Assembly: GCA_018396875.1 (NCBI GenBank)
Contig: JAGTQG010000001.1
Location: 13,077-77,076, forward strand
Direction: 5' to 3'
From: Candidatus Bathyarchaeota archaeon
GTDB lineage: Archaea > Thermoproteota > Bathyarchaeia > Bathyarchaeales > Bathycorpusculaceae
Length of the DNA stretch: 64,000 bases
The notes beneath the pieces are model-generated. The model did no database searches, was not told the DNA's origin, and saw only the letters and a list, made by a program, of their open reading frames with translations. Positions 1 through 64,000 of this stretch are shown here, in pieces; position 1 is the stretch's first letter; each line of letters begins with the position of its first letter. The position numbers and the translations under genes were made by a program.

Positions 1-270
1 GGTTTCCTTCCCAATCTTCATAGGCAAGACTTGGACGGATAATCCTGCTTCTTTGGCTTCCATTTCGCCCATGACTCCGGGACACGTCAAAATTTCCACC
101 AAGTTTCCATTAATGACCTCTTTAAGCTCTTGAAGAAATTCAACAGCCCTTTTAGGCGCCACCGGCGTTGCGCCCCGTGCAATAGCCTCCCTTAAAACAC
201 CATCCGTCCCCTTGAGACCTACTCTTCCACCCATGCCAGCAATAGGGTTGACAATAAAGCCCATTCGCAT
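1..270 (-). CDS. ATP-NAD kinase-like protein (COG3199 type), 3' end outside window
   Basis: The minus strand is open from an ATG at 270 to the window edge, giving the first 90 residues of a protein that begins MRMGFIVNPIAGMGGRVGLKG. This glycine-rich opening with NP(I/V)AGMGG and a following LKG(T/S)DG is characteristic of the archaeal and bacterial predicted polyphosphate/ATP-dependent NAD kinases related to AcoX (COG3199). The family is thought to bind a nucleotide with this N-terminal motif; the substrate is not established for most members. The C-terminal part, including the rest of the kinase core, is off the window. It diverges from the DUF1028 gene at 336 with a 65-base shared promoter region. 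Family assignment is fairly secure; the NAD kinase activity is inference. Confidence 0.75.
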   Translation of the reverse strand, partial: MRMGFIVNPIAGMGGRVGLKGTDGVLREAIARGATPVAPKRAVEFLQELKEVINGNLVEILTCPGVMGEMEAKEAGLSVQVLPMKIGKET

Positions 271-303
271 TTTTGTTCCTCTCTTGAAAGGATTACCGCG
301 CAA

Positions 304-312
304 GCTATAAAC
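304..312 (+). promoter_or_regulatory. TATA box of the DUF1028 gene
   Basis: The element gctataaac centres about 26-28 bases before the ATG at 336, so transcription would begin at or very near the start codon. No Shine-Dalgarno sequence precedes the ATG, which fits a leaderless mRNA. Prediction from spacing only. Confidence 0.4.
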
Positions 313-335
313 AGTTCTGGGATTTAGAAGATTTA

Positions 336-986
336 ATGATGGAAACTGGAACTTATTCTATTTTGGCAATTTCTAACGATGGCAAGCTCATGGGCGTTGC
401 CGTGGCTTCAGGCTCAATAGCCGTTGGCTCAAGGGTGCCCCATGCAATGCCCGGCGTCGGCGTTGTTGCAACCCAAGCCTACACAAATGTGGCTTATGGA
501 ACTGAAGGCTTACGTTTGCTGGCCAGCGGCGTATCACCGGAACAAGCCCTAAAGAAGCTTCTGGCACGCGACCCTCAAAAAGAGTTGAGGCAAGTTGCCA
601 TAATGAACTTTGCCGGAAGAAAAGCCGTTTTCACGGGGACTGAGACTCCAAAAGAGCGGGGAGAAATTGTTGGCAAAGATTTCATAGTTATCGGCAACCT
701 CTTGAAAAGCGTTAAAGTGCTTGAAAATATGGCAAACCATTTTGAAAGAACGCATGGAAACTTTGTGTTAAAGCTTTCAGAAGCTTTAAAAGCTGGAAGT
801 GAAAGTGGCGGAGACAAGCGAGGCGAAAACTCCGCCGCCATAACAGTTGTGGATAAAACCAAGGTTTTGCTCAGCATAAGAATCAACGAAAGCCCAAACC
901 CGGTCCAAGAACTCATGGACGCAGTCTTGAAAAGCGCTTATATACAACAAAGAAGTGAGAAGCGAACTCTACAAAATGAGAGGTAG
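336..986 (+). CDS. DUF1028 family putative Ntn-hydrolase
   Basis: A 216-residue protein whose N-terminus (TYSILAISNDGKLMGVAVASGSIAVGSRVPHA, seen in two pieces around residues 5-36) and following GVGVVATQAYTN match the DUF1028 family (PF06267), thought to have an N-terminal-nucleophile hydrolase fold. Members carry a conserved serine/threonine-rich opening strand, the GVA(V/I)AS motif and the ATQ motif, all visible here. The biochemical role is unknown; the family is often found near peptide and amino-acid catabolism genes. Here it overlaps the 5' side of the threonine dehydrogenase reading frame and is followed by KBL, so a link with amino-acid breakdown is possible. ATG at 336 or the adjacent ATG at 339 could be the start. 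Confidence 0.8.
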   Translation: MMETGTYSILAISNDGKLMGVAVASGSIAVGSRVPHAMPGVGVVATQAYTNVAYGTEGLRLLASGVSPEQALKKLLARDPQKELRQVAIMNFAGRKAVFTGTETPKERGEIVGKDFIVIGNLLKSVKVLENMANHFERTHGNFVLKLSEALKAGSESGGDKRGENSAAITVVDKTKVLLSIRINESPNPVQELMDAVLKSAYIQQRSEKRTLQNER

Positions 987-990
987 GTCA

Positions 991-1968
991 ATGTATAGAA
1001 AAACCATGAGGAAAATTCTAGTAACGGGCGCCACAGGGCAAATTGGTTCCGAACTCACATTGGCTTTAAGAGACAAATTTGGAGGCGAAAACGTTGTTGC
1101 AGCTGGACATCGGAGACCGCCAAGCGACAAACTTCTAAACACTGGACCCTTCGTGTATCTGGACGCCACAGACAAAAAGACTTTAGACAAGATTGTTGAG
1201 GAGTATGACATCGATACAATTTATCATTTGGCTGCAGTGCTCTCTGTTGTCGGAGAGAAAGACCCACAGAACGCATGGAGAGTTAACATGGAAAGCCTTT
1301 ACAATGTTCTGGAAATCGCTAGAGAGAAAAACCTCACACGGGTTTTTTGGCCAAGTTCAATAGCAGTTTTTGGTCCAGAAACCCCAAGAGTGAAGACACC
1401 TCAAAACACGATTTTGATACCGAGAACCATTTACGGCGTAAGCAAGGCTGCCGGTGAACTTCTATGCAATTACTACTTCCACCGCTTCGGCGTTGACGTG
1501 CGAAGTGTGCGTTACCCGGGCATAATCAGCAGCGAAACGCCGCCCGGAGGAGGAGTGACAGACTATGCTGTTGAAATTTTCTATGAGGCTATAAAGCATA
1601 AGAGGTATACCTGTTTTTTGAAGGCTGACGCTGTTCTGCCGATGATGTATATGCCGGACTGCATAAACGCAGCCTTAAAAATTATGGAGGCGGATCCATC
1701 GAGAATCAAGTGCCGCACAAGCTATAATGTGACTGCCATGAGCTTCTCGCCAGCTGAGCTTGCAGCAGAAATTAAGAGACACATTCCTGATTTCGTGTGC
1801 GAATACAAACCAGACTTTAGACAGCAGATTGCTGACTCATGGCCTATGACCATAGATGACAGTGCAGCCCGCGAGGACTGGGGTTGGCGTCCCGAATATG
1901 ATTTGGCGGCCATGGTTAAAGACATGATTGAAAAGCTTTCAAAGCGTTTTGTAGAGGGCCGCCTTTAA
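991..1968 (+). CDS. tdh: SDR-type L-threonine 3-dehydrogenase
   Basis: NAD-dependent epimerase/dehydratase-fold protein. The Rossmann motif GATGQIG lies within the first 12 residues after MRKIL, the active-site YxxxK is YGVSK near residue 150, preceded by SSIAVFGP, and RYPGIIS plus the glycine-rich PPGGGVTDYA loop are hallmarks of short-chain-type threonine dehydrogenases such as those of Thermoplasma and Cupriavidus. It oxidises L-threonine to 2-amino-3-ketobutyrate, which the product of the next gene cleaves with CoA. The frame is open from 955, but the ATG at 991 is preceded by GAGGT at good spacing and removes the overlap with the upstream gene; ATG 1006 is another option. The pairing with kbl 74 bases downstream strongly supports the substrate. 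Confidence 0.87.
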   Translation: MYRKTMRKILVTGATGQIGSELTLALRDKFGGENVVAAGHRRPPSDKLLNTGPFVYLDATDKKTLDKIVEEYDIDTIYHLAAVLSVVGEKDPQNAWRVNMESLYNVLEIAREKNLTRVFWPSSIAVFGPETPRVKTPQNTILIPRTIYGVSKAAGELLCNYYFHRFGVDVRSVRYPGIISSETPPGGGVTDYAVEIFYEAIKHKRYTCFLKADAVLPMMYMPDCINAALKIMEADPSRIKCRTSYNVTAMSFSPAELAAEIKRHIPDFVCEYKPDFRQQIADSWPMTIDDSAAREDWGWRPEYDLAAMVKDMIEKLSKRFVEGRL

Positions 1969-2042
1969 AGTTTGCTCTTCTAGGTTTTTGATAGGAAATG
2001 TTATAATGAAACTCGAAATTAGACTTTAGTGAGGTGGAAGGA

Positions 2043-3242
2043 ATGGTTGAAAGGCATCCCACTCGTTATTTGGCCGAGGAGTATGAGCGGCTTGTCCGAG
2101 AAAACCTAAACTGGGAGCTTAAGGTTTTGGAGTCTGCATGCGAACCCATATGTGTTGTGAACGGCAAAGAGGTTTTGATGCTCTGCGCCAACAACTACCT
2201 AAACCTTGCAACCCACCCGAAAGTTGTCAACGCCATGATAGAGGCAACCCGCAAGTATGGAGCGGGAGCGGGAAGCGACAGATCCATCGCCGGCAACATG
2301 ATACTGCATGAAGAGTTGGACCGACGCCTAGCCAAATTCAAAAGGGCGCCAGCTTCGCTCACCTTCCAGACCGGGTTCATGGCTAACCAGGGGCTTATTC
2401 CACAGCTTGCAGATAAAGGCGACCTAATTGTTTCAGACGAGCTGAACCATGGCTCCATAATCGACGGGTGCCGGCTCAGTAGAGCTGACAGAGCTATATA
2501 TAAACACAAGGACGTTGAAGATTTGGCGCGGGTTATGGAGGAAGCTGAAAAACATGACCCGCCATACAACCACATCTGGATAATAACAGACGGAGTTTTC
2601 AGCATGGACGGAGACTTGGCGCCGCTTCCGGAAATAGTTAAAATTGCAAAGGAGCACGGTGCAGGCGTATATGTTGATGACGCCCACGGCGAGGGCGTGC
2701 TCGGCGAAGGCGGACGGGGAATAGTGAGCCACTTCGGTCTCAGGCGGGACGAAGTCCACGTGGAGATGGGCACGTTTTCAAAAGCTTTCGGCGTCATAGG
2801 CGGACACATCACAGGCAGCGAGGAACTCCGCAATTTCGCCTACAACAAGGCACGGACATGGCTGTTAAGCGGCGCCGTCCCACCGGGGGTTGCAGCGGCA
2901 TGCATAGCGGCAATAGACGTTCTAGAAACCGAACCGGAACATGTTAGGCGTGTATGGGAAAACCGCAACCACTTGCTGGACGCGCTACAGGACGCTGGCT
3001 TCGACACGGGCAACACTGAAACCCCAATAATACCGGTAATGTGCGGCAAAAGCAAAGCAGCCAGAGACTTGGCTGACTACTTGTGGTCTAAGGGCATATT
3101 TGTCTTGCCAATATTCTACCCTATGGTAGCAAGAGACAAGGCACGGATACGAGTACAGGTCTGCGCTAAACACACACCGGAACAACTGGACAGAGCTGCA
3201 GAAGCCTTCAAAGAAGGCGGCAAAAAACTCGGCATAATCTAA
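2043..3242 (+). CDS. kbl: Glycine C-acetyltransferase (2-amino-3-ketobutyrate CoA ligase)
   Basis: PLP fold-type I alpha-oxoamine synthase of about 399 residues, the usual family length. Visible motifs are CANNYLNLA, the glycine-rich GAGAGSDRSIAG, DELNHGSIIDG, VDDAHGEGVLG (cofactor ring stacking/Asp) and GTFSKAFG with the Schiff-base lysine near residue 247. It converts 2-amino-3-ketobutyrate and CoA to glycine and acetyl-CoA in the cytoplasm. By sequence alone it could be an 8-amino-7-oxononanoate synthase, but it directly follows tdh, so threonine breakdown is far more likely; the glycine would feed the cleavage system (GcvH and GcvT also in this window). ATG 2043 is preferred over GTG 2034 because GAGGTG sits 6 bases upstream. 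Confidence 0.88.
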   Translation: MVERHPTRYLAEEYERLVRENLNWELKVLESACEPICVVNGKEVLMLCANNYLNLATHPKVVNAMIEATRKYGAGAGSDRSIAGNMILHEELDRRLAKFKRAPASLTFQTGFMANQGLIPQLADKGDLIVSDELNHGSIIDGCRLSRADRAIYKHKDVEDLARVMEEAEKHDPPYNHIWIITDGVFSMDGDLAPLPEIVKIAKEHGAGVYVDDAHGEGVLGEGGRGIVSHFGLRRDEVHVEMGTFSKAFGVIGGHITGSEELRNFAYNKARTWLLSGAVPPGVAAACIAAIDVLETEPEHVRRVWENRNHLLDALQDAGFDTGNTETPIIPVMCGKSKAARDLADYLWSKGIFVLPIFYPMVARDKARIRVQVCAKHTPEQLDRAAEAFKEGGKKLGII

Positions 3243-3273
3243 ATTACAAAGCCCTCCATTTCTCTTTTAACGT

Positions 3274-3903
3274 ATGTCAAAGAACATTGTTGAAGAAAAG
3301 CAACGGCTTAGGGAAAAAATTTGGCGAGAAATGGAAAAGGCTGGAATAGCAGCTTTTCCGCTTCCATGTTGGGGTAGAATACCCAACTTTGTTGGAGCAG
3401 AAGAAGCTGCTGAAAAACTCCGCCAGCTTGATGAATGGAAAAAGGCGAAGGTTGTTTTTGTCAATCCGGACTCGCCTCAGCGAAAGGTTCGGGAAAACGC
3501 CTTAAAAGATGGGAAAATTCTCATAATGGCTTCTCCAAGACTTCAGAAAGGCTTCATTCTGATAGAGCCTACAAAAGTGCGTGGAAAAGAACATTTAGCC
3601 TCAACAATAAAAGGCGCATTTAAATATGGGGTTATAGCCCAAGATTTTCCAAAACCAGATTTGATAGTGGAAGGTTCCGTGGCTGTCGACCTTGAGGGAC
3701 ATAGGCTTGGCAAAGGACACGGCTACGGCGACACTGAAATAGAGATTTTAAAGAAAAAATTTGGAGAAATTCCAGTTGCCACAACAGTGCACGACGTGCA
3801 AGTGGTGGAAAAAGTGCCTTTTGAGGCAAAAGATGAGAAGGTCTCCATAATAGTTACGCCGACAAGAGTTATCCGTGTAAACCCGCGATCACAGAAAAAC
3901 TAG
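3274..3903 (+). CDS. 5-formyltetrahydrofolate cyclo-ligase family protein (MTHFS-like)
   Basis: A 209-residue protein of the PF01812 family. The N-terminal helix LREKIWREMEKAGIA, the central IMASPRLQKGFILI and the glycine-rich GKGHGYGDTEIEIL loop correspond to the nucleotide and folate binding elements of the cyclo-ligase fold. True cyclo-ligases convert 5-formyl-THF to 5,10-methenyl-THF with ATP; this sequence is closer to the MTHFSD-like branch found in archaea and eukaryotes, whose activity is less certain. It follows kbl by 31 bases, suggesting co-transcription with threonine/glycine breakdown, and the window carries other folate-type enzymes (FtcD, GcvT). The family is secure; the exact reaction is inferred. 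Confidence 0.75.
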   Translation: MSKNIVEEKQRLREKIWREMEKAGIAAFPLPCWGRIPNFVGAEEAAEKLRQLDEWKKAKVVFVNPDSPQRKVRENALKDGKILIMASPRLQKGFILIEPTKVRGKEHLASTIKGAFKYGVIAQDFPKPDLIVEGSVAVDLEGHRLGKGHGYGDTEIEILKKKFGEIPVATTVHDVQVVEKVPFEAKDEKVSIIVTPTRVIRVNPRSQKN

Positions 3904-3950
3904 AGGAGGGCTAGTGTTTTGTTTGCCACAGAACCAAACGATGTTGGTTT

Positions 3951-5819
3951 TCAGCGGAGCTTCTCCAAGGCTTTGTCCACGTCGTCTAGCCCAAGCCTTC
4001 TTAGAACCTCAGATTTCGGTATGCCCCGTTCATCCCAGCCTACAAGCTCGTAGTATTTGCGTTTCTCCTCGTCCACGCGGGCTCGTTCAACAGCCTTGCC
4101 CTTAAACGGTCCAGAAGGAAGCGGTTCATAGAACCGTGGTGGATTATCGTCGTGAATTTCAGGATTCCACCGCAAGTCTGGTCCACCAAGCAACAACATG
4201 GCTCTCTGCAACTGTATTATTTTCATGGCTTTCGTGTTAACCCACTCTTCTTTAGTTAGCTCTATGCCCGTTACAGCCTTGTAGAAGTCAAAGACCAGAG
4301 CGCGAGGCAAACCGAAAGTGTTGAAGAAGCATATCACCCCCGAATCATCAAAAATTCTTATGTGTTCGCTCCTTGAATCATCTAGGGGCATGCAAGCTAT
4401 CGACGTGTGGTCTCCACATTGGACGGAGCAGGCGTAGGAATAGATTTCCGGATAATCTTTTTCGCTTCGGATGCCGTGAGCGCCAACTCCAACGCCTTTA
4501 ACTTGCACAGCATAGGGCATGACATCTAAGCCTTTCAACCTGCCGATTTTCAAAGCAGCTCTGTAGGTTCCTTCAGCCAGAATGTCGCCTACACCCTCTC
4601 TGTAGGCGATTTTCTTAGCTAGAACAGCGAAAGCCTCAGCATCGCCCCACTTGAGCTCTACGCCGTCCAAATCCTCCTTTGTTAAGATTCCTCTCTGGTA
4701 AAGTTCAGCTGCAAAGCCCAAGACATTGCCGGTTTGTATGCCGCAAAGTCCCAAGTCGTCAATGACGGAAGCCATGTAAACGTTTGCCTCTGGGGTAAAA
4801 ATGCCTAAATTTGTGCCAACGTATGCCTGCAGCTCGTAGTCGGGGTTGTCGGTTATGGCGCCCTTAAACCTTCCAGCCCTTACAACAGCCAGTTTAAGGC
4901 ACGTGGTTGGACAGCCGAAATCTCCCCAATACTGCTTAACCCATACGCGATTTTCAAACTGGTCTACACCGAAGCTTTTCTCGTCATGCCACTCATCTTG
5001 CCAGTTTCGCACAGGTTCAGAGCTTGATTTAGCACCAACCTCATAGCCGCCGGAGCCTGTTCCCCAACGCCTCCAAAGCTCGCTTTCATAGGCGTTGTTG
5101 CAAACCTCCTGTATAAGCCGTTTAACAGCTTCCATGTCCGCAACTTCCGGCAAAGGTCCAGTGCCTTTAACGACTACAGCCTTAAGCTTTTTAGCACCCA
5201 TAACAGCGCCATACCCGCCATAACCAGCGGCATGCGACCATTTAGCCGCCACAACAGCTGTCCGCACCTTATTCTCTCCAGCTGGACCAATGTAGAGGAT
5301 GGCTGGTTCTCGCCATTCACCCTTCTGGGGAAAGCGTTTCTTCAAAAGCTCTCTGCATTCTCTGGTGAGAACTGCGACCGTTTGTTTGGCATCCAAACCC
5401 CAAATGTGGGATGCATCTCTAACCTCGACATCTCCATCTTTGATGAAGAGGTAAACGGGCTTTTCAGCTTCACCAGAAACAAAGATGCCATCATAGCCAG
5501 CGCATTTCAACTCTACGCCAAACTCTCCGCCAACAGTAGAGCCAATTACACCATTACTCTGGGGAGACTTGCCTGAAACACAGATACGCCCACCCGGGAA
5601 AAACCCGGTAAGCGGACCAGTTAAAAGCAACAGCAAGTTTTCAGACCCAAGCGGGTCCACAGTTTCCCAGCGACTGCCAAACCTGTCCCAAAGAATCTTT
5701 GCGGCTAACCCCCTGCCGCCCACATAGTCTTTTAAAACTTCGTCGCTGAACCTTACTTCCTTGATCTCCATAGTTGAAAGGTTGACTTCAAGGAACTTTC
5801 CAGCATACCCGCAAATCAT
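3951..5819 (-). CDS. Aldehyde:ferredoxin oxidoreductase family protein
   Basis: A 622-residue tungstopterin enzyme of the AOR family. The N-terminal domain has the pterin-binding GKFLEVNLST, YVGGRGLAAKIL, TGPLTGFFPGGRICVSGKSP and IGSTVGGEFG; the C-terminal part has GHG-like GVGVGAHGIRSE and CSVQCGDHTS. It would oxidise aldehydes to acids with ferredoxin as acceptor, using a tungsten bis-pterin and one 4Fe-4S cluster. Unusually, the cluster motif reads D300-x2-C303-x3-C307 (GDFGCPTTC) instead of the expected CxxCxxxC, while the distal cysteine (VICFFNTFG) is present. The upstream gene, a four-cluster ferredoxin, overlaps by four bases (ATGA), so the two are translationally coupled. Substrate cannot be told from sequence. 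Confidence 0.9.
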   Translation of the reverse strand: MICGYAGKFLEVNLSTMEIKEVRFSDEVLKDYVGGRGLAAKILWDRFGSRWETVDPLGSENLLLLLTGPLTGFFPGGRICVSGKSPQSNGVIGSTVGGEFGVELKCAGYDGIFVSGEAEKPVYLFIKDGDVEVRDASHIWGLDAKQTVAVLTRECRELLKKRFPQKGEWREPAILYIGPAGENKVRTAVVAAKWSHAAGYGGYGAVMGAKKLKAVVVKGTGPLPEVADMEAVKRLIQEVCNNAYESELWRRWGTGSGGYEVGAKSSSEPVRNWQDEWHDEKSFGVDQFENRVWVKQYWGDFGCPTTCLKLAVVRAGRFKGAITDNPDYELQAYVGTNLGIFTPEANVYMASVIDDLGLCGIQTGNVLGFAAELYQRGILTKEDLDGVELKWGDAEAFAVLAKKIAYREGVGDILAEGTYRAALKIGRLKGLDVMPYAVQVKGVGVGAHGIRSEKDYPEIYSYACSVQCGDHTSIACMPLDDSRSEHIRIFDDSGVICFFNTFGLPRALVFDFYKAVTGIELTKEEWVNTKAMKIIQLQRAMLLLGGPDLRWNPEIHDDNPPRFYEPLPSGPFKGKAVERARVDEEKRKYYELVGWDERGIPKSEVLRRLGLDDVDKALEKLR

Positions 5820-6397
5820 AGCAGGTGTTCTCCCTCCTCCCCAAAGATTTTAACGGCCAAGCTTCGGGCGATTTCCTCTGGAGTGCGGGCATAAAGCTTG
5901 TAAGAATCCGCTCTCCTAGGCACCACTTGAAGAGCATTCCACAATCCTTCCCGGCAGACTTTAACACATTGGGGGTCACCGCCGCATAAGTCGCAAATTA
6001 GAATCCTATTTTCCGTCGGATGCATATGCGGAACATTTCCAGGACAAGCTTCGATACACTTTCCGCAACCAATGCATGTGTTAGCGTCCACAAGCACGGC
6101 GCCTGTTTCTTTGCTTATTGACAAGGCTTTGGTTGGGCAAGCCTCCACGCATGGATAGTCCTCGCACTGTGCGCAGAAATGGGGGAACTCTATGCCTGGC
6201 GCAAGCATAAACACCCTTATGCGAGAGGCTTCGGGCCATATGCGTTTTTCATGGAAAAGCGAACAGGCTATTTCACATCTTCGACAGCCGCTGCACTTTG
6301 AATAGTCTCTTGCAATCCATATAGCTTCACGTTTTTCAGCTTCAGACAACAGCAAAACCTCCAATGGCTTAGAATCTTGATGATGACAAACCTCCAA
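5816..6397 (-). CDS. Polyferredoxin subunit, electron partner of AOR
   Basis: A 193-residue protein with four cysteine clusters: CSGCRRCEIAC, CAQCEDYPCVEAC, CIGCGKCIEAC and CDLCGGDPQCVKVC, enough for four 4Fe-4S clusters. The arrangement is that of HycB/DMSO-reductase-type iron-sulfur subunits. There is no membrane segment or signal peptide. It precedes and overlaps the AOR gene, so it most likely carries electrons from aldehyde oxidation to a cytoplasmic acceptor. The C-terminal 30 residues (PEEIARSLAVKIFGEEGE) are helical and may dock on the AOR. The start is uncertain: a GTG/ATG choice exists in the first 20 residues. Confidence 0.85.
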   Translation of the reverse strand: MEVCHHQDSKPLEVLLLSEAEKREAIWIARDYSKCSGCRRCEIACSLFHEKRIWPEASRIRVFMLAPGIEFPHFCAQCEDYPCVEACPTKALSISKETGAVLVDANTCIGCGKCIEACPGNVPHMHPTENRILICDLCGGDPQCVKVCREGLWNALQVVPRRADSYKLYARTPEEIARSLAVKIFGEEGEHLL

Positions 6398-6477
6398 TTT
6401 AAAATTTGGGTTTCGCCCCTTCCAGCCATGGCAAGCTCTTTAAGACTGAAAAGCCTACAAAAAAGGGAGGCTGAACC

Positions 6478-7191
6478 TTGGCGGCAGAAGACCTTCTAAA
6501 ACAACTTGTCGAGTGGTTGCAAAACTTTTCCATGCAGTACAGCTATTTAGGCGTCTTTCTCATAAGTCTGCTAGGGTCTATGTCGATTTTCTTCCCAATC
6601 CCATACACAGTGGTGCTGTTCACGCTTGGCTCCATCGAAACATTTAACCCAATTTTAGTTGCTTTAGCCTCCAGCCTAGGTGCAGCCATCGGCGAGTTTT
6701 CAGGCTATTTACTTGGTTTAGGCGGCAGAAAAATAGTAAGCGAAAAAGGTAGGCGCAACGTAGAATTCCTCTTAAAAATCTTTGGACGATACGGAGCTCT
6801 GACCATATTCATTTTCGCATTGACCCCACTTCCAGACGACTTGCTTTTCATTCCACTCGGAGTGATGCGCTACGGCTTTTTGCGGGCTTTTATCCCAGCA
6901 TTTCTCGGCAAGCTTTGCATGAGCCTCATAATAGTTTACAGCGGACGCTTCATGGTTGGAATAATCCGCGACATTTTCGGGATAGAAAGCGACTGGACCT
7001 CAGCCATAATTGGCACAGTTATCGCGTTAATCCTTCTCACAGTAGTTTTCATCCTCATGTTTAAGGTAGACTGGGAAAAAACCGTTGAAAAATACGCCCA
7101 AAAAACTAGAGGGGGAGGGGCTATCGAAAATAAAAACTCACGAAAACCATTTTCCATAAATGTAATAGGGAGAGAAACACAAATTTTGTAG
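6478..7191 (+). CDS. VTT-domain (DedA/SNARE-associated-like) membrane protein
   Basis: A 237-residue integral membrane protein with about five hydrophobic segments (residues 20-45, 50-75, 105-130, 135-155 and 175-200). The core FPIPYTVVLFTLGS ... ALASSLGAAIGEFSGYLLG with the acidic-glycine GEF.GY motif is that of the VTT/DedA family (PF09335), whose members are proposed lipid scramblases or flippases. The C-terminus is a cytoplasmic basic tail. The start is a TTG with a strong AGGGAGG ribosome-binding site 8 bases upstream. It diverges from the ferredoxin/AOR pair and is followed 13 bases later by the EndoQ gene, possibly in one transcript. A specific function cannot be assigned. Confidence 0.78.
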   Translation: MAAEDLLKQLVEWLQNFSMQYSYLGVFLISLLGSMSIFFPIPYTVVLFTLGSIETFNPILVALASSLGAAIGEFSGYLLGLGGRKIVSEKGRRNVEFLLKIFGRYGALTIFIFALTPLPDDLLFIPLGVMRYGFLRAFIPAFLGKLCMSLIIVYSGRFMVGIIRDIFGIESDWTSAIIGTVIALILLTVVFILMFKVDWEKTVEKYAQKTRGGGAIENKNSRKPFSINVIGRETQIL

Positions 7192-7204
7192 ACTGGCGGA
7201 AAAC

Positions 7205-8494
7205 TTGAGGGTCATAGCCGACCTACACATTCATGGACGCTACAGCCGAGCGACGAGCCAAAGCATGTGCATAGAAGAGATTGCCCGCTTCGCTAAAATA
7301 AAAGGCTTAAACCTCGTCGGCACCGGAGACTTCACTCATCCAAAATGGTTAAAGGAACTGCAAGAAACGCTTACACAAGACGCTGATTCCGGACTTTACA
7401 GGGTTGCCAGCGACCCAGAATCATCAGTTTATTTCATGATAACAACGGAGGTAAACACCATATTCACCTTCGAAGGAGAGGTTAAAAAGATTCACCATGT
7501 AATTTTAACGCCAAGCATAGAAACTGCCATCCAAATTAACGAGCGCCTAGCTAAATACGGAGACTTGACCGCTGACGGTCGCCCAACACTGGACATGAGC
7601 GCCCCCCAACTTGTCGAAGAAGTCATGGAGGTTTCAAGCGAAAACATGGTTTTTCCAGCTCACGCTTGGACACCGTGGTTCAGCATTTTCGGAGCCTTCA
7701 GCGGCTTCGACAACGTAGAAGACTGCTACCAAGACATGACGAAACACATCCACGCCCTTGAAACGGGGCTTTCATCAGACCCGCCCATGAACTGGCGGCT
7801 AAGCAAACTTGACAAGTTTACATTGGTTTCAAACAGCGACAGCCACAGCTACTGGCCTTGGCGCATGGGAAGAGAAGCCAACGTCTTCGAACTGAAAAAG
7901 ATAAGCTACAAAGAAGTCTTGGACGCCATCCGAACCAAGGACAAAACGCAGTTCAAGTTCACCATCGAAACAGACCCAGCCTACGGAAAATATCACTGGA
8001 CCGGCCATAGGAACTGCCACGTTTCGCTTTCGCCGAAAGAGGCCATAAAGCTGGGCAACATATGTCCAGTCTGCCGGAAAAAACTGACAAAAGGTGTTGA
8101 ACAACGTGTGGAGGAACTTGCAGACCGTCCAGAAGGCTTCGTCCCAGAAAATGCAATAGGTTACATGCACCTTCTTCCATTATCTGAGATAATTGCCACA
8201 GCTTTGGGCGTTGACTCCCCATCAACGCAACAAGTCTGGAACATTTATAATAGGCTTGTGGAAAAATTCGGAGACGAATACACCGTATTAATAGACGCGC
8301 CAAAACAAGCCCTAAACGAAGTGGCGGGTCAAAGAATAGCCGAAGCAATAATAAGGGTTAGGGAGGGAAAAATCAAAGTAAAACCTGGCTACGACGGCGT
8401 CTACGGTCAGCCCATAATCTTCGAAGAAGAAAACATAGACACAAAACTTTCCAAAGGAAAAGTTCAACAATTAAATCTTACAGACTTCATGTGA
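7205..8494 (+). CDS. Endonuclease Q family protein (PHP domain DNA-repair nuclease)
   Basis: A 429-residue protein with the PHP metal motifs DLHIHGRYSRA at the N-terminus, GTGDFTHP near residue 40, and NSDSHS near residue 210, followed by a zinc-finger-like segment (HRNCHV ... ICPVCRKKL, about residues 260-295). This order and length match archaeal endonuclease Q, which cuts 5' to deaminated bases (uracil, hypoxanthine, xanthine) and abasic sites. The helical C-terminal half also fits. Metal ligands appear intact. The start is TTG; an ATG in frame is not close by. EndoQ is widespread in Thermococcales and some methanogens and its presence implies an alternative repair route beside the Nth glycosylase encoded at 49 kb. 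Confidence 0.85.
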   Translation: MRVIADLHIHGRYSRATSQSMCIEEIARFAKIKGLNLVGTGDFTHPKWLKELQETLTQDADSGLYRVASDPESSVYFMITTEVNTIFTFEGEVKKIHHVILTPSIETAIQINERLAKYGDLTADGRPTLDMSAPQLVEEVMEVSSENMVFPAHAWTPWFSIFGAFSGFDNVEDCYQDMTKHIHALETGLSSDPPMNWRLSKLDKFTLVSNSDSHSYWPWRMGREANVFELKKISYKEVLDAIRTKDKTQFKFTIETDPAYGKYHWTGHRNCHVSLSPKEAIKLGNICPVCRKKLTKGVEQRVEELADRPEGFVPENAIGYMHLLPLSEIIATALGVDSPSTQQVWNIYNRLVEKFGDEYTVLIDAPKQALNEVAGQRIAEAIIRVREGKIKVKPGYDGVYGQPIIFEEENIDTKLSKGKVQQLNLTDFM

Positions 8495-8533
8495 ACCTTG
8501 AAATCTGCATTCTGAAACTGTATTTGTGTTGTG

Positions 8534-8556
8534 CGTGTACACGACAAAGTTTATTA
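8534..8556 (+). promoter_or_regulatory. TATA box with upstream palindrome before the 114-residue protein
   Basis: A 10-base perfect palindrome cgtgtacacg (8534-8543) abuts the TATA-like tttatta (8550-8556). The predicted start of transcription, about 25 bases on, falls at the GTG/ATG codons (8580/8589), so the message is probably leaderless. A second, looser dyad gtgtgaacac lies at 8578-8587. The two dyads flank the promoter as a repressor pair would, but this is inference. Confidence 0.35.
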
Positions 8557-8579
8557 AGTCGCAATATGCACGATAACGT

Positions 8580-8924
8580 GTGAACACCATGACAACCGTA
8601 ACCCAGCAAGTCTGCAGAGAAAACGAGAAAATCGTTAGGATAATTGACCGAGTGTTAAGGCAAATTTTTGGAAATGAAGCCACACGTCTCATTTACCGTT
8701 ACCTCGAAACCCACTATGCGGTCAAGCGCAATGAAATAGCTGAAAAAATTGATTTGTTTGCCAAGGGACTTGAAGAGTTCCTGAAAACCGGAGCTTACGT
8801 GATTGAGCGAAAAATCCTTGAGGACCTCTACTCAAGTTATGGACTGCTCCGCAGGCTAGAGCTTGAAAGAATGCGCGAAGAAGATTTTGCAAGCCAAATA
8901 AAAATGCTCACACGGCGAGCATAA
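8580..8924 (+). CDS. Small helical protein of unknown function
   Basis: A 114-residue soluble, charged protein, predicted all-helical. It starts with a threonine-rich stretch and continues with REN(E)KIVRIIDRVLRQIFG, LIYRYLETHYAVKRNEIAEKI and LKTGAYVIERKILEDLY. I recognise the general look of a small domain common in Thaumarchaeota and Bathyarchaeia (an Ile/Leu-rich helix, a GA-V-IE-K-IL segment near the C-terminus) but cannot name a family with confidence. It stands alone between EndoQ and the TldD pair. No Shine-Dalgarno is visible; TATA spacing suggests leaderless expression from GTG 8580 or ATG 8589. Function unknown. Confidence 0.6.
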   Translation: MNTMTTVTQQVCRENEKIVRIIDRVLRQIFGNEATRLIYRYLETHYAVKRNEIAEKIDLFAKGLEEFLKTGAYVIERKILEDLYSSYGLLRRLELERMREEDFASQIKMLTRRA

Positions 8925-9020
8925 AACCGCATACATTCTAGTTCAGCATCATAGGTAATCTTATTAGCCTCTTTTTGCGATTAAATCCTTCAATGCATAC
9001 TAACTTTAGGAAGGGGTACA

Positions 9021-10406
9021 TTGAAGGACACCCTAGATAAGATTATTGAGGTTGCTGTTCAAAAGTTTGGAGCAGAGTATGCAGAGGCACGCGCCCAGAA
9101 ACTTTTCAAAACAATGCTCACAGTTAAGGAGGAAAAAGTTGAGGCTGTAAGGGAAGGCATCGAAAACGGCGTTGCAATAAGAGTGTTGGTCAACGGGGCG
9201 TGGGGTTTTGCATCCGTGTGTTCCTTTGATGCAAGTGTGCTGTCTGATGCAACCTCACATGCGTGCAAAATGGCGAAGACCGCCAGCCTAAAACTTAAAA
9301 ATCCCATAAAGCTTGCTGAAAGCAAAGCGGTTGAAGATCGTGTACTTGTTAAGCCGAAAAAGAACCCAACTGAAATACCCATCGAAAATAAGATCAAGAC
9401 AACGTTGACAATTGCAAAAAATGTTCTGGAATACGATAACCGCGTGAAAAGCTGCACAGTAGACTATTTGGACTTAGTTGGGACAAACTATTTTATGAAC
9501 AGCGAGGGAGCGTACATAGAGCAAGACAAACTTTATGTTTGGTCTAGGATTTCGGCCACAGCAAAGGAGAAGGATGTTTACACTTTCAGTCGAGAAGAAG
9601 TAGGCTCAACAGCTGGCTACGAAGTGTTTGACATTGAAACACCAGAGGTTGTGGGAGAAAGAGCTGCGAAAAGAGCTGTTGACCAATTGAAGGCGAAACC
9701 TCCGAAGGGTGGAACATTTCCGGTTGTTCTTGGACCAAACGTGGTTGGCGTGTTTGTCCACGAAGCTTTTGGTCATTTAGCCGAGGCAGACTTAACATTG
9801 TCAGGCTCTGTTCTCATGGACAAGCTTGGCAAAAAAGTGGCTTCAGAAGTTGTCACAGTCTATGATGATGGAACCATTGAAGGAGCATTCGGCTCCTTTA
9901 AATATGATGATGAAGGTGTTCCAGCGCAGAAAACGCTTTTGATAAAGGATGGCATTGTTGTTGGACTTATGCATAACAAGGAAACTGCCAAAAAGTTTAA
10001 TGCACAACCTACTGGCAACGCCAGAGCGGAAGACTTCCGCACCGAGCCAATAATAAGAATGCGCAATACTTTCATGGCTCCACGAGACTACTCCCTTGAG
10101 GAGTTGATTGAAGACATAAAGTTTGGATATTACTTCAAAAGCTTCCGAGGGGGGCAAGCAAACTTAGACGGCACTTTTCAAGTGGGTATTCAAGAGGGCT
10201 ACGAAATAGTTAAGGGCGAAGTAGGCGAACCAGTACGCAACGCTTCAATAAGTGGAAACACCCTCGAAACGTTACGTAAGGTGGACGCTGTTGGCAAAGA
10301 TTTTGAACTTTGGCCTGGAAGATGCGGGAAGGGGCAGACAGCCTTTGTTTGTGATGGTGGACCACACATAAGAGTTTTGGAGGTGCTTGTCGGTGGCGGT
10401 GCTTAA
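9021..10406 (+). CDS. tldD: TldD family metalloprotease subunit
   Basis: A 461-residue protein of the TldD/PmbA family. The zinc-binding HExxxH motif is present as HEAFGH near residue 245, with the downstream conserved cysteine-containing segment GRCGKGQ near the C-terminus and the [24 protein letters not shown] segment (here given as landmarks only). TldD is the catalytic subunit of a heterodimeric protease with TldE; in bacteria the pair trims peptides such as microcin B17 precursor and CcdA. The next gene is the partner, and the two reading frames overlap by 20 bases. The start is TTG preceded by AGGAAGGGG. The natural substrate in archaea is unknown. Confidence 0.9.
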
Positions 10407-11757
10407 AGAGGAAGAAGCAATAAGCCTAGCCGAGTTCGCGGTTAAATCTGCGTTAAAGAAAGGTGCAGACGAAGCGGAAGCTTTTGCCTACGAAGGGTTA
10501 ACAACAACAGTTGCGATTGAAAGGGGGCAAATTACAAAAAGTTCGAGAATTATTGATAGAGGTTTAGGCATTAGAACAATTGTTAACAAGGCTGTGGGAT
10601 TTTCTTACAACAACATCCTAACAGATAAAGCATCCATTGAGGAAACTGTTTTAAAGGCATTAAAGTCTGCAAAAGCAAGTAAACCAGACAAGAACTGGCA
10701 AGGCTTTCCAGCAACGAAACCATTCCATCAAGTCAAAAACACTTTTGACGAAGCAATATGTGAACTATCTCCAGAAGACTTAGTAAAAGCAGCTTCAATA
10801 ATGTTAGAGGCTTGCGAAAAAACAGACAAAAGAGTTTTCCCAGTAGAAGGTGGTGTAGGCGCCTCGTATCTAGCAAGGGCTATAGCAAACTCTAATGGCG
10901 TTATAGGCTTTGACAGAGGGACTGTTATCGAATGCAGCTTAGCCACCATAGCCCAGGAGAGTGGCGAAGTAACACCCATATGCTTTGAATTTAACGCTGA
11001 AAGGCTTTACAAAATAAACCCCGAGTGGGTGGGCGTTGAAGCAGCTCGCCAAGCAGCCTCAGCTTTAAGGGCTAGACGAGTGGAGACAAAGAACATGCAA
11101 GTCATTCTTGCCCATTTTGCCCTGCAACAGCTTCTTTACTACACATTGATGGAAGCTGTGAAGGCAGACTGCGTGCAAAGAAACCAATCAGCCCTTCAAG
11201 GCAAACTAGGCGAAAAAGTAGCCTCTGAAATCGTGACGATTCATGACAATGGTCTTCTGGACGGAGGGCTCCGCACATGGAAATTTGACGGAGAAGGCGT
11301 TCCCCAACAAAAGACCACGATAATAGAGAGGGGCATACTGCAAGGCTACATTTATGACAACTACACCGCTAAAAAAGAGGGAAAAGAGAGCACTGGAAAC
11401 GCTTTCAGAGCTGGCTACTTATCAACTCCCCGCATAGAAGCCACAAACTTCCACTTTGTCTCTGGAAAGAAATCGCCAGAGGAGCTTATAGGTGAAGTTA
11501 GCGAGGGGCTTCTGGTTTATTCCGTACAAGGCGCCCACAGCAGCAACCCAGCGAGCGGCGAGTTCTCAGTTGTGGCTACTCCAGCGTGGAAAATTGAAAA
11601 GGGAAAAATTGCCCATGCGGTTAAAGGAGCCATGCTTGCCGGAAATATTTTTGAAGTCCTAAAGAATGTTTTAGCGTTAGCCAATAACGAGCGGAAAATC
11701 GGGCAGCTGGTTGCACCATGGATTCTTGTGGAGGACGTTAAAGTTATTGGTAGGTAG
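10387..11757 (+). CDS. tldE: TldE/PmbA family protease partner subunit
   Basis: A 456-residue paralogue of the preceding TldD, sharing the fold ([34 protein letters not shown]) but lacking the HExxxH zinc motif: the corresponding region reads [11 protein letters not shown]. This is the usual state of the TldE/PmbA subunit, which forms the heterodimer and shapes the peptide chamber without binding zinc. The C-terminal segment [12 protein letters not shown] is typical. The reading frame begins at TTG 10387, inside the 3' end of tldD; GTG 10393 or 10399 are alternatives. Translational coupling is likely. The gene is followed 29 bases later by an iron-sulfur membrane protein that may belong to the same transcript. 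Confidence 0.88.
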
Positions 11758-11786
11758 CCTAACTTCAAAGGTTAAGAGGGCTATGT

Positions 11787-12728
11787 ATGGCGAAAACTGT
11801 TTTGAAAAAGCGCTTGTTAAAGATTAACACGCTCCGCGTTATTGTGCAGTTTTTGTCATTCATATTATTCAGCGCTGCAATCTTCAATTTGAGCTCGATC
11901 CCATTGCTTTTGCCGGTTATGTGGACTTGGGGGCTTCAACAGAACATTGTAGGCGACGCTTTCACAGCTATACAACTCATGTCAAGTGGTTGGCAGCAAA
12001 CACTTCAAGCCTTTCCATGGTTGGCAATAGCCTCATTTCTGATATTTGGCGTTTTGATAGGCAAGTCTCTATGTGGTTGGGTTTGCCCTTTCGGCTTCAT
12101 ACAAGACTTAGTTAGCCTCATCAAAGCAAAGAAATTTGAGATTTCACCGAAAACCCACGAGGACATGAAGTACGTAAAATATCTCGTCCTAGGCACTACG
12201 CTTTTTATTACGACAACTTTTTCGTTAGCCAAACTTTTGAAGATTCATGGAAACTATGAGAGAGCAATGGGAATATTCGCTTATGCGCCATTCACGGCTG
12301 TAAGCCCCGCTGAAACACTGTTTGCAACGTTGCCAAAAATGGTTCAAAACTTTTCAGAAACCGTAATGGAAAAACCAGTTCTTGACGCTTTGGCGGGAGT
12401 TTTGGAGTTGCCTCCACTTTTTTGGATTCAACTTTTCATCCTGATAGGTGTGCTGGTTTTAGCCGCATACATCCCGAGAGGTTGGTGTAAATACCTGTGC
12501 CCTCATGGAGCGATAATGGCAGTTTTAAACAAGTTCAGCTTCATAGGTTTAAAGAGAGACCCTGTTAAGTGCATTAAAGGCGAATGTCGGGAATGCGTAA
12601 AGGCTTGCCCCATGCAAGTGCGCATTCTAGATCAACCATGGGAAAAGTTCAGCGATCCAGAATGCATATACTGTCTAAAATGCGTTGACGCGTGTCCAAA
12701 CAAGGCGATTAGAGTTAAGTATCCATAG
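11787..12728 (+). CDS. Membrane 4Fe-4S protein of the NapH/NosR/MauN-like type
   Basis: A 313-residue protein with four to five membrane segments (around residues 15-40, 75-95, 130-150, 205-230). It carries two CxxxC-P motifs typical of polytopic ferredoxins, CGWVCPFGFIQD and CKYLCPHGAIMA, followed by a C-terminal bis-cluster ferredoxin domain with CIKGECRECVKACP and CIYCLKCVDACP. Proteins of this build (PF12801 family) pass electrons from the membrane to a cytoplasmic or extracellular partner. The partner here is unknown: the nearest neighbours, TldD/TldE, are not redox proteins. The gene converges on a glycosyltransferase whose stop codon directly abuts it. Confidence 0.8.
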   Translation: MAKTVLKKRLLKINTLRVIVQFLSFILFSAAIFNLSSIPLLLPVMWTWGLQQNIVGDAFTAIQLMSSGWQQTLQAFPWLAIASFLIFGVLIGKSLCGWVCPFGFIQDLVSLIKAKKFEISPKTHEDMKYVKYLVLGTTLFITTTFSLAKLLKIHGNYERAMGIFAYAPFTAVSPAETLFATLPKMVQNFSETVMEKPVLDALAGVLELPPLFWIQLFILIGVLVLAAYIPRGWCKYLCPHGAIMAVLNKFSFIGLKRDPVKCIKGECRECVKACPMQVRILDQPWEKFSDPECIYCLKCVDACPNKAIRVKYP

Positions 12729-13931
12729 TTACGCCCAAAACGTCCGCGAATACTCGCTTAAAACACGTTCATAAACGCCTTTAGTCTGCTGACTTATTTT
12801 CTCCCAGTTAAACTTTTCCACAACCATGTGGTAAGCGTTCTCTCGAAGTCTATTAGCGTAACTTTCATCAAGCAACACCCGTGTGACACCCCATGCAAGC
12901 GAGTCAGGGTTGTCTGGATAAATCTTAACACCTGTCACGTCATGCTCAACAATTTCGGACAAGCCTCCCGTGTCTGAAACCACCACAGGGCTTTTGGCAG
13001 CCATAGCCTCAAGGGCAACTATGCCAAATGGTTCGAAAAGCGAAGGCACAACAGAGACATCTGCACACTTTTGCAGGTTCCGCAAAGTTTCATCGTCCAC
13101 AAAACCCGTAAACAAGACTTTGTGAGTCAGACCCATACGTTTAACGTGTTCCCAAAGTGGCTCTTTCATGTAGCCGTTGCCAACAACAACAAACTTTGCG
13201 TTAACCTTTTCCAAAATCTTTGGAACCGCGTTTATCAAAACTTGGATGCCTTTTTCGTAGACAAGCCTTCCAACAAACAAAACTATTTTTTCCTCAGGAA
13301 GCGCAAATCGCCTCCTGAACTGATTTAAGTCCACAGTGCTTTTCTCGTATTCCTTGACATCAACGCCGTTTGGAATCATGACCAGCTTGTCCTCTGGAAG
13401 GCTAAAAGCCCACTTCACATGAGACACCATATAATTGCTGCAGCATATAACCCTCCAAGCCTCATATGTAAGCCAAGCCTCAGTTTCATGAATCATTCTT
13501 TCATAGTCCGAGTGAAGGCCGTTCCGCCTACCAATCTCCGTGGAATGAATCGTCGCCAGAAGAGGTCTTCTGAAGACATGTTTCAAGCCTATTCCAGCGT
13601 TTGCCACAAGCCAATCGTGGGCATGGAAAATATCCACTCCGCCAAGATTTTTGACAATTGACGCTGCCTCTTTCTGCATATTCATATTCATCAGGTAAAC
13701 CCAACTTGCGAAATCTGGCGAAGGATTCTTGTAAGAGTCTATTCGAAAAACTTCAACGCCGTCCACAACTTCGTGGTCTGGGGCGCCTGGAAAATCGCAT
13801 GTGACAACATACACGTTCACACCGTTTTTTGCAAGGTTTTTCGATAGGTAATAAACGTGGGGAGAAATTCCGCCAATAATTCTTGGTGGAAACTCCCAAG
13901 TAAGCATCATAACCCTCAATTGACCAACCAT
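12729..13931 (-). CDS. Glycosyltransferase family 4 protein
   Basis: A 400-residue GT-B glycosyltransferase. The N-terminal domain opens with MLTWEFPPRIIGGISPHVYYL and has FHAHDW near residue 105; the C-terminal domain has VLFVGRLVYEKGIQVLI and the donor-binding EPFGIVALEAM (the E-x7-E motif) near residue 300. The W(E)(F/Y)PP opening is shared with glycogen-synthase-like enzymes of archaea. It probably transfers glucose from UDP- or ADP-glucose to an alpha-glucan, given the GH57 amylase and two related genes alongside. It lies two bases after the half-glycosyltransferase gene and is probably co-transcribed with it. The sugar donor and acceptor are not determined by sequence. Confidence 0.85.
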   Translation of the reverse strand: MVGQLRVMMLTWEFPPRIIGGISPHVYYLSKNLAKNGVNVYVVTCDFPGAPDHEVVDGVEVFRIDSYKNPSPDFASWVYLMNMNMQKEAASIVKNLGGVDIFHAHDWLVANAGIGLKHVFRRPLLATIHSTEIGRRNGLHSDYERMIHETEAWLTYEAWRVICCSNYMVSHVKWAFSLPEDKLVMIPNGVDVKEYEKSTVDLNQFRRRFALPEEKIVLFVGRLVYEKGIQVLINAVPKILEKVNAKFVVVGNGYMKEPLWEHVKRMGLTHKVLFTGFVDDETLRNLQKCADVSVVPSLFEPFGIVALEAMAAKSPVVVSDTGGLSEIVEHDVTGVKIYPDNPDSLAWGVTRVLLDESYANRLRENAYHMVVEKFNWEKISQQTKGVYERVLSEYSRTFWA

Positions 13932-13933
13932 GG

Positions 13934-14554
13934 CTACCGGAACTCTCCCATAACTCCCTTGTAAACTTTTAAAATATCCTCAAACCAATGTTTAGTCTCG
14001 GGATTCACAACCTTCACTTTAGCTTCCGGAACTTTATATGCCCGAATGACTTCACTTGCCATCCAATCAGATTTTACGAGAACAACGCTCGCCTCGTATG
14101 TGCCAAGCCATTCAATGCTCTTTATAGCCATGTTGAATGGAGCATTAGCCCCATGAGAACGATGATCCTCTAAACTTTCAACAGAATAGACAAATGGTAT
14201 TCCAAAAGCCTTTTTCAAAGTAACTGCCGCTGGTATGAAATGCCAGTCTTGCACGTCAATGAGATCTATAAGTTTTCCACTCTTGTAATATATGTTGGCA
14301 GCAGCCCTTTCAACCTCTTGGTTTAGAGTCAAAACCCATGTGAGAACGCTGATGTGTGTTTTAACAGGATTCGTAACTCTGCAGACTTTAACCCCTTCCT
14401 CTTCAAACTCGCCTGTCCAATAGTCATGATAAGTTATCAGAAACGTTTCTACTCCGCCATCTTTGGCAAGTCGCAACGATAGTTCCCTGACATAATTTGC
14501 AAGTTTTCCCACAACTCTTGGAGGATACTCCCATGAGAAAACTATAACGCGCAT
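13934..14554 (-). CDS. Half-glycosyltransferase: GT-B N-domain plus return helix only
   Basis: A 206-residue protein that starts like a glycogen-synthase-type GT-B enzyme (FSWEYPPRVVGKLANYV, then DVQDWHFIPAAVTL near residue 105) but stops after the N-terminal Rossmann domain. There is no GRL-x-x-KG, no E-x7-E donor motif and no second Rossmann fold. The last 20 residues (HWFEDILKVYKGV) resemble the C-terminal helix that in full enzymes crosses back to pack on the N-domain, as if the donor domain had been excised. The gene is intact, has a good start, and lies in an apparent operon between a wHTH gene and a full glycosyltransferase. It may act as a regulatory or scaffolding subunit; it is unlikely to bind a nucleotide sugar. 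Confidence 0.72.
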   Translation of the reverse strand: MRVIVFSWEYPPRVVGKLANYVRELSLRLAKDGGVETFLITYHDYWTGEFEEEGVKVCRVTNPVKTHISVLTWVLTLNQEVERAAANIYYKSGKLIDLIDVQDWHFIPAAVTLKKAFGIPFVYSVESLEDHRSHGANAPFNMAIKSIEWLGTYEASVVLVKSDWMASEVIRAYKVPEAKVKVVNPETKHWFEDILKVYKGVMGEFR

Positions 14555-14566
14555 TTGCTCCGCCAG

Positions 14567-14818
14567 CTACGTGAAAAGCGCGCAGACCTTGATTATCCCT
14601 CTTCCAGTTAAATAATACCACTTCTTTCCTTGACTGTCTGAGAAGCTTTCAACATATCCCTCACAGCAGTATCCATCCAATATTCTTTCCACTTCTGTTA
14701 TATCCAGCTGTAGAACTTGGGCGAGCTCCTCGCTTTTTCTGGCTAAATCTGGGGCGGTTGCACACAAGTTATGGAGAGTTTGAAGGAGTTTTTCGGATAT
14801 GGGAAGTTCTTCTCGCAT
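14567..14818 (-). CDS. Small winged-helix DNA-binding-like protein
   Basis: An 83-residue protein with the pattern of a winged helix: LLQTLHNLCATAPDLARKSEELAQVLQL (helices 1-2), DITEVERILDGYCCEGYVES (recognition helix) and a beta-wing KKWYYLTGRGIIKV. Wing segments ending in YYLTGRG are common in archaeal ArsR/PadR-like regulators. It is placed in an alpha-glucan gene cluster, between the GH57 amylase upstream and the half-glycosyltransferase downstream, all on the minus strand, and may regulate the cluster. It has no ligand-binding domain. Its DNA target is unknown. Confidence 0.65.
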   Translation of the reverse strand: MREELPISEKLLQTLHNLCATAPDLARKSEELAQVLQLDITEVERILDGYCCEGYVESFSDSQGKKWYYLTGRGIIKVCALFT

Positions 14819-14867
14819 AGTTTCACCTTAAAGCAGACGCGTTTCCTAGTTAAAGGAATTTGTCCGC

Positions 14868-16439
14868 TTAAAAGTATTCTGTTCCCTCCTCTACAAAGCC
14901 GAGCACTTCTTTGAGCCGCGTCTGAAAAACTTCAATTAACGTCTTGCGCAAGTTTTGCCCTTTCAAGTTTGCGAGCCTAACTCGCCTTAGTGCCTTAGCC
15001 AAAACTTCGTCACACAGTGAATGCTTAGCCCAATTTTCGAAATCTCCACGGCTGCAGTGAAACTCTAACGATTTAAGTTCAACTTTTTTCAAAGCGTTCA
15101 CTATACCTTTAAGGCTCCAAGCCATAACTCCAGTATAGTTTTCTTCTCCAACACCTCGGTAAAACAGGAAGGGTTCATTGGCGGCCACAGCAGCCAAACG
15201 AACACGGTTCTCGAAGTCAAGTATGGCTGCTTGAGCAGTTACGTAGGCGTCCACTGGGGTATTAAAAGGACTGAAATAGGAGTGAACCTCTCCTGGTGCT
15301 CCACCAGCAGTGAACATGTAATATAGGTGGTCGCTTGTCTGGAAGTACCGCCATATCTTCAGAAAATCTTCGTCGCCCATCTCTTTAACAAGGGGTTCAA
15401 GCCTCTTAACAGAGTTGTAATATGCCCATTGCATGGCATTTCCAAGCCAGCAGCTTGTGTCCCGCTCTAAGTCTGCCCAAGAAACCGTTCCGCCAACTTC
15501 TGGGACGTCAATCTCGCCTATCGGCGCATATCTTCTGACAACTTCGGAAGGTGTTGCCATTTGGAGGTTCTCCCACTTCAAGATTTCTTTTGGTAAATGT
15601 CTCAGAAACTCATGGATGCCAGTTTCTGGCCAGTGATGTTCGCCGAAAGTTTCATAGTCCGGGAAAATGATTATGCAATGTCCAGGCGTCGCGGCTAGCC
15701 AGCTTGCGTATTTGTCCGCTGTGAGGGGCCATTCGCTCCACCATCTAGCTGAAAATCTGAAGCCTATGTCGTCCGTCAGCTTATAGTTTCTGAGGAGGAC
15801 TTTGATTTTCTTGCAGCCTCTAGGTTTGTATAAGTAGTTGGGAGATTTTCCGTGAAGTATCCGTTCCGTACCTTCTGTGAAGATTCCGATAAAGCCCAGC
15901 TCCTCCACTGTTTTGGCTATGACATTGTTGTAGATTAACTCCGTGTTTTCGAAGACTTGCGGCGTGTAACCTAACAAGTCCATCATCGCCTGCCGATGCA
16001 TTTTCACTTGTTCAATGAACTCGCTTTTTTCGGGGTATATGCTCGCCAAGGAGTGATAATATGTTTGGTTTAGAAACTCCACGCAACCAGTTTCCGCAAG
16101 CTGCTTGAAGGATTCTAAGAGGTCTTTGTTGAACATTTCGCATTGTTCGAGGAATATGCCGGAAATGCTGAAGGAAAACTTGACTTGTTTTTTCTCCCTT
16201 TTATGTTCGTCTATGAGGTCTAGAAGTATTTTGTTTGATGGAAAATAACATTTCCTGCACGCTCTTTCGAAAATTTCCCTGTCAAGCGAGTGATCGAAAT
16301 AGTAGCTGAAAAGCTCCTTCTTCTTTAACCGTTTAAAGATTTCGCCCTTCCAGAAGTAATCTTTTTTAAGGCGATGAGGCTGGTGAACCTCGAACACGAA
16401 AACTACATCGGTCAACTTTGTCCTCTCTTTGGGAATCAC
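14868..16439 (-). CDS. Glycoside hydrolase family 57 alpha-amylase-like enzyme
   Basis: A 523-residue GH57 enzyme, without signal peptide. The five conserved GH57 regions are recognisable: FEVHQPHR near residue 17, a region around EFLNQTYYHSLAS (residue 130), GIFTEGTE with the nucleophile glutamate near residue 195, FPDYETFGEHH with the acid/base aspartate near residue 275, and the C-terminal tryptophan-containing segment TSDHLYYMF near residue 375. GH57 members include alpha-amylases, 4-alpha-glucanotransferases and branching enzymes; the intracellular location and glycosyltransferase neighbours suggest turnover or remodelling of a storage glucan. The exact activity cannot be fixed. It diverges from a nuclease-fold gene across a 123-base promoter region. 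Confidence 0.88.
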   Translation of the reverse strand: MIPKERTKLTDVVFVFEVHQPHRLKKDYFWKGEIFKRLKKKELFSYYFDHSLDREIFERACRKCYFPSNKILLDLIDEHKREKKQVKFSFSISGIFLEQCEMFNKDLLESFKQLAETGCVEFLNQTYYHSLASIYPEKSEFIEQVKMHRQAMMDLLGYTPQVFENTELIYNNVIAKTVEELGFIGIFTEGTERILHGKSPNYLYKPRGCKKIKVLLRNYKLTDDIGFRFSARWWSEWPLTADKYASWLAATPGHCIIIFPDYETFGEHHWPETGIHEFLRHLPKEILKWENLQMATPSEVVRRYAPIGEIDVPEVGGTVSWADLERDTSCWLGNAMQWAYYNSVKRLEPLVKEMGDEDFLKIWRYFQTSDHLYYMFTAGGAPGEVHSYFSPFNTPVDAYVTAQAAILDFENRVRLAAVAANEPFLFYRGVGEENYTGVMAWSLKGIVNALKKVELKSLEFHCSRGDFENWAKHSLCDEVLAKALRRVRLANLKGQNLRKTLIEVFQTRLKEVLGFVEEGTEYF

Positions 16440-16562
16440 TATAGTCGTTGTTTTGTTGATGTTTTATTTGTGGTTTGCTAAGGTTTAGATTTGATTCGGA
16501 TTTTGAATTCATAACCTATTTATCCAATATTAACGGTTCATTCTCTAAAACAAGGGTGAAGT

Positions 16563-17297
16563 ATGGTGTCAATTGAAAAACTCAGTATAGAGAATCACCA
16601 AGAGTTAGAACAAATGATTGTCAACGAGATAAATCTCGTCGAGAAGGGGCTTACAGTGATTTGCAGCAACGTTCCAATTAACGACAAAACTACATTAGAT
16701 GTTTTGTGCCACGATAACAATGGACAGCTCGTCATCATACAGCTAAGCGTCCAAGAAGACGACACCATGCTGCTTCAGGGACTGCAAAGCCTCGACTATG
16801 TTGACAAGTTTAAGTCTTTCCTAAAGGCTACGTATAACAAACATAAAATTGACGACAAAGAGAAACCGCGGCTAATATTAATTGCGCCAAGTTTTTCAGA
16901 CGCTGTGAAACGTGCTGTTGAAAGCATGAAAGGGATACGAGTGGATCTCTACGAGTGGGAGTATCTGAAGCTTGGAGACCATAAGGGTCTCCACCTCCAA
17001 CCTATTTTTGCATGGAAACATGCTGAGAAGCCAAAGGAAAAAGAGGAAAAAGCGCTGGAGAAAAAGCATGAACCGAAGGCTTCAAAGAAGAAGGAAGAAG
17101 CACCTCCGCCACCACCTCCTTCCCAGAGCAAAGAGCCAGAACCTAAGCCTGAACAGCAACCAAAACCGGAACCCATGAAAGTTGAAACTCCAAAGGAAGA
17201 GAAGACTCCACCTCCGCCACCGCCACAAACAGCACCGCCAAAGCCGTTAATGGAAAAGCCGAAAGAAGAGCCCAGAAGAAAGCTGAAGCTTTTCTAG
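16563..17297 (+). CDS. Degenerate PD-(D/E)xK nuclease-fold protein with Pro/Glu/Lys-rich tail
   Basis: A 244-residue protein. Residues 1-150 follow the NucS/RecB-like restriction-endonuclease fold: an N-terminal helix (LEQMIVNEINLVEKGL), then LDVLCHDNNGQLVIIQLSV, then a long helix ending LDYVDKF. In active members the strand reads D-x(n)-E-x-K; here the aspartate (D46) is kept but the glutamate is Q60 and the lysine is S62, so cleavage activity is unlikely. Residues 165-244 form a low-complexity tail of Pro, Glu and Lys with runs of prolines. The gene has a good start (AGGGTGAAGT before ATG). It lies between the amylase and a glycosyltransferase; a DNA- or RNA-binding role is inference. Confidence 0.68.
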   Translation: MVSIEKLSIENHQELEQMIVNEINLVEKGLTVICSNVPINDKTTLDVLCHDNNGQLVIIQLSVQEDDTMLLQGLQSLDYVDKFKSFLKATYNKHKIDDKEKPRLILIAPSFSDAVKRAVESMKGIRVDLYEWEYLKLGDHKGLHLQPIFAWKHAEKPKEKEEKALEKKHEPKASKKKEEAPPPPPPSQSKEPEPKPEQQPKPEPMKVETPKEEKTPPPPPPQTAPPKPLMEKPKEEPRRKLKLF

Positions 17298-17329
17298 CTA
17301 AGCGTAAACTCAACTGGCTGGCTCTTTAA

Positions 17330-18628
17330 TTGCGTATTGGATTTTTTGTCTGGGAATACCCTCCATCCCTTGTTGGTGGTTTAGGCACATACGCCGAATA
17401 CATTACTCGAGAGTTTGTAGCTTTAGGCCATGACGTAACGGTTTTCACGCTTAACCCTGGAAACCTTAAAACAAGAGAGATAATCAAAGGCGTTGAAGTC
17501 CACAGGCCGCTTATCGCAGACGCCAGCAACGTTTTTCCCATGTTTGTTATTGATGACTTGAAAAAATGGGGCACAAACATTCGTCTCTTCAGCGACATCT
17601 TCATCTACAACATTTTGAGTGCCACAAAATTTGTCAACAGTATGTTGAAGAAAGAAGGGTGCGTTTACGACGTAGTTTGCGTTCACGACTGGTTGAGTAG
17701 TATAGCCGGAATAATAATTAAGAACGAGACAAAGGTTCCCGTCGTTTTCCATGTACACAGCACCGAGTGGGGACGGAGCGGAGGACAGGGCTCCGAGGTC
17801 GTTTCCCACCTTGAGTCGGCTATGGCGCAGATGGCTGATAGAATAATAACCGTAAGCCACGCCATGCAGGAGGATTTAATCCGCCACGGCTGGCCGAAAA
17901 CAAAAATCAGCGTGGTTTGGAACGGCGTGGATCCAGAACGTTATAACCCCAAGAAATGTAAACCCGAAGAGATTGAGGCAATCCGGGCCCGTTACGGCAT
18001 AAAACCAGAAGAGAAAATGATTCTTTTCCTTGGAAGGCTAACGTGGGTTAAAGGTGTAATGAACCTTGTTCAAGCTATGCCCATGGTTTTGGAGGAGCAC
18101 CCAAACGTTAAACTTGTTATTTTGGGCAAAGGTGAACAACAAAACGACATAATTGAAACTGCGGCAAGGCTCGGCATAAGCAGTCGAATATGTTGCCGCT
18201 TCGACTTTGTCCCAGAAAAGGAGCGCATCCTACATTATGCTGCGGCAGATGTCTGCGTTTTTCCATCCACCTACGAGCCCTTCGGCATAGTCAGCCTTGA
18301 AGCAATGGCCATGGAGAAACCGCTGGTTGTCGGCGCCCAAGGAGTGGTTGGCTTCAGAGAGCAAGTTGTACCTTTCGGCCCGGATCAGAACGGCATTCAC
18401 GTTAATGGTGGAAACCCAGCGGACATTGCATGGGGCATAAAAGAAGTATTATGCGATCCGCAAAGAGCCAGAAAATGGGGCGAAAACGGAAGAAAAAGAG
18501 TTTTACAGTATTTCACGTGGCGGAAAGCTGCCGAACAAACCTTACAGATTTACGAGTCCTTGATGCACAAGATGGAACATGAAGACGCCAAAGTTATCGA
18601 TCTATTAGAGAAGATAACACAAAAATAA
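17330..18628 (+). CDS. Glycogen-synthase-like GT-B glycosyltransferase
   Basis: A 432-residue complete GT-B enzyme. It opens FVWEYPPSLVGGLGTYAEYI, has VCVHDWLSSIAG near residue 115, ILFLGRLTWVKGVMNLV near residue 230 and the donor motif EPFGIVSLEAMA near residue 315. The GLGTYAEY opening and HDW motif are those of archaeal glycogen synthases and related GT4/GT5 enzymes. It most likely elongates an alpha-1,4-glucan from a nucleotide-glucose. It follows the nuclease-fold gene by 32 bases on the same strand, opposite to the GH57/half-GT/GT4 group, so the two strands form one metabolic neighbourhood. The start is a TTG; no better start lies close. Confidence 0.85.
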   Translation: MRIGFFVWEYPPSLVGGLGTYAEYITREFVALGHDVTVFTLNPGNLKTREIIKGVEVHRPLIADASNVFPMFVIDDLKKWGTNIRLFSDIFIYNILSATKFVNSMLKKEGCVYDVVCVHDWLSSIAGIIIKNETKVPVVFHVHSTEWGRSGGQGSEVVSHLESAMAQMADRIITVSHAMQEDLIRHGWPKTKISVVWNGVDPERYNPKKCKPEEIEAIRARYGIKPEEKMILFLGRLTWVKGVMNLVQAMPMVLEEHPNVKLVILGKGEQQNDIIETAARLGISSRICCRFDFVPEKERILHYAAADVCVFPSTYEPFGIVSLEAMAMEKPLVVGAQGVVGFREQVVPFGPDQNGIHVNGGNPADIAWGIKEVLCDPQRARKWGENGRKRVLQYFTWRKAAEQTLQIYESLMHKMEHEDAKVIDLLEKITQK

Positions 18629-18640
18629 GAGGGAAAGTTG

Positions 18641-19870
18641 CTAGAGTTTACGGGATGCAGCCTTTTCAAGGGCCACTACGCCTGGAAGCTTTTTACCCAT
18701 CAAGAACTCTATTAGAGCGCCGCCAGCCGTGCTTACATAGGATATTTTGTTGGATAGACCTAACTCTTGGAGCGCCGCAATTGTGTGGCCGCCGCCAGCC
18801 AATGAGAAGGCTTTTGAGTTGGCGATCTCCTCAAAAATCCTTTTTGTACCGAATATGAATTCCTTGTTTTCAAAAACCCCCATCGGCCCACTCACAACTA
18901 TAGATTTGGCACTGCGGATTATTTTCGCGTAGTCTTCAACGGTTTTTGTGCCGATATCAAATATCGGGTAGTCTACTGGCAACTTTTCAACAAGTACCTC
19001 TTTACGCTTCTTTTCCACCTCCACAGCCACATCTGCCGGAACCTTAATCTTTTCGGGGTGCTTCTGCATTAGCTCCTTTATGCCTGGAACAAGCCCCATT
19101 AGCTTTTTCTCTTCCAAAAACTTCATGTTTGGTGCGCCAAGATTGTATCCCTTCGCAACCAGAAAGACGTGACCAACGACGCCACCGGTCAACACGTAGT
19201 CTGCTATTTTATTGTCCAACACATACTTTGAAATTTCGAGGGAGTCGTCAGCTTTAGCGCCGCCAAGCACATAAACACACGGTTTCTCTGGGTTTTCCAG
19301 CACACGACTTAAGGATTTTAGTTCTCGTTCCATTATGCGGCCAGCCACGCTTGGTAGTACTGCAGTGAAACCAACAATGGAGGCGTGGGCTCTGTGGGCT
19401 GCGGCAAAAGCGTCATTTACAAAGATGCTGGCTAATGGCGCCAATGCTTGAACAAGCTCTGATTTTGCATGTTCTTCAGGAGATCCTTCTTTCGTTTCTC
19501 CAGCAAAGTTTCTAACGTTGTCTAAAACGAGGATTTCGCCGCTTTTGAGTTCTTTGATGGCTTTTTTGGCTTTTTCTCCATACACGTCGTCCACAAACTT
19601 AACTGGTTTGCCCAAGACTTTGCCGAGAATTTCCGCGTGCTGTTTCAGTGGGATAAAATCTGGATCCCCTTTCCTTCCTTGATGGGCTAATACAACAACT
19701 TTTGCGCCTTTTTCAGCCAACTCTTTAATGGTTGTTTCGCCATGCGCCTTAATCCTTGTATCATCTAAAACTTTCTTTGTCTCCGGATCCACTGGAGAGT
19801 TGAAGTCGACTCTGACAAGGACAATTTTGTCTTTTACGTCCACATCATCTAGCGTCAAGAACTTAACCAT
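18641..19870 (-). CDS. pgk: Phosphoglycerate kinase
   Basis: A 409-residue enzyme of the expected length. Landmarks are VLVRVDFNSPVD near residue 20 (substrate arginine loop), VVLAHQGRKGDPD, LDNVRNFAGE, NDAFAAAHRAHAS, the hinge/ATP segment VYVLGGAKADDS and the C-terminal SLAGGGHT. The usual SRTP-like third loop reads AHQGRKG as in archaeal PGKs. It catalyses 1,3-bisphosphoglycerate + ADP to 3-phosphoglycerate + ATP. It lies directly downstream of gap on the same strand, 77 bases away, so the two consecutive glycolytic steps are probably co-expressed. Confidence 0.95.
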   Translation of the reverse strand: MVKFLTLDDVDVKDKIVLVRVDFNSPVDPETKKVLDDTRIKAHGETTIKELAEKGAKVVVLAHQGRKGDPDFIPLKQHAEILGKVLGKPVKFVDDVYGEKAKKAIKELKSGEILVLDNVRNFAGETKEGSPEEHAKSELVQALAPLASIFVNDAFAAAHRAHASIVGFTAVLPSVAGRIMERELKSLSRVLENPEKPCVYVLGGAKADDSLEISKYVLDNKIADYVLTGGVVGHVFLVAKGYNLGAPNMKFLEEKKLMGLVPGIKELMQKHPEKIKVPADVAVEVEKKRKEVLVEKLPVDYPIFDIGTKTVEDYAKIIRSAKSIVVSGPMGVFENKEFIFGTKRIFEEIANSKAFSLAGGGHTIAALQELGLSNKISYVSTAGGALIEFLMGKKLPGVVALEKAASRKL

Positions 19871-19947
19871 ATGCTTCCCTCTTCTCCATCTGTGTGAACA
19901 GAAAAATAGAAGGGGTAATTTGTTTTTAAGATTTTATATCGGTTTGG

Positions 19948-20961
<1,014 letters not shown>

Positions 20962-21053
20962 TTAAATCACCATTCACCTAAATTTCGGATATTTAATGGA
21001 ACATGTTTCTCTTAATTAATTTTCCGACGAAAATAAAAAGAAAGGTATGGAAG

Positions 21054-22400
21054 TTAACGGAGTTTCATTAACACCATTTCAGCAGCTAAAACGAGAGGCT
21101 CCCAAGTCTCGTTAAGCGGCGGTGCATAAGCAGTGTCTGCTTTGGCTAGTTCTCGAACGGTCATCTGCTTCTGTATAGCAAAGGAAACGGCATTTATTCG
21201 TTGGGTTACCTCTTCGCCGCCTATTATTTGGGCGCCAATTACGCGCTGCGACTCCCTTTCAACCACAAGCTTAACCTTTATTGGCAGGGCACCCGGATAA
21301 TAGTCTGCCCTCGTCTTTGAGGACACGGTTCCGGTGATTGTTTCTATCCCAGCCCTTTTGGCGGCGGCTTCCGTCAAGCCTGTAGCGCCTATTTGCATAT
21401 CATAAAGTTGGGTGACGGATGAGCCTACAACGCCCGGAAACACCGCATAGCCTCCAGCCGCGTTTATTCCAGCAACTTTTCCTTGTCTCACGGCGACTGT
21501 TCCAAGCTGTTGAACTACCGGCCTCTGGGTCACTATGTGGATGGATTCTGCACAGTCGCCAACAGCGTAGACGTCTTTAATGTTTGTTTCCATTCTGGCG
21601 TTTGTTTTGATGAGTTTTGTTTCGCCGAGGGCGATGCCAGCGTCTACGGCTAGTTGGGTGTTGCCTCTGACACCGAAGGCGCTGACGAAAAGGTCTGCGT
21701 TTATCTGTTCGCCTCCGGCCACTATGCCAGTGACCTTGTCCGTGCCGAGGAACTCTTCAACAGGCTTGTTTGTCAAGATTCTTATGCCCTTCTGTTCCAG
21801 CATCTCTTGAACAATTTTAGCCATGTCCGCGTCAAGCATGGCTGGCAAAACTTGAGGCAGCATTTCAACAACGGTTACATTTAAGCCTCTTTCCTGGAGG
21901 GCGACGGCTGTTTCTAGGCCTATGAGCCCAGCGCCCATGACGACTGCCGTTTTTGCGCCTTGTTGGATGGCTTGGTCTATGCGTTGTCCATCCTCAATCG
22001 TTCTTAGGGGCAGAATTCCCTGTTTTTCTCTTCCCTTTATGGGTGGTGTGAAGGCGCTTGCGCCAGCAGCTATTATTAGGCTGTCATAGGGGATTTCTTG
22101 AGTGTTTCCAGCTTTATCCACGGTTAAAACGGCTTTTTTGCTGGCGTCTATCTTTGTGACCTTTGTTTCTGTTTTTAGGTTTAATTTCATCATTTGGAAG
22201 TAGCTTGGCGAGAAGACTATGAGGTTGGTGAAACTTGGTATGTGCCCGCCCAAAACGAAGGGTAAACCACAACGAGAATATCCAGCGTATTTCTCATCCG
22301 TTATTAGAGTTATTTCGGCTGTGCGGTCTGTTTTTCTGGCAGCTGAGGCTGCGTCGACACCAGCTGCATGCGCCCCGATTATTACTATGCGTCTGGGCAA
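21054..22400 (-). CDS. FAD-dependent pyridine nucleotide-disulfide oxidoreductase (CoA-disulfide reductase/NADH oxidase type)
   Basis: A 448-residue flavoprotein. The FAD motif is IIGAHAAGVDAASAAR at residues 7-22, the single redox cysteine lies in SRCGLPF near residue 43, the NAD(P)H motif is VMGAGLIGLETA near residue 160, and VYAVGDCAE near residue 285 closes the FAD site. A lone active-site cysteine in SxCGLP is diagnostic of the CoA-disulfide reductase/NADH oxidase (peroxidase) group. It would reduce CoA disulfides, polysulfide or oxygen with NAD(P)H. It is three bases downstream of gcvH, so it may be co-transcribed with the glycine cleavage H protein, although a dihydrolipoamide dehydrogenase role is unlikely because the CxxxxC motif is missing. 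Confidence 0.88.
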   Translation of the reverse strand: MPRRIVIIGAHAAGVDAASAARKTDRTAEITLITDEKYAGYSRCGLPFVLGGHIPSFTNLIVFSPSYFQMMKLNLKTETKVTKIDASKKAVLTVDKAGNTQEIPYDSLIIAAGASAFTPPIKGREKQGILPLRTIEDGQRIDQAIQQGAKTAVVMGAGLIGLETAVALQERGLNVTVVEMLPQVLPAMLDADMAKIVQEMLEQKGIRILTNKPVEEFLGTDKVTGIVAGGEQINADLFVSAFGVRGNTQLAVDAGIALGETKLIKTNARMETNIKDVYAVGDCAESIHIVTQRPVVQQLGTVAVRQGKVAGINAAGGYAVFPGVVGSSVTQLYDMQIGATGLTEAAAKRAGIETITGTVSSKTRADYYPGALPIKVKLVVERESQRVIGAQIIGGEEVTQRINAVSFAIQKQMTVRELAKADTAYAPPLNETWEPLVLAAEMVLMKLR

Positions 22401-22403
22401 GGG

Positions 22404-22823
22404 CTATTTCCCTTCTTTAATTAGGCTTTTGTGCCATTCCACAGCCGCATTAAAGTCCATAAGGTTTTTGAGTTCAGCTTGGAGGTTTGAGGGTTTTACA
22501 ACGAGAAGCCAGCCCTTACCGTATGGATCCTCATTTAAGAGTTCCGGCTTTGACTGGACTTCGGTGTTGACTTCCTCTATTGTTCCGCTTATGGGCGCCA
22601 CTAAGTCAGATACGGCTTTTACAGATTCAACAGTGCCGTAGGGCTCGTTCTGTTTTATGGTTGTTCCAGGGCTTGGAAGCTCTGCATAAACAACCTCTCT
22701 AAGCTGTTTTTGGGCGTAGTCCGTTATGCCGACACGCACCTTGTCGCCTTCGATTTTCACCCACTCATAGTCCTTTGAATAGTACAGACCTTCTGGAACC
22801 TCGTATCCGTCGACTTTAACCAC
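22404..22823 (-). CDS. gcvH: Glycine cleavage system H protein
   Basis: A 139-residue lipoyl carrier protein. Landmarks are YYSKDYEWVKIEGDKVRVGITDYAQKQL (split landmarks), VVYAELPSPG and the lipoyl-lysine segment ESVKAVSDL near residue 70, followed by NTEVQSKPELLNEDPYGKGWL. It shuttles the aminomethyl group from the P protein to the T protein. A longer reading frame begins at 22886, but GTG at 22823 has GAGGTGG six bases upstream and gives the normal family length; the extra 21 residues are not conserved-looking. GcvT lies 33 kb away at 56 kb, and the P and L proteins are outside the window. Confidence 0.93.
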   Translation of the reverse strand: MVKVDGYEVPEGLYYSKDYEWVKIEGDKVRVGITDYAQKQLREVVYAELPSPGTTIKQNEPYGTVESVKAVSDLVAPISGTIEEVNTEVQSKPELLNEDPYGKGWLLVVKPSNLQAELKNLMDFNAAVEWHKSLIKEGK

Positions 22824-22853
22824 GACATTCCACCTCGCATGTAGTTGATAGTT

Positions 22854-22874
22854 TTTAAACTTTAAACGTTTAAA
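22854..22874. promoter_or_regulatory. Three TTTAAA elements between gcvH and the subtilase gene
   Basis: TTTAAA occurs three times (22854-22859, 22861-22866, 22869-22874), the last two forming a perfect 14-base palindrome around a central CG. The first overlaps the TATA position expected for gcvH, about 25 bases upstream of its leader. The spacing of about 7-8 bases could make this a cooperative operator or simply tandem TATA/BRE elements. Confidence 0.35.
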
Positions 22875-22993
22875 ATTAACTGTCATGAAAACTGTTTTCC
22901 ATCGTTATAAAGGCGACAAATTTGCGTTAAAAGTGGCGGATTTTGGAAAAGCATTTAAAGTGAAAACGCGCTTAACAGTGCTTCGGTGGTTTT

Positions 22994-24679
22994 ATGAGTT
23001 GGGAGAAAAAGGTTTCGGCGATGCTTGCGATTTCGCTGCTTTTCGTGACTCTTGTTTCACTGTCTCCCTGCGCCTATATGAAACCGTTAGAAGTTAAAAC
23101 CAGCCGCTTTATGGACGCTAACAGGAATAAGATTTTTGATAGCCTAGAGAGCATTATGGCGGGACGCGGAGACGATGCTTTAATAGATGTTATTTTGTTG
23201 TTTAAGAAGGAGCCTACGGAAGACTTACTGGAACACCTCCATGCAGAAGTAGGCATGTTTAAAGTAAAATCTAAGTGGACCGTTGTTCCGGGAATTGCGG
23301 CTTCACTTACATCGAGTCAAATTAGAGCCTTAACACTACTAGACGATGTTATTCAAGTAGAATATGACGCCCCGGTTTACGCTTGTTTGAACACTGCAAC
23401 CTACTGGTATGGCGTTCAAAAGGCTAGGACCGATTTTGGATTAGATGGAGACCGCGACGGATCGCCGACAACATATTCGAAAGATGACATTGTAATAGCC
23501 ATAATTGACACGGGCATAGATCCAAACCATGTGGACTTAGACGGGGGTAAAATCATAGGCTGGAAAGACTTTGTAAACGGGAAAACAACGCCGTATGACG
23601 ATAATGGGCATGGAACCCATTGCGCCTCTATAGCTGCTGGAACCGGTGAAGGAAACTCCGCCTACAAAGGTGTCGCTCCCGGAGCGGCTTTAGTTGGTGT
23701 TAAGGTGCTCGATGCTTCTGGTTCAGGCACGTTAAGCAGAGTGGCTGACGGCATTAACTGGGCTGTGGCTAACAAGGATATTTATGGAATAGAGATTCTC
23801 TCCTTAAGTTTAGGCACATCCACAAGTTCTGATGGAACAGACACTGTTTCAATGGCATGCAATAACGCGGTTGACCAAGGGCTCGTTGTTGTGGTCGCGG
23901 CTGGAAACAATGGACCGAAAACCTACACTGTAGGCTCTCCGGGTGCAGCTGAAAAAGTCATAACAGTAGGCTCCATCGCTGACGTGGGGCATAAAGGCTT
24001 CTTCCTAAACTCTTGGTCCAGCAGAGGGCCAACTGCAGATGGACGAATCAAACCCGACGTCTGCGCTCCTGGATATTTGATTATGGCTGCGAAAGCTGGC
24101 ACAACTAGCAGTTATGTCGAGTATAGCGGCACAAGCATGGCAACGCCTTTTGTAGCTGGAACCGTTGCGTTGATGTTGGATGCTAACCCCTCCTTGACCC
24201 CGACGCAGATTAAAAGCATAATTGCGACAACTTCCATAGATTTTGGGCCTTCTGGAAAAGACATAGATTATGGCTGGGGAAGACTTGACGCCTACGAAGC
24301 TATCAAAACTGCCGGAGGCTATAGTGGGACTGGTATAGCCGTCCCGAGTCACTTCGCGTTTACTGAAGATCTTTCAAGAACTGGAGCCTACGACCTTTGG
24401 AAGATAACAGTGACAACAACAAGCTATCCGATTGCTGTAACTTTGATAATGCCAACATGGAGTAGCGCAACAAGACCCAACTTTAACATTTACCTCTATA
24501 ATCCCTCCGGGAGCTTAATCGCCTCTTCTACGGGGACCACGAGACAAGAAATTATTGCAGTAACTATTTCAGTGTCCGGCACATACACACTGAGAGTTTA
24601 TTCATCATCGGGTTCAGGAACGTACTATCTTGACATCAGCGCCGGGGCTTCCAGCGTTTACCTATCTTACGATGGTTAA
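22994..24679 (+). CDS. Secreted subtilisin-family serine protease
   Basis: A 561-residue S8 protease. Residues 1-28 form a signal peptide (KKVSAMLAISLLFVTLVSLSP). A propeptide (I9-like) spans to about residue 130. The catalytic triad is D172 in IIDTGID, H206 in NGHGTH and S381 in SGTSMATP, with the oxyanion-hole asparagine in AAGNNGP near 305. Residues 450-561 are a beta-sandwich pre-peptidase C-terminal-like domain (TYTLRVYSSSGSGTYYLDIS). There is no C-terminal membrane anchor. It probably degrades extracellular protein, feeding the amino-acid catabolic enzymes found elsewhere in the window. It diverges from gcvH. Confidence 0.92.
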   Translation: MSWEKKVSAMLAISLLFVTLVSLSPCAYMKPLEVKTSRFMDANRNKIFDSLESIMAGRGDDALIDVILLFKKEPTEDLLEHLHAEVGMFKVKSKWTVVPGIAASLTSSQIRALTLLDDVIQVEYDAPVYACLNTATYWYGVQKARTDFGLDGDRDGSPTTYSKDDIVIAIIDTGIDPNHVDLDGGKIIGWKDFVNGKTTPYDDNGHGTHCASIAAGTGEGNSAYKGVAPGAALVGVKVLDASGSGTLSRVADGINWAVANKDIYGIEILSLSLGTSTSSDGTDTVSMACNNAVDQGLVVVVAAGNNGPKTYTVGSPGAAEKVITVGSIADVGHKGFFLNSWSSRGPTADGRIKPDVCAPGYLIMAAKAGTTSSYVEYSGTSMATPFVAGTVALMLDANPSLTPTQIKSIIATTSIDFGPSGKDIDYGWGRLDAYEAIKTAGGYSGTGIAVPSHFAFTEDLSRTGAYDLWKITVTTTSYPIAVTLIMPTWSSATRPNFNIYLYNPSGSLIASSTGTTRQEIIAVTISVSGTYTLRVYSSSGSGTYYLDISAGASSVYLSYDG

Positions 24680-24696
24680 AGTGCGGGCCTGAACCC

Positions 24697-24715
24697 TCTT
24701 TGTTTTTCTTTGTTA
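24697..24715 (+). terminator. T-rich tract after the subtilase gene
   Basis: A run of T residues broken by C and G begins about 18 bases after the stop codon of the protease. Archaeal termination often uses such U-rich tracts without a hairpin. The remaining 85 bases before the next gene show nothing I can name. Confidence 0.3.
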
Positions 24716-24859
24716 TCCCGTGGTGGCGGTAGACTGTAAAATTGATGAGCCCTTTCTAGTTAGCAAGACGGTTATACTTGTTGCTGGTTTAATTTAACAA
24801 AAATGCTACCCCTGTATAGGTTTTTAGGCTTGTTTGTCGTAGCTTATTTTGAGTTTGTC

Positions 24860-25975
24860 ATGGGGAAATGCCAGGTTTGCGGTGAAATTTCGCCTTTAAT
24901 TTCTGGCAAGCTTGGCGTCTGCATAGACTGTATTAGGCGGAAGCCTGAACAAGCTCTTGAAATCACAAGGATTGTGCACGCTAGGAGCCGAGCCGTTTAT
25001 GGCTTACCGCCGGAACCGCCAAGAGATGATGGAGGCTTGCCTTGTGGTGTTTGCGCCAACAACTGTGTTATTGGGGCCGGTGGAAGCGGCTACTGTGGGC
25101 TTGTTTGGAATGTGGGTGGGCGTCTCGTGCGTTTCGGCGGCACCGCGGAGCAAGGCGTTTTAGAATGGTATTATGATGGGTTGCCAACAAACTGTGTTAG
25201 CTGGTGGTTTTGCCCGGGCTGCACTGGAAGTGGCTATCCGAAATATGCCTATAAGCCGGAACCAGAGTACGGCTACTACAATCTAGCAGTTTTTTACGGT
25301 GCATGTAGTTACGACTGCCTTTTCTGTCAGAACTGGCATTACCGCAACCTTTCCGCCAAACACAGGCCTGTTGTGAGCGCCGAAGCTTTGGCCCAAAAAG
25401 CCTTCGATGAGCGGGTTTCATGCATATGCTATTTTGGAGGGGATCCCTCACCGCAGATGCCCCACTCGCTTGAGACAAGCCGCATAGCCCTAGAAAAAGC
25501 TGAGGAGGAAAAGCGTATCCTTCGGGTTTGCTGGGAAACCAACGGCTACATGAACCTAAAACTGGCGGAAAAAGCTGTGGAGTACGCCTTAAAAAGTGGG
25601 GGGAACATAAAATTCGATTTAAAAGCATGGAGCGAACCACTAGCGATAGCCCTATGTGGAGTCACCAACAAACCAGCCCTCGAAAATTTTCGGTTGATAG
25701 GCGAAAAATACTATGCAAAGCGCCCAGAACTACCGGTCTTAACGGCGAGCACGCTGCTTGTGCCAGGATACGTGGACGCAGAAGAGGTTGAAAAAATCGC
25801 CCAATTCATAAGCCAGATAAGTCCAGAAACTCCCTACACGCTTCTAGCGTTTTACCCATGCTATGTTATGAACGATCTGCCAACAACAAGCCGAAAACAA
25901 GCACAAGAATGCCAAAAAGCCGCTGAAAAGCACTTGAAAAACGTGAGAATTGGAAACGTGCACCTCCTTTCATAG
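24860..25975 (+). CDS. Radical SAM protein with N-terminal cysteine-rich domain
   Basis: About 371 residues. The radical SAM cluster motif is CSYDCLFC (CxxxCxxC), near residue 150, followed by the GGDP S-adenosylmethionine motif (CYFGGDPSPQ). The first 100 residues carry additional cysteine pairs, CQVCGE, CIDCIR, CGVCANNC and CGLVWN, and later WFCPGCTG, as in archaeal homologues of pyruvate formate-lyase-activating enzymes (COG1313/COG1180-like). The target is unknown; members are suspected activases or protein-modifying enzymes. The frame is open from 24803, but the extra 19 residues are hydrophobic and unlike the family, and the M at 24860 gives MGKCQVCGE as the natural opening. No obvious operon partner precedes it. 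Confidence 0.8.
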   Translation: MGKCQVCGEISPLISGKLGVCIDCIRRKPEQALEITRIVHARSRAVYGLPPEPPRDDGGLPCGVCANNCVIGAGGSGYCGLVWNVGGRLVRFGGTAEQGVLEWYYDGLPTNCVSWWFCPGCTGSGYPKYAYKPEPEYGYYNLAVFYGACSYDCLFCQNWHYRNLSAKHRPVVSAEALAQKAFDERVSCICYFGGDPSPQMPHSLETSRIALEKAEEEKRILRVCWETNGYMNLKLAEKAVEYALKSGGNIKFDLKAWSEPLAIALCGVTNKPALENFRLIGEKYYAKRPELPVLTASTLLVPGYVDAEEVEKIAQFISQISPETPYTLLAFYPCYVMNDLPTTSRKQAQECQKAAEKHLKNVRIGNVHLLS

Positions 25976-26011
25976 GAATTTTTAAATCATTGCTGTCAGA
26001 GGTTTTCCATT

Positions 26012-27193
26012 ATGGAATATTTCCCAACCTTAAAATTGAAGGCTTTAGGAGGCCCAAACCGATATTATCAGGGACCAGGGATTTTATTTGAGATAATTCC
26101 AAAAATAATCAGAGCATACAACTATAAAAAGCCGTTTATCATTAGCGGACGTCAAGCCAGCCGCGCTCTAGAAGATGCAGCCTTCTTTAAAGGTCTAAAG
26201 GACAATAATGTTCAATATGTTTTTGCCGAATTCGGCGCCGGACAGACTTGGGGGGCTGAATGCTGCGACGAAGAGATAGGAAGATTAACCAAAATATGCG
26301 AGGAAGAAAAATGCGATGTAGTTATAGCCGCTGGAGGGGGAAAATGCATTGACACCGGAAAAGAGGTGGCAAACAAGATGGGCGTCGATGTCATTATCAT
26401 TCCAACCGTTGCATCCCAAGACGCTCCCACAAGCTCCGTGGCTGTTGTGTACACCGTAGATCACGTATTCAAAAGGGTTGATAATTTTGAGAAAAGCCCG
26501 CTGGTTGTAGTCTTAGACACGAATATAATTGCAAAGGCTCCGCCTAGGCTTTTAAGTTGTGGAATTGGAGACGCTTTATCCAAAAAGTTTGAAGTGCGTA
26601 GCTGCTACAAGCGTGGAGCAAACAATCGTCTAGCTAAACCAGTTCAAGGAAGCGCAACTTTAACGGCATTAAACATGTCGGCGCTGTTGTATGACATACT
26701 GTTGACATGGGGTGTGGAAGCCTTAGACGCCGTCCAAGAAAGATGCGTAACACCAGCATTGGAAGCCATTGTAGAAGCCACAGTTTTGCTAAGTGGCTTA
26801 TGCTTCGAAAGTGGCGGACTTTCTGCTGCCCACGCCATCTATTTTGGGTTCACATATGTCGAAAGCAAAATGTCCCCCGCACAAAACCACGGTGAACTTG
26901 TACACTTTGGCACATGCGCGCAGCTATTTTTAGAGGAATACTCCAAAAGAGATGTTTTCGAAATTTTCAAGTTTGGACACGAGGTCGGCCTTCCAGAAAG
27001 TTTTGAAGAATTGGGGTTAAAGGGCATTACAGATGAAGATTTGTGGGTTGTTGCTGAAAAATCGGCGGAACACCCTCTCATGCGAAATATGCCTATGGAG
27101 GTTTCGCCGGAAATGGTTTTTAATGCTTTGAAAGCTGCAGATGCTTACGGACAAAGAATATCAAGTCTAATCCCAAGAAGACGATTCACATAA
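26012..27193 (+). CDS. Glycerol dehydrogenase-like iron/zinc alcohol dehydrogenase
   Basis: A 393-residue dehydroquinate-synthase-fold enzyme. The NAD-binding motif is AAGGGKCIDTGKEVA near residue 110, followed by IPTVASQDAPTSSVAVVYT, which fits GldA rather than sn-glycerol-1-phosphate dehydrogenase. Metal ligands are likely the aspartate in CGIGDALSK and histidines in AAHAIYF and QNHGELVHFG. It would oxidise glycerol, or a related polyol, with NAD. It is 36 bases downstream of the radical SAM gene and its last 49 bases overlap the 3' end of a convergent gene. Substrate identity is inference. Confidence 0.85.
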   Translation: MEYFPTLKLKALGGPNRYYQGPGILFEIIPKIIRAYNYKKPFIISGRQASRALEDAAFFKGLKDNNVQYVFAEFGAGQTWGAECCDEEIGRLTKICEEEKCDVVIAAGGGKCIDTGKEVANKMGVDVIIIPTVASQDAPTSSVAVVYTVDHVFKRVDNFEKSPLVVVLDTNIIAKAPPRLLSCGIGDALSKKFEVRSCYKRGANNRLAKPVQGSATLTALNMSALLYDILLTWGVEALDAVQERCVTPALEAIVEATVLLSGLCFESGGLSAAHAIYFGFTYVESKMSPAQNHGELVHFGTCAQLFLEEYSKRDVFEIFKFGHEVGLPESFEELGLKGITDEDLWVVAEKSAEHPLMRNMPMEVSPEMVFNALKAADAYGQRISSLIPRRRFT

Positions 27194-28335
27194 AAACTTC
27201 CTAAAATAATGCGCATCATTCTGCTGTTATGGGTTGAAGGATTCATGGTCCTTTTATAGGTCACGGCTGTAAAGGTTGCAATTATTACGATTGCCACAGC
27301 TTCAACGATAACTCCGATAACCAAATGATTGAATGCTCTTTCGGTTTCAAACATTTTTTCCCTGCTATGAAGCCATTGGCTAGCACTCCAGCCGCTGAGC
27401 CTTAACGTTCCATCATCATTCACCAACCCCCAGCCTCCATCTCCATCGTACATTGCAAAGTAAGTTATTATTTCGAAGCGACTACTAGCAAACTCAAAAT
27501 ATTGTTTGATAAGCTCTGCTTTGGTGGCTTCGCATGAAACCATGCCGAAGTCCCAGTGATGTGCTGGTTTCCAAGTTCTAAAACCATATTCGCCTATGAA
27601 AACCTCTTTCCCACTTTTCTCGAAGTAAGCTGCATAATCGAGGATGTGTTGAGCGTCGATGTCATCCTTCCTAGTTGAGAAGGGTTGTATACCATAGCCA
27701 TCAGCGTTCTCGATGAATTTGACTGGAAAATCACGTGGAATGCCTTCGCTTTCAACAGTACATTTTACGCCGAAGCTTTTCACATAAGCTACAATATCTT
27801 TTATGGCGTCGTTGAAATCCGCGCTGCTTATGCGCTGCAAACACTCCTCGTAAGTTATGCCTGCCACCGCCGGGAAGGGTATCGGATAAAAGACTGAAAT
27901 ATAAAGCACATGGGAATACTTTGAAGAGGCGTTAGCTATTATGCGCAGCTCAGCCTTATAGCTTTGTACGATGGTTTCGTTTGGAAAATCTCGTGTTGGA
28001 AATTTGTTGTTCCAGTAAGTGGCATGCGTCGCCCAAATAACCTTCAAACCTAGACGCTGTGTACACTCCAACAAACGCTCAACCAAACCAAGCTCAACAA
28101 CATACTCATAATGAATACGAACACCGTCAAAACCCATTAACTTGATCAATTCAAGGTCTCTAGCAACCTGAGTCCAATTGTTGCCTTTGAAATACTGAAA
28201 CCAATAGGGTGAATAAGCTAAAAACACAAGAGCTTTAGGCTGCCCGCCGGAAAAACAACAGAAGCCAAAACTGAGCTGGGAGAGTACAAGCAAGAACGTC
28301 AACCCTAAACATGCAAAACTTTTAGCTAAGTCCAT
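27145..28335 (-). CDS. Membrane-anchored clan-A-like TIM-barrel protein
   Basis: About 396 residues. The first 28 residues are a signal peptide (CLGLTFLLVLSQLSFGFC). The body follows a beta/alpha-barrel pattern with DGVRIHYEYV (strand 2), LKVIWATHATYW (strand 3) and VFIGEYGFRT, whose glutamate (about residue 249) fits the clan-A nucleophile. The usual strand-4 NEP acid/base motif is not seen; that strand reads VLYISVFYPI. A transmembrane helix (VIGVIVEAVAIVIIATFTAV) follows near residue 345, with a basic cytoplasmic tail of 45 residues. It was probably a cell-surface glycosidase relative. ATG 28335 with GGGGAG upstream is preferred to TTG 28368. Its 3' end overlaps the gldA-like gene by 49 bases. 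Confidence 0.68.
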   Translation of the reverse strand: MDLAKSFACLGLTFLLVLSQLSFGFCCFSGGQPKALVFLAYSPYWFQYFKGNNWTQVARDLELIKLMGFDGVRIHYEYVVELGLVERLLECTQRLGLKVIWATHATYWNNKFPTRDFPNETIVQSYKAELRIIANASSKYSHVLYISVFYPIPFPAVAGITYEECLQRISSADFNDAIKDIVAYVKSFGVKCTVESEGIPRDFPVKFIENADGYGIQPFSTRKDDIDAQHILDYAAYFEKSGKEVFIGEYGFRTWKPAHHWDFGMVSCEATKAELIKQYFEFASSRFEIITYFAMYDGDGGWGLVNDDGTLRLSGWSASQWLHSREKMFETERAFNHLVIGVIVEAVAIVIIATFTAVTYKRTMNPSTHNSRMMRIILGSFYVNRLLGIRLDILCP

Positions 28336-28407
28336 GAACTCCCCAAGAAGGTTTAGCAACAGTTTCAAATTTTAAGATTTATTCAAACATACGAATACAA
28401 ACAGCCA

Positions 28408-30189
28408 CTAGGCAGCCCAGAAAGGCATTTTCTTCCGCATTAGGTTAACATATTCGTTTAGGGCTTCCTGTTCGTCTGGTGCAAGCCTATCCATGAAATC
28501 TTTCATTAACGCTTTAGCGTGTGCTTCTGGCACTTTAACGTATAGAACGTCGTTTTCGAAAATGTGCCTGCCAACCATAGGCTTGTCGAGGCTTATGGCT
28601 ACCTGCATCCCCTGCTTGGCTTCTGGCAAAGCTTTGCCCTTTTCTTGAATTTGTTGGATTTCGCCAACATCCTCACCGTCCTCAGCTCGTATTAAACTAT
28701 ATTTCGGCTTGATTTTGCCGGCTAAAACTTCTACGCCAACTATTGCTGGTTTAGCTCTTCTAAACACGTAGCCCTCTAAAATGCGGATTTTCCCAGGTTT
28801 GACTAACTTTTCAAATTCGGCGGTGAGTTTGGCTTCTCGTTGAGCTTTAAGCCAAGAAACATAGTTGTCTATCAAATGGTAGATTATATTTTCTCTGAAA
28901 ATTTGGACACCGGTGTTTTTAGCTTCTTCATCGGCATCGGGCAAAACTCTAACGTTAAAGGCTAAAATCGCTCCATAAAGAGGCTCATGCTCTTTCACTA
29001 TGGCAGCCTCTGTAACGTCTCTCTTGGAAACATCGCCAATGTCCGCCAAACGGATCGGTACGCCTTGACGCTTCAGGTTTTCAGCTATAGCCTCTAAAGA
29101 GCCCAACGTGTCAGCCTTCAAGACAACGCCATCCACATCCGTTGCGATTCTAATCTTCTCAATTTCTTCAGAAACAAGTCTCACATACTTTTCGACGCTC
29201 TCGCCTTCCGGAACGACGTACAAAGGCGCACCAGCCAAGGCACCCTCCAGTTCCGGCGCTACAATCTTCACTCCAGCCGCCGCTGAGACAAAGTCCACGG
29301 AAGAAAACTTGTCGCGGGGATCTCTAATTTCGTCCAAAGGTTTTGGGACCAGGATGGCTCTAACCCGCGTTGTTATGGGTTTTTCCTTGCCGCCCACCAC
29401 TATTAAGTCATCCTTCTTCAATGTTCCATCATAGATGATGGTGTTTAAGGTTAAACCAAGCCCAGGCTCTTCTTTAACTTCTAAAATGGTGCCTTTGGCT
29501 GGTCCCTCCGTGGTTTGCAGTCGCTTCCTCAAATACTGTTGGGTTAAGCCAACCAACACTGCCAGAAGCTCAACGATGCCTTCGCCTGTTTTAGCGCTTG
29601 TTGGCACAATAGCCACTGTTCGCGTAAAATCTTTTATGCGGTCAAAGCGGTCAGCACGAAAGCCCAAACGTGAAAAAGTGCCAATAATCTCGTATAGGCG
29701 GTTGTCCAAATCCTCCTGCACATACTTGTCCTGCAGTTGATAGCTTTTCAGGAAAGGTGTGTCCGGATAAGACTTCCAGCCTGGAATCCTATCAATCTTG
29801 TTGGCAGCCACCAAAAACGGCGTCTTCCGCGCCTTTAAAATCTCAATGCACTCGTAGGTTTGAGCCTCAAAACCGCGCAACACATCAATCACGAGAATGG
29901 CGATGTCAGCTACGCTGCCGCCCCGCCTCCGCAAGTTAGTAAAAGCCTCATGTCCAGGAGTGTCAATTACAAGCAACCCAGGAATCTCAATCTCACCCTT
30001 AAAAGCTGACAAAAGTGGACCAATCATCTGCTTTAGAGTTTCCACCGGGAAAAAGCTGGCGCCAATGTGCTGCGTCATGCCGCCAGCCTCACGGGCTTGA
30101 ACGCTGGTCTTGCGAATCTTGTCCAAAAGCAAAGTCTTACCAGTGTCCACATGTCCAAGAACGCATACAATTGGCTGTCTAATCGGCAT
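28408..30189 (-). CDS. infB: Translation initiation factor aIF5B (IF-2)
   Basis: A 593-residue GTPase. The G motifs are GHVDTGKT (residues 12-19), switch I with GGMTQHIGA, DTPGHEAF, and NKIDRIPG. Domains II-IV follow, with the PDADEEAKNTGVQIF linker and the C-terminal EGDV-like wing. It promotes ribosomal subunit joining and initiator tRNA positioning. Length is normal for archaeal aIF5B, and no intein interrupts the GTPase domain, unlike in several Thermococcales. It lies downstream of a small membrane protein and topoisomerase VI on the same strand. Confidence 0.95.
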   Translation of the reverse strand: MPIRQPIVCVLGHVDTGKTLLLDKIRKTSVQAREAGGMTQHIGASFFPVETLKQMIGPLLSAFKGEIEIPGLLVIDTPGHEAFTNLRRRGGSVADIAILVIDVLRGFEAQTYECIEILKARKTPFLVAANKIDRIPGWKSYPDTPFLKSYQLQDKYVQEDLDNRLYEIIGTFSRLGFRADRFDRIKDFTRTVAIVPTSAKTGEGIVELLAVLVGLTQQYLRKRLQTTEGPAKGTILEVKEEPGLGLTLNTIIYDGTLKKDDLIVVGGKEKPITTRVRAILVPKPLDEIRDPRDKFSSVDFVSAAAGVKIVAPELEGALAGAPLYVVPEGESVEKYVRLVSEEIEKIRIATDVDGVVLKADTLGSLEAIAENLKRQGVPIRLADIGDVSKRDVTEAAIVKEHEPLYGAILAFNVRVLPDADEEAKNTGVQIFRENIIYHLIDNYVSWLKAQREAKLTAEFEKLVKPGKIRILEGYVFRRAKPAIVGVEVLAGKIKPKYSLIRAEDGEDVGEIQQIQEKGKALPEAKQGMQVAISLDKPMVGRHIFENDVLYVKVPEAHAKALMKDFMDRLAPDEQEALNEYVNLMRKKMPFWAA

Positions 30190-30276
30190 ATTTGGCTCCT
30201 CTTTTTAGGGCTGCAACAGCAAATAGTTCAAACCTAATAAACTTATGCTTAAATAAATGCTGTTGTGTTAAAGGTG

Positions 30277-30474
30277 TTATTCAACCTTTGCAATTATGAG
30301 GAATAAACCAACAGCAAGAATTACAAAGCTTAGGAAGCCGAAGAGCCCAGAATAAATGCTTAAGGCTTGAGTGCTTGTTAACGTGAAGTAGAGAGCTAAC
30401 GCACCAACAATAATAAGTATAAACCCGAAGAATTTTTCTGCAGCAGTTATGCCGAACCCACCTTCCTCACTCAT
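30277..30474 (-). CDS. Small two-helix membrane protein
   Basis: A 65-residue protein with two predicted membrane helices (about residues 12-30, FFGFILIIVGALALYFT, and 40-63, LFGFLSFVILAVGLFLIIA) joined by a short polar turn, and an acidic N-terminus MSEEGGFGITAAEK. I do not recognise a named family, but small archaeal proteins of this type are common near translation and topoisomerase genes. It sits between top6A and infB with 70- and 87-base gaps. It has a good ATG, and its codon pattern matches coding sequence. Function unknown. Confidence 0.6.
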   Translation of the reverse strand: MSEEGGFGITAAEKFFGFILIIVGALALYFTLTSTQALSIYSGLFGFLSFVILAVGLFLIIAKVE

Positions 30475-30544
30475 ACTGTTTTCCGCCTTTCGTGTATCAA
30501 CGTGTGCTATAATACATGGCGCGGATATTTTAAAGTGTTTCCGT

Positions 30545-31636
30545 CTATTTTGTTTCCTCGAGTTTTGCTGGCAGGTACTCGTCTACTATATATGTTAGCC
30601 CGTAGCGGCTGAAAGCCTCTTGCTCAGCCTTGCGTTTAATCTTCATAAAAGTTCTTATTTCCCTCTGCCACAGCGGGTCCTCCTTGTATCGGGGGTCTTT
30701 CTGCAGTTCATACAGCCTTTTCATGTCAATTTCATCAAGCGGATCTGTGGGCAGCTTGTACTTGACGATATCCGTTGCCCAGACACCGCTCCATTTGGCG
30801 TCTGGTGTTGTCAAGTCCCTTAGGTGGGCAGCGTTTGCTGAACCTGAAATTATAACCATTGCTATGTGCATTCCCCATGGGTCGCCGTCGGTGAAGATGT
30901 AGACTGGTAAGCCTAGCTCTCGGTTTAACCGCCTAATAAAGTGGCGGGTCGCCCTTGGCGCTTGCCCCGCCGTCAAGACTAGTATGGCGTTAAACTTTTT
31001 GTGTACATTTTCCTCTATGAACCGGGTGAACAAGCCGCCTTTCTCGATGGCTATAACCTTGTCGGCTGTTGTTTCCACGAATTCAGCTGAGGTTAGAGCT
31101 GGTCCAATCATGACACCGTCGGGATGCGACGTTAGATTCAATGTTTTGCCTTCATATCCGGGCACAGTGTAGCGTATTGTTAAGTCGCCGAAGACGGCTG
31201 AGCGTTCTTCTGGGAAGATGTTGAAGTCTTCCCTTGAAAAGCCGAGAATGGTTTCCAAGTCTGTTATGATGTTGTTTGATTCCTGTTGGTCTTTGAATGT
31301 CATCTCGTAGGCTTGCGCTGAATAGTAGACGTCTCTAAGCGTGGATGTTTTACGTTGGGATGTAAGCTCATAAGAGAAGAGGGCTGCCCAAACAAGTTGG
31401 GCGAAAGGCTTTAGGTGGCGGATGTTGCGGGTGCTCCGCCTAACTTTTTTGTCGCCCAAAATGAACTGACGGAACTTTGGGTCGTAATAAATGTTTTCGG
31501 TGGAGCGGCTTGGCATCTCAATGAATGGGAAAATTCCCTTCTCCATCTGTTCATATATGCGGAGCCCAAAATTTTCGAGGGTGGCTAAAACCTCTTTACG
31601 TTTTTCGGTTATGCTTTTAAACTCCTTCGGCTCCAA
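30545..31636 (-). CDS. top6A: DNA topoisomerase VI subunit A
   Basis: A 363-residue Spo11-family protein. The catalytic tyrosine is in STLRDVYYSAQ (Y105 by analogy with Spo11), in the winged-helix CAP domain. The Toprim domain shows VIAIEKGG near residue 195 and the metal-binding FTDGDPWGMHIA near residue 250. It forms the DNA-cleaving subunit of the heterotetrameric type IIB topoisomerase. Its start overlaps the 3' end of top6B by 20 bases, so the subunits are translationally coupled. Length is normal. Confidence 0.95.
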   Translation of the reverse strand: MEPKEFKSITEKRKEVLATLENFGLRIYEQMEKGIFPFIEMPSRSTENIYYDPKFRQFILGDKKVRRSTRNIRHLKPFAQLVWAALFSYELTSQRKTSTLRDVYYSAQAYEMTFKDQQESNNIITDLETILGFSREDFNIFPEERSAVFGDLTIRYTVPGYEGKTLNLTSHPDGVMIGPALTSAEFVETTADKVIAIEKGGLFTRFIEENVHKKFNAILVLTAGQAPRATRHFIRRLNRELGLPVYIFTDGDPWGMHIAMVIISGSANAAHLRDLTTPDAKWSGVWATDIVKYKLPTDPLDEIDMKRLYELQKDPRYKEDPLWQREIRTFMKIKRKAEQEAFSRYGLTYIVDEYLPAKLEETK

Positions 31637-33146
31637 ACCTTTTCACACTCCTCAAAAGCTTCTCAATGTCTGGAGGTTTCTCTTTTCCAGCCAGACGTGT
31701 TGAAAACTCGGCTATTCTTGGCAGGTACTTGCTGAAGACGCCAAGGCGTTTGCGTTCTCTGTCAACATGTTCCCTCCGCGACAGGAACCGTTGAAGTTGT
31801 CTTGCCACTTCCCTTAGTCCGTTGGCTATTTCCCGCCTGACCTCTGGTCTGTCTGCTATGAATTCTTTTCCAACAGTTTTGTATGGCACTTTTGTGCTGC
31901 AAATGTGTACAACGATGGCTATTGGCATGTCGGGTGTAACCTTGTAGCGGCGCCAGTTCATGGCGTTTATAACTTTTACCGACACATCGCTTGCCTCGTC
32001 ATAAAGTAGCGGTATTCGGTTTGCAAATCGGTAAATCACAAACCCGCCACGCTGGGGGATTTCACCGCCATAAGCTATTGCCACCTCAACAATGAAAGGG
32101 TGCCCCGCATAAGTGGCTGGTTTCCGCTGGTGAACCGCCACAAACTCGGGCTTCAACTCCTTCAAAACGCCCGTTTTGAGCAGTTCCTCCCCGAGAGGGG
32201 ATAAACAGCTTGCATCTGGCGGCAAAAACTCCTTAAACTTTTTCAGCATCTGCGCCAGTCTGACAACCTCTTCATGCGTAAGCTTCTTCGGATTTTTGGA
32301 CGGGCTTATCTCACTGAACTCAAGGAATTTTCTGGCAGTTATTTCGCCAACACGGTGGAAATGGTTTTTCAGAAACTCCAGCATGTTGTTGTAAGGCGTT
32401 ATCTGTATCAAACGCTGAAGAAGTTCCACGTCAACACCGTATGGATGAGGTAACGTCTCTTTTGGCGGGTCGGGCATAACGGTGGTTGCCCTAACAAACT
32501 TGTAAAGTCTGCCCTTAGGGTCTACGAAGGTTATGTTAGCGTAAGGGTTCACCATGGCTGTTTGCTTAAAATACTCCAAAATTTTGGGCATAGCTCTCAG
32601 ATAGTCGCCTTCAAGGCTGAACTCGACGATGGTGCCCCGCCAACCTTCCTTGTTTAAGAGCACCTTGCGGTCGAGGATTATTGGACGGTTCCGCTGAATG
32701 TCAATCATGAGCTTATACATGTAAATTTTAGATAACGGACTTGTACTCGAAATTATGGTGGCGGGCTCATGGGTTGTTATCTGACCATAGAGGATAGCCA
32801 TCTTTCCGCCTAAGCCGAAAGTGCCTCTCTGCTGTTTCAGCTTGTACTTGGAACTATAAAGCACTTGTCCAAATGCTGAAGGGATATATCGCGGTGGAAC
32901 ACCACAACCATTGTCTTCAACCCTCAGCTTGTAGATTTGGGTTTCCTCGCTGGCTTCCCCTTCAAAGGAAAGCCTTACATAAATGTCGGGCGGCACCTTT
33001 ATGCTTTCAGCAGCGTCCAGCGAGTTTTCCACAAGCTCCCTAATGGCGGCGAAAATCGCCCTCGTCGGATTCGTGAACCCAGCTATATCACGGTTCCTGT
33101 AGAAAAAGTCTGAAGCGCTTATCTCTTCGAATGTCGCTTGCGCCAC
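31617..33146 (-). CDS. top6B: DNA topoisomerase VI subunit B
   Basis: A 509-residue GHKL ATPase subunit. The ATP-binding motifs are RELVENSLDAAE (N box), VEDNGCGVPP (G1) and GTFGLGGKMAI (G2), followed by the H2TH insertion and the transducer domain with QRGGFVIYRFANRIPLLYDE. ATP-driven dimerisation closes the gate while subunit A cuts DNA. It is upstream of top6A in the same operon. The 3' side of a cytidine deaminase gene lies 89 bases upstream on the same strand. Confidence 0.95.
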   Translation of the reverse strand: MAQATFEEISASDFFYRNRDIAGFTNPTRAIFAAIRELVENSLDAAESIKVPPDIYVRLSFEGEASEETQIYKLRVEDNGCGVPPRYIPSAFGQVLYSSKYKLKQQRGTFGLGGKMAILYGQITTHEPATIISSTSPLSKIYMYKLMIDIQRNRPIILDRKVLLNKEGWRGTIVEFSLEGDYLRAMPKILEYFKQTAMVNPYANITFVDPKGRLYKFVRATTVMPDPPKETLPHPYGVDVELLQRLIQITPYNNMLEFLKNHFHRVGEITARKFLEFSEISPSKNPKKLTHEEVVRLAQMLKKFKEFLPPDASCLSPLGEELLKTGVLKELKPEFVAVHQRKPATYAGHPFIVEVAIAYGGEIPQRGGFVIYRFANRIPLLYDEASDVSVKVINAMNWRRYKVTPDMPIAIVVHICSTKVPYKTVGKEFIADRPEVRREIANGLREVARQLQRFLSRREHVDRERKRLGVFSKYLPRIAEFSTRLAGKEKPPDIEKLLRSVKRFGAEGV

Positions 33147-33235
33147 TTAAGCCTCCACCAGCACCTCTCCGTGAAAGTCCACTCTAACGTATGCACGGCA
33201 TGCACATTAATTTAACTATGCAATTCGACCACAAC

Positions 33236-33670
33236 TCATTCATTTTTGAAAGGTTGTGGCAGCAGTTCTCTCAGCCTATTTACCTTAACCGTTTCAAAGA
33301 GAACCTTGCCATCCTCAACTTTTGCCGTAACAATTTTAATTTCGGGGTTTTCAGCGAAATCCGAAATATATTGGAGGCATGCGCCGCAAGGCTTTATCTC
33401 AGCTTTATTCCTTGCACCTACCACCACGGCCACCTCCCTAATTTTCTTGTTACCATGAGAAACCGCATGGTGTATGGCGCATCTTTCAGCGCATATGCCA
33501 AGCCCGGAAACCCAACTTTCCACATTACATCCACCGTAAATTTCTCCGTCCTCGGCGAGAACTGCAGCGCCTACACCGAAACCCCATAGCACATAAGCGT
33601 TTTTCAGGGCTTTTGCGGCCTCTTCCAAAAGAGCCTTTTCCAGCTTTCCAATTTCGTCTTTCTTTGGCAT
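33236..33670 (-). CDS. cdd: Cytidine deaminase
   Basis: A 144-residue zinc enzyme. The zinc and proton-transfer motifs are CAERCAIHHAV near residue 78 (CAE) and PCGACLQYISD near residue 115 (PCxxC), with the substrate segment GGCNVES at residue 47. It deaminates cytidine and deoxycytidine to uridine forms in pyrimidine salvage. Length is normal for the homotetrameric type. It follows ABCE1 by three bases on the same strand, probably in one transcript. The LWGFGVGAAVLAEDG opening differs from the usual SxFxVGAA but is compatible. Confidence 0.92.
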   Translation of the reverse strand: MPKKDEIGKLEKALLEEAAKALKNAYVLWGFGVGAAVLAEDGEIYGGCNVESWVSGLGICAERCAIHHAVSHGNKKIREVAVVVGARNKAEIKPCGACLQYISDFAENPEIKIVTAKVEDGKVLFETVKVNRLRELLPQPFKNE

Positions 33671-33673
33671 AAT

Positions 33674-35476
33674 CTATTCTTCCTCTGTTATGCTTGCAGC
33701 CCGCACATAATAGTATTCGCCTATCTCCTTTTGATATTTGTCCAGTTTTGAGCCTTCCTTGTTCACGCGGGGTCTCTTGGTTACCGGGTCTCTTCTAAAG
33801 GTTACATTCATCTCTTTTAGAAATTTGTTCATGCCGTCTCTGAGGCTTGTAGGCGAATTGGCAAAGCCTTTCACGCCGGGTTCGCCTGTAAAAACCATGA
33901 GGCGGTCTGCAATGAAGTCTTGGGCAACCACGTCGTGTTCAACCACAAAGGCGGTGGCGTTGCGGGCTTCCACTACTCGTCTTATGGTGCGCGCCATGTT
34001 AAGCCTCTCTTCAACGTCTAGGTATGCGCTTGGCTCGTCCAAAAGGTAGAGGTCTGCCTTTTTTGACAGGCACGCGGCTATGGCTACTTTCTGCAGTTCG
34101 CCGCCGCTTAGTTCAGCCACATTTCTGTCAAGAAACTTTTCCAACCCCAGCGGATGGAGAATCTCAACTTTATACCAGCTTGAAGTGAACTCGTCTTTGG
34201 CTATGCTCACCAAAAGCTCCTGCACTGTACCTTGATATTCCGCCGAAATATACTGAGGCTTGTAGCTTACTTCCAGCTGCTTGAACTCTCGCCCATCGTC
34301 TGTTTTCTCTAATCCCGCCAAAATTTTAACGAAGGTTGTTTTACCAATACCATTTGGTCCAAGGATCCCAATGATTTCGCCCTTTCTGATTTCGCCAGGG
34401 TAAGCCACAAGCCTGAACCCTTCATAAGTTTTCTCTATTCTATCCCATTTCAGAAGTGTTTCGCCGCCGCCAAAGCCGACCGTTGGCGGTTTCTCATGGA
34501 AGATTATGGCTTCTTTTCTGAAACGCACATTTTCGTCGGGAATATAGCCCTGCAAGTAAATGTTTATGCCTGTCCTCACACCATGCACGTGGGAGACTAT
34601 GCCGTAAACGCCAGCCTCGCCGTAGAATATGCATATTTGGTCTGAGAGGTAGTCTATTATGGCTAGGTCGTGTTCCGCTACAATGACTGTTTTCTCCTCT
34701 TTTTTCAGCGTTCTTATGGCTTTGGCGGCTTCAAGCCTCTGTTTAACGTCCAAATAGCTTGATGGCTCGTCGAAAAGGTATACGTCGGCTTCGCGGCAGA
34801 TAGCCGCGGCTATGGCGACTCTTTGAAGTTCGCCTCCGCTGAGGGCGTCCAAAGAACGGTTCCAGATTTTCTTAAGCTCCAGTTGTTCAGCAACGGCGTT
34901 TAGCGTTTCGCCTCGTTCATTCACCTTTTCAAGGATTTCGCCAACTTTGCCAGAAACAACCCTGGGGATTTTATCCACATATTGGGGTTTATGCACAACT
35001 TTGAGCTTGCCTTCACTCATCTTCTGGAAGTAGTCTTGCAGTGTTGAACCTCTGAAAAAGCGGATTATCTCACTCCAGCTTGGCGGATTCTCATAGTTTC
35101 CAAGGTTTAGCCTAATCTCGCCTGAAAGAATTTTCAAAGTTGTTGTTTTTCCGATACCGTTTTTGCCAAGCAAACCTAGCACTGTGCCTGGCGATGGTGT
35201 TGGCAGTCTGTAAAGTTTGAAGGTGTTTGGTCCAAAGCGGTGGGTGCAGTCTTTTTCCAGTTCATCTGGCAAGTTTACAATGGATATGGCGTTGAAGGGA
35301 CATTTTTTAACACAGATTCCACAGCCAGAGCATAAAGCCTCCACGATAAGTGGCTTTGTGTCCTCGAAGCGGATAGCTTCAACATGGCTTCTAACCATTG
35401 GACAGAAGCGATGACACTGCTTGCCGCAACGTTTGGGCTTGCATTTATCCGTGTCCAGCACTGCAACCCGAGTCAT
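33674..35476 (-). CDS. ABCE1/Rli1 ribosome-recycling ATPase
   Basis: A 600-residue protein with an N-terminal iron-sulfur domain (CKPKRCGKQCHRFCP and CSGCGICVKKCPF) and two ATPase modules. Walker A motifs are LGKNGIGKTTTLK near residue 105 and LGPNGIGKTTFVK near residue 370; both have the LSGGELQ signature. It splits post-termination ribosomes with aRF1/aPelota. All landmarks are intact. On the minus strand a TATA-like gatttaaaa near 35520-35530 suggests its own promoter. It precedes cdd. Confidence 0.96.
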   Translation of the reverse strand: MTRVAVLDTDKCKPKRCGKQCHRFCPMVRSHVEAIRFEDTKPLIVEALCSGCGICVKKCPFNAISIVNLPDELEKDCTHRFGPNTFKLYRLPTPSPGTVLGLLGKNGIGKTTTLKILSGEIRLNLGNYENPPSWSEIIRFFRGSTLQDYFQKMSEGKLKVVHKPQYVDKIPRVVSGKVGEILEKVNERGETLNAVAEQLELKKIWNRSLDALSGGELQRVAIAAAICREADVYLFDEPSSYLDVKQRLEAAKAIRTLKKEEKTVIVAEHDLAIIDYLSDQICIFYGEAGVYGIVSHVHGVRTGINIYLQGYIPDENVRFRKEAIIFHEKPPTVGFGGGETLLKWDRIEKTYEGFRLVAYPGEIRKGEIIGILGPNGIGKTTFVKILAGLEKTDDGREFKQLEVSYKPQYISAEYQGTVQELLVSIAKDEFTSSWYKVEILHPLGLEKFLDRNVAELSGGELQKVAIAACLSKKADLYLLDEPSAYLDVEERLNMARTIRRVVEARNATAFVVEHDVVAQDFIADRLMVFTGEPGVKGFANSPTSLRDGMNKFLKEMNVTFRRDPVTKRPRVNKEGSKLDKYQKEIGEYYYVRAASITEEE

Positions 35477-35579
35477 AGCTTATCAACAACTAACAGCTTT
35501 TAGCCATAAATTGTTTCGAGCTTTTAAATCAGAAAAATGTCTTGCTAAAAACTTTTCGGGAAACAAAGAAATTGGGAAG

Positions 35580-35593
35580 AGCCTTGTAAGGCT
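35580..35593 (-). terminator. Short inverted repeat after the microprotein gene
   Basis: AGCCTTGTAAGGCT can form a five- or six-pair hairpin seven bases after the stop codon of the 24-residue gene. No U-tract follows, so the terminator call is weak; it could equally act on mRNA stability. Confidence 0.25.
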
Positions 35594-35600
35594 TGGTTTT

Positions 35601-35675
35601 CTACCATTCTTCCTCTTCCCACTCTTCCTCTTCCCAGTCTTCCTCTTCCCATTCTTCTTCCTCTTCAAATATCAT
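35601..35675 (-). CDS. 24-residue acidic Glu4-Trp repeat microprotein
   Basis: A very short gene: ATG at 35675, stop at 35601. The product begins MIF and continues with four units of four acidic residues plus tryptophan (EEEEW, EEEDW, EEEEW, EEEEW) ending in Trp. A good ribosome-binding site, GAGGTG, lies seven bases upstream, and a TATA-like element (gtttatga on the minus strand) near 35730 could start a short leader. Differences between the four 15-base units fall on the third codon position in this frame (GAA/GAC/GAG), so selection appears to act on the EEEEW frame and not on the others. Function unknown; it resembles an acidic binding peptide. It lies between the isoaspartyl peptidase and ABCE1 genes. 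Confidence 0.55.
   Translation of the reverse strand: MIFEEEEEWEEEDWEEEEWEEEEW
35604..35663 (-). repeat. Four tandem 15-base units inside the microprotein gene
   Basis: Read on the minus strand, the unit is gaagaggaaga(a/c/g)tgg repeated four times with only one variable base per unit. It encodes the Glu4-Trp pentapeptides of the microprotein. In the alternative frames the same repeat gives KRK-rich or Phe/Leu/Pro-rich strings, which I regard as shadows. Confidence 0.8.
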
Positions 35676-35795
35676 CCTTCTTCACCTCTAAGTTATAGGG
35701 TTGGCATATGGAGAGCTTCACAAGAAGATCATAAACGTTTTTATTCGACAAGAGTCGAGAACGCTCGTTCATGATTGGACTGGGATTTTTAAGTT

Positions 35796-36755
35796 TTACC
35801 TCAAAATTTTTGCCGTAAGAGCTGCTTCTGGTTCTCGCATTTCCGGCGTCAAATACGCCCAGCACAGGTGTTTGGAATTATGGGCAGCGCCTATTTCGCC
35901 CCTTATGCTCACAGCTATCAAGCCCATGGAATTGTAAATTCCAGCCATCCGCTCATTAACAAGACTTATGGCGGCTTCCACAGCCTCTTGAGCCGTCTTG
36001 CCGCTTTCCATGTGATTGCAAACGGTTTTGGCTAAGCAAAGCCTTATGGCTATTTCGCCGACCCCTGTGGCTGAGCATGCCCCGCTGCGGTTGTCCGCGT
36101 ATGTACCGCAGCCTATAAGAGGCGAGTCGCCTATTCTGCCCGGCAACTTAAGCGGAAAACCTCCCGTTGAGGTTGCAGCCGCCACATTTCCCTCTTTGTC
36201 AAGGGCGACTGCGCCTACGGTTTCTAAGTCGAAAAGCTCCGGATGATTTTTGACCAGTTCTGCGAGTTTTGGCAGTTCAAACTTTCCTTCAAGCAAGGCT
36301 TGCTTTTGCTGTTCATAATATTTTAGGCGAAGTTCTGTGAGGGGGTTTCTCCTTTCAAGGTTAAAGAGCCTTGCAAGTTTTTCTGCGCCCTCTCCCACGA
36401 CAAAAACGTGGTCTGTGTGTTCCATGACTATTCTTGCAAGTCGGACCGGGTTTCGAATGTCTCTTAAAAGCCCAGCAGCTCCAGCCCTCAAGGTTTTTCC
36501 ATCCATGACGGAGGCTTCCATTTCAACAGTTTTCTCGATAGTTAGGGCTGAACCATACCCAGCATTGAAAACGCCTTCATCCTCCAAGACGGAGACGGCT
36601 TCAACAACAGCATCAAGAGCGCTTCCACCGTTCAACATGACGTCAAAACCTGTTTTAGCAGCCTTTTTAACTCCCTCAATTCCAGGATTAACACGTTCAG
36701 GATGCCAGTTCCCGGCGCCGCCATGCACAACAATCACGGGTTTACGTGCTGCCAT
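35796..36755 (-). CDS. Isoaspartyl peptidase/L-asparaginase (plant-type Ntn hydrolase)
   Basis: About 319 residues. It opens PVIVVHGGAGNW and contains GVFNAGYGSALT, and the autocleavage site ETVGAVALDKEG near residue 190, where the threonine becomes the N-terminal nucleophile. The segments TSTGGFPLKLPGRIGDSPLIGCGTYAD (landmarks) match the family. It would hydrolyse isoaspartyl dipeptides or asparagine. ATG 36755 with GGAGTG upstream is preferred to GTG 36764. It precedes the microprotein gene on the same strand by 120 bases. Confidence 0.93.
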   Translation of the reverse strand: MAARKPVIVVHGGAGNWHPERVNPGIEGVKKAAKTGFDVMLNGGSALDAVVEAVSVLEDEGVFNAGYGSALTIEKTVEMEASVMDGKTLRAGAAGLLRDIRNPVRLARIVMEHTDHVFVVGEGAEKLARLFNLERRNPLTELRLKYYEQQKQALLEGKFELPKLAELVKNHPELFDLETVGAVALDKEGNVAAATSTGGFPLKLPGRIGDSPLIGCGTYADNRSGACSATGVGEIAIRLCLAKTVCNHMESGKTAQEAVEAAISLVNERMAGIYNSMGLIAVSIRGEIGAAHNSKHLCWAYLTPEMREPEAALTAKILR

Positions 36756-36876
36756 CCCTTTCACTCCAAACGAGTTGGAAACAATAGAATCTTACTTCCA
36801 AGATTTAAGCCTAATGTCAAAGAGGCTTCACGTGTCCTATAATAACCCTTAAATTTTGTGGAATGACTTATACGTC

Positions 36877-36943
36877 ATGGGATGATGTGAGGCGACGGCT
36901 AGGAGCGTTATGCTGTGAAAGCCGACTAACCTGCACTGACCAT
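36877..36943 (+). ncRNA. Candidate C/D box sRNA
   Basis: A 205-base gene-free stretch holds a small-RNA-like pattern. ATGATGT at 36882-36888 differs by one base from the C box (RTGATGA); CTGA at 36936-36939 is a perfect D box; ATGG (36877-36880) and CCAT (36940-36943) can pair to close the kink-turn. The 48 bases between suit two guide regions with degenerate D'/C' boxes (TGTGAAA near 36914 is a possible C'). A TATA-like cttaaatttt at 36848-36857 places the transcription start at about 36878. If real, it guides 2'-O-methylation of rRNA or tRNA. The rest of the gap shows nothing else. Confidence 0.42.
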
Positions 36944-36970
36944 TTACATGTTTAGGTGGAGGGGCATCAA

Positions 36971-37495
36971 GTGATCAGAGACTTTAACCTTTTAGCCACG
37001 ACATCTCGAGGCAACGAAGATGAGGCATGCTCGGAGCTTTGGTATCTTTTAAGCGAGGTTGGCGACTCTGCACCTATCGTTGAAAAGACTGGAGTGGCGG
37101 GCTTGATAGCCGCTAAGACGGCTTTCAATCCCTTCGAGGTTATTGAAAAGTTTCGGCAAATCCTCCGGGAAAGACCATATGAGTTTCGCTACACCTTGCG
37201 GGTGATCCCCATCGAAAAGGTTGTGCGCACAGATTTGGGGGAAATCCAGCAAGCAGCCCTTGAACTAAGCGCCAAAATTGCACCAAACGAAAGCTACCGC
37301 GTAACCGTTGAAAAGCGTTTCACAGAGACCCCCACAAGGGACATCATTGAGGCTGCGGCTTCCAATATTGAGAGAAAAGTTAACCTAGAAAATCCAGACA
37401 AAATCTTGTTAATCGAGGTTATCGGTGGCTTAACCGGGCTTGCTGTAATCAAGCCAACCGACATTTTGTCTGTGATAAAAGAGAAGGTTCTGTAG
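36971..37495 (+). CDS. THUMP domain RNA-binding protein (Tan1-like)
   Basis: About 174 residues. It opens DFNLLATTSRGNEDEACSELWYLL, then has a typical THUMP pattern with RYTLRVIPIEKVVRT and SYRVTVEKRFTETPTRDIIEA, and a closing strand ILLIEVIGGLTGLAVI. The N-terminal helix-rich half plus THUMP is the layout of archaeal relatives of Tan1, the RNA-binding partner for tRNA N4-acetylcytidine formation, and of COG1818 proteins. It likely binds the tRNA acceptor end. GTG 36971 is preceded by GGAGGGG at eight bases and is preferred to GTG 36956. It stands alone next to the KEOPS subunit gene on the other strand. Confidence 0.78.
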   Translation: MIRDFNLLATTSRGNEDEACSELWYLLSEVGDSAPIVEKTGVAGLIAAKTAFNPFEVIEKFRQILRERPYEFRYTLRVIPIEKVVRTDLGEIQQAALELSAKIAPNESYRVTVEKRFTETPTRDIIEAAASNIERKVNLENPDKILLIEVIGGLTGLAVIKPTDILSVIKEKVL

Positions 37496-37499
37496 CCTT

Positions 37500-38066
37500 C
37501 TAGCGTTCAGCCGCCAAAAGCGCCACTCGCTCAATCACAAGGTCTATTAGGGCTTCCTCTAAGGTTTTTCCGTCTGCAACAGCTTCGATTTCAGCTTCCG
37601 AAATTTCGAAAATCTTCCGTATATTCGCAACCTTGTTGGGTGTAACCTCCAAAACGTTATCGTCGCGTTCTCCTCCAACAACCTTTGAAACAGCTTTTAA
37701 TGCTTCTTCAACTTGAAGGGTGCTTTCCCCCATCAACAGTACGGCTACAGTCTCAGTGTTCTCTTTTACCCCCAAAATTTCAGTGGCTTTCTTTATTTGT
37801 CTCTGCGCTGAAGCATAGAGCAGCACTTCCACGGCTAGGCTTTTCGAAATGTTTTCGCCGTTTTTGAAGGCTTTTAGGGCGTTTAAAGCCGCAAAGTACA
37901 AGTGTTGCCAAGAAGCCACAAGACCAGCGTCGAAAAACTGAACCTCAATGTTTTCGCCAGCGGCTTTTCTAGCTTTTTCCAGAAAGGCGCCAACATCCGC
38001 TATTTGCACTTTTCTAAAACCTGCGATGACTATGTGTTTGCCGAAATCTTGAACGTGTTTCAGCAA
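37500..38066 (-). CDS. cgi121: KEOPS complex subunit Cgi121
   Basis: A 188-residue protein. The segment FFDAGLVASWQHLYFAALNA and the helix-rich SKSLAVEVLLYASAQRQIKKATEILGV match Cgi121 (PF08617), the KEOPS subunit that binds the CCA end of tRNA during t6A37 synthesis together with Bud32, Kae1 and Pcc1. Length is normal. Its start overlaps the 3' end of the upstream phosphoribosyltransferase gene by seven bases. The other t6A enzyme, Sua5, is encoded at 44.4 kb; the remaining KEOPS genes are outside the window. Confidence 0.88.
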   Translation of the reverse strand: MLKHVQDFGKHIVIAGFRKVQIADVGAFLEKARKAAGENIEVQFFDAGLVASWQHLYFAALNALKAFKNGENISKSLAVEVLLYASAQRQIKKATEILGVKENTETVAVLLMGESTLQVEEALKAVSKVVGGERDDNVLEVTPNKVANIRKIFEISEAEIEAVADGKTLEEALIDLVIERVALLAAER

Positions 38067-38671
38067 GTTTCATCCCCTCGGATTTCCTTCAAAAACCTCT
38101 CAACAAGCCTTCTGGACAAGCCGGCTTTCACAAGTTTTTCCGTTTCTACCTCCACCGATCTGCCTTTTTCCTTGCACTTTTGAACTATTTTCCTAATAGT
38201 TTCCTTTATTTCCCATGGAAAGACTATCCAGCGGCTTGTTTCCCTCGCGTAATAGTCCGGCTTCACAATGCTCCATGGTTTGAGGTAGACTGTTGCTATT
38301 CGTACTTCGCTTGCACCTTCAGTCATTAAATGTTCCCTTATGAGTTGAAGGCTTTTACCCGTGTCTGCAACCTCATCCACCACAAGCACCCTTTTACCTG
38401 CAACATTCACCGAAACTGGTTGAGTAAGCGTCGGCTCCCCTTTGGTTTCAGCCACTCCAACATAGAATTCCGCCCTAACATTTGCGAGATTTGGATTGTC
38501 CAAAAGATCTGAGAGAACCCTTGCGGGAGGCCACCCGCCTCGGGCAACCCCAACTATTACGTCTGGTTTGAAATTGTCCTTGCGAATTTTATCAGCTATT
38601 TGTAGGAGCATTCTATATATCTGGTTCCATGTGGGTGCTTCAAACTTGATTTCTTGGTCCAAACGGTTCAT
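38060..38671 (-). CDS. Purine phosphoribosyltransferase-like protein
   Basis: A 203-residue type I phosphoribosyltransferase. The PRPP-binding motif is VLVVDEVADTGKSL near residue 95, and the flexible-loop and hood regions include PDVIVGVARGGWPPARVL near residue 37. It belongs to the COG2236 group of hypoxanthine/guanine/xanthine-type enzymes found in archaea. It would make purine nucleotides by salvage. The N-terminal 25 residues are an extra helix. It is upstream of cgi121 with a short overlap and diverges from the hut operon. Base specificity is not resolved. Confidence 0.82.
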   Translation of the reverse strand: MNRLDQEIKFEAPTWNQIYRMLLQIADKIRKDNFKPDVIVGVARGGWPPARVLSDLLDNPNLANVRAEFYVGVAETKGEPTLTQPVSVNVAGKRVLVVDEVADTGKSLQLIREHLMTEGASEVRIATVYLKPWSIVKPDYYARETSRWIVFPWEIKETIRKIVQKCKEKGRSVEVETEKLVKAGLSRRLVERFLKEIRGDETC

Positions 38672-38754
38672 CTCTTGCGTGGCGATTTCAACTTTTCTAG
38701 GCTGTTGGCGGTTAATAACTTTAATTAAGTTCCGACATGTGATTAAAGAGGACG

Positions 38755-39684
38755 GTGAAAGATTTGAGGCAAGTTATCGAGTGTATACCAAATTTTAGCA
38801 CATCCGACCCAAAGGTTGTGGAGCAAATTCTAAACGAGCTTAAAGACACAAAAAAAGCGTTTTTGCTTGACTACACCTTCGACAGCTACTACAATCGTTT
38901 AGTTGTCTCGTTTATAGGCGACAAACAGTCTGTTCTCGAGGCTATGTTGAAAATGGCTTCGAAAGCCATACAGCTTATCGACATGCGAACCCATAAGGGG
39001 CAACATCCCCGCATAGGCGCCGTAGATGTTGTCCCCTTCGTACCCATTAAAAACGCCTCCTTGGAGGATTGTGTTAAACTAGCCAAAAAGTTCGGCAGAA
39101 CCCTAGCCGAAAAATATGGAGTGCCCGTCTATCTTTACGGAGAAGCAGCTACAAAACCCGAAAGGAGGGACTTGGACTGGATAAGGGAAGGCGAATATGA
39201 AAGGCTGGCTGAAATGATTGTTAAACCCGAGAGAAAGCCGGACTTTGGTCCTGCAAAGCCTCATCCAACAGCTGGCGCCACAATAACTGGTGCCCGCAAA
39301 GTTATGGCTGGCTTCAACGTCAACCTCGGAACATCCGATTTAAAAATTGCAAAGAAAATCGCCAAGGCTTTGCATTCAAAGAAGGGTGGGCTTTCAAACG
39401 TTAAGGCAATGGCCGCCTATATCCCAGAGAAAAACATAACTCAGATTGGGATGAGCATAACGGATTTTGAGGCTACACCCCTCTATAGAGTTTTTGAACT
39501 ATTGAAGGTTGAGGCTTCCCGTTATAACGTGCCGATAATAGGCTCAGAGTTTTGTGGATTGGCTCCCCTGAAAGCTATTGTTGATGTGGCTGCTTTTTAC
39601 CTTAAAATCGACAATTTGACCATCGACAAGGTCTTAGAGGTTGCAGTTCAAAACGCCTTAGAGCGAGGGAAGAGTTTTGAGTAA
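38755..39684 (+). CDS. ftcD: Glutamate formimidoyltransferase
   Basis: A 309-residue protein corresponding to the formiminotransferase half of mammalian FTCD; no cyclodeaminase domain follows. Landmarks are VIECIPNFS at the start, LIDMRTHKGQHPRIGAVDVVPFVPI (folate site, catalytic histidine region), and GSEFCGLAPLKAIVDVA near the C-terminus. It transfers the formimino group of formiminoglutamate to tetrahydrofolate, the last step of histidine breakdown. GTG 38755 follows AGAGG. It overlaps hutI by eight bases. Use of THF here fits the folate-type genes elsewhere in the window. Confidence 0.92.
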   Translation: MKDLRQVIECIPNFSTSDPKVVEQILNELKDTKKAFLLDYTFDSYYNRLVVSFIGDKQSVLEAMLKMASKAIQLIDMRTHKGQHPRIGAVDVVPFVPIKNASLEDCVKLAKKFGRTLAEKYGVPVYLYGEAATKPERRDLDWIREGEYERLAEMIVKPERKPDFGPAKPHPTAGATITGARKVMAGFNVNLGTSDLKIAKKIAKALHSKKGGLSNVKAMAAYIPEKNITQIGMSITDFEATPLYRVFELLKVEASRYNVPIIGSEFCGLAPLKAIVDVAAFYLKIDNLTIDKVLEVAVQNALERGKSFE

Positions 39685-41005
39685 AGCTGCCAAAAAACCG
39701 GTTAAGGAGAAGGTGGACATTCTTATCGTTAATGCCAACGAGTTAATAACGTTAGCCGGCGGGAGTGAAAAACCCCGTGTTGGCAAACAAATGCGGGAGC
39801 TCAGCGTAATAAGGGGCGGGTGTGTAGCCGTAAAAGATGGGCGAATAATTGCTGTCGGTAAAACAGCCGACGTTAAAAAGATTGTTAGAGCTGAAACAAT
39901 AATAAACGCTAGTGGGAAAACTGTTATGCCCGGTTTTGTCGACCCACACACGCATCTAGTTTTTGCTGGTTCAAGGGAAGAAGAGTTCCAAATGAGGGTT
40001 GAAGGCGCCTCTTATATGGAAATTCTCAAGGCTGGTGGGGGCATACTTAAAACCGTTAGAGAAACACGTAAAGCCAGCTCGGATGAGCTTTTGGGTTTTG
40101 GCTTAAATACTTTAGATGTTATGCTTAGCCATGGAACTACAACGGTTGAGGCGAAAAGCGGCTATGGATTAACAGCAAAGGATGAACTGAAAATCTTGGG
40201 AGTTATAAAGCGCTTGAATCAGTTGCACGTCGTTGATGTTGTTCCAACTTTTATGGGCGCCCACGCGATCCCAAACGAATATAGAAGCAACCCAGAGGAT
40301 TATGTCAAACTTGTTGTTGAGGACATGATTCCCAAGGTTGCAGAAAGGAAGCTGGCAGAGTTTTGCGATGTCTTCTGCGAGAAAGATGTTTTCACTATAG
40401 AGCAGTCTAGACGAATTTTAGAGGCTGGCAAGGCTCAAGGACTAAAGCCTAAGATACATGCTGACGAGATGAGCTCGTTTGGCGGAGCTGAACTTGCAGC
40501 TCATGTGGGGGCGGTTTCCGCTGAACACTTGCTTTACGCTTCAGATGAGGGACTTAAGGCCATGGCGGAAAAAGGCGTAATTGCCGTATTGCTTCCAGCA
40601 GCCGCCTTCAGTCTAATGGCTGGGCGGTATGCTGACGCCCGCAAAATGATCGAGTACGGCGTTCCAGTGGCATTGGGCACAGATTTTAATCCAAGCTGTT
40701 GGATTGAAAATCAGCAACTGGTTATTGCCTTTGCTTGCCATTTCATGAGGATGACGCCGGCTGAAGCGATAACCGCCGCCACCATCAACGCAGCTCATGC
40801 CATTGGAAGAGCCCATGAAGTTGGCAGTATAGAAGTTGGCAAGAAAGCCGACATCATTGTTTTAAACATACCAAACCACATGTTTTTGGGATACCGTTTC
40901 GGCGTAAACCTTGTGGACAAGGTAATAAAGAATGGTCGGCTCGTTGTTGATGAAGAAACCAGACTAGCTGAATCCGTCAAGTTTTTCAGCAAAGAATTAG
41001 AATAG
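39677..41005 (+). CDS. hutI: Imidazolonepropionase
   Basis: A 442-residue amidohydrolase. Metal and substrate motifs are GFVDPHTHLVFAG near residue 90, HADEMSSFGGAELAA near residue 260 and ALGTDFNPSCW near residue 335, and EFQMRVEGASYMEI (substrate arginine) near residue 110. It opens the imidazolone ring of 4-imidazolone-5-propionate to give formiminoglutamate. It starts at a TTG within the 3' end of ftcD and is followed 31 bases later by hutU. A 15-residue lysine-rich extension precedes the usual family start. Confidence 0.94.
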   Translation: MSKAAKKPVKEKVDILIVNANELITLAGGSEKPRVGKQMRELSVIRGGCVAVKDGRIIAVGKTADVKKIVRAETIINASGKTVMPGFVDPHTHLVFAGSREEEFQMRVEGASYMEILKAGGGILKTVRETRKASSDELLGFGLNTLDVMLSHGTTTVEAKSGYGLTAKDELKILGVIKRLNQLHVVDVVPTFMGAHAIPNEYRSNPEDYVKLVVEDMIPKVAERKLAEFCDVFCEKDVFTIEQSRRILEAGKAQGLKPKIHADEMSSFGGAELAAHVGAVSAEHLLYASDEGLKAMAEKGVIAVLLPAAAFSLMAGRYADARKMIEYGVPVALGTDFNPSCWIENQQLVIAFACHFMRMTPAEAITAATINAAHAIGRAHEVGSIEVGKKADIIVLNIPNHMFLGYRFGVNLVDKVIKNGRLVVDEETRLAESVKFFSKELE

Positions 41006-41036
41006 CCTCAACAAATATCCTTAAAGGGGAAATGTC

Positions 41037-42695
41037 TTGTTAACGCTGGAGAGACCCATAAAATGTATAACCGGACATGAGCTACACTGCAAAAACTGGC
41101 AGATTGAAGGCATCCTCCGCATGCTTTTCAACGTCTTGGACCCGGAGGTAGCTAAAGACCCTGAAAAGCTTATTGTTTATGGCGGGACCGGGAAAGCTGC
41201 ACGTAACTGGGAATGCTTTGAAAAAATTGTTGAAACGCTTATTGAACTTGAGCCAGACGAAACTATGCTTATTCAGAGTGGCAAGCCCGTGGCGGTTTTT
41301 AAGACCCACGAGTGGGCGCCAAGAGCCCTAATAGTGAACGCCATGCTTGTGCCAAAATGGGCGACATGGGACTACTTCTACGAGCTTGAACAAAAGGGCC
41401 TAATAATGTTCGGGCAGATGACAGCTGGCTCGTGGGCATATATTGGCACTCAAGGAATACTGCAGGGCACCTACGAAACCTTAGCGGCTGTAGCCCGCGA
41501 ACATTTCGGCGGGACTCTCCGTGGAAAACTTGTCCTCACGGCGGGGCTTGGCGAGATGGGAGGAGCCCAACCGTTAGCGGTCACCATGAACGAGGGCGTC
41601 GCGCTTGTTGTAGAAATAGACAAACGCGCCATTGAGAGGCGGATACGCCACGGCTACTTGGAAATGTGGACAGACGACTTGGACGAAGCCATTAAACTGG
41701 CCTTGGAAGCCAAAAGGGAAGGCATCCCTCGGAGCATAGGCTTATTGGGAAACGCGGCTGAAGTGCACCCAGAACTATTAAAGAGAGGCATCATTCCCGA
41801 CGTATTGACAGACCAAACAAGCGCCCACGACCCGTTGAACGGCTACTACCCAGCCGGGCTTTCAAAGGAGGAAGCAGACGAACTCCGCAAGAATGATCCA
41901 GAAGAGTATTTGCGGCGGGCTAGCCAAAGCATGCGCATCCAAGTGGAAGCTATGGTGAAGATGATGGAGAAGGGCGCCGTAACATTCGAGTACGGCAACA
42001 ATTTGCGTCAGCAAGCCTACAACGCCGGTTTTAAAGAAGCCTTCGCCTTCCCCGGCTTTGTGCAACGCTATATACGGCCCATGTTTTGTGAAGGCCGCGG
42101 GCCGTTCCGCTGGACATCGCTTGTAGGCAGCCCCGAGGATATTTACAAGTTGGACGACGTGATCTTGAAAGAATTCTCCTACGACAAAGAGCTTTGCCGC
42201 TGGATTGTAAAAGCAAAGGAACAAGTCAAGTTTCAAGGATTGCCAGCCCGCGTATGCTGGCTGGGCTTCGGCGAACGGGCGCGCTTCGGGAAAATAATGA
42301 ACGACATGGTGGCAAGTGGAAGGCTCTCCGGCCCCATATGGATTGGAAGAGACCACTTAGACGGCGGAAGCGTGGCTTCGCCCAACCGCGAAACAGAAGG
42401 CATGCTGGATGGAAGCGACGCAATAGCCGACTGGCCTATATTAAACGCATTGTTAAACGCTGTGGCAGGCGCCACATGGGTAAGCGTTCACCACGGCGGA
42501 GGAGTCGGCATAGGCTACAGCATCCACGCTGGCATGTGTTTGGTGGCAGACGGTACAAAAGAAGCTGAAAAACGTGTGGTGACAGTGCTAACAACGGACC
42601 CTGGAACAGCCATTGTTAGGCATGCAGACGCTGGCTATGAAAAAGCCAAGCGGATTGCACGCGAAAAAGGCATAAAAATGCCAATGTTGAGATGA
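41037..42695 (+). CDS. hutU: Urocanate hydratase
   Basis: A 552-residue enzyme of the usual length. Landmarks are the NAD-binding [16 protein letters not shown] near residue 170, the substrate segments [18 protein letters not shown] near residue 130 and [14 protein letters not shown] near residue 260, and [19 protein letters not shown] near residue 480. It hydrates urocanate to imidazolone propionate using tightly bound NAD as electrophile. It ends the ftcD-hutI-hutU operon. No histidine ammonia-lyase gene (hutH) is within the window, so urocanate must come from an enzyme encoded elsewhere or from outside the cell. Confidence 0.95.
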
Positions 42696-42717
42696 ACAAA
42701 CAGAAAAATTTGGGGTT

Positions 42718-44367
42718 TTAGTCAAATTCTGAAGACGATTCTTCTTTAGGCTTCTCCTTCTCTTTCTCCTTTTCCTTCTCGATGCCCTTCGCTGCGATGA
42801 CGTCGTCAATTTTCAGTATCATGTTGGCTGCTTCAGTGGCGGACTTGATAACTTGAAGCTTGACACGCAACGGTTCCACAACGTTTAGCTCCAGCATGTC
42901 CCTGATTTTGCCTGTGAAAACGTCTACGCCCATGCGGTAGCCATCAGCTTTCTCGTGGGCAGCTCTCAACGCCACCATGATGTCCACAGGATCCAGCCCC
43001 GCATTTTCAGCCAGCGTTAATGGTATAGCTTCAACGGCGTCGGCGAAAGCCTCTATCGCCAGTTGCTCCCGTCCGCCGACTTTAACGGCATAGTCTCTAA
43101 GCTGTTTGGCTACCTCGGCTTCTGGGGCACCGCCGCCTGGCACAATTTTTCCATCTTCGATGGCGTTTCTGACCACGCAAAGCGCATCATGTAGTGAGCG
43201 TTCAGCCTCGTCGACCACGTGTTCTGTTCCGCCACGGACCACTATTGTGACGGCTTTTGGGTTCTTGCATTCGCGGACATAAACCAGTTTGTCGTCGCCT
43301 ATTTTGACTTCTTCAACGATTTTGGCTTCGCCAAGCAGGTCTGGCGTTAAGTCTTTAACGCTTGCCACGATCTTGCCGCCGGTTGCCCTTGCCAATTTCT
43401 CCATGTCGCTGCTGCTCACGTTTTTGACCGCCAGTATACCTCTTTTAGCCAAGAAATGCAGTGCCACATCGTCTATGCCTTTCTCGCAGAACACCACGTT
43501 AGCGCCAGCCTCGGCAATCTTGTCAACCATCTCTTTAAGCATGCGTTCCTCTTCGTCCAGGAACAATTTCATTTGTTCTGGACTTTCAATATTGATTTTG
43601 GCGTCAAACTCCGTCTTTTCAATCTCTAGTTTTGCATTCAGCAGGGCGATTTTCGCGTTATGCACAATCTTCGGCATCTGCGGATGGGCAACTTCTTTGT
43701 CGAGGACCATGCCTTTGACAAGTTCTGTTTCTTCTAGGCTTTTGCCATGCTTCTTCAAAATCTTGATGAGATCAATGTCTGCCCTGATTTTTCCGTCCTT
43801 CTCCTCAGCCACTTGTTTAACGGCTTCAACAGCCAGTTTCGCGAAGTGCTCTCTGGCTGCGGCTATACCCTTGCTTCCCATGGCAGTCATGGCAACATCC
43901 AAAAGCTTTTTATCATCATTGATGTTCACTGGGATGGATATTTTCTCCAAAATTTCGCGGGCTTTTTCGCTGGCTTTCTTGAAACCCTCAATTATTATTG
44001 TAGGGTGAATATTCTGGTCTAATAGCTCTTCAGCCTTGGCAAGAAGCTCACCGGTTAAAACGGCGGCTGTTGTTGTCCCATCGCCCACTTCATTGTCTTG
44101 AGCTTTAGCCACTTCCACAAGCATTTTTGCCGCTGGATGCTGAACATCTATCTCTTTAAGGATAGTTGCACCGTCATTGGTTATTGTGACGTCGCCGAAG
44201 CTGCTAACGAGCATTTTATCCATACCCTTCGGACCAAGAGTTGTCTTCACTAGTTCAGCGACAATTTTTGCCGCCGCAATATTGTTCCTTTGAGCTTCTC
44301 TGCCAGTTGTTCTGCCCGTTCCTTCTTTCAATATCAAAACTGGCACCGTTCCAGGTACAGCCGCCAT
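42718..44367 (-). CDS. thsA: Thermosome subunit (group II chaperonin)
   Basis: A 549-residue CCT/thermosome protein. Landmarks are the ATP site [12 protein letters not shown] near residue 40, [15 protein letters not shown] near residue 95, and the C-terminal domain [17 protein letters not shown]. The last 22 residues are a lysine-glutamate tail ending SSSEFD, not the usual glycine-methionine tail. It folds cytoplasmic proteins in an ATP-driven ring. A well-formed TATA box (see 44431) precedes it. Other thermosome subunits probably exist elsewhere. Confidence 0.96.
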
Positions 44368-44430
44368 ATAATTTCACCCCTTTCATCCGGCAGTTAATTT
44401 GAGAGCAAAATCACACGAAAAGATGCTTCT

Positions 44431-44440
44431 ATATAAATTT
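44431..44440 (-). promoter_or_regulatory. TATA box of the thermosome gene
   Basis: On the minus strand aaatttatat, preceded by an A-rich BRE-like stretch, predicts transcription near 44409 and a leader of about 40 bases with a GGGGTG ribosome-binding site just before the ATG. It lies in the intergenic space immediately after the sua5 stop codon. Confidence 0.5.
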
Positions 44441-44442
44441 TT

Positions 44443-45507
44443 CTAATCGCTTGCTTTCACAATTCTATAACCAGAAGCCTTTCTAAGCCTATTCATAACT
44501 GCCAAACCAAGTCCCTTTGAGGGCACACCCTCAGCAATTATGACATCAACTCCTTCCGCGTCAAACTCCCTTAGAAGCCTAAACAAGTTTTTGGCGGCAT
44601 CTTCAAGGCGGCTGCGGCTTCCAAGGGACTTAACGACATCCGCCTCATACGAAGCGACAGTTTCATCGGTGGCTAAAACACCCACCTTTGCCTTCCTTCG
44701 CCTATAATAGTCTGTTAGTTCAGCAACCTTCTTCACAACAGCCTCTAAATCGCCTTCAACAACAATCATTCTCGCTTTGGGTGCGTAATGCCTATGTTTC
44801 ATTCCCGGAGAACGCGCCCTGTCAACGTGCACTTTCATGTCAGCGACTGCCACGGGGTGAAGTTCAACTCTTTCAAGGATGCTTTTAAGCACTTCATAGG
44901 GAACGCCTCCCGGACGAAGAATTTGCGGTGGATCAACGGTTAAGTCTAGAACCGTGGATTCCACGCCGATGTTTGTGGGTCCAGCATCCAAAACGGCGTC
45001 TATCCGTCCATTAAGGTCTTCAAGCACATGTTGGGCTGTTGTTGGGCTTGGCCTTCCAGCAAGGTTTGCACTTGGAGCGGCAAGGGGGCAACCGCTTTCT
45101 TTTATGAGGGCTAAGGCTACATTATGTCGAGGCATTCTAATCGCGATAGTGTCCAAACCGGAAACAGTTATATCCGGAACTATTTCTGAACGCTTAAAAA
45201 TTAGGGTTAACGGCCCGGGCCAAAACTTCTCTATAAGTATTTCAGCTTTAGGCGGGACTTCTTTCGCCAACCTGTAAACTTCTTGAATGTTTTCCACGTG
45301 CACTATTGGAGGGTTGTCAAGCGGTCTTTTTTTGGCCCTAAAGAGGGCTTTTACCGCCTTCGGATTAAGTGCATTTGCGCCTAGTCCATAAACGGTTTCT
45401 GTTGGAAAAGCCACTAGTCCACCATTCTTGATTATGTTCGCTGCTATTTGGATTATTTCCATTTCTGGTTTTTGAGGGTTAACTTTAAACGTTAACGTTT
45501 GCTTCAT
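44443..45507 (-). CDS. sua5: L-threonylcarbamoyladenylate synthase (Sua5)
   Basis: A 354-residue protein with an N-terminal YrdC domain (residues 10-205: GGLVAFPTETVYGLGANA, KALFRAKKRPLDNPP, SANLAGRPSPTTA) and a C-terminal Sua5 domain with a Rossmann-like fold (RMIVVEGDLEAVVKK, VGVLATDETV). It makes threonylcarbamoyl-AMP from threonine, bicarbonate and ATP; KEOPS then transfers the group to A37 of ANN-decoding tRNAs. Both domains are complete. The KEOPS subunit gene cgi121 lies 6.4 kb upstream in the window. Confidence 0.94.
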   Translation of the reverse strand: MKQTLTFKVNPQKPEMEIIQIAANIIKNGGLVAFPTETVYGLGANALNPKAVKALFRAKKRPLDNPPIVHVENIQEVYRLAKEVPPKAEILIEKFWPGPLTLIFKRSEIVPDITVSGLDTIAIRMPRHNVALALIKESGCPLAAPSANLAGRPSPTTAQHVLEDLNGRIDAVLDAGPTNIGVESTVLDLTVDPPQILRPGGVPYEVLKSILERVELHPVAVADMKVHVDRARSPGMKHRHYAPKARMIVVEGDLEAVVKKVAELTDYYRRRKAKVGVLATDETVASYEADVVKSLGSRSRLEDAAKNLFRLLREFDAEGVDVIIAEGVPSKGLGLAVMNRLRKASGYRIVKASD

Positions 45508-45612
45508 TGTCTTGCCGTTGCCTCTCGTGTTATTTGGTGGAAGCCCTATTTAGAGAATATTGTTCTATAATTGCTTGCCAAATTCAAGAAAAAATTGTGT
45601 GAAATTGGAGGT

Positions 45613-46563
45613 TCATGCGGTTTTTGGTTTTTTTAGTCCGTAAACTATAATCCCCACGCCTATTAGCGTCCAACCTATTCCGAAGAAAATCCACCCATAA
45701 GAATTGTTTAATGCAGCGCTTGCTTGAACAAGTTCAGCTTCTGCGCTTTTTCCGGTTGCGTTAGCCAACGAGTTATAATATTCCGCCAGCGAATTATAAT
45801 ATTGCAGCGTTGCATTTTCCAATTCTGTTCCTCTAGTGTTCCATGCTGCAAGGGCTTGAGTGATGTATGCATCTGCGTTTTGAAGGTGGGTTCGGGCCTC
45901 TTCAAAGGCACCGTTAACGTAGTATTGTCTTCCGAGGTTATATTCGATGAAGGCTTTAACAAGGAGAACTTGGGCTTCTGTTGAATTAACAGTCAACGAT
46001 GGAAGTATTGGAATCCCACTCATGATGTTTTTAAGCTTATTGTAGAGGCGGAAGCTGTCGAAATGGGCTTCAGACATGACGGCGAGGTTGCTTCCGCTCC
46101 ATGTCCAGTCCATTTTGGGAGACGGATCTATTTCCGTGACGTATTCTATGTAAACGGTGTATGAGTAAACCCATGTTTCAGGCACTTTTGATAATGGTGG
46201 CGTAATATTTCCAACGTTGAAAACCTTCACCTCCAATGGAGCCATACGCACCGGGGTTTTAAATGTGAAGTTATACCATTCACCCCAGTCAAAATACACT
46301 TTTATCGCTGTAATATTCACTGGACGGTTTATACGTGGTGGCGGGGGATTGGGGTTTGTTGTTGAGTAGTCATTATATACGCTTATTGATATGTTCCACG
46401 TTGTTCCCGTCTTGTATGCAACAACGTTCCGTCCATAATAGGGGTCTTCCCCCATTGTGGCGTTAATCCACGCGCCACGTTGGATACTAGCTGTCGCCAT
46501 TCCATTGAAAATGAGGGGGATCGTTGATAGCATTATAACGAGAAGTAAACTTTTCTTTTTCAC
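45613..46563 (-). CDS. Secreted, C-terminally anchored protein of unknown function
   Basis: A 316-residue protein with a signal peptide (LLLVIMLSTIPLIFNGMATA), a beta-rich domain to about residue 170 with many N-x-S/T sites (NITAIKVYF, NATMGED), a helical segment (residues 190-275, including TPR-like AFIEYNLGRQYYVNGAFEEARTHL), and a C-terminal membrane helix (WIFFGIGWTLIGVGIIVYGL) with a short basic tail. This layout fits a cell-surface protein that is N-glycosylated by the STT3 system encoded nearby. I recognise no family. The start is GTG 46563 with AGGTGG upstream. A 10-base-arm palindrome overlaps its promoter (see 46582). Confidence 0.62.
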   Translation of the reverse strand: MKKKSLLLVIMLSTIPLIFNGMATASIQRGAWINATMGEDPYYGRNVVAYKTGTTWNISISVYNDYSTTNPNPPPPRINRPVNITAIKVYFDWGEWYNFTFKTPVRMAPLEVKVFNVGNITPPLSKVPETWVYSYTVYIEYVTEIDPSPKMDWTWSGSNLAVMSEAHFDSFRLYNKLKNIMSGIPILPSLTVNSTEAQVLLVKAFIEYNLGRQYYVNGAFEEARTHLQNADAYITQALAAWNTRGTELENATLQYYNSLAEYYNSLANATGKSAEAELVQASAALNNSYGWIFFGIGWTLIGVGIIVYGLKKPKTA

Positions 46564-46581
46564 AACACCACCTAGACCTCA

Positions 46582-46608
46582 AATATTCAGATTCTGAATA
46601 TTTTAAAA
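46582..46608 (-). promoter_or_regulatory. Perfect inverted repeat next to the TATA box of the anchored-protein gene
   Basis: Arms AATATTCAGA and TCTGAATATT (46582-46591 and 46593-46602) are perfectly complementary with a single-base centre. The TATA-like ttttaaaa (46601-46608 on the other strand) overlaps the upstream arm and the GTG start lies about 20 bases downstream. This is the position a dimeric repressor would use to block transcription. Confidence 0.5.
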
Positions 46609-46669
46609 TTGTGATGTAAACCGGACAATTTACAGGGCACACTTTTGGTTTACTGGATGTGGAAAGTTT

Positions 46670-47188
46670 TCAGACAATATAATAATCTATAACTTTCTTC
46701 ATACTTTTTGGCGGGACTTGTCTTGCGGCAAGCTGTTTTAGTATTTTTATCATTTGGGGTTGGAAGCGGGCTATGTCTGTTAGGCTAACCAGCCCTACGA
46801 GACGCTTTCCATCGACAACTGGCAACTTCTTAATCTTCATTTGAAACATCAACTTCACAGCTTCTTCAAGGTCGAGGTTTGGCTCAACAACCACCAGTGG
46901 GCTTGACATAACGTCCTTAACCTTCGTCTTATTTACGTCTCTCGCCTCAGCCACAACTCGCTTTAACAAATCTCTTTCAGTTATTATCCCAACAGCCTTG
47001 CCTCTTCTGACAGCAATCAAGCATCCAATCTCAAATTTGTTCATGACTTCCGCGGCTTCCTTTACCGATGCATTTTCGTCAATGGTTATAACTTCTCGCA
47101 CCATGACATCCTCAACTTTCAACGTAATTTGACTCCCGCTATCACTGCATTCTTCTCCGTTGTCTTCGGCGGGCAACAAGAACCCCAT
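46670..47188 (-). CDS. Two-CBS-domain protein
   Basis: About 172 residues with two CBS motifs: VEDVMVREVITIDENASVKEAAEVM to GIITERDLLKR (residues 25-85) and VKDVMSSPLVVVEPNLDLEEAVKLM to GLVSLTDIARF (residues 90-145). Tandem CBS pairs bind adenine nucleotides and report energy status to a partner protein. No effector domain is fused. The last 30 residues are basic. The longer frame begins at 47227, but the TATA box at 47208-47215 puts transcription at about 47187, so the ATG at 47188 is probably read from a leaderless mRNA. The partner is unknown. Confidence 0.82.
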   Translation of the reverse strand: MGFLLPAEDNGEECSDSGSQITLKVEDVMVREVITIDENASVKEAAEVMNKFEIGCLIAVRRGKAVGIITERDLLKRVVAEARDVNKTKVKDVMSSPLVVVEPNLDLEEAVKLMFQMKIKKLPVVDGKRLVGLVSLTDIARFQPQMIKILKQLAARQVPPKSMKKVIDYYIV

Positions 47189-47207
47189 TTTGTATTTTAC
47201 AACGCCG

Positions 47208-47215
47208 ATATATAA
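47208..47215 (-). promoter_or_regulatory. TATA box of the CBS-protein gene
   Basis: ttatatat on the minus strand, centred about 25 bases before the ATG at 47188. It sits between the UbiD-family stop and the CBS start, so the two genes have separate promoters and the CBS transcript is probably leaderless. Confidence 0.45.
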
Positions 47216-47233
47216 CTTGATGTGCAAAAATGT

Positions 47234-48583
47234 TTAGACGCTACGGTTGCGAAGCTTCTTCACAAGCTCTTCAACACGCTTGCTCGACGGGATTCTCGCT
47301 CTTTCAAACTTCTCTTTAGGCTTGGATAGTGGCCTAGTCGCATCTATGCCCATTTTACTCGTTAACCCTGTTTCTTGGTCGGCTGAAGAATCCAGAGTGG
47401 AGCCCCTCACGTTTTCAATTACTATCAAGTCTTCGCTGACTTGGAACCTTGTCGCTATGGCCCACTCCACCTCTGTCAAATCATAGACGTTAATATCCGA
47501 GTCCACCACCACGGCGTGTTTGAGGCTTGGGTGGGCTGCAAAAGCCGCCAGTATCGCGTTTTTTGCGTCTCCATCCAGTTGTTTTTCGATTGATATTATA
47601 GCATGGAGCCATCCGCTTCCGCCCATTGAAAGGTTTACCGCACAAACTTTTGGCACAACCTTCGAAACAGCTTCGTAGATTGCCGCCTCAAAGGGCAGCC
47701 CCATTAAAAGTCTATGTTCGGCTCCAGACGGCAGAAGTGCTTGGTAAATGTAATCTTCACGATGCATAACGTTAACAATTTCCACCACTGGCTGCTTCCT
47801 CTGGACGTCGTAGGTTTCAGTGATATCCACAAATGGGCCTTCTGGTACTTCTTTGCTTGCAGAGATTCTGCCCTCCAAGACGAGTTCAGCATCCGCGGGA
47901 GCGTATGCATCCACATACTTGCATCTGACTAGGCGTAGTTGGTCATTTAGCAAGGCATTCGCCACATCGAACTCGCAGACTCCGAAGGGAGGAGACGACG
48001 CAGCCGCCAGCATTACTGCAGGATGAACACCTATAGAAATGGCTATGTCTAAATCCGTTTCCGCTTCCTTCGCCATGTTCCAAAGCCTGTAAAGATGCCG
48101 TGGAACAAGTCTAATTGCTAAATGCTTCTCGTCAAGAACCTGCATTCTATGAACGGAAACATTTTCAATTGTTCCGTCCAAGCTTTTGGCATGAACAACT
48201 GCCGCCGTTATGTATGGACCAGCATCTTTTTCAAAATGGGTTAAAATCGGGATTTTAAGCAAGTCTGGTTCTTCCACAACCTCCTTGACTGGCCCATCAT
48301 CTACGATTTTTGGCTTTTTAGGTGAACGCCAAGCCTCTAAAAGTCTCCTGTAAAGTTGTTCTTGGCTTATGTTAAGGGCTTCGCAGATGCGCCTTCTGGT
48401 TCCGCAAACGTTTGCTACTATCTGCGTTTCAAAATCTTCCACATTTTCAAAAATTAGTACCGGACCATTTTCGTCGAAGCTTTTCATGACGTAGGCAATT
48501 TCAAAGTTTGTGGAGACAGCATCCTTGACGCGAAGCACTTCTCCCTTCTCTTCCACCTGCTCCAAAAAACTTCTAAGGCTCAT
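47234..48583 (-). CDS. UbiD-family prenylated-FMN decarboxylase
   Basis: A 449-residue UbiD-type enzyme. Landmarks are PVLIFENVEDFETQIVANVCGTRRRI near the N-terminus (landmark in pieces), YITAAVVHAKSLDG and ENVSVHRMQVLDEKHLAIRL near residue 150, and the EVPEGPFVDITETYD catalytic acidic segment near residue 265. The prenyl-FMN binding arginine and E-x-x-R-E-like network appears intact. In archaea a UbiD homologue is anhydromevalonate-5-phosphate decarboxylase of the modified mevalonate pathway, and this is the best guess given a host with CDP-archaeol synthase; other decarboxylases are possible. It overlaps the small gene upstream by four bases (ATGA). Confidence 0.82.
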   Translation of the reverse strand: MSLRSFLEQVEEKGEVLRVKDAVSTNFEIAYVMKSFDENGPVLIFENVEDFETQIVANVCGTRRRICEALNISQEQLYRRLLEAWRSPKKPKIVDDGPVKEVVEEPDLLKIPILTHFEKDAGPYITAAVVHAKSLDGTIENVSVHRMQVLDEKHLAIRLVPRHLYRLWNMAKEAETDLDIAISIGVHPAVMLAAASSPPFGVCEFDVANALLNDQLRLVRCKYVDAYAPADAELVLEGRISASKEVPEGPFVDITETYDVQRKQPVVEIVNVMHREDYIYQALLPSGAEHRLLMGLPFEAAIYEAVSKVVPKVCAVNLSMGGSGWLHAIISIEKQLDGDAKNAILAAFAAHPSLKHAVVVDSDINVYDLTEVEWAIATRFQVSEDLIVIENVRGSTLDSSADQETGLTSKMGIDATRPLSKPKEKFERARIPSSKRVEELVKKLRNRSV

Positions 48584-48957
48584 AGAAGACTTCCTCCCGT
48601 TTCAGTCTCTGCCGCAGACGGCACGACTCTTTCCAATAGTCTTTTGAAAATCGACTGAGCTTGTAATTCGTTGACGGTTTCAAGGTAGATGGAAACCAAC
48701 GCTATTTTCCTTTTTTTCGAAGCTAAATACTCGGCGAACATGCGGGCTGAAATTACGTTTCTATCACCTAGAAGAACAGTTGAGGATGGCAGTCCCGGCG
48801 AGTCGGCGGGTTTAGGAATAGCCACAGCTAAAGTTCCAAGCCTATCCTCGTTTTCACTTAAAAGCACAAGACAGGCGTTTCTAGTTTCAAGGTAAACAGC
48901 CAAAAAGCGCATATTTTGCTCCATTATCTCGTCTTTAACTACTTTGGCTCGCTCCAT
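48580..48957 (-). CDS. PAC4/PSMG4-like proteasome assembly chaperone candidate
   Basis: A 125-residue soluble protein. Key segments are LVLLSENEDRLGTLAVAIP (residues 30-48), SSTVLLGD (58-65), FAEYLASKKRKIALVS (74-89) and a final helix (FKRLLERV). They match in order and spacing those I recall of human PSMG4 (PAC4): a strand ending LAVAM, STSLLGD, LAQRLARKTNKQVFVS, then a helix with basic and acidic residues. PAC4 pairs with PAC3 to place alpha subunits of the 20S proteasome. The archaeal proteins known in this role are of the PAC2 type, so a PAC4-type protein here is unusual. The gene is followed, with a four-base overlap, by the UbiD gene and diverges from nth. Confidence 0.55.
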   Translation of the reverse strand: MERAKVVKDEIMEQNMRFLAVYLETRNACLVLLSENEDRLGTLAVAIPKPADSPGLPSSTVLLGDRNVISARMFAEYLASKKRKIALVSIYLETVNELQAQSIFKRLLERVVPSAAETETGGSLL

Positions 48958-49028
48958 GGTAGGTTCTCCGTTTCGTATTTATAGCTTAACACATTCACTA
49001 TTTATCACTTTCAAGTGGAGTCGCCTTG

Positions 49029-49691
49029 ATGGAGGCAGACAAGACCAGAGCCCGAAAAATTCTACAAATTCTCAGGGAAAGCTTTACCATGCCAAAATGG
49101 ATATCGTCAAAACAAGACCCTTTTGAAACACTGATCATAACCATAATTTCGCAGAACACGTCGGACAGAAACACCGAAAAAGCCTTCCAAAAACTCTCCG
49201 AAAAGTTTCCTATAACCCCTGAAGCCTTGGCGAAAGCTGAAACCGTGGAAATTGAGGAATGCCTAAAAGTTGCAGGCTTATACCGAAATAAGGCAAGAGT
49301 AATAAAAGAAGTTTCGAAGATAATTCTGGAAAAATTCAATGGAGGTTTAAAGCCGATACTTGATATGCCCTTCGAAGAGGCTAGGAAAACACTGTTACAA
49401 CTGCCAGGTATTGGACCGAAAACTGCTGACGTACTCCTCCTTTTCTCGGCAAACCGGCCTACGGTGCCCGTTGACACCCATGTTAAGCGTGTTTCTAAAA
49501 GGCTTGGACTTGCACCCACAGACGGTGACTATGAGGATGTCCGCAGAACTCTCCAGCTTTTGTATGAGCCGAGAGACTACTTGGCTGTTCACATACTGCT
49601 GATTTTGCTTGGAAGAAAATATTGTAAAGCTTTAAAGCCTTTGTGTGAACAGTGTCCAGTGCGTGTTTTCTGTCCATCAAGAAGGGGCTAG
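49029..49691 (+). CDS. nth: Endonuclease III (DNA glycosylase/AP lyase)
   Basis: A 220-residue HhH-GPD protein. The helix-hairpin-helix LLQLPGIGPKTADVLL (lysine nucleophile in GPKTA) is followed by VPVDTHVKRVSKRLGL with the catalytic aspartate, and by the C-terminal 4Fe-4S cluster cysteines YCKALKPLCEQCPVRVFCP. It removes oxidised pyrimidines and cleaves the abasic site. All catalytic residues are present. ATG 49029 or the TTG three bases upstream may be the start. Its last four bases overlap the convergent kinase gene. Confidence 0.92.
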   Translation: MEADKTRARKILQILRESFTMPKWISSKQDPFETLIITIISQNTSDRNTEKAFQKLSEKFPITPEALAKAETVEIEECLKVAGLYRNKARVIKEVSKIILEKFNGGLKPILDMPFEEARKTLLQLPGIGPKTADVLLLFSANRPTVPVDTHVKRVSKRLGLAPTDGDYEDVRRTLQLLYEPRDYLAVHILLILLGRKYCKALKPLCEQCPVRVFCPSRRG

Positions 49692-50995
49692 GTTTGGACA
49701 AGAGGAGTTTTTTCTTCTTGCGAAACAGGGATTTCCCGCAGATTTTTATCCAGCCTAACTTTTCCAATGGCTATAGTGGAGACGCTGCTGGAGACTGGTG
49801 TGAAAATTTTTAAGACTTTTCTGATGTAGTCTATTTCTCGCAACACGCCTATTCCCAAAAACCTTCCTTCCCCATTGTACAATGCTGTTAACAGTCCCTT
49901 TTCGTCTCCCTTCCACACAACTACAACCTTTTTGCCCACCGCTTTTTCCGTGTTTCTAACTTTTTCCGGATCTATCCATCTGCCCTTGCCGATAACCACG
50001 TAAATTTTGTCTTTCAACTCTGCAATGTGGAGCGGCTTCATTCCTAAGAGGTCGCAGATCTCCCTTTCCCTTTTAGCCATTCCAAAGGTTTTGTTTAGGC
50101 TTTTAAGCTCGCCATCGTCGCTTTCAATTTTAACCCAGCTTATTGGAATGGACTGTACTTTGGCGCCCTTCAAGTATTTTATGTAGCCCAACTCCCTTAG
50201 GCTTCTGCGTTTTTCGCGGTTTCGCTGCCTTATGGTCTGAGGGGACTCAACCATGAACGTTTTGAAATTTTTGATCGCTGTGAAAAGAGGAGTCAAAATT
50301 TCATCTTGCTTGATGCAGAAGATTATATCGGGGTCCATCCTATTGATGATTTGAAGCTTGTAGTTTATGGCGTCAGCGCCTTCCACCCATCCATCAGTGT
50401 TCACAACGACATAGTCTGGCTGGCGCTTCAGAATTTCTTCTTTAAGCAACGCAACTCCAAAAATCACTTTTTCAAATACTCGGCTAGGCGACGTGGCACC
50501 TACAAAATAGGCGTTTGCTGCCTCAAGATTAAATAAATCCGTAACGGGTTTTGAGGCTATGGCATAAGCAATAGTGCAAGGCGGACCAATATCAGACTGG
50601 CCTAAGTCCCCATCTAAAATGGCGACTTTCCACCCATCATTTACAAGTTTGTTAACGAGATACGTACAGAAGCTTGTCTTTCCGGAGTCCACGTTTCCAA
50701 GGACCAGCGCTATTGAAGGCCTCTTTTCAAGGGCAGCTAGTTCTTTGTAGGCTTCCTCCCAAGAGGGGGGTATTGTGTCTCCTTCAACCTCCTCGACGTT
50801 GGCGTTTTCTCCAAGCGAAACATCGAAGGTTGCCTTTTCTTTGACTGCGAAAGGCATGCGTTTCCCATCTCTAATTACCACTTTGCCCATCTGCCTCAAA
50901 GCATAGCCAAAGACTTCGGCTATTCCAGAAACAAGCGTAACAGAGGCTGGTCCATCAACAAGTAAAGTTTTTCCAGCATCAACTGTTATCCTCAT
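49688..50995 (-). CDS. Polynucleotide 5'-hydroxyl kinase (Clp1/Grc3 type)
   Basis: A 435-residue P-loop protein. The Walker A is VLGNVDSGKTSFC near residue 100; Walker B-like LDGDLGQSDIGPPC follows, with the lid segment TSPSRVFEK. The N-terminal beta domain (ITVDAGKTLLVDGPASVTLVSG) and C-terminal beta domain are typical of the Clp1/Grc3 family (PF16575). Archaeal members phosphorylate 5'-OH ends of RNA (and DNA), with a role in RNA repair or processing. It follows the RuvC-fold gene, sharing one base with its stop/start region, in one transcript. Confidence 0.88.
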   Translation of the reverse strand: MRITVDAGKTLLVDGPASVTLVSGIAEVFGYALRQMGKVVIRDGKRMPFAVKEKATFDVSLGENANVEEVEGDTIPPSWEEAYKELAALEKRPSIALVLGNVDSGKTSFCTYLVNKLVNDGWKVAILDGDLGQSDIGPPCTIAYAIASKPVTDLFNLEAANAYFVGATSPSRVFEKVIFGVALLKEEILKRQPDYVVVNTDGWVEGADAINYKLQIINRMDPDIIFCIKQDEILTPLFTAIKNFKTFMVESPQTIRQRNREKRRSLRELGYIKYLKGAKVQSIPISWVKIESDDGELKSLNKTFGMAKREREICDLLGMKPLHIAELKDKIYVVIGKGRWIDPEKVRNTEKAVGKKVVVVWKGDEKGLLTALYNGEGRFLGIGVLREIDYIRKVLKIFTPVSSSVSTIAIGKVRLDKNLREIPVSQEEKTPLVQT

Positions 50996-51633
50996 TACGC
51001 CCTTCCTCTAACGAATTTTTGTCCATTTCTTCTTGCAATTTTTATCGCCGAAACTATGTCCCTTATTCCCCTCCTATGTTTCGCCTCGCTTATGTAGCGG
51101 TCCGTGCCCGCTTCACTCACACTTTCCAATTCCACGTTTGGAGGCAATCGTTTATCCAAAGCCTTTAAAAGCTTCTCTTTGTACTCAGGAACACCGTTTC
51201 CAACCCTGACTGTGATTGTTGACGCCTTGAAATCCTTCAAGCTTCCTATTATGTTCTCTATCTGGTTCACTGTCTCTTTTATGCTAAAGCAGTTCCCGGT
51301 TTTAATAACCTTTCCGTCAGCTAAAACAGCAACTCCCAAAACCTCACCGGGATCAACGCCTATCACAATTTTTTCGTAGGAGGTTTTTCCCTCCAACTGC
51401 TGAATGGCTTGGTTAACGAGGGCTTGGGGGTCTTGATCCTCTTTTAACGTCAAAACGTTTTCATGATTTATTAGTGGACGTTCTTTCTCAGTGGTTATGA
51501 CCACTTTTACCTCCATCGGCACGGGGTCATGGGGTGTTATGCTTACAAAGGGCACGTTTCTCCTTTTTAGTTCATCCACTATTAGGTAGTAGGCTTTTCC
51601 CGAAACCGTTGCAACGGCTATCTCTGCCTTCAT
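50995..51633 (-). CDS. RuvC/RNase H-fold protein of unknown function
   Basis: About 212 residues. An N-terminal alpha/beta domain (residues 1-80) is followed by an RNase H-like core with IVIGVDPGEVLGVAVLADG (first catalytic strand, Asp), STITVRVGNGVPEYKEKLLKAL, and a final HRRGIRDIVSAIKIARR helix, whose aspartate and histidine match the closing acidic residue of RuvC (DAADALA). So at least two acidic ligands are in place and nuclease activity is possible. I do not know its family. It is divergently paired with radB over a 60-base promoter and precedes the Clp1/Grc3 kinase. ATG 51633 with GGAGGT upstream is preferred to 51651. Confidence 0.68.
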   Translation of the reverse strand: MKAEIAVATVSGKAYYLIVDELKRRNVPFVSITPHDPVPMEVKVVITTEKERPLINHENVLTLKEDQDPQALVNQAIQQLEGKTSYEKIVIGVDPGEVLGVAVLADGKVIKTGNCFSIKETVNQIENIIGSLKDFKASTITVRVGNGVPEYKEKLLKALDKRLPPNVELESVSEAGTDRYISEAKHRRGIRDIVSAIKIARRNGQKFVRGRA

Positions 51634-51695
51634 ACGACCTCCAATCATCAAACGTCTAACAACAAATTATTATTTCCGCATTTTTATATCTGTTG

Positions 51696-52403
51696 ATGTG
51701 CATGAAATTGCTGGAGGTTATCCCAACAGGTTGCGGTAGACTTGATGAAATTTTAGATGGAGGCTTGCCTTTAAGCAGCGTTAGCCTAATCTATGGAGAG
51801 GCGGAAACTGCGAAGACAACGTTGGCTATGCAGTGCGCCGTAAACTGTGCAAGGGGAGGGGCAAAAGTTCTGTTTGTCGACTGTGACGGAACTTTTTCTC
51901 CTAGAAGGCTATCTCAAATAGCCTCCGAAGATGTTGAAAAAATTGCGGAGCACATAGTTCTAGCTAGACCCAAAGATTTCAGAGAACAAGCAACCATCAT
52001 AGATCAACTGGCAAACTATTTAACAAAAGACTTTAGCCTCGCTGTTTTTGATACAATCACGCACTTTTATCGTCTAGAAGTGGCAGAAAAACCCGAAAAA
52101 ACGTTTGAGTTAAACCGTGAACTGAACAGGCAGTTGGCGTGGCTTGCACAAATCGCAAAAACCCATAAAATAGCAGTTTTAATAGTTAGCCAAGTGCGAA
52201 GCGTTTTTGAAAACACTCAAGTGGCTGTTGAACCCGTAGCAACACGAGTGTTAAAGTTTTGGGCAGACGTCATAATCGCGTTAAAGCCGACGGAAAAACC
52301 AAAAATCGTGGAGGCTGTTGTGGAAAAAAAGGGGGCAAAAAAGCAGCCCATCTCATGTTTAATGAAAATAAGTTTAACAGGATTAAGCGAGCACATAACC
52401 TAA
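51696..52403 (+). CDS. radB: RadB-like recombinase paralogue
   Basis: About 235 residues, the length of a RecA/RadA ATPase core without the N-terminal HhH domain, as in RadB. The Walker A region reads GEAETAKTTLAMQ, where the glycine before the lysine is alanine, and the Walker B strand is LAVFDTITHF with the DxxxxF pattern; AVLIVSQVRSVFE corresponds to motif 4 (sensor Gln). RadB assists RadA-mediated recombination. Start codons TTG 51693, ATG 51696 and ATG 51702 compete; TATA spacing suggests little or no leader. It is followed 10 bases later by carS. Confidence 0.82.
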   Translation: MCMKLLEVIPTGCGRLDEILDGGLPLSSVSLIYGEAETAKTTLAMQCAVNCARGGAKVLFVDCDGTFSPRRLSQIASEDVEKIAEHIVLARPKDFREQATIIDQLANYLTKDFSLAVFDTITHFYRLEVAEKPEKTFELNRELNRQLAWLAQIAKTHKIAVLIVSQVRSVFENTQVAVEPVATRVLKFWADVIIALKPTEKPKIVEAVVEKKGAKKQPISCLMKISLTGLSEHIT

Positions 52404-52413
52404 GGTACCAAAA

Positions 52414-52911
52414 ATGGACACGCTTGCAGATTTAGTCTTAAACGCGTTAAAATTCATTTTTCCCGCATACTGCGCAAACGCTGCACCAGTGCTTTTCGGA
52501 GGTGGATTCCCACTAGACTTTGGGAAAAACTTCTATGACGGAAAGCCCATTTTTGGGAAAAATAAAACCTTTAAGGGCTTCTTTTCCGGTCTTGCCATTG
52601 GGACAACTGTGGGTGCAGTGGAATCCATTTTCTTTGGATATCCCATTCATCTCGGTTTTTTACTCGCTTTAGGCGCCCTAGTTGGAGACTTGGCTGGAGC
52701 CTTTCTGAAAAGGCGAATAGGAATTCCTCCAGGAGAAACCTTACCTATCGTTGATCAAATTGACTTCGCTGTCGGCGCCCTAATTTTTTCCAGTCCATTA
52801 AACATGCTTTTTCCAGAACTTGTTATCACAGTTTTAGCGATCACTCCGCCGTTGCACATGTTAACGAATTTTGCAGCGTACAAGATGGGCTTAAAGAAGA
52901 AACCATGGTAA
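52414..52911 (+). CDS. carS: CDP-archaeol synthase
   Basis: A 165-residue membrane protein of the CarS family (PF01864). The hallmark segment is FGGGFPLDFGKNFYDGKPIFGKNKTFKGFFSG near residues 28-60 (landmark in pieces: PLDFG, GKPIFGKNKT), and DLAGAFLKRRIGIPPGETLPIVDQIDF follows. It attaches CMP to unsaturated archaetidic acid to give CDP-archaeol, the precursor of polar ether lipids. Four to five membrane helices are visible. It is 10 bases downstream of radB on the same strand. Confidence 0.93.
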   Translation: MDTLADLVLNALKFIFPAYCANAAPVLFGGGFPLDFGKNFYDGKPIFGKNKTFKGFFSGLAIGTTVGAVESIFFGYPIHLGFLLALGALVGDLAGAFLKRRIGIPPGETLPIVDQIDFAVGALIFSSPLNMLFPELVITVLAITPPLHMLTNFAAYKMGLKKKPW

Positions 52912-52924
52912 AGGCTTCAGCGTT

Positions 52925-53347
52925 TTATAAGCCCTTTGACTGACGCAGTATGGCCTCTATCGAAATATACGCTATTAAGAGAAGCACCACCCCAACCATG
53001 AGCATCATGTATGCTTGCCTAGGGTTAGAAGCATATTTTGTGCTCTGATACATCAAAAGAGAGCCAATCACCCCTAATGCGAAAAGAGTTGTGGCTATGA
53101 GGCTGTCCCATAGAAACTGGTCTGACAGATACGGGTTGACAAACAAGAAACCAATGCTTGGGCTATAGTATGACGGTAAAGGCCTAGACACCAGATTGTA
53201 AAGGCCTCCCCCGAAAAGGAATATGGCTATGGCTAAAGCTGCAACTGCCAAAACCATGTTTGAAGGTTTAACGGTAGTCAGTCTTTTGTAGATTTTATTG
53301 AGTAAGTACGGCGTTGACGAAAATAATCTTTTCACTTTATGTGCCAC
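52925..53347 (-). CDS. OSTC/OST3/OST6-like three-TM protein
   Basis: A 140-residue membrane protein with helices at about 31-52, 81-100 and 112-133. A basic N-terminal segment is followed by PSNMVL at the start of TM1, a GGGLYNLVSRPLP motif at its end, a loop with QFLWDSL, then a LGVIGSLLMY second helix, and a final helix ending in AILRQSKGL. The same order is seen in human OSTC as I recall it (PSAM, GGIIYDVIVEPP, QYIMEG, GGLGFIILD, then a basic end) and in the membrane part of OST3/OST6. These subunits belong to the oligosaccharyltransferase. The STT3 gene lies 4 kb away. It overlaps the 75-residue gene upstream by 11 bases. Confidence 0.55.
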   Translation of the reverse strand: MAHKVKRLFSSTPYLLNKIYKRLTTVKPSNMVLAVAALAIAIFLFGGGLYNLVSRPLPSYYSPSIGFLFVNPYLSDQFLWDSLIATTLFALGVIGSLLMYQSTKYASNPRQAYMMLMVGVVLLLIAYISIEAILRQSKGL

Positions 53348-53564
53348 TTTGCTCCCCCGAAGTTTTTATTAAATGCTCCGCCACTTCTTTTGCCCATTCA
53401 CCAGTGAACGGATTTTTAGCAACCTCTCTTAAATATTCTTTCCATGAAATATTCAAAGCTTTCTTCCAAAATTCATACTTTTTAACAATGTTTTCATAGG
53501 CTTTTGCATGCAACTCGCAAAAGCCATTGTGCAATGCTTCTCTTTGACATATCGAACACTTCAA
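53337..53564 (-). CDS. Small zinc-binding protein (CxxC...CxxH)
   Basis: A 75-residue protein beginning MKCSICQREALHNGFCELH, giving a C-x2-C-x9-C-x2-H zinc site, followed by helices (AYENIVKKYEFWKKALNISWKEYLREV, PFTGEWAKEVAEHLIKT). Proteins like this are conserved in TACK archaea next to topoisomerase I genes, as far as I recall, but have no assigned role. It overlaps topA by four bases on one side and the OSTC-like gene by 11 on the other, so the three are translationally coupled. The last ten residues are polar and probably disordered. Confidence 0.68.
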   Translation of the reverse strand: MKCSICQREALHNGFCELHAKAYENIVKKYEFWKKALNISWKEYLREVAKNPFTGEWAKEVAEHLIKTSGEQSGT

Positions 53565-55633
53565 GTTCTATCCTCCTTTGAGGGACAGCCCGGATTAAAA
53601 CAAAGGTTCCAAGGACGTTTGCCCTTAATCCTAATATGAACGGTTGGCCAACCGCACTTTGGGCATTTTTTGCCCAGAGGTCTTACGAACCCCCTTTGTG
53701 GAAGGGGAAAGGCCGCATTGCATTTTTTCTTAAAATAGTTTGTGCATCCAATGAAGCGTTTTCCGGTTTTTCTGGAGTAGAGGACCATAAGTGTTCCAGT
53801 TCCACAAATCGGGCATTGCCCGATGATGCGTTCTTCAAGTCTAGCTTTTCTTACGGCTTTGCTTAACTGTTCGCCTATAATATTTTCTTTGCTTTTCAGC
53901 TCCTCCACGACGGGTTTCAATATTTCAATGACATCCGAAAGGACGTTTTCCCGCTTCTCTAGGTTGGCTTGAATCTTATCCATGCGTTCCTCAAGGTTTC
54001 TGGTCAGCTTTATTGAAACAATGGTTGGACAATGCCTCTTTAAAACTTCAAGAACTTCAAAGCCTAAATCCGTCACAACCATTCTCTCGTCGCGGACATA
54101 TTTTCTATCATACAAAGTTTGAATTATGTCAGCTCTTGTGGCTTTTGTTCCTATGCCAACTTCCTCCATCTTTCTTAGGAGGCTTCCCGGATTGTACCTT
54201 GGCGGAGGCTTGGTGAACTTGTCTTCCGAAATAACCCTAACAATTCGGAGTTGCTGTCCCTTTTCTATTCGGGGTAGAAGAACCTCTTCAGCCCTCACGT
54301 ATGGTTCATAGAAGCGGAGCCAACCCTCTTTAATTGTTTGTCGCCCCCTTAGGATAAATCTGTGTCCGTTAACGTTAACGCAAACTTTTACGCTTTGTCT
54401 TATGGCTGGTTCGCCGAAGACTGCCATAAACCTTCTGACAACCAAATCCCATATGCGTCTTTCAGGCTCCTCCAAAATCCTTTCTGGAAGATTCCCGGTA
54501 GGATAAATGGCGGGATGCGCCGGATCTTCTTTTTTGCCCTCGTTGGGTTTCAGCTCTTTTTTGGCTAAAAGTTCTGCCGCAAACCGGTTGTACTCCGGGA
54601 CTGCGCTTAGGCTTTTCAGAATCCCTTCATAGTTGATTGCTGGTGGAAGTTTTTGGCTGCTTGTTCGCGGATAGGAAATTAAGGCGTCTAGGTATAGACG
54701 CTGAGCAATGTCTAGGGTTCGCCTCGGCGTGTATCCGAAAAGGCTGTAGGCTTCACTTTGCAGTGCACCAATATCAAATGGTGTTGGCGGCATCTGCTGG
54801 AAACGCTTCTCCTCTATACTTTCAACGATTCCATCGTTGCCTTTACAAGCGCTAAGAACTGCTTCAACTTCTCCCTTTGTTTCGATAACATCCCTTTCGT
54901 ATTCAGCCTCGAAGATTTTCCCGTCTATTTCAATTTCAGCCTTGATTTCCCAGTAAGGCGTTGGAACAAAACTTCTTATGGCTTTCTCCCTTGCCACCAG
55001 AAATCTAAGAGTTGGTCCCTGCACCCTTCCAGTACTTAGGGTTGCATACTTTCCGCTCCAATCTTTGGCGGCTAAGGTTAGCGCCCTCGTGAGGTTTACG
55101 CCATACAACCAGTCAACTTCATGTCTTGTCCTGCCAGCCTCTATGAGGGCGAAATCAAGTTTTGGTAACGGTTTCTCGTATGCTTGTTCCAGCTCCTCCT
55201 TTGTCAACGTGGAATACTTCATCCTTCTTGCCACGTTTTCCTTGCCGCCGCAAGCATACTTCAGTATGCAGTATCCGATGATGCTACCTTCAATGTCGTA
55301 GTCGCACGCGTCAATGTACGTGTCTGCGCCCTGTGCAAGTTTGGAGATTGTTTCAAGCCAAACTCGAATCTGCTTCGCTCCCCTTTCGGCTATATATCGG
55401 GGAACCCAACGAAAATTGAAAACTGGATAGTAGTTTCTCCCAATATTTTCTTCAGCCACCGTATACAAGTGTCCGATAGCTGGAACCACCACTATTGGCT
55501 TGTCTCTTTCAGCCACATAATAAGGCACACCATTATCCTCAACCTTTTTAGCTTTCCCGTTCAGGTCGAGGGCTGAAGCTATCCTGTAAGCGGCGTCCGG
55601 TTTCTCTGTGATGATAAGCGTGTAGCGCTCCAT
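53561..55633 (-). CDS. topA: DNA topoisomerase I (type IA, archaeal topA)
   Basis: A 690-residue protein. The Toprim domain opens LIITEKPDAAYRIASAL and has YIDACDYDIEGSIIGY; the catalytic tyrosine is in DALISYPRTSSQKLP near residue 325, and IGTKATRADIIQTLYDRKY follows. The C-terminus has two zinc ribbons, CPICGTGTLMVLYS and CPKCGWPTVHIR. It relaxes negative supercoils, decatenates DNA and may act on RNA. The start at 55633 faces the zinc-ribbon gene across a 152-base promoter region, and the gene leads a three-gene operon. Confidence 0.95.
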   Translation of the reverse strand: MERYTLIITEKPDAAYRIASALDLNGKAKKVEDNGVPYYVAERDKPIVVVPAIGHLYTVAEENIGRNYYPVFNFRWVPRYIAERGAKQIRVWLETISKLAQGADTYIDACDYDIEGSIIGYCILKYACGGKENVARRMKYSTLTKEELEQAYEKPLPKLDFALIEAGRTRHEVDWLYGVNLTRALTLAAKDWSGKYATLSTGRVQGPTLRFLVAREKAIRSFVPTPYWEIKAEIEIDGKIFEAEYERDVIETKGEVEAVLSACKGNDGIVESIEEKRFQQMPPTPFDIGALQSEAYSLFGYTPRRTLDIAQRLYLDALISYPRTSSQKLPPAINYEGILKSLSAVPEYNRFAAELLAKKELKPNEGKKEDPAHPAIYPTGNLPERILEEPERRIWDLVVRRFMAVFGEPAIRQSVKVCVNVNGHRFILRGRQTIKEGWLRFYEPYVRAEEVLLPRIEKGQQLRIVRVISEDKFTKPPPRYNPGSLLRKMEEVGIGTKATRADIIQTLYDRKYVRDERMVVTDLGFEVLEVLKRHCPTIVSIKLTRNLEERMDKIQANLEKRENVLSDVIEILKPVVEELKSKENIIGEQLSKAVRKARLEERIIGQCPICGTGTLMVLYSRKTGKRFIGCTNYFKKKCNAAFPLPQRGFVRPLGKKCPKCGWPTVHIRIKGKRPWNLCFNPGCPSKEDRT

Positions 55634-55785
55634 GCAAGCACAGACCGTTGACCTATGAAATGGAGGCTCTCAAAGATAAGGATATAGTCAAAATTAAAAG
55701 TTTCTGCGCGTCAGCTTTACACCTAAACCAGCAACCAATAAATAGACGTTGCACTTTCCCCTTATACTGTTGAGAGGTCGTTGTT

Positions 55786-55950
55786 ATGCCTCAGAGAGTT
55801 GTTTGCCACCAGTGTGGCCACGTTTTGTATGAGGGCGCTGAACTGAAACCACCAGATGAAATAATTCACAAATATGACGGAAAATGCCCGAAATGTGGCA
55901 GAAAATTGGCTTTCATCCCATTAAACGTTGATATTAAGCCGCTTAAGTAA
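55786..55950 (+). CDS. 54-residue zinc-ribbon protein
   Basis: A short gene with ATG 55786 (GAGGTCG 11 bases upstream) and stop at 55948-55950. The product carries two CxxC knuckles, VVCHQCGHVLYEG at residues 6-18 and GKCPKCGRKLAF at 32-43, typical of a single zinc ribbon, and ends in NVDIKPLK. A TATA-like aataaatag near 55737-55745 is well placed for a promoter. It is followed 35 bases later by gcvT. Such ribbons often act as RNA- or protein-binding adaptors; I do not recognise a named family. It is missed easily because of its length. Confidence 0.72.
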   Translation: MPQRVVCHQCGHVLYEGAELKPPDEIIHKYDGKCPKCGRKLAFIPLNVDIKPLK

Positions 55951-55984
55951 TTTTGCGCAGTCGTCCATAAAGGATGTGGATGAA

Positions 55985-57118
55985 ATGAACAGAACCCAGC
56001 TCTATGAAGTTCACGTTAAAACTGCCAAAATGACAACTTTCGCAGGCTTTGAAATGCCTCTTTGGTATAGGGGGATTACTGAAGAACACTTGGCTGTTCG
56101 AAACAGCGTCGGCGTTTTCGACGTTTCCCACATGGGGCGGGTAATCATAATGGGCGATGATGCTGAACGCTTCCTAAACTATGTGGTTACAAATGATGTG
56201 TCGGCTTTAACGCCCAACAGCGCTCTCTACACGGTTATGTGCAACGAAAACGGTGGCATCGTCGACGACTGTGTAGTAAGCCGACTAGTCAAGGACAAGT
56301 TCCTGCTCGTTCCAAACGCCACAAACCGTGAAAAGGACTATAACTGGCTTGTGCAACACGCAAAAGGCTACAATGTCAAAATTGAGGACATCTCCAATAG
56401 ATCGGCGATGCTGGCGGTTCAAGGGCCTAACGCTGAAAAAACTCTACAAAAAATCTGTTCAGAAGACCTAAGCAAAGTCGAACGCTTCAAGTGTGTTTCA
56501 GCGAAGCTGGCAGGTGTAGACGTTTTCCTTTCAAGAACAGGCTACACAGGCGAAGATGGCTTTGAGGTCTACGTGTGGGATGCTTCTCTGGAAAAGCCGG
56601 ATAACGCCATAAAAGTTTGGAACGCAATCCTTGACGCCGGCAAAACCTTTGGAATAGAACCGTGCGGTTTAGGCGCAAGAGACACCCTCCGCCTTGAGGC
56701 AGGGTTATGCCTCTACGGAAACGACATAGACGAAAACACAACACCTCTCGAAGCCAGACTAGGATTTGTTGTGAAATTTCAAAAAGATAACTTCATAGGG
56801 AAAAATGCACTGCTGAAACAGAAGGAAGAGGGAATCAAGCGCAGACGAGTAGGCTTACAAATGATGGAGCAAGGGATACCCCGTCAAGGCTTTAAAGTAT
56901 ACAATGATAAAGGCGAAAACATAGGGCAAATCACAAGCGGAACATTCTCACCACTACTTAAATGCGGCATAGCCATGGCATACGTTCAAACCCAGCAAGC
57001 CCAAGAAGGAAATATTGTAAATGTGGACATCCGCGGCAAAAAAGTCAAAGCAAAAATCGTCCCGTTCCCATTCTACGACCAAGAAAAATACGGATACAAG
57101 CGAAAAACACTTACCTAA
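55985..57118 (+). CDS. gcvT: Glycine cleavage system T protein (aminomethyltransferase)
   Basis: A 377-residue enzyme. Landmarks are TTFAGFEMPLWYRGITEEHLAVRNSVGVFDVSHMGRV (landmarks in pieces), the folate-binding SRTGYTGEDGFEVYVW near residue 190 and GLGARDTLRLEAGLCLYGNDID near residue 235. It transfers the methylene group from lipoylated GcvH to tetrahydrofolate, releasing ammonia. The frame is open from 55928, but ATG 55985 gives the family start with a purine-rich AAGGATG site upstream. GcvH is at 22.4 kb; the P and L proteins lie outside the window. Confidence 0.94.
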   Translation: MNRTQLYEVHVKTAKMTTFAGFEMPLWYRGITEEHLAVRNSVGVFDVSHMGRVIIMGDDAERFLNYVVTNDVSALTPNSALYTVMCNENGGIVDDCVVSRLVKDKFLLVPNATNREKDYNWLVQHAKGYNVKIEDISNRSAMLAVQGPNAEKTLQKICSEDLSKVERFKCVSAKLAGVDVFLSRTGYTGEDGFEVYVWDASLEKPDNAIKVWNAILDAGKTFGIEPCGLGARDTLRLEAGLCLYGNDIDENTTPLEARLGFVVKFQKDNFIGKNALLKQKEEGIKRRRVGLQMMEQGIPRQGFKVYNDKGENIGQITSGTFSPLLKCGIAMAYVQTQQAQEGNIVNVDIRGKKVKAKIVPFPFYDQEKYGYKRKTLT

Positions 57119-57184
57119 ATTCCGAAGTCACCGTAAGGGAAATAAACACCCCAAAATAATTCTATTCAAAAGAGCTGAACATCA

Positions 57185-59431
57185 ATGGAAATCAAAAAGA
57201 TCTTCACGAAAGAAAACTTTCTCAACACCCTTAAAAACATTGGAAAAATTCGACCTAAAACGGGTCACACATCAATTCTAACATCAACCGCGTTAATGTT
57301 AATCCTACTGATAGCTTTTGGGATAAGGCTCTTTCCAATGCGCTGGGAAATAGACCCAACAACCGGAAAATCAAACCTTTTACTCTCTGAGTTTGACCCG
57401 TACTTTCAATATCGCTTTACAAAGTACATAGTGGACAATGGTTTCCTAGCTTGGTTATGGTGGAATGACACACAACGTTGGTATCCACAAGGCTTTGAAG
57501 TGGCGAAAAAAGCTTATCCAGGACTACCCCTTACGGCAGCCTTCATTTATAAGATAATTTCCGCTTTAGGGGTAGGCATAGACCTCATGAGCTTCTGCTC
57601 GCTTTTCCCAGCGATAATGGGGATGTTGGCATGTCTTGCCATATACTTCTTAGGCAAAGACATAGGCGGCAGACCAGTGGGACTTTTAGCCGCCCTCTTC
57701 TTAGCCCTACACCCGTCCTACATCCAGCGTACATCGCTAGGCTTTTTTGACGACGAAACCGTTGGTATACTATCCCTAATAGCTTTCGCTTTCTTATTCT
57801 TGAGGGCAATTGAAGAAGATCGCCCTATAAGGTCAACAATAAAATATGCCCTTGCATCTGGAGCCATTTTAGGATACTTCTGCGCAAGTTGGGGTGCAGC
57901 CTTCTATCCCATAGGGCTCACCGCCCTTTTCGTCTTCATATTGCTGGTCATGAGAAGGTACACGCAGAGGCTTCTGTTAGTTTACAGCGTAACTTTTGGC
58001 TTGGGATTATTTATCGCCATAAACGTTCCATACCTCACACCTAATTACCTTACTTCCACGGCTGTTGTTGCAGTTGCTGGAGTTTTTAGCTTACTGGTTC
58101 TTGCTGAAATTTTAAATGCAATGCCAACACAGCGATGGAAAATCATAACTGTATTAATTTTTCTAGCATTAATTGTTGGAGGTTTCGCCTTTTTATGGCA
58201 AAGGGGACTAGTGCAAAGCTTAACTGGAAAGTTTCTTTCAGTTGTGAACCCATTTACACGAGCTGAATCCCCTCTTTACGAATCGGTGGCAGAGCATCGA
58301 ATTTCTGCGTGGGGCACCCTTTATTATGATCTTGGCATTGGGATAATATTCTTCATAATCGGCTTGTTCTTTGCTTGTGGAAACTTCAACAATAGAAATG
58401 TGTTTCTATTGGTTTTTGGTTTAACTTCACTTTATTTTGCATGTTCCATGGTGCGGTTACTTGTGCTTATGGCGCCAGCCTACAGCCTTTTAGTTGGTGT
58501 GGGCGTTAATGGATTGCTGAAACCTTTTGCTACTCTGATAAAAGAACCGCCCAAAATCAGCGTGAAGAAAAAGTTTGGACCAGTGTATGTTGGAAAAGAG
58601 TTCAGCGGCGCCGCCATATTCATGATATTTCTAATTTTGATGACAAGTGTGGCTTTTCCAATGCCTAGAGTTTACAGGCAAGTTTATACACCAACCACTA
58701 TATCGTCTGGAAGCCTCTCCCTAATACCAGACAGGCCGGTGCAAGAGTGGATAGATATGCTTTACTGGACTAGAACAAGACTGAATGCGACGACGGTTGT
58801 TTGCAGCTGGTGGGACTATGGGTACTGGCTAACCATAATGGGAAACGTTACAACCCTTGCAGACAACGCTACGGTGAACGGAACTCAAATACAGAACATT
58901 GGCTTTACATTCATGGCTAACGAGACACAGGCAATTAAAATGCTAAAGCGATACAACGCCGAGTACATACTCGTTTACACAACGATACGCACCGACGGAA
59001 GTTGGGCTGGCGCTGGCGGCGACGAGGGAAAATGGATTTGGATGGCTGCTATATCTGGAAAAGCTCGCGACCGTTTCATAAGCCAAGGGTTAATTTCTGA
59101 AGGTGAAATGTGGACCAGCGACCTTGAAGAGGTTAGGCAGAGGTTTGGAAACTACACTCTGGGCTGGCATTTCCTAGGAGACAAAAACAATAACAATAGG
59201 GTCGACAGCGATGAGCTCCAACCAACTCAGGGGCAAAACTCGACAATCTACAAGCTAATGCGCTACGCGGCAGAGCGATGGTTGCAGGAACGGGGACAGC
59301 TCACAACATTGTCAATTAGGCTTCAGTACTTCAGCGAAGCCTACATCGCGGGCTTGAATAACGCTCAAGGTTACGGTGGAATAGTTCCACTTGTCTGTCT
59401 TTACAAGATTAATTACCCGCCAGAACAGTGA
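57185..59431 (+). CDS. aglB: STT3/AglB oligosaccharyltransferase
   Basis: A 748-residue membrane glycosyltransferase. About 13 membrane helices span residues 25-490. The metal-binding motifs are EFDPYFQYR near residue 65 and FFDDETVG near residue 190, and the acceptor-binding VCSWWDYGYWLTI near residue 540 is the WWDYG motif of the soluble C-terminal domain. It transfers a lipid-linked oligosaccharide to Asn in N-x-S/T sequons on the cell-surface side. The next gene makes the first step of the lipid-linked glycan, and an OSTC-like protein is encoded 4 kb upstream, so N-glycosylation genes cluster here. Confidence 0.94.
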   Translation: MEIKKIFTKENFLNTLKNIGKIRPKTGHTSILTSTALMLILLIAFGIRLFPMRWEIDPTTGKSNLLLSEFDPYFQYRFTKYIVDNGFLAWLWWNDTQRWYPQGFEVAKKAYPGLPLTAAFIYKIISALGVGIDLMSFCSLFPAIMGMLACLAIYFLGKDIGGRPVGLLAALFLALHPSYIQRTSLGFFDDETVGILSLIAFAFLFLRAIEEDRPIRSTIKYALASGAILGYFCASWGAAFYPIGLTALFVFILLVMRRYTQRLLLVYSVTFGLGLFIAINVPYLTPNYLTSTAVVAVAGVFSLLVLAEILNAMPTQRWKIITVLIFLALIVGGFAFLWQRGLVQSLTGKFLSVVNPFTRAESPLYESVAEHRISAWGTLYYDLGIGIIFFIIGLFFACGNFNNRNVFLLVFGLTSLYFACSMVRLLVLMAPAYSLLVGVGVNGLLKPFATLIKEPPKISVKKKFGPVYVGKEFSGAAIFMIFLILMTSVAFPMPRVYRQVYTPTTISSGSLSLIPDRPVQEWIDMLYWTRTRLNATTVVCSWWDYGYWLTIMGNVTTLADNATVNGTQIQNIGFTFMANETQAIKMLKRYNAEYILVYTTIRTDGSWAGAGGDEGKWIWMAAISGKARDRFISQGLISEGEMWTSDLEEVRQRFGNYTLGWHFLGDKNNNNRVDSDELQPTQGQNSTIYKLMRYAAERWLQERGQLTTLSIRLQYFSEAYIAGLNNAQGYGGIVPLVCLYKINYPPEQ

Positions 59432-59447
59432 AAAAGGGCGAGAAGTC

Positions 59448-60320
59448 TTGTTTCCAAAAGTTCCGGATTATCATAAGCCGAATAAGCCGCTTGTTCCAAC
59501 GGGTTTAGGCGTTTTTTACGTGGTGGCAAGCGCCCTTTACCTTTTTATTTTACACTTATTTCTTGAAGGTGGTACTACAACCCCTAACAAAGCTTTAACT
59601 TTGGCGGTCTGCATCTTGTTCGGCGGTTTCATGGGTTTGCTTGACGACTGGATGGACTTGCGGTGGCGTTATAAGGCTTTTTTCCCGTTGATTGCAGCGA
59701 TCCCTCTCGTGGCTTTGGCGTATAGATTACATGTTCGCACAGCGATAACTATCCCGTTAATTGGCACTATAGATCTTGGAATTTACAACATCTATTACAT
59801 CGCAGTAATACCTTTGATTGTAACGGTCACCACAAATACTGTCAACCAGCTTGGAGGTTTAAATGGCTTGGAAACGGTTTGCCCAGCCATTGTTTTGATG
59901 GGGCTTATGATTTTGTCTGGGCAAAACGCCATTCTGTTAACTTTACCTTTGGCTGTCTGGTTGACGCTTGCATTCTTCAATTTTCAAGGCAAAATTTTTG
60001 TCGGTAATACGGGGTCTTTCGCAATTGGGATAACGTTAGCGGCTTTTGCGATAATTTCGGACTTAAAATGGTGTTTGCTAGTTTCGATTTTGCCCTACAT
60101 TTTCAATTCCTCGCTCATTTTGCTAAACTATTTCTTGTTCCGAGCAAAGGCAAACGTTATTTTTGACGGTGTAAGGCTTGTCTCTAATCATAGGCGAAGT
60201 TTGATAACTCTTATCACGTATAACCGACCCTTGACTGAGCGCCAGGTGGTCGTAATTGTTTCGCTTCTGGTGGCGGCGTCAACACTGGCGGCGGTGCTTG
60301 TTCAATTGTTTTTGTTCTAA
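59448..60320 (+). CDS. Alg7/MraY-like UDP-sugar:polyprenyl-phosphate sugar-1-phosphate transferase
   Basis: About 290 residues with eight to nine membrane helices. Motifs typical of GPT/Alg7 are PDYHKPNKPLVPTG at the N-terminus, GLLDDWMDLRWRYK near residue 65, NQLGGLNGLE near residue 140, GKIFVGNTGSFAIG near residue 175 and VSNHRRSLITL near residue 235. It would transfer GlcNAc-1-phosphate, or a related sugar, from a UDP donor to dolichyl or polyprenyl phosphate, starting the glycan used by STT3. The frame is open from 59391, overlapping aglB, but the first 19 residues are unlike the family; TTG 59448 looks better. The usual first membrane helix is then absent. Confidence 0.86.
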   Translation: MFPKVPDYHKPNKPLVPTGLGVFYVVASALYLFILHLFLEGGTTTPNKALTLAVCILFGGFMGLLDDWMDLRWRYKAFFPLIAAIPLVALAYRLHVRTAITIPLIGTIDLGIYNIYYIAVIPLIVTVTTNTVNQLGGLNGLETVCPAIVLMGLMILSGQNAILLTLPLAVWLTLAFFNFQGKIFVGNTGSFAIGITLAAFAIISDLKWCLLVSILPYIFNSSLILLNYFLFRAKANVIFDGVRLVSNHRRSLITLITYNRPLTERQVVVIVSLLVAASTLAAVLVQLFLF

Positions 60321-60329
60321 CATGGGCGG

Positions 60330-60356
60330 TTGTGTGTAACAAAACATTACACACAA
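60330..60356 (+). terminator. Perfect 10-bp hairpin after the Alg7-like gene
   Basis: TGTGTGTAA (60331-60339) and TTACACACA (60347-60355) pair perfectly, extended by T60330-A60356, with a seven-base loop. It lies 10 bases after the stop codon. Only an A-rich stretch follows, so it may be a transcript-end stem or a terminator on the opposite strand. The remaining 120 bases before the next gene hold nothing I can name. Confidence 0.4.
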
Positions 60357-60479
60357 AAATCCAAGAAATGTAGGATGCGAGGCTTATTTCGCGGAGCTGT
60401 TAGGCAACGGTTTAGCAGATGTTAACGTGAGGAATCAGCTATTTGCCCCACCCTTTACGTTCCAAACGTCTCGGTTAAA

Positions 60480-60911
60480 GTGGAAGTCACCAGCATCATA
60501 GGGGTTAAACTGGACTCAAAAGGCGGAGCTGGCGCAGTAAATTTTGAGGTTAAGGCGAAGCTTGAAGAGAAAGAGCGGAAAAGCCAAATGGTCGTCGTTG
60601 GTTTCTCTCTCCAACTGAACACGAAGCCGGGCATCGTAAAGTTTGAAATTGAAGGAAACGCCACTTTAACTGGCAAGGAGACTGAAATAAACAAGATGTT
60701 GGAGGTTGACCCTGAAACAAAATTGCCCTACGTTTTCCAAAAGGTTTACCAACACACATTCACAGCAATGTATCTTTTATCAACAATATTGAATACGCCT
60801 CCGCCGCCAGTAGACCTCTTGCTTTTCGGCAGAGAGAGTACGCCCACAGAAAACATGGAACTGACTTCAGAAGAAGCTAAAACCGTTGAAGAATCCAAGT
60901 CTGAAGCATAG
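60480..60911 (+). CDS. SecB-fold-like archaeal protein
   Basis: A 143-residue protein. The N-terminal half is beta-rich (NFEVKAKLEEKERKSQMVVVGFSLQLN). Then come PGIVKFEIEGNATLTGKE, a helix with EINKML, a LPYVFQKVYQH segment and a helix ending in TPPPPVDLL. Bacterial SecB has the same order near its C-terminus (an FxLxGxxxEE strand, a Pro-Tyr-x-R helix opening, then a GG(F)PPLLL end), and SecB-like proteins exist in some archaea. This would make it a chaperone for unfolded chains. The tail is acidic. The start is a GTG with no clear ribosome-binding site, and the frame stays open upstream to 60426, so the true start is uncertain. Confidence 0.48.
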   Translation: MEVTSIIGVKLDSKGGAGAVNFEVKAKLEEKERKSQMVVVGFSLQLNTKPGIVKFEIEGNATLTGKETEINKMLEVDPETKLPYVFQKVYQHTFTAMYLLSTILNTPPPPVDLLLFGRESTPTENMELTSEEAKTVEESKSEA

Positions 60912-60933
60912 CCTTAAAGCGTTTTAGGAAGAG

Positions 60934-60940
60934 TTTTATA
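60934..60940 (+). promoter_or_regulatory. TATA box of the queT transcript
   Basis: ttttata centred at 60937 predicts transcription from about 60962, that is, exactly at the first pairing bases of the structured leader. Only 20 bases separate it from the SecB-like stop codon. Confidence 0.5.
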
Positions 60941-60960
60941 GCTCTTTGCTGGTTTTTGTT

Positions 60961-61030
60961 GTTTGTCGGCGGGTGAGTGGGGCCTCCCACCCGTTCCGCC
61001 ATACAAACCCCGGTGTAGGGAGGTGAAAAA
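60961..61030 (+). promoter_or_regulatory. Structured leader of queT, candidate riboswitch
   Basis: The 70-base leader can form one long arm: GTTTGT/ACAAAC (60961-60966 with 61003-61008), GGCGG/CCGCC (60968-60972 with 60996-61000) and GTGGG/CCCAC (60977-60981 with 60986-60990), with an internal loop of four and five bases and a four-base tip. The Shine-Dalgarno GGGAGG (61018-61023) is perfectly complementary to CCTCCC (60983-60988) at the tip, and CGGGTG/CACCCG (60970-60975 with 60988-60993) offers a competing fold that frees CCTCC. Two exclusive states controlling translation of a 7-deazaguanine transporter suggest a ligand-sensing RNA. I know no archaeal riboswitch of this shape. Confidence 0.5.
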
Positions 61031-61528
61031 TTGAAGTTTAAAAGTGAAGATGTGGCTTTGACAGCCGTTTTTGCCGCGTTCTACGCTGCTGGAGTTGTTT
61101 TCTTAACGCCCATAAGCTTCGAAGTTTTTCAATTGAGGGTGGCTGATGCGTTGTTGCCATTGGCTGTTGTCTTCGGATTGCCAGTGGCTCTTGGAACAAG
61201 TTTTGGTTGTTTCATTGCAAACTTTTATGGCGGTTTAGGCCTTGTCGACGTTGTTGGTGGCGCCTTTGCAAACTTTGTCGCGTGCGTCTTGGCATGGCGC
61301 ATTGGTGAGAAAACAGTCCTGCGCAGGTTTACATCTTGCCTTGCAGAAACAGCTGTTGTAACACTAGTCGTGGGAAGTTACTTGTCTGTGCTCCTTAATG
61401 TGCCAATAGAGATTAGTTTACTTGGCATTTTCTTGGGCTCTATAGTTGCAATAAACATTCTAGGCTTCGGTCTTCTAGAAGCATTGTATCGAAGCGGTGT
61501 AGCAAAAAGGTTCGTAGAAAGAGGCTAA
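61031..61528 (+). CDS. queT: QueT family transporter (queuosine/archaeosine precursor)
   Basis: A 165-residue protein with about five membrane helices. The N-terminal LTAVFAAFYAAGVVFLTPISFEVFQLRVADALLPLAVVFG (landmarks in pieces: FQLRVADALLPLA) and ANFYGGLGLVDVVGGAFAN match the QueT family (PF06177), an ECF-type S component linked with queuosine in bacteria. In archaea the likely cargo is preQ0 or another precursor of archaeosine in tRNA. The start is TTG 61031 with GGGAGGTG upstream, and a structured leader precedes it. The A/T modules of an ECF complex are not in the window. Confidence 0.85.
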   Translation: MKFKSEDVALTAVFAAFYAAGVVFLTPISFEVFQLRVADALLPLAVVFGLPVALGTSFGCFIANFYGGLGLVDVVGGAFANFVACVLAWRIGEKTVLRRFTSCLAETAVVTLVVGSYLSVLLNVPIEISLLGIFLGSIVAINILGFGLLEALYRSGVAKRFVERG

Positions 61529-61535
61529 CGTTTCC

Positions 61536-64000
61536 TCACATGAAGCGTTCCAGTTTTGTCAACCCAATTATTTCTTCGAAGTCTAAGCCTAACGCGTCTA
61601 GGACTTGGTCGAAGGTGGAATGCAGATAGGCTATGTATTTGTCCACGTCTATCTCGTTTTTTGTTGCCAGCTCAACAGGCTTTACGTGAGGTTCGTTAAC
61701 GACCTTCACAAAACTTATGAGGTCACCTGCTTTGAGTTCTATTCCACTATCTTTGAGGATTTTTGCTGCCTTCACATGTTGTGGCGTTGTTTTTGTGTAG
61801 CGTTCAAGTTCCTCGCCCAAGACTACGTTGAAGGCAAGCTCGTCCAAGCTTTCCCATTCTCGTCTTTTCAGGCGGAAGTAGCAGTCTCGAATTATTTGTA
61901 TTATTTCTTTTTTCGCCTTTTCAAAGTCTGCAGGGTTTTTCACGGTGGCTAATTGTTCCTTCATTTTGTCGAAAGCCTTTTTGATGAATATGGGTATGTG
62001 ACGTTTCTTGCCAGTCAAGCCTTTCACGTCAACGCTTCCGTCCTCCAAAACGCCTAGATAGTTCTTTTTGCGGGAGCTGAAAACCGCGTAGCGGTAAACC
62101 TTGTCCACGTCCAAGCCCATTTTAAGCGTTTTTTCAGCCCAATCTTCAAGAGCTTGTATCTGTTCCCTTGTAGGGTTTTTTAGGAAGACACTGTCGGTGT
62201 CGCCGTAAAGCACTTGAATGCCTAGCTCCTCCGCCTTCTTGATTATTTGGGTTATAGAGTGTCTGCCCACAGCAGCGGTGGCTTCAGCCACTGGTGGACA
62301 GTAGAGGTCGAAGGTTTCTGCACCGAAAACTCCGTAACTGGCGTTCAAAATCACTTTCAAAGCACCTTGGATTATGTTGTACCAGCTTCTAAGCTCCGGC
62401 GGTAAAGTCTTATCCTTTGATTTGGGCTTGTACCAGTAAACCCGCAGGTCTCGCAACGCGCCTATTAACAGGCTTTCTAAAGCGCGTTTTTTACGGCAAA
62501 CCCAGTGGGGGGTGTCTGGCACAAGGTTTGACCGGCATTCTGGATGACTGCACAAAATTGACTGATAGCCTAGGTTCCAAACTTTTATTATGGATGGGTA
62601 TAGGCTTGGGAAGTCCATTACGGCTACGTTGAAGTGAACGCCTGGCACGGGTTCGACAACTATGGCGCCTTTGTACTTTTTGCCCTTGATTATGGCTTTT
62701 GTGGCTGTTTTGCCTTTTAAGGCTAGGATGTCTTCCGCGTTTGGAATCAGCATGCCTTTTCGACGGTGTTCGCGGTGCATAAAGTTTCTTATCCAGCGTG
62801 AGACACCTTGTCGGCTCACGTCTTCCATGGGCATGCTGCTTATCCTAGCCAAAACAAGGATCAACTTCAAAACAAGCTCGTCGTCGAAGCTTGTAAGCTT
62901 GTAGGCGATCTCCGCGTCTCTGAAACAGTATTTGGCAAGTTCTGTGTAGGTTAATTCTCCTATACTCTTTTCCAGCGGTATTTTGTCCAAGCCTACTAGG
63001 GCTTTTCCAACATCGCCTAAAGTGACGTCGCGGTAGCGGTTGTTGAAGGCGTAGATTTGAATGGAACGGTTAAAGAAGAACTTGTAAAGGTCTATGTGCA
63101 CGCCGTATTTCAGCAGGCAAACGCGTTTGCCGAGTTCTATTGGGATTTCATCCCTTTTGAAGCCGAATTTTTCTGCTCTATGCGCTAAATACCGCAGGTC
63201 AAAGTCGTCGCCGTTGAAGGTGATGATGAATGGGTAATCCCACAAGACGTCAAAAACAGCTTTCATTAACGCTTCTTCAGAATCGTAAAACTCCATTTTA
63301 ACATCTGCAGGCAAACGTTCCGTGCCTTCACGCACACCCACACGTTTTAAAAGGAGCACCCGTTTCTGCCCGTCTGAACCATAAACTGAAACGCAGACTA
63401 TGGGGTATTCTGCGACGCGGGGGTCTGGCATACGCGTAGGGATCGGTGACTGCACTTCAATGTCTATGGCGGCGTAGCGAAACCTTGGCGCCGGATACTC
63501 CAACAGCCTAGCCCACTGTTCAATGTATTCAAGCTCTTCGGCGTTCGCGTCCTTAAACGTGCCGACAATTTGCTTGACCATCTTTTCAGCTTCATCCAAA
63601 AATGTTTGAACAAGACTGCCGTTCTTAACTTCGTAAACCATGCCCGGCAAAAGCCCACGGTCATAAATGTAGGATTGGTAATACTTTATTTTGGCTTCCC
63701 AAACCTTAATGGACTCAGCTGGCACTGGCACAACCTTCGGAAAATCTTCCGGAATGATGTCCCTAATACAGCCTTTTGGGCGTCCGCCAATAGCCAACGG
63801 ATCTTTAGCCACAACTTTTGTAACAGTGACTGTTTTGTCCATAAGGGGGTTATATTTTTCCTCAATTTCAAAGTGGTCGAAGCCGGGATGCTTAACCAAC
63901 CGGTCAATTTTTTCCAACTCAAGAGGTGAAAGGTTCGTGTAGCAGTATGGCTTATGTCCAGTGTTATCGTACCAAAAATAGATCCGCCCAGAAACAGGCT
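61536..64000 (-). CDS. polB: Family-B DNA polymerase, 5' end outside window
   Basis: The frame is open from a stop at 61536 to the window edge; the TTG at 63917 is internal, because upstream codons continue with GRIYFWYDNTGHKPY, a typical PolB N-domain strand. The 821 visible residues hold the proofreading motifs ExoI (AAIDIEVQS), ExoII (TFNGDDFDLRYL) and ExoIII (YCFRDAEIAY), and the polymerase motifs A (DFPSLYPSI), B (KVILNASYGVFG) and C (YGDTDSVF). Both activities appear intact. The thumb (KHVKAAKIL) follows. It would be a replicative or repair polymerase of the PolB1/PolB3 kind; I cannot decide which. Confidence 0.95.
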   Translation of the reverse strand, partial: PVSGRIYFWYDNTGHKPYCYTNLSPLELEKIDRLVKHPGFDHFEIEEKYNPLMDKTVTVTKVVAKDPLAIGGRPKGCIRDIIPEDFPKVVPVPAESIKVWEAKIKYYQSYIYDRGLLPGMVYEVKNGSLVQTFLDEAEKMVKQIVGTFKDANAEELEYIEQWARLLEYPAPRFRYAAIDIEVQSPIPTRMPDPRVAEYPIVCVSVYGSDGQKRVLLLKRVGVREGTERLPADVKMEFYDSEEALMKAVFDVLWDYPFIITFNGDDFDLRYLAHRAEKFGFKRDEIPIELGKRVCLLKYGVHIDLYKFFFNRSIQIYAFNNRYRDVTLGDVGKALVGLDKIPLEKSIGELTYTELAKYCFRDAEIAYKLTSFDDELVLKLILVLARISSMPMEDVSRQGVSRWIRNFMHREHRRKGMLIPNAEDILALKGKTATKAIIKGKKYKGAIVVEPVPGVHFNVAVMDFPSLYPSIIKVWNLGYQSILCSHPECRSNLVPDTPHWVCRKKRALESLLIGALRDLRVYWYKPKSKDKTLPPELRSWYNIIQGALKVILNASYGVFGAETFDLYCPPVAEATAAVGRHSITQIIKKAEELGIQVLYGDTDSVFLKNPTREQIQALEDWAEKTLKMGLDVDKVYRYAVFSSRKKNYLGVLEDGSVDVKGLTGKKRHIPIFIKKAFDKMKEQLATVKNPADFEKAKKEIIQIIRDCYFRLKRREWESLDELAFNVVLGEELERYTKTTPQHVKAAKILKDSGIELKAGDLISFVKVVNEPHVKPVELATKNEIDVDKYIAYLHSTFDQVLDALGLDFEEIIGLTKLERFM

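Follow-up and report, generated by a model that had tools for sequence, protein, structure and literature searches.

The stretch of DNA considered here raises the question of whether an archaeal queT gene is controlled by a riboswitch in its own leader. In the window, that is, the whole 64,000-nucleotide stretch of a Candidatus Bathyarchaeota archaeon genome that was analysed, queT occupies positions 61031-61528 of the forward strand, starts with a TTG codon at 61031 and encodes a protein of 165 aa that matches the Pfam family PF06177 (QueT) with E=5.8e-26. A sequence-only reading had proposed that the tip of a hairpin in the leader pairs with the Shine-Dalgarno (SD) sequence to form a pseudoknot or an alternative stem under the control of a 7-deazaguanine. 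The underlying observation is real, and its interpretation as a riboswitch is supported by covariation and gene links, with both ligand binding and control being only inferred. Thus, the leader is likely to be a cis-acting riboswitch that controls translation in response to a 7-deazaguanine base, most probably preQ0, where the binding of the ligand, its identity and the off direction of the switch are inferences.

As for the surroundings of the locus, queT and an unassigned 143-aa open reading frame stand downstream of the genes for an oligosaccharyl transferase (STT3/AglB) and then a family-4 glycosyl transferase (57185-60317, forward strand). On the other side, a family B DNA polymerase gene (61536-63917, reverse strand) is convergent with queT, and the end of this polymerase gene also adjoins queT in several relatives (L002-L004, L009, L011).

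Motif A and its conservation among relatives

The elements of the promoter and leader, together with the evidence for each, are as follows:

60934-60940, forward strand: queT promoter TATA box (TTTTATA) lying 34-28 nt before P1, with TATA matches in relatives
-39 to -37 relative to P1: A-rich BRE-like stretch in the promoters of relatives (promoter comparison)
60961-60966, forward strand: 5' strand GUUUGU of a lower helix, pairing with ACAAAC at 61003-61008 (fold; lineage-specific, near the predicted transcription start)
60968-60972, forward strand: 5' strand GGCGG of P1 (covariation in aligned relatives)
60973-60976, forward strand: internal-loop nucleotides GUGA, candidate pocket (conservation: GU 99-100%, G 90%, A 87%)
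60977-60981, forward strand: 5' strand GUGGG of P2 (fold; innermost pair with a G-C/A-U double change)
60983-60988, forward strand: anti-SD CCUCCC, located at the tip of the hairpin and forming the 5' side of pseudoknot P3 (covaries with the SD across families)
60986-60990, forward strand: 3' strand CCCAC of P2 (fold)
60991-60995, forward strand: internal-loop nucleotides CCGUU, candidate pocket (alignment columns 44-49 conserved 95-100%)
60996-61000, forward strand: 3' strand CCGCC of P1 (covariation in aligned relatives)
61001-61013, forward strand: linker rich in A, followed by the tail AAA-C-CCCGG, possibly in tertiary contact with the loops (conservation)
61018-61023, forward strand: SD GGGAGG, 3' partner of pseudoknot P3 (covaries with the tip)

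The conserved part, referred to as motif A, measures about 55 nt and has its core at 60968-61023, ahead of queT. Within it, the anti-SD (60983-60988) and the 3' strand of P2 overlap, the CCC being common to both. Taken on its own, the sequence of the window proves little, its fold energy being only mildly better than that of shuffled sequences (z -1.96, with 5 of 200 shuffles as good), and relatives were therefore compared.

Several claims of the sequence-only reading can be judged at this point. The three helices of 6, 5 and 5 bp over 48 nt (60961-61008) are all present, and CCTCCC (60983-60988) and GGGAGG (61018-61023) are perfect complements. The outer 6-bp helix (GUUUGU:ACAAAC) exists in the window but is local to its lineage and cannot be considered a general part of the motif, as P1 is extended by only 0-2 bp in 86 of 95 copies (mean 1.1 bp). 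Likewise, CGGGTG (60970-60975) and CACCCG (60988-60993) do exist, but their proposed pairing as a switch that exposes the SD failed, since it is not conserved among relatives: its covariation is not clearly above that of shuffles, one of its pairs is broken in 14 sequences, and the GGCGC variants disrupt it. A local CCCC:GGG hairpin at the SD was also considered as a conserved element and was not adopted, with merely 2 bp being consistent.

The first leader comparison came from the QueT orthologues of the window's own family, which have in common the core GGCGGGUGAGUGG-tip-ACCCGUUCCGCC-(A-rich)-AAA[C/A/U]CCCGG-(G)GGAGG. A pattern scan of named genomes located the motif in metagenome-assembled genomes (MAGs) of Bathyarchaeota, Methanomethylicota and Nitrososphaerota, and 42 of these copies served to build the covariance model R1; the window sequence is included in this model, whose score for the window is consequently not independent evidence. 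Of the 257 genomes of the class, 186 are matched by R1, as are 79 of 398 genomes sampled across the phylum. Another archaeal phylum, represented by 345 genomes, gave three weak matches, which lie inside reading frames and are likely due to chance. The loose DNA pattern also has numerous bacterial matches, which were dismissed as fortuitous because none of 40 bacterial or halophile genomes with such a chance pattern match is matched by R1. Viral contigs gave 36 pattern matches, two of them with a nearby CCCGG that lacks the remainder of the tail, and these too look like chance.

Most of the relatives are MAGs. A rare variant with the tip UUUCCG and the SD region CGGAAAA occurs in near-identical form in two genomes of different families (L258 in G298 and L269 in G134), a likeness for which transfer or contamination of one assembly is a possible explanation.

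Covariation within this set supports both P1 and the pseudoknot. The alignment used for P1 has 104 distinct rows. Standard base pairs occupy 98.4% of the aligned cells of P1 (GGCGG:CCGCC), its 28 double-sided changes compare with a shuffled mean of 4.5, and controls with a slid partner are only 42-66% paired; for instance, relatives carry the variants GGCGC:GCGCC, AGCGG:CCGCU, GACGG:CCGUC, UGCGG:CCGCA and CGCGG:CCGCG. As for P3, in 21 of 23 families the tip is more complementary to the family's own SD than the cross-family mean (sign test 7e-5). When each family was reduced to one representative, permutation yielded p about 0.0005-0.001. The most telling co-changes are UUUCCGAC:GUCGGAAA, UGCUCCGU:ACGGAGCG, UCAUCUCC:GGAGAUGA and CCCUCU:AGAGGG, in which the usual SD has been abandoned, and to these can be added GCCCUCCU:AGGAGGGC. 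Neither of the two covariation tests involves an explicit tree model.

Some unpaired positions rank among the best conserved of the alignment, namely the GU after P1 and the GUU before the 3' strand of P1 (95-100%). Linker and tail are similarly constant among the aligned copies (AAA 100%, CCC 99-100%, GG 98-99%), and a divergent group of copies has AA in place of the tail GG. Such conserved unpaired nucleotides are the signature that would be expected of a ligand pocket; it is nevertheless important to stress that this is an inference and not proof, no binding data being at hand.

Over the 96 copies compared, TATA-like elements are concentrated 28-35 nt upstream of P1, and about 60 copies have their best match at 29-35 nt. 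The usual spacing between TATA box and start is about 25 nt. With the element kept at this distance, transcription should therefore begin shortly before the motif, and the transcript start of the window's queT is inferred to lie at about 60960. The claim that a TATA box sets the start of transcription at the stem is thus supported, and a start downstream of the stem, which would refute the sequence-only reading, is not what the TATA placement predicts, a start just before the motif being inferred from it. The compensatory changes for which that reading had proposed to search were found in the P1 helix as well as in the pseudoknot between tip and SD.

Genes that follow motif A

When considered from the point of view of the genes it precedes, motif A is bound to a narrow set of functions. 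Among 98 inspected copies, 87 stand directly before queT, three before queC, two before queE and five before a gene for a membrane protein of ~230 aa, with one (L301) truncated by a contig end; in other words, 97 of the 97 classifiable copies precede queT, queC, queE or a single unknown family of membrane proteins. For 86 copies, queT was called by a match to a QueT profile built here, and in L269 queT lies in another frame. The queE cases (L052 and L100) are QueE-like radical SAM proteins with QueC next to them, which in L100 is a GATase-QueC fusion. The queC cases are L302, L308 and L303, the last of them recognised by its reading frame. Gene order in these three loci (L303 in G062, L302 in G060, L308 in G059) is motif-queC-queT, and many other family members have the order motif-queT-queC.

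Across the class, the motif is present in 174 of 198 genomes with queT versus 12 of 59 without it (Fisher p 2e-22, uncorrected for phylogeny). Eleven of these 12 genomes belong to one family, f10, and the f10 genomes examined (G096, G099, G104, G110 and G106) have the motif before the ~230-aa membrane protein in five cases out of five (L291, L323, L252, L246 and L360); the same protein also follows the motif in L244. It has no Pfam or NCBIfam match, and queT is not detectable in the f10 genomes that bear it after the motif. The idea that it could be a distant QueT was rejected, as just 26 N-terminal residues align and neither database gives a match. Its position after the motif in f10 genomes without queT therefore makes it a candidate replacement importer of 7-deazaguanines, a role that is inferred and for now no more than possible.

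Taken together, the conserved RNA, the covariation of P1 and P3, the placement of the promoter and the association with these genes are shown.

Proposed ligand, mechanism and rival explanations

The linkage with queT, queC and queE makes a sensor of 7-deazaguanines the natural reading. The linked genes converge on preQ0, which is produced by QueE and QueC, and archaeal TGT uses preQ0 (PMC11298593). The window's own genome (93.8% complete) contains a TGT gene and has no full-length QueC match, the best partial one reaching E 4e-6; from the presence of TGT without a full-length QueC, it is inferred that this organism probably imports the base. Bacterial QueT reportedly transports preQ1 (PMC11625349), and preQ1 or another derivative therefore remains possible as the sensed base.

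In the proposed mechanism, transcription would begin just upstream of P1, which carries an internal loop composed of the near-invariant GUGA and CCGUU and is followed by hairpin P2; the tip of P2 bears the anti-SD, and a linker ending in the near-invariant AAA-C-CCCGG runs to the SD. When plentiful, the ligand would be bound by the conserved loops and the tail, stabilising pseudoknot P3 between tip and SD, so that ribosome binding would be blocked and the importer or biosynthetic enzyme would not be made. When the ligand is scarce, P2 would reclaim the common CCC and leave the SD free. In the window lineage, the competition of P2 and P3 may thus amount to a simple two-state switch; RNAfold prefers P2 over P3 there, and it cannot score pseudoknots. 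This competition would not be universal, as P2 and P3 are predicted, from sequence alone, to be able to coexist in divergent copies (e.g., L258 and L264). Against the riboswitch reading as a whole stands the absence of ligand-binding, probing or expression data, and it is conceivable that a protein recognises the same leader.

The best-surviving rival is built on this last point: the leader would be the site of a repressor protein (a transglycosylase, for example, or some other RNA-binding protein) that would hold the tip:SD pseudoknot together and sense 7-deazaguanines only indirectly. Control by a protein would also be consistent with a conserved leader whose SD is paired, and leaders of archaeal ribosomal-protein genes do exist (PMC7247131). 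However, the near-invariant nucleotides are located in the internal loop and the tail and not in one hairpin alone, the compact layout of a pseudoknot that includes the SD matches known preQ1 riboswitches, and the motif precedes unrelated genes of one pathway and no regulator gene. This explanation is thus considered unlikely.

Less credible still, and in our judgement very improbable, is that motif A represents a highly divergent preQ1 riboswitch of class II or III that was brought into archaea. In favour of it, preQ1-II (COG4708/queT RNA, RF01054) is also found before queT, has a similar size (~55-60 nt) and uses its hairpin loop to pair with the SD in an HL-out pseudoknot, as the tip:SD covariation shows for motif A; preQ1-II is a translational off-switch (PMC11625349). 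This common pairing means the same mode of action and is not proof of kinship. Against the rival, the Rfam models of preQ1-I (RF00522), preQ1-II and preQ1-III (RF02680) have no match in the window at the gathering threshold, and none of the preQ1 families matches 60880-61100 (221 nt) at E up to 10, in agreement with the earlier remark that the shape differs from the preQ1 classes. In the leaders of relatives, no Rfam family is matched either, preQ1-I/II/III included. Moreover, no hairpin equal to P4 of preQ1-II is conserved between P1 and the SD in the alignments of motif A, this segment being made of the A-rich linker and AAA-C-CCCGG, and the conserved core (GUGAGUGG, ACCCGUU, AAA-C-CCCGG) differs from that of preQ1-II and is not recognised as any known class. 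In addition, preQ1-II is reported only from Bacillota, whereas motif A is archaeal.

The remaining classes are further away. PreQ1-III also precedes queT and docks an anti-SD in a hairpin loop with a downstream SD, but it spans ~100 nt and consists of a separate aptamer pseudoknot plus a docking P4 domain, in contrast to the one compact domain of motif A. PreQ1-I, a regulator of bacterial queT genes and que operons, has an A-rich linker before the pseudoknot partner as well; however, it is an H-type knot with a P1 of ~5 bp and without an inner hairpin, unlike motif A. Motif A is therefore likely to be a structural variant outside the known preQ1 classes, with its layout nearest to preQ1-II.

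Finally, a structured leader without any small-molecule ligand (an RNA thermometer, a stability element or a simple translational attenuator) can be all but ruled out: SD pairing by itself could tune translation, and some hosts may live at elevated temperature, but loop and tail nucleotides are conserved at 95-100% across families, beyond the needs of pairing, and the genes that the element precedes include several from one metabolic pathway.

Significance and other queT leaders

If the reading as a 7-deazaguanine riboswitch is retained, a bolder version of it is that motif A constitutes a separate preQ0-specific class in Bathyarchaeia and related archaea, which would regulate the import and synthesis of the archaeosine precursor and single out the ~230-aa membrane protein as another importer of preQ0 in genomes that lack QueT; the evidence tips the balance in its favour by a small margin. 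Few riboswitch classes are known from archaea. In the literature searched, no sensor of 7-deazaguanines backed by broad comparison is reported from archaea, the nearest suggestion being sRk28 of Pyrococcus abyssi, an archaeal RNA of 70 nt located beside a QueC-domain gene, with a proposed pseudoknot, which its authors likened to preQ1 riboswitches (PMC3124441). It was found again, as an orphan transcript, in Thermococcus kodakarensis (PMC4247193) and, unlike motif A, is known only from Thermococcales. Motif A shows strong covariation, is carried by the majority of the genomes sampled from a class that is largely uncultured, and leads to a direct biochemical prediction, namely that an RNA of ~60 nt should bind preQ0. 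If this proves true, motif A would join preQ1-I, II and III as one more structural way of sensing 7-deazaguanines, archaea would regulate the supply of the archaeosine precursor through RNA, and the motif would point to an unknown transporter family.

Motif A is not the only leader found before queT. In the window's family, four genomes with queT but without motif A (G005, G008, G015 and G016) carry motif B, GUAG-UUUCCG-UANNUAAC-CUAC-(A-rich)-CCGG, which is also found upstream of queT in two further families (L348 and L359), three families of the class overall; the remaining loci are L012, L013, L014, L015 and L017, which are the same places as L335-L339. Its loop UUUCCG and the SD region, which in some cases reads CGGAAG or CGGGAG, are complementary. 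Motif B has no Rfam match, yet it resembles the H-type pseudoknot of preQ1-I far more than motif A does, being alike in P1, in the loop position of the pseudoknot strand, in the AC before the 3' strand of P1 and in the A-rich tail. Replacement of motif A by motif B before queT in some relatives would parallel the presence of several preQ1 classes before bacterial queT.

In G028, a further genome of the window's family, which has a weaker QueT match, neither motif A nor motif B was found. A third, longer structured queT leader (~100 nt), again without an Rfam match, is seen in L343 (G166), L346 (G172) and possibly L352 (G212), and comprises a GGCGGG-UGAG-CCGCC hairpin, followed by ACCCC...GGGGAAAUC and a strong hairpin before the start. 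Family f25 likewise has queT without motif A (L355-L358), and in three of these four loci queT comes immediately after a tRNA gene that has a long variable arm.
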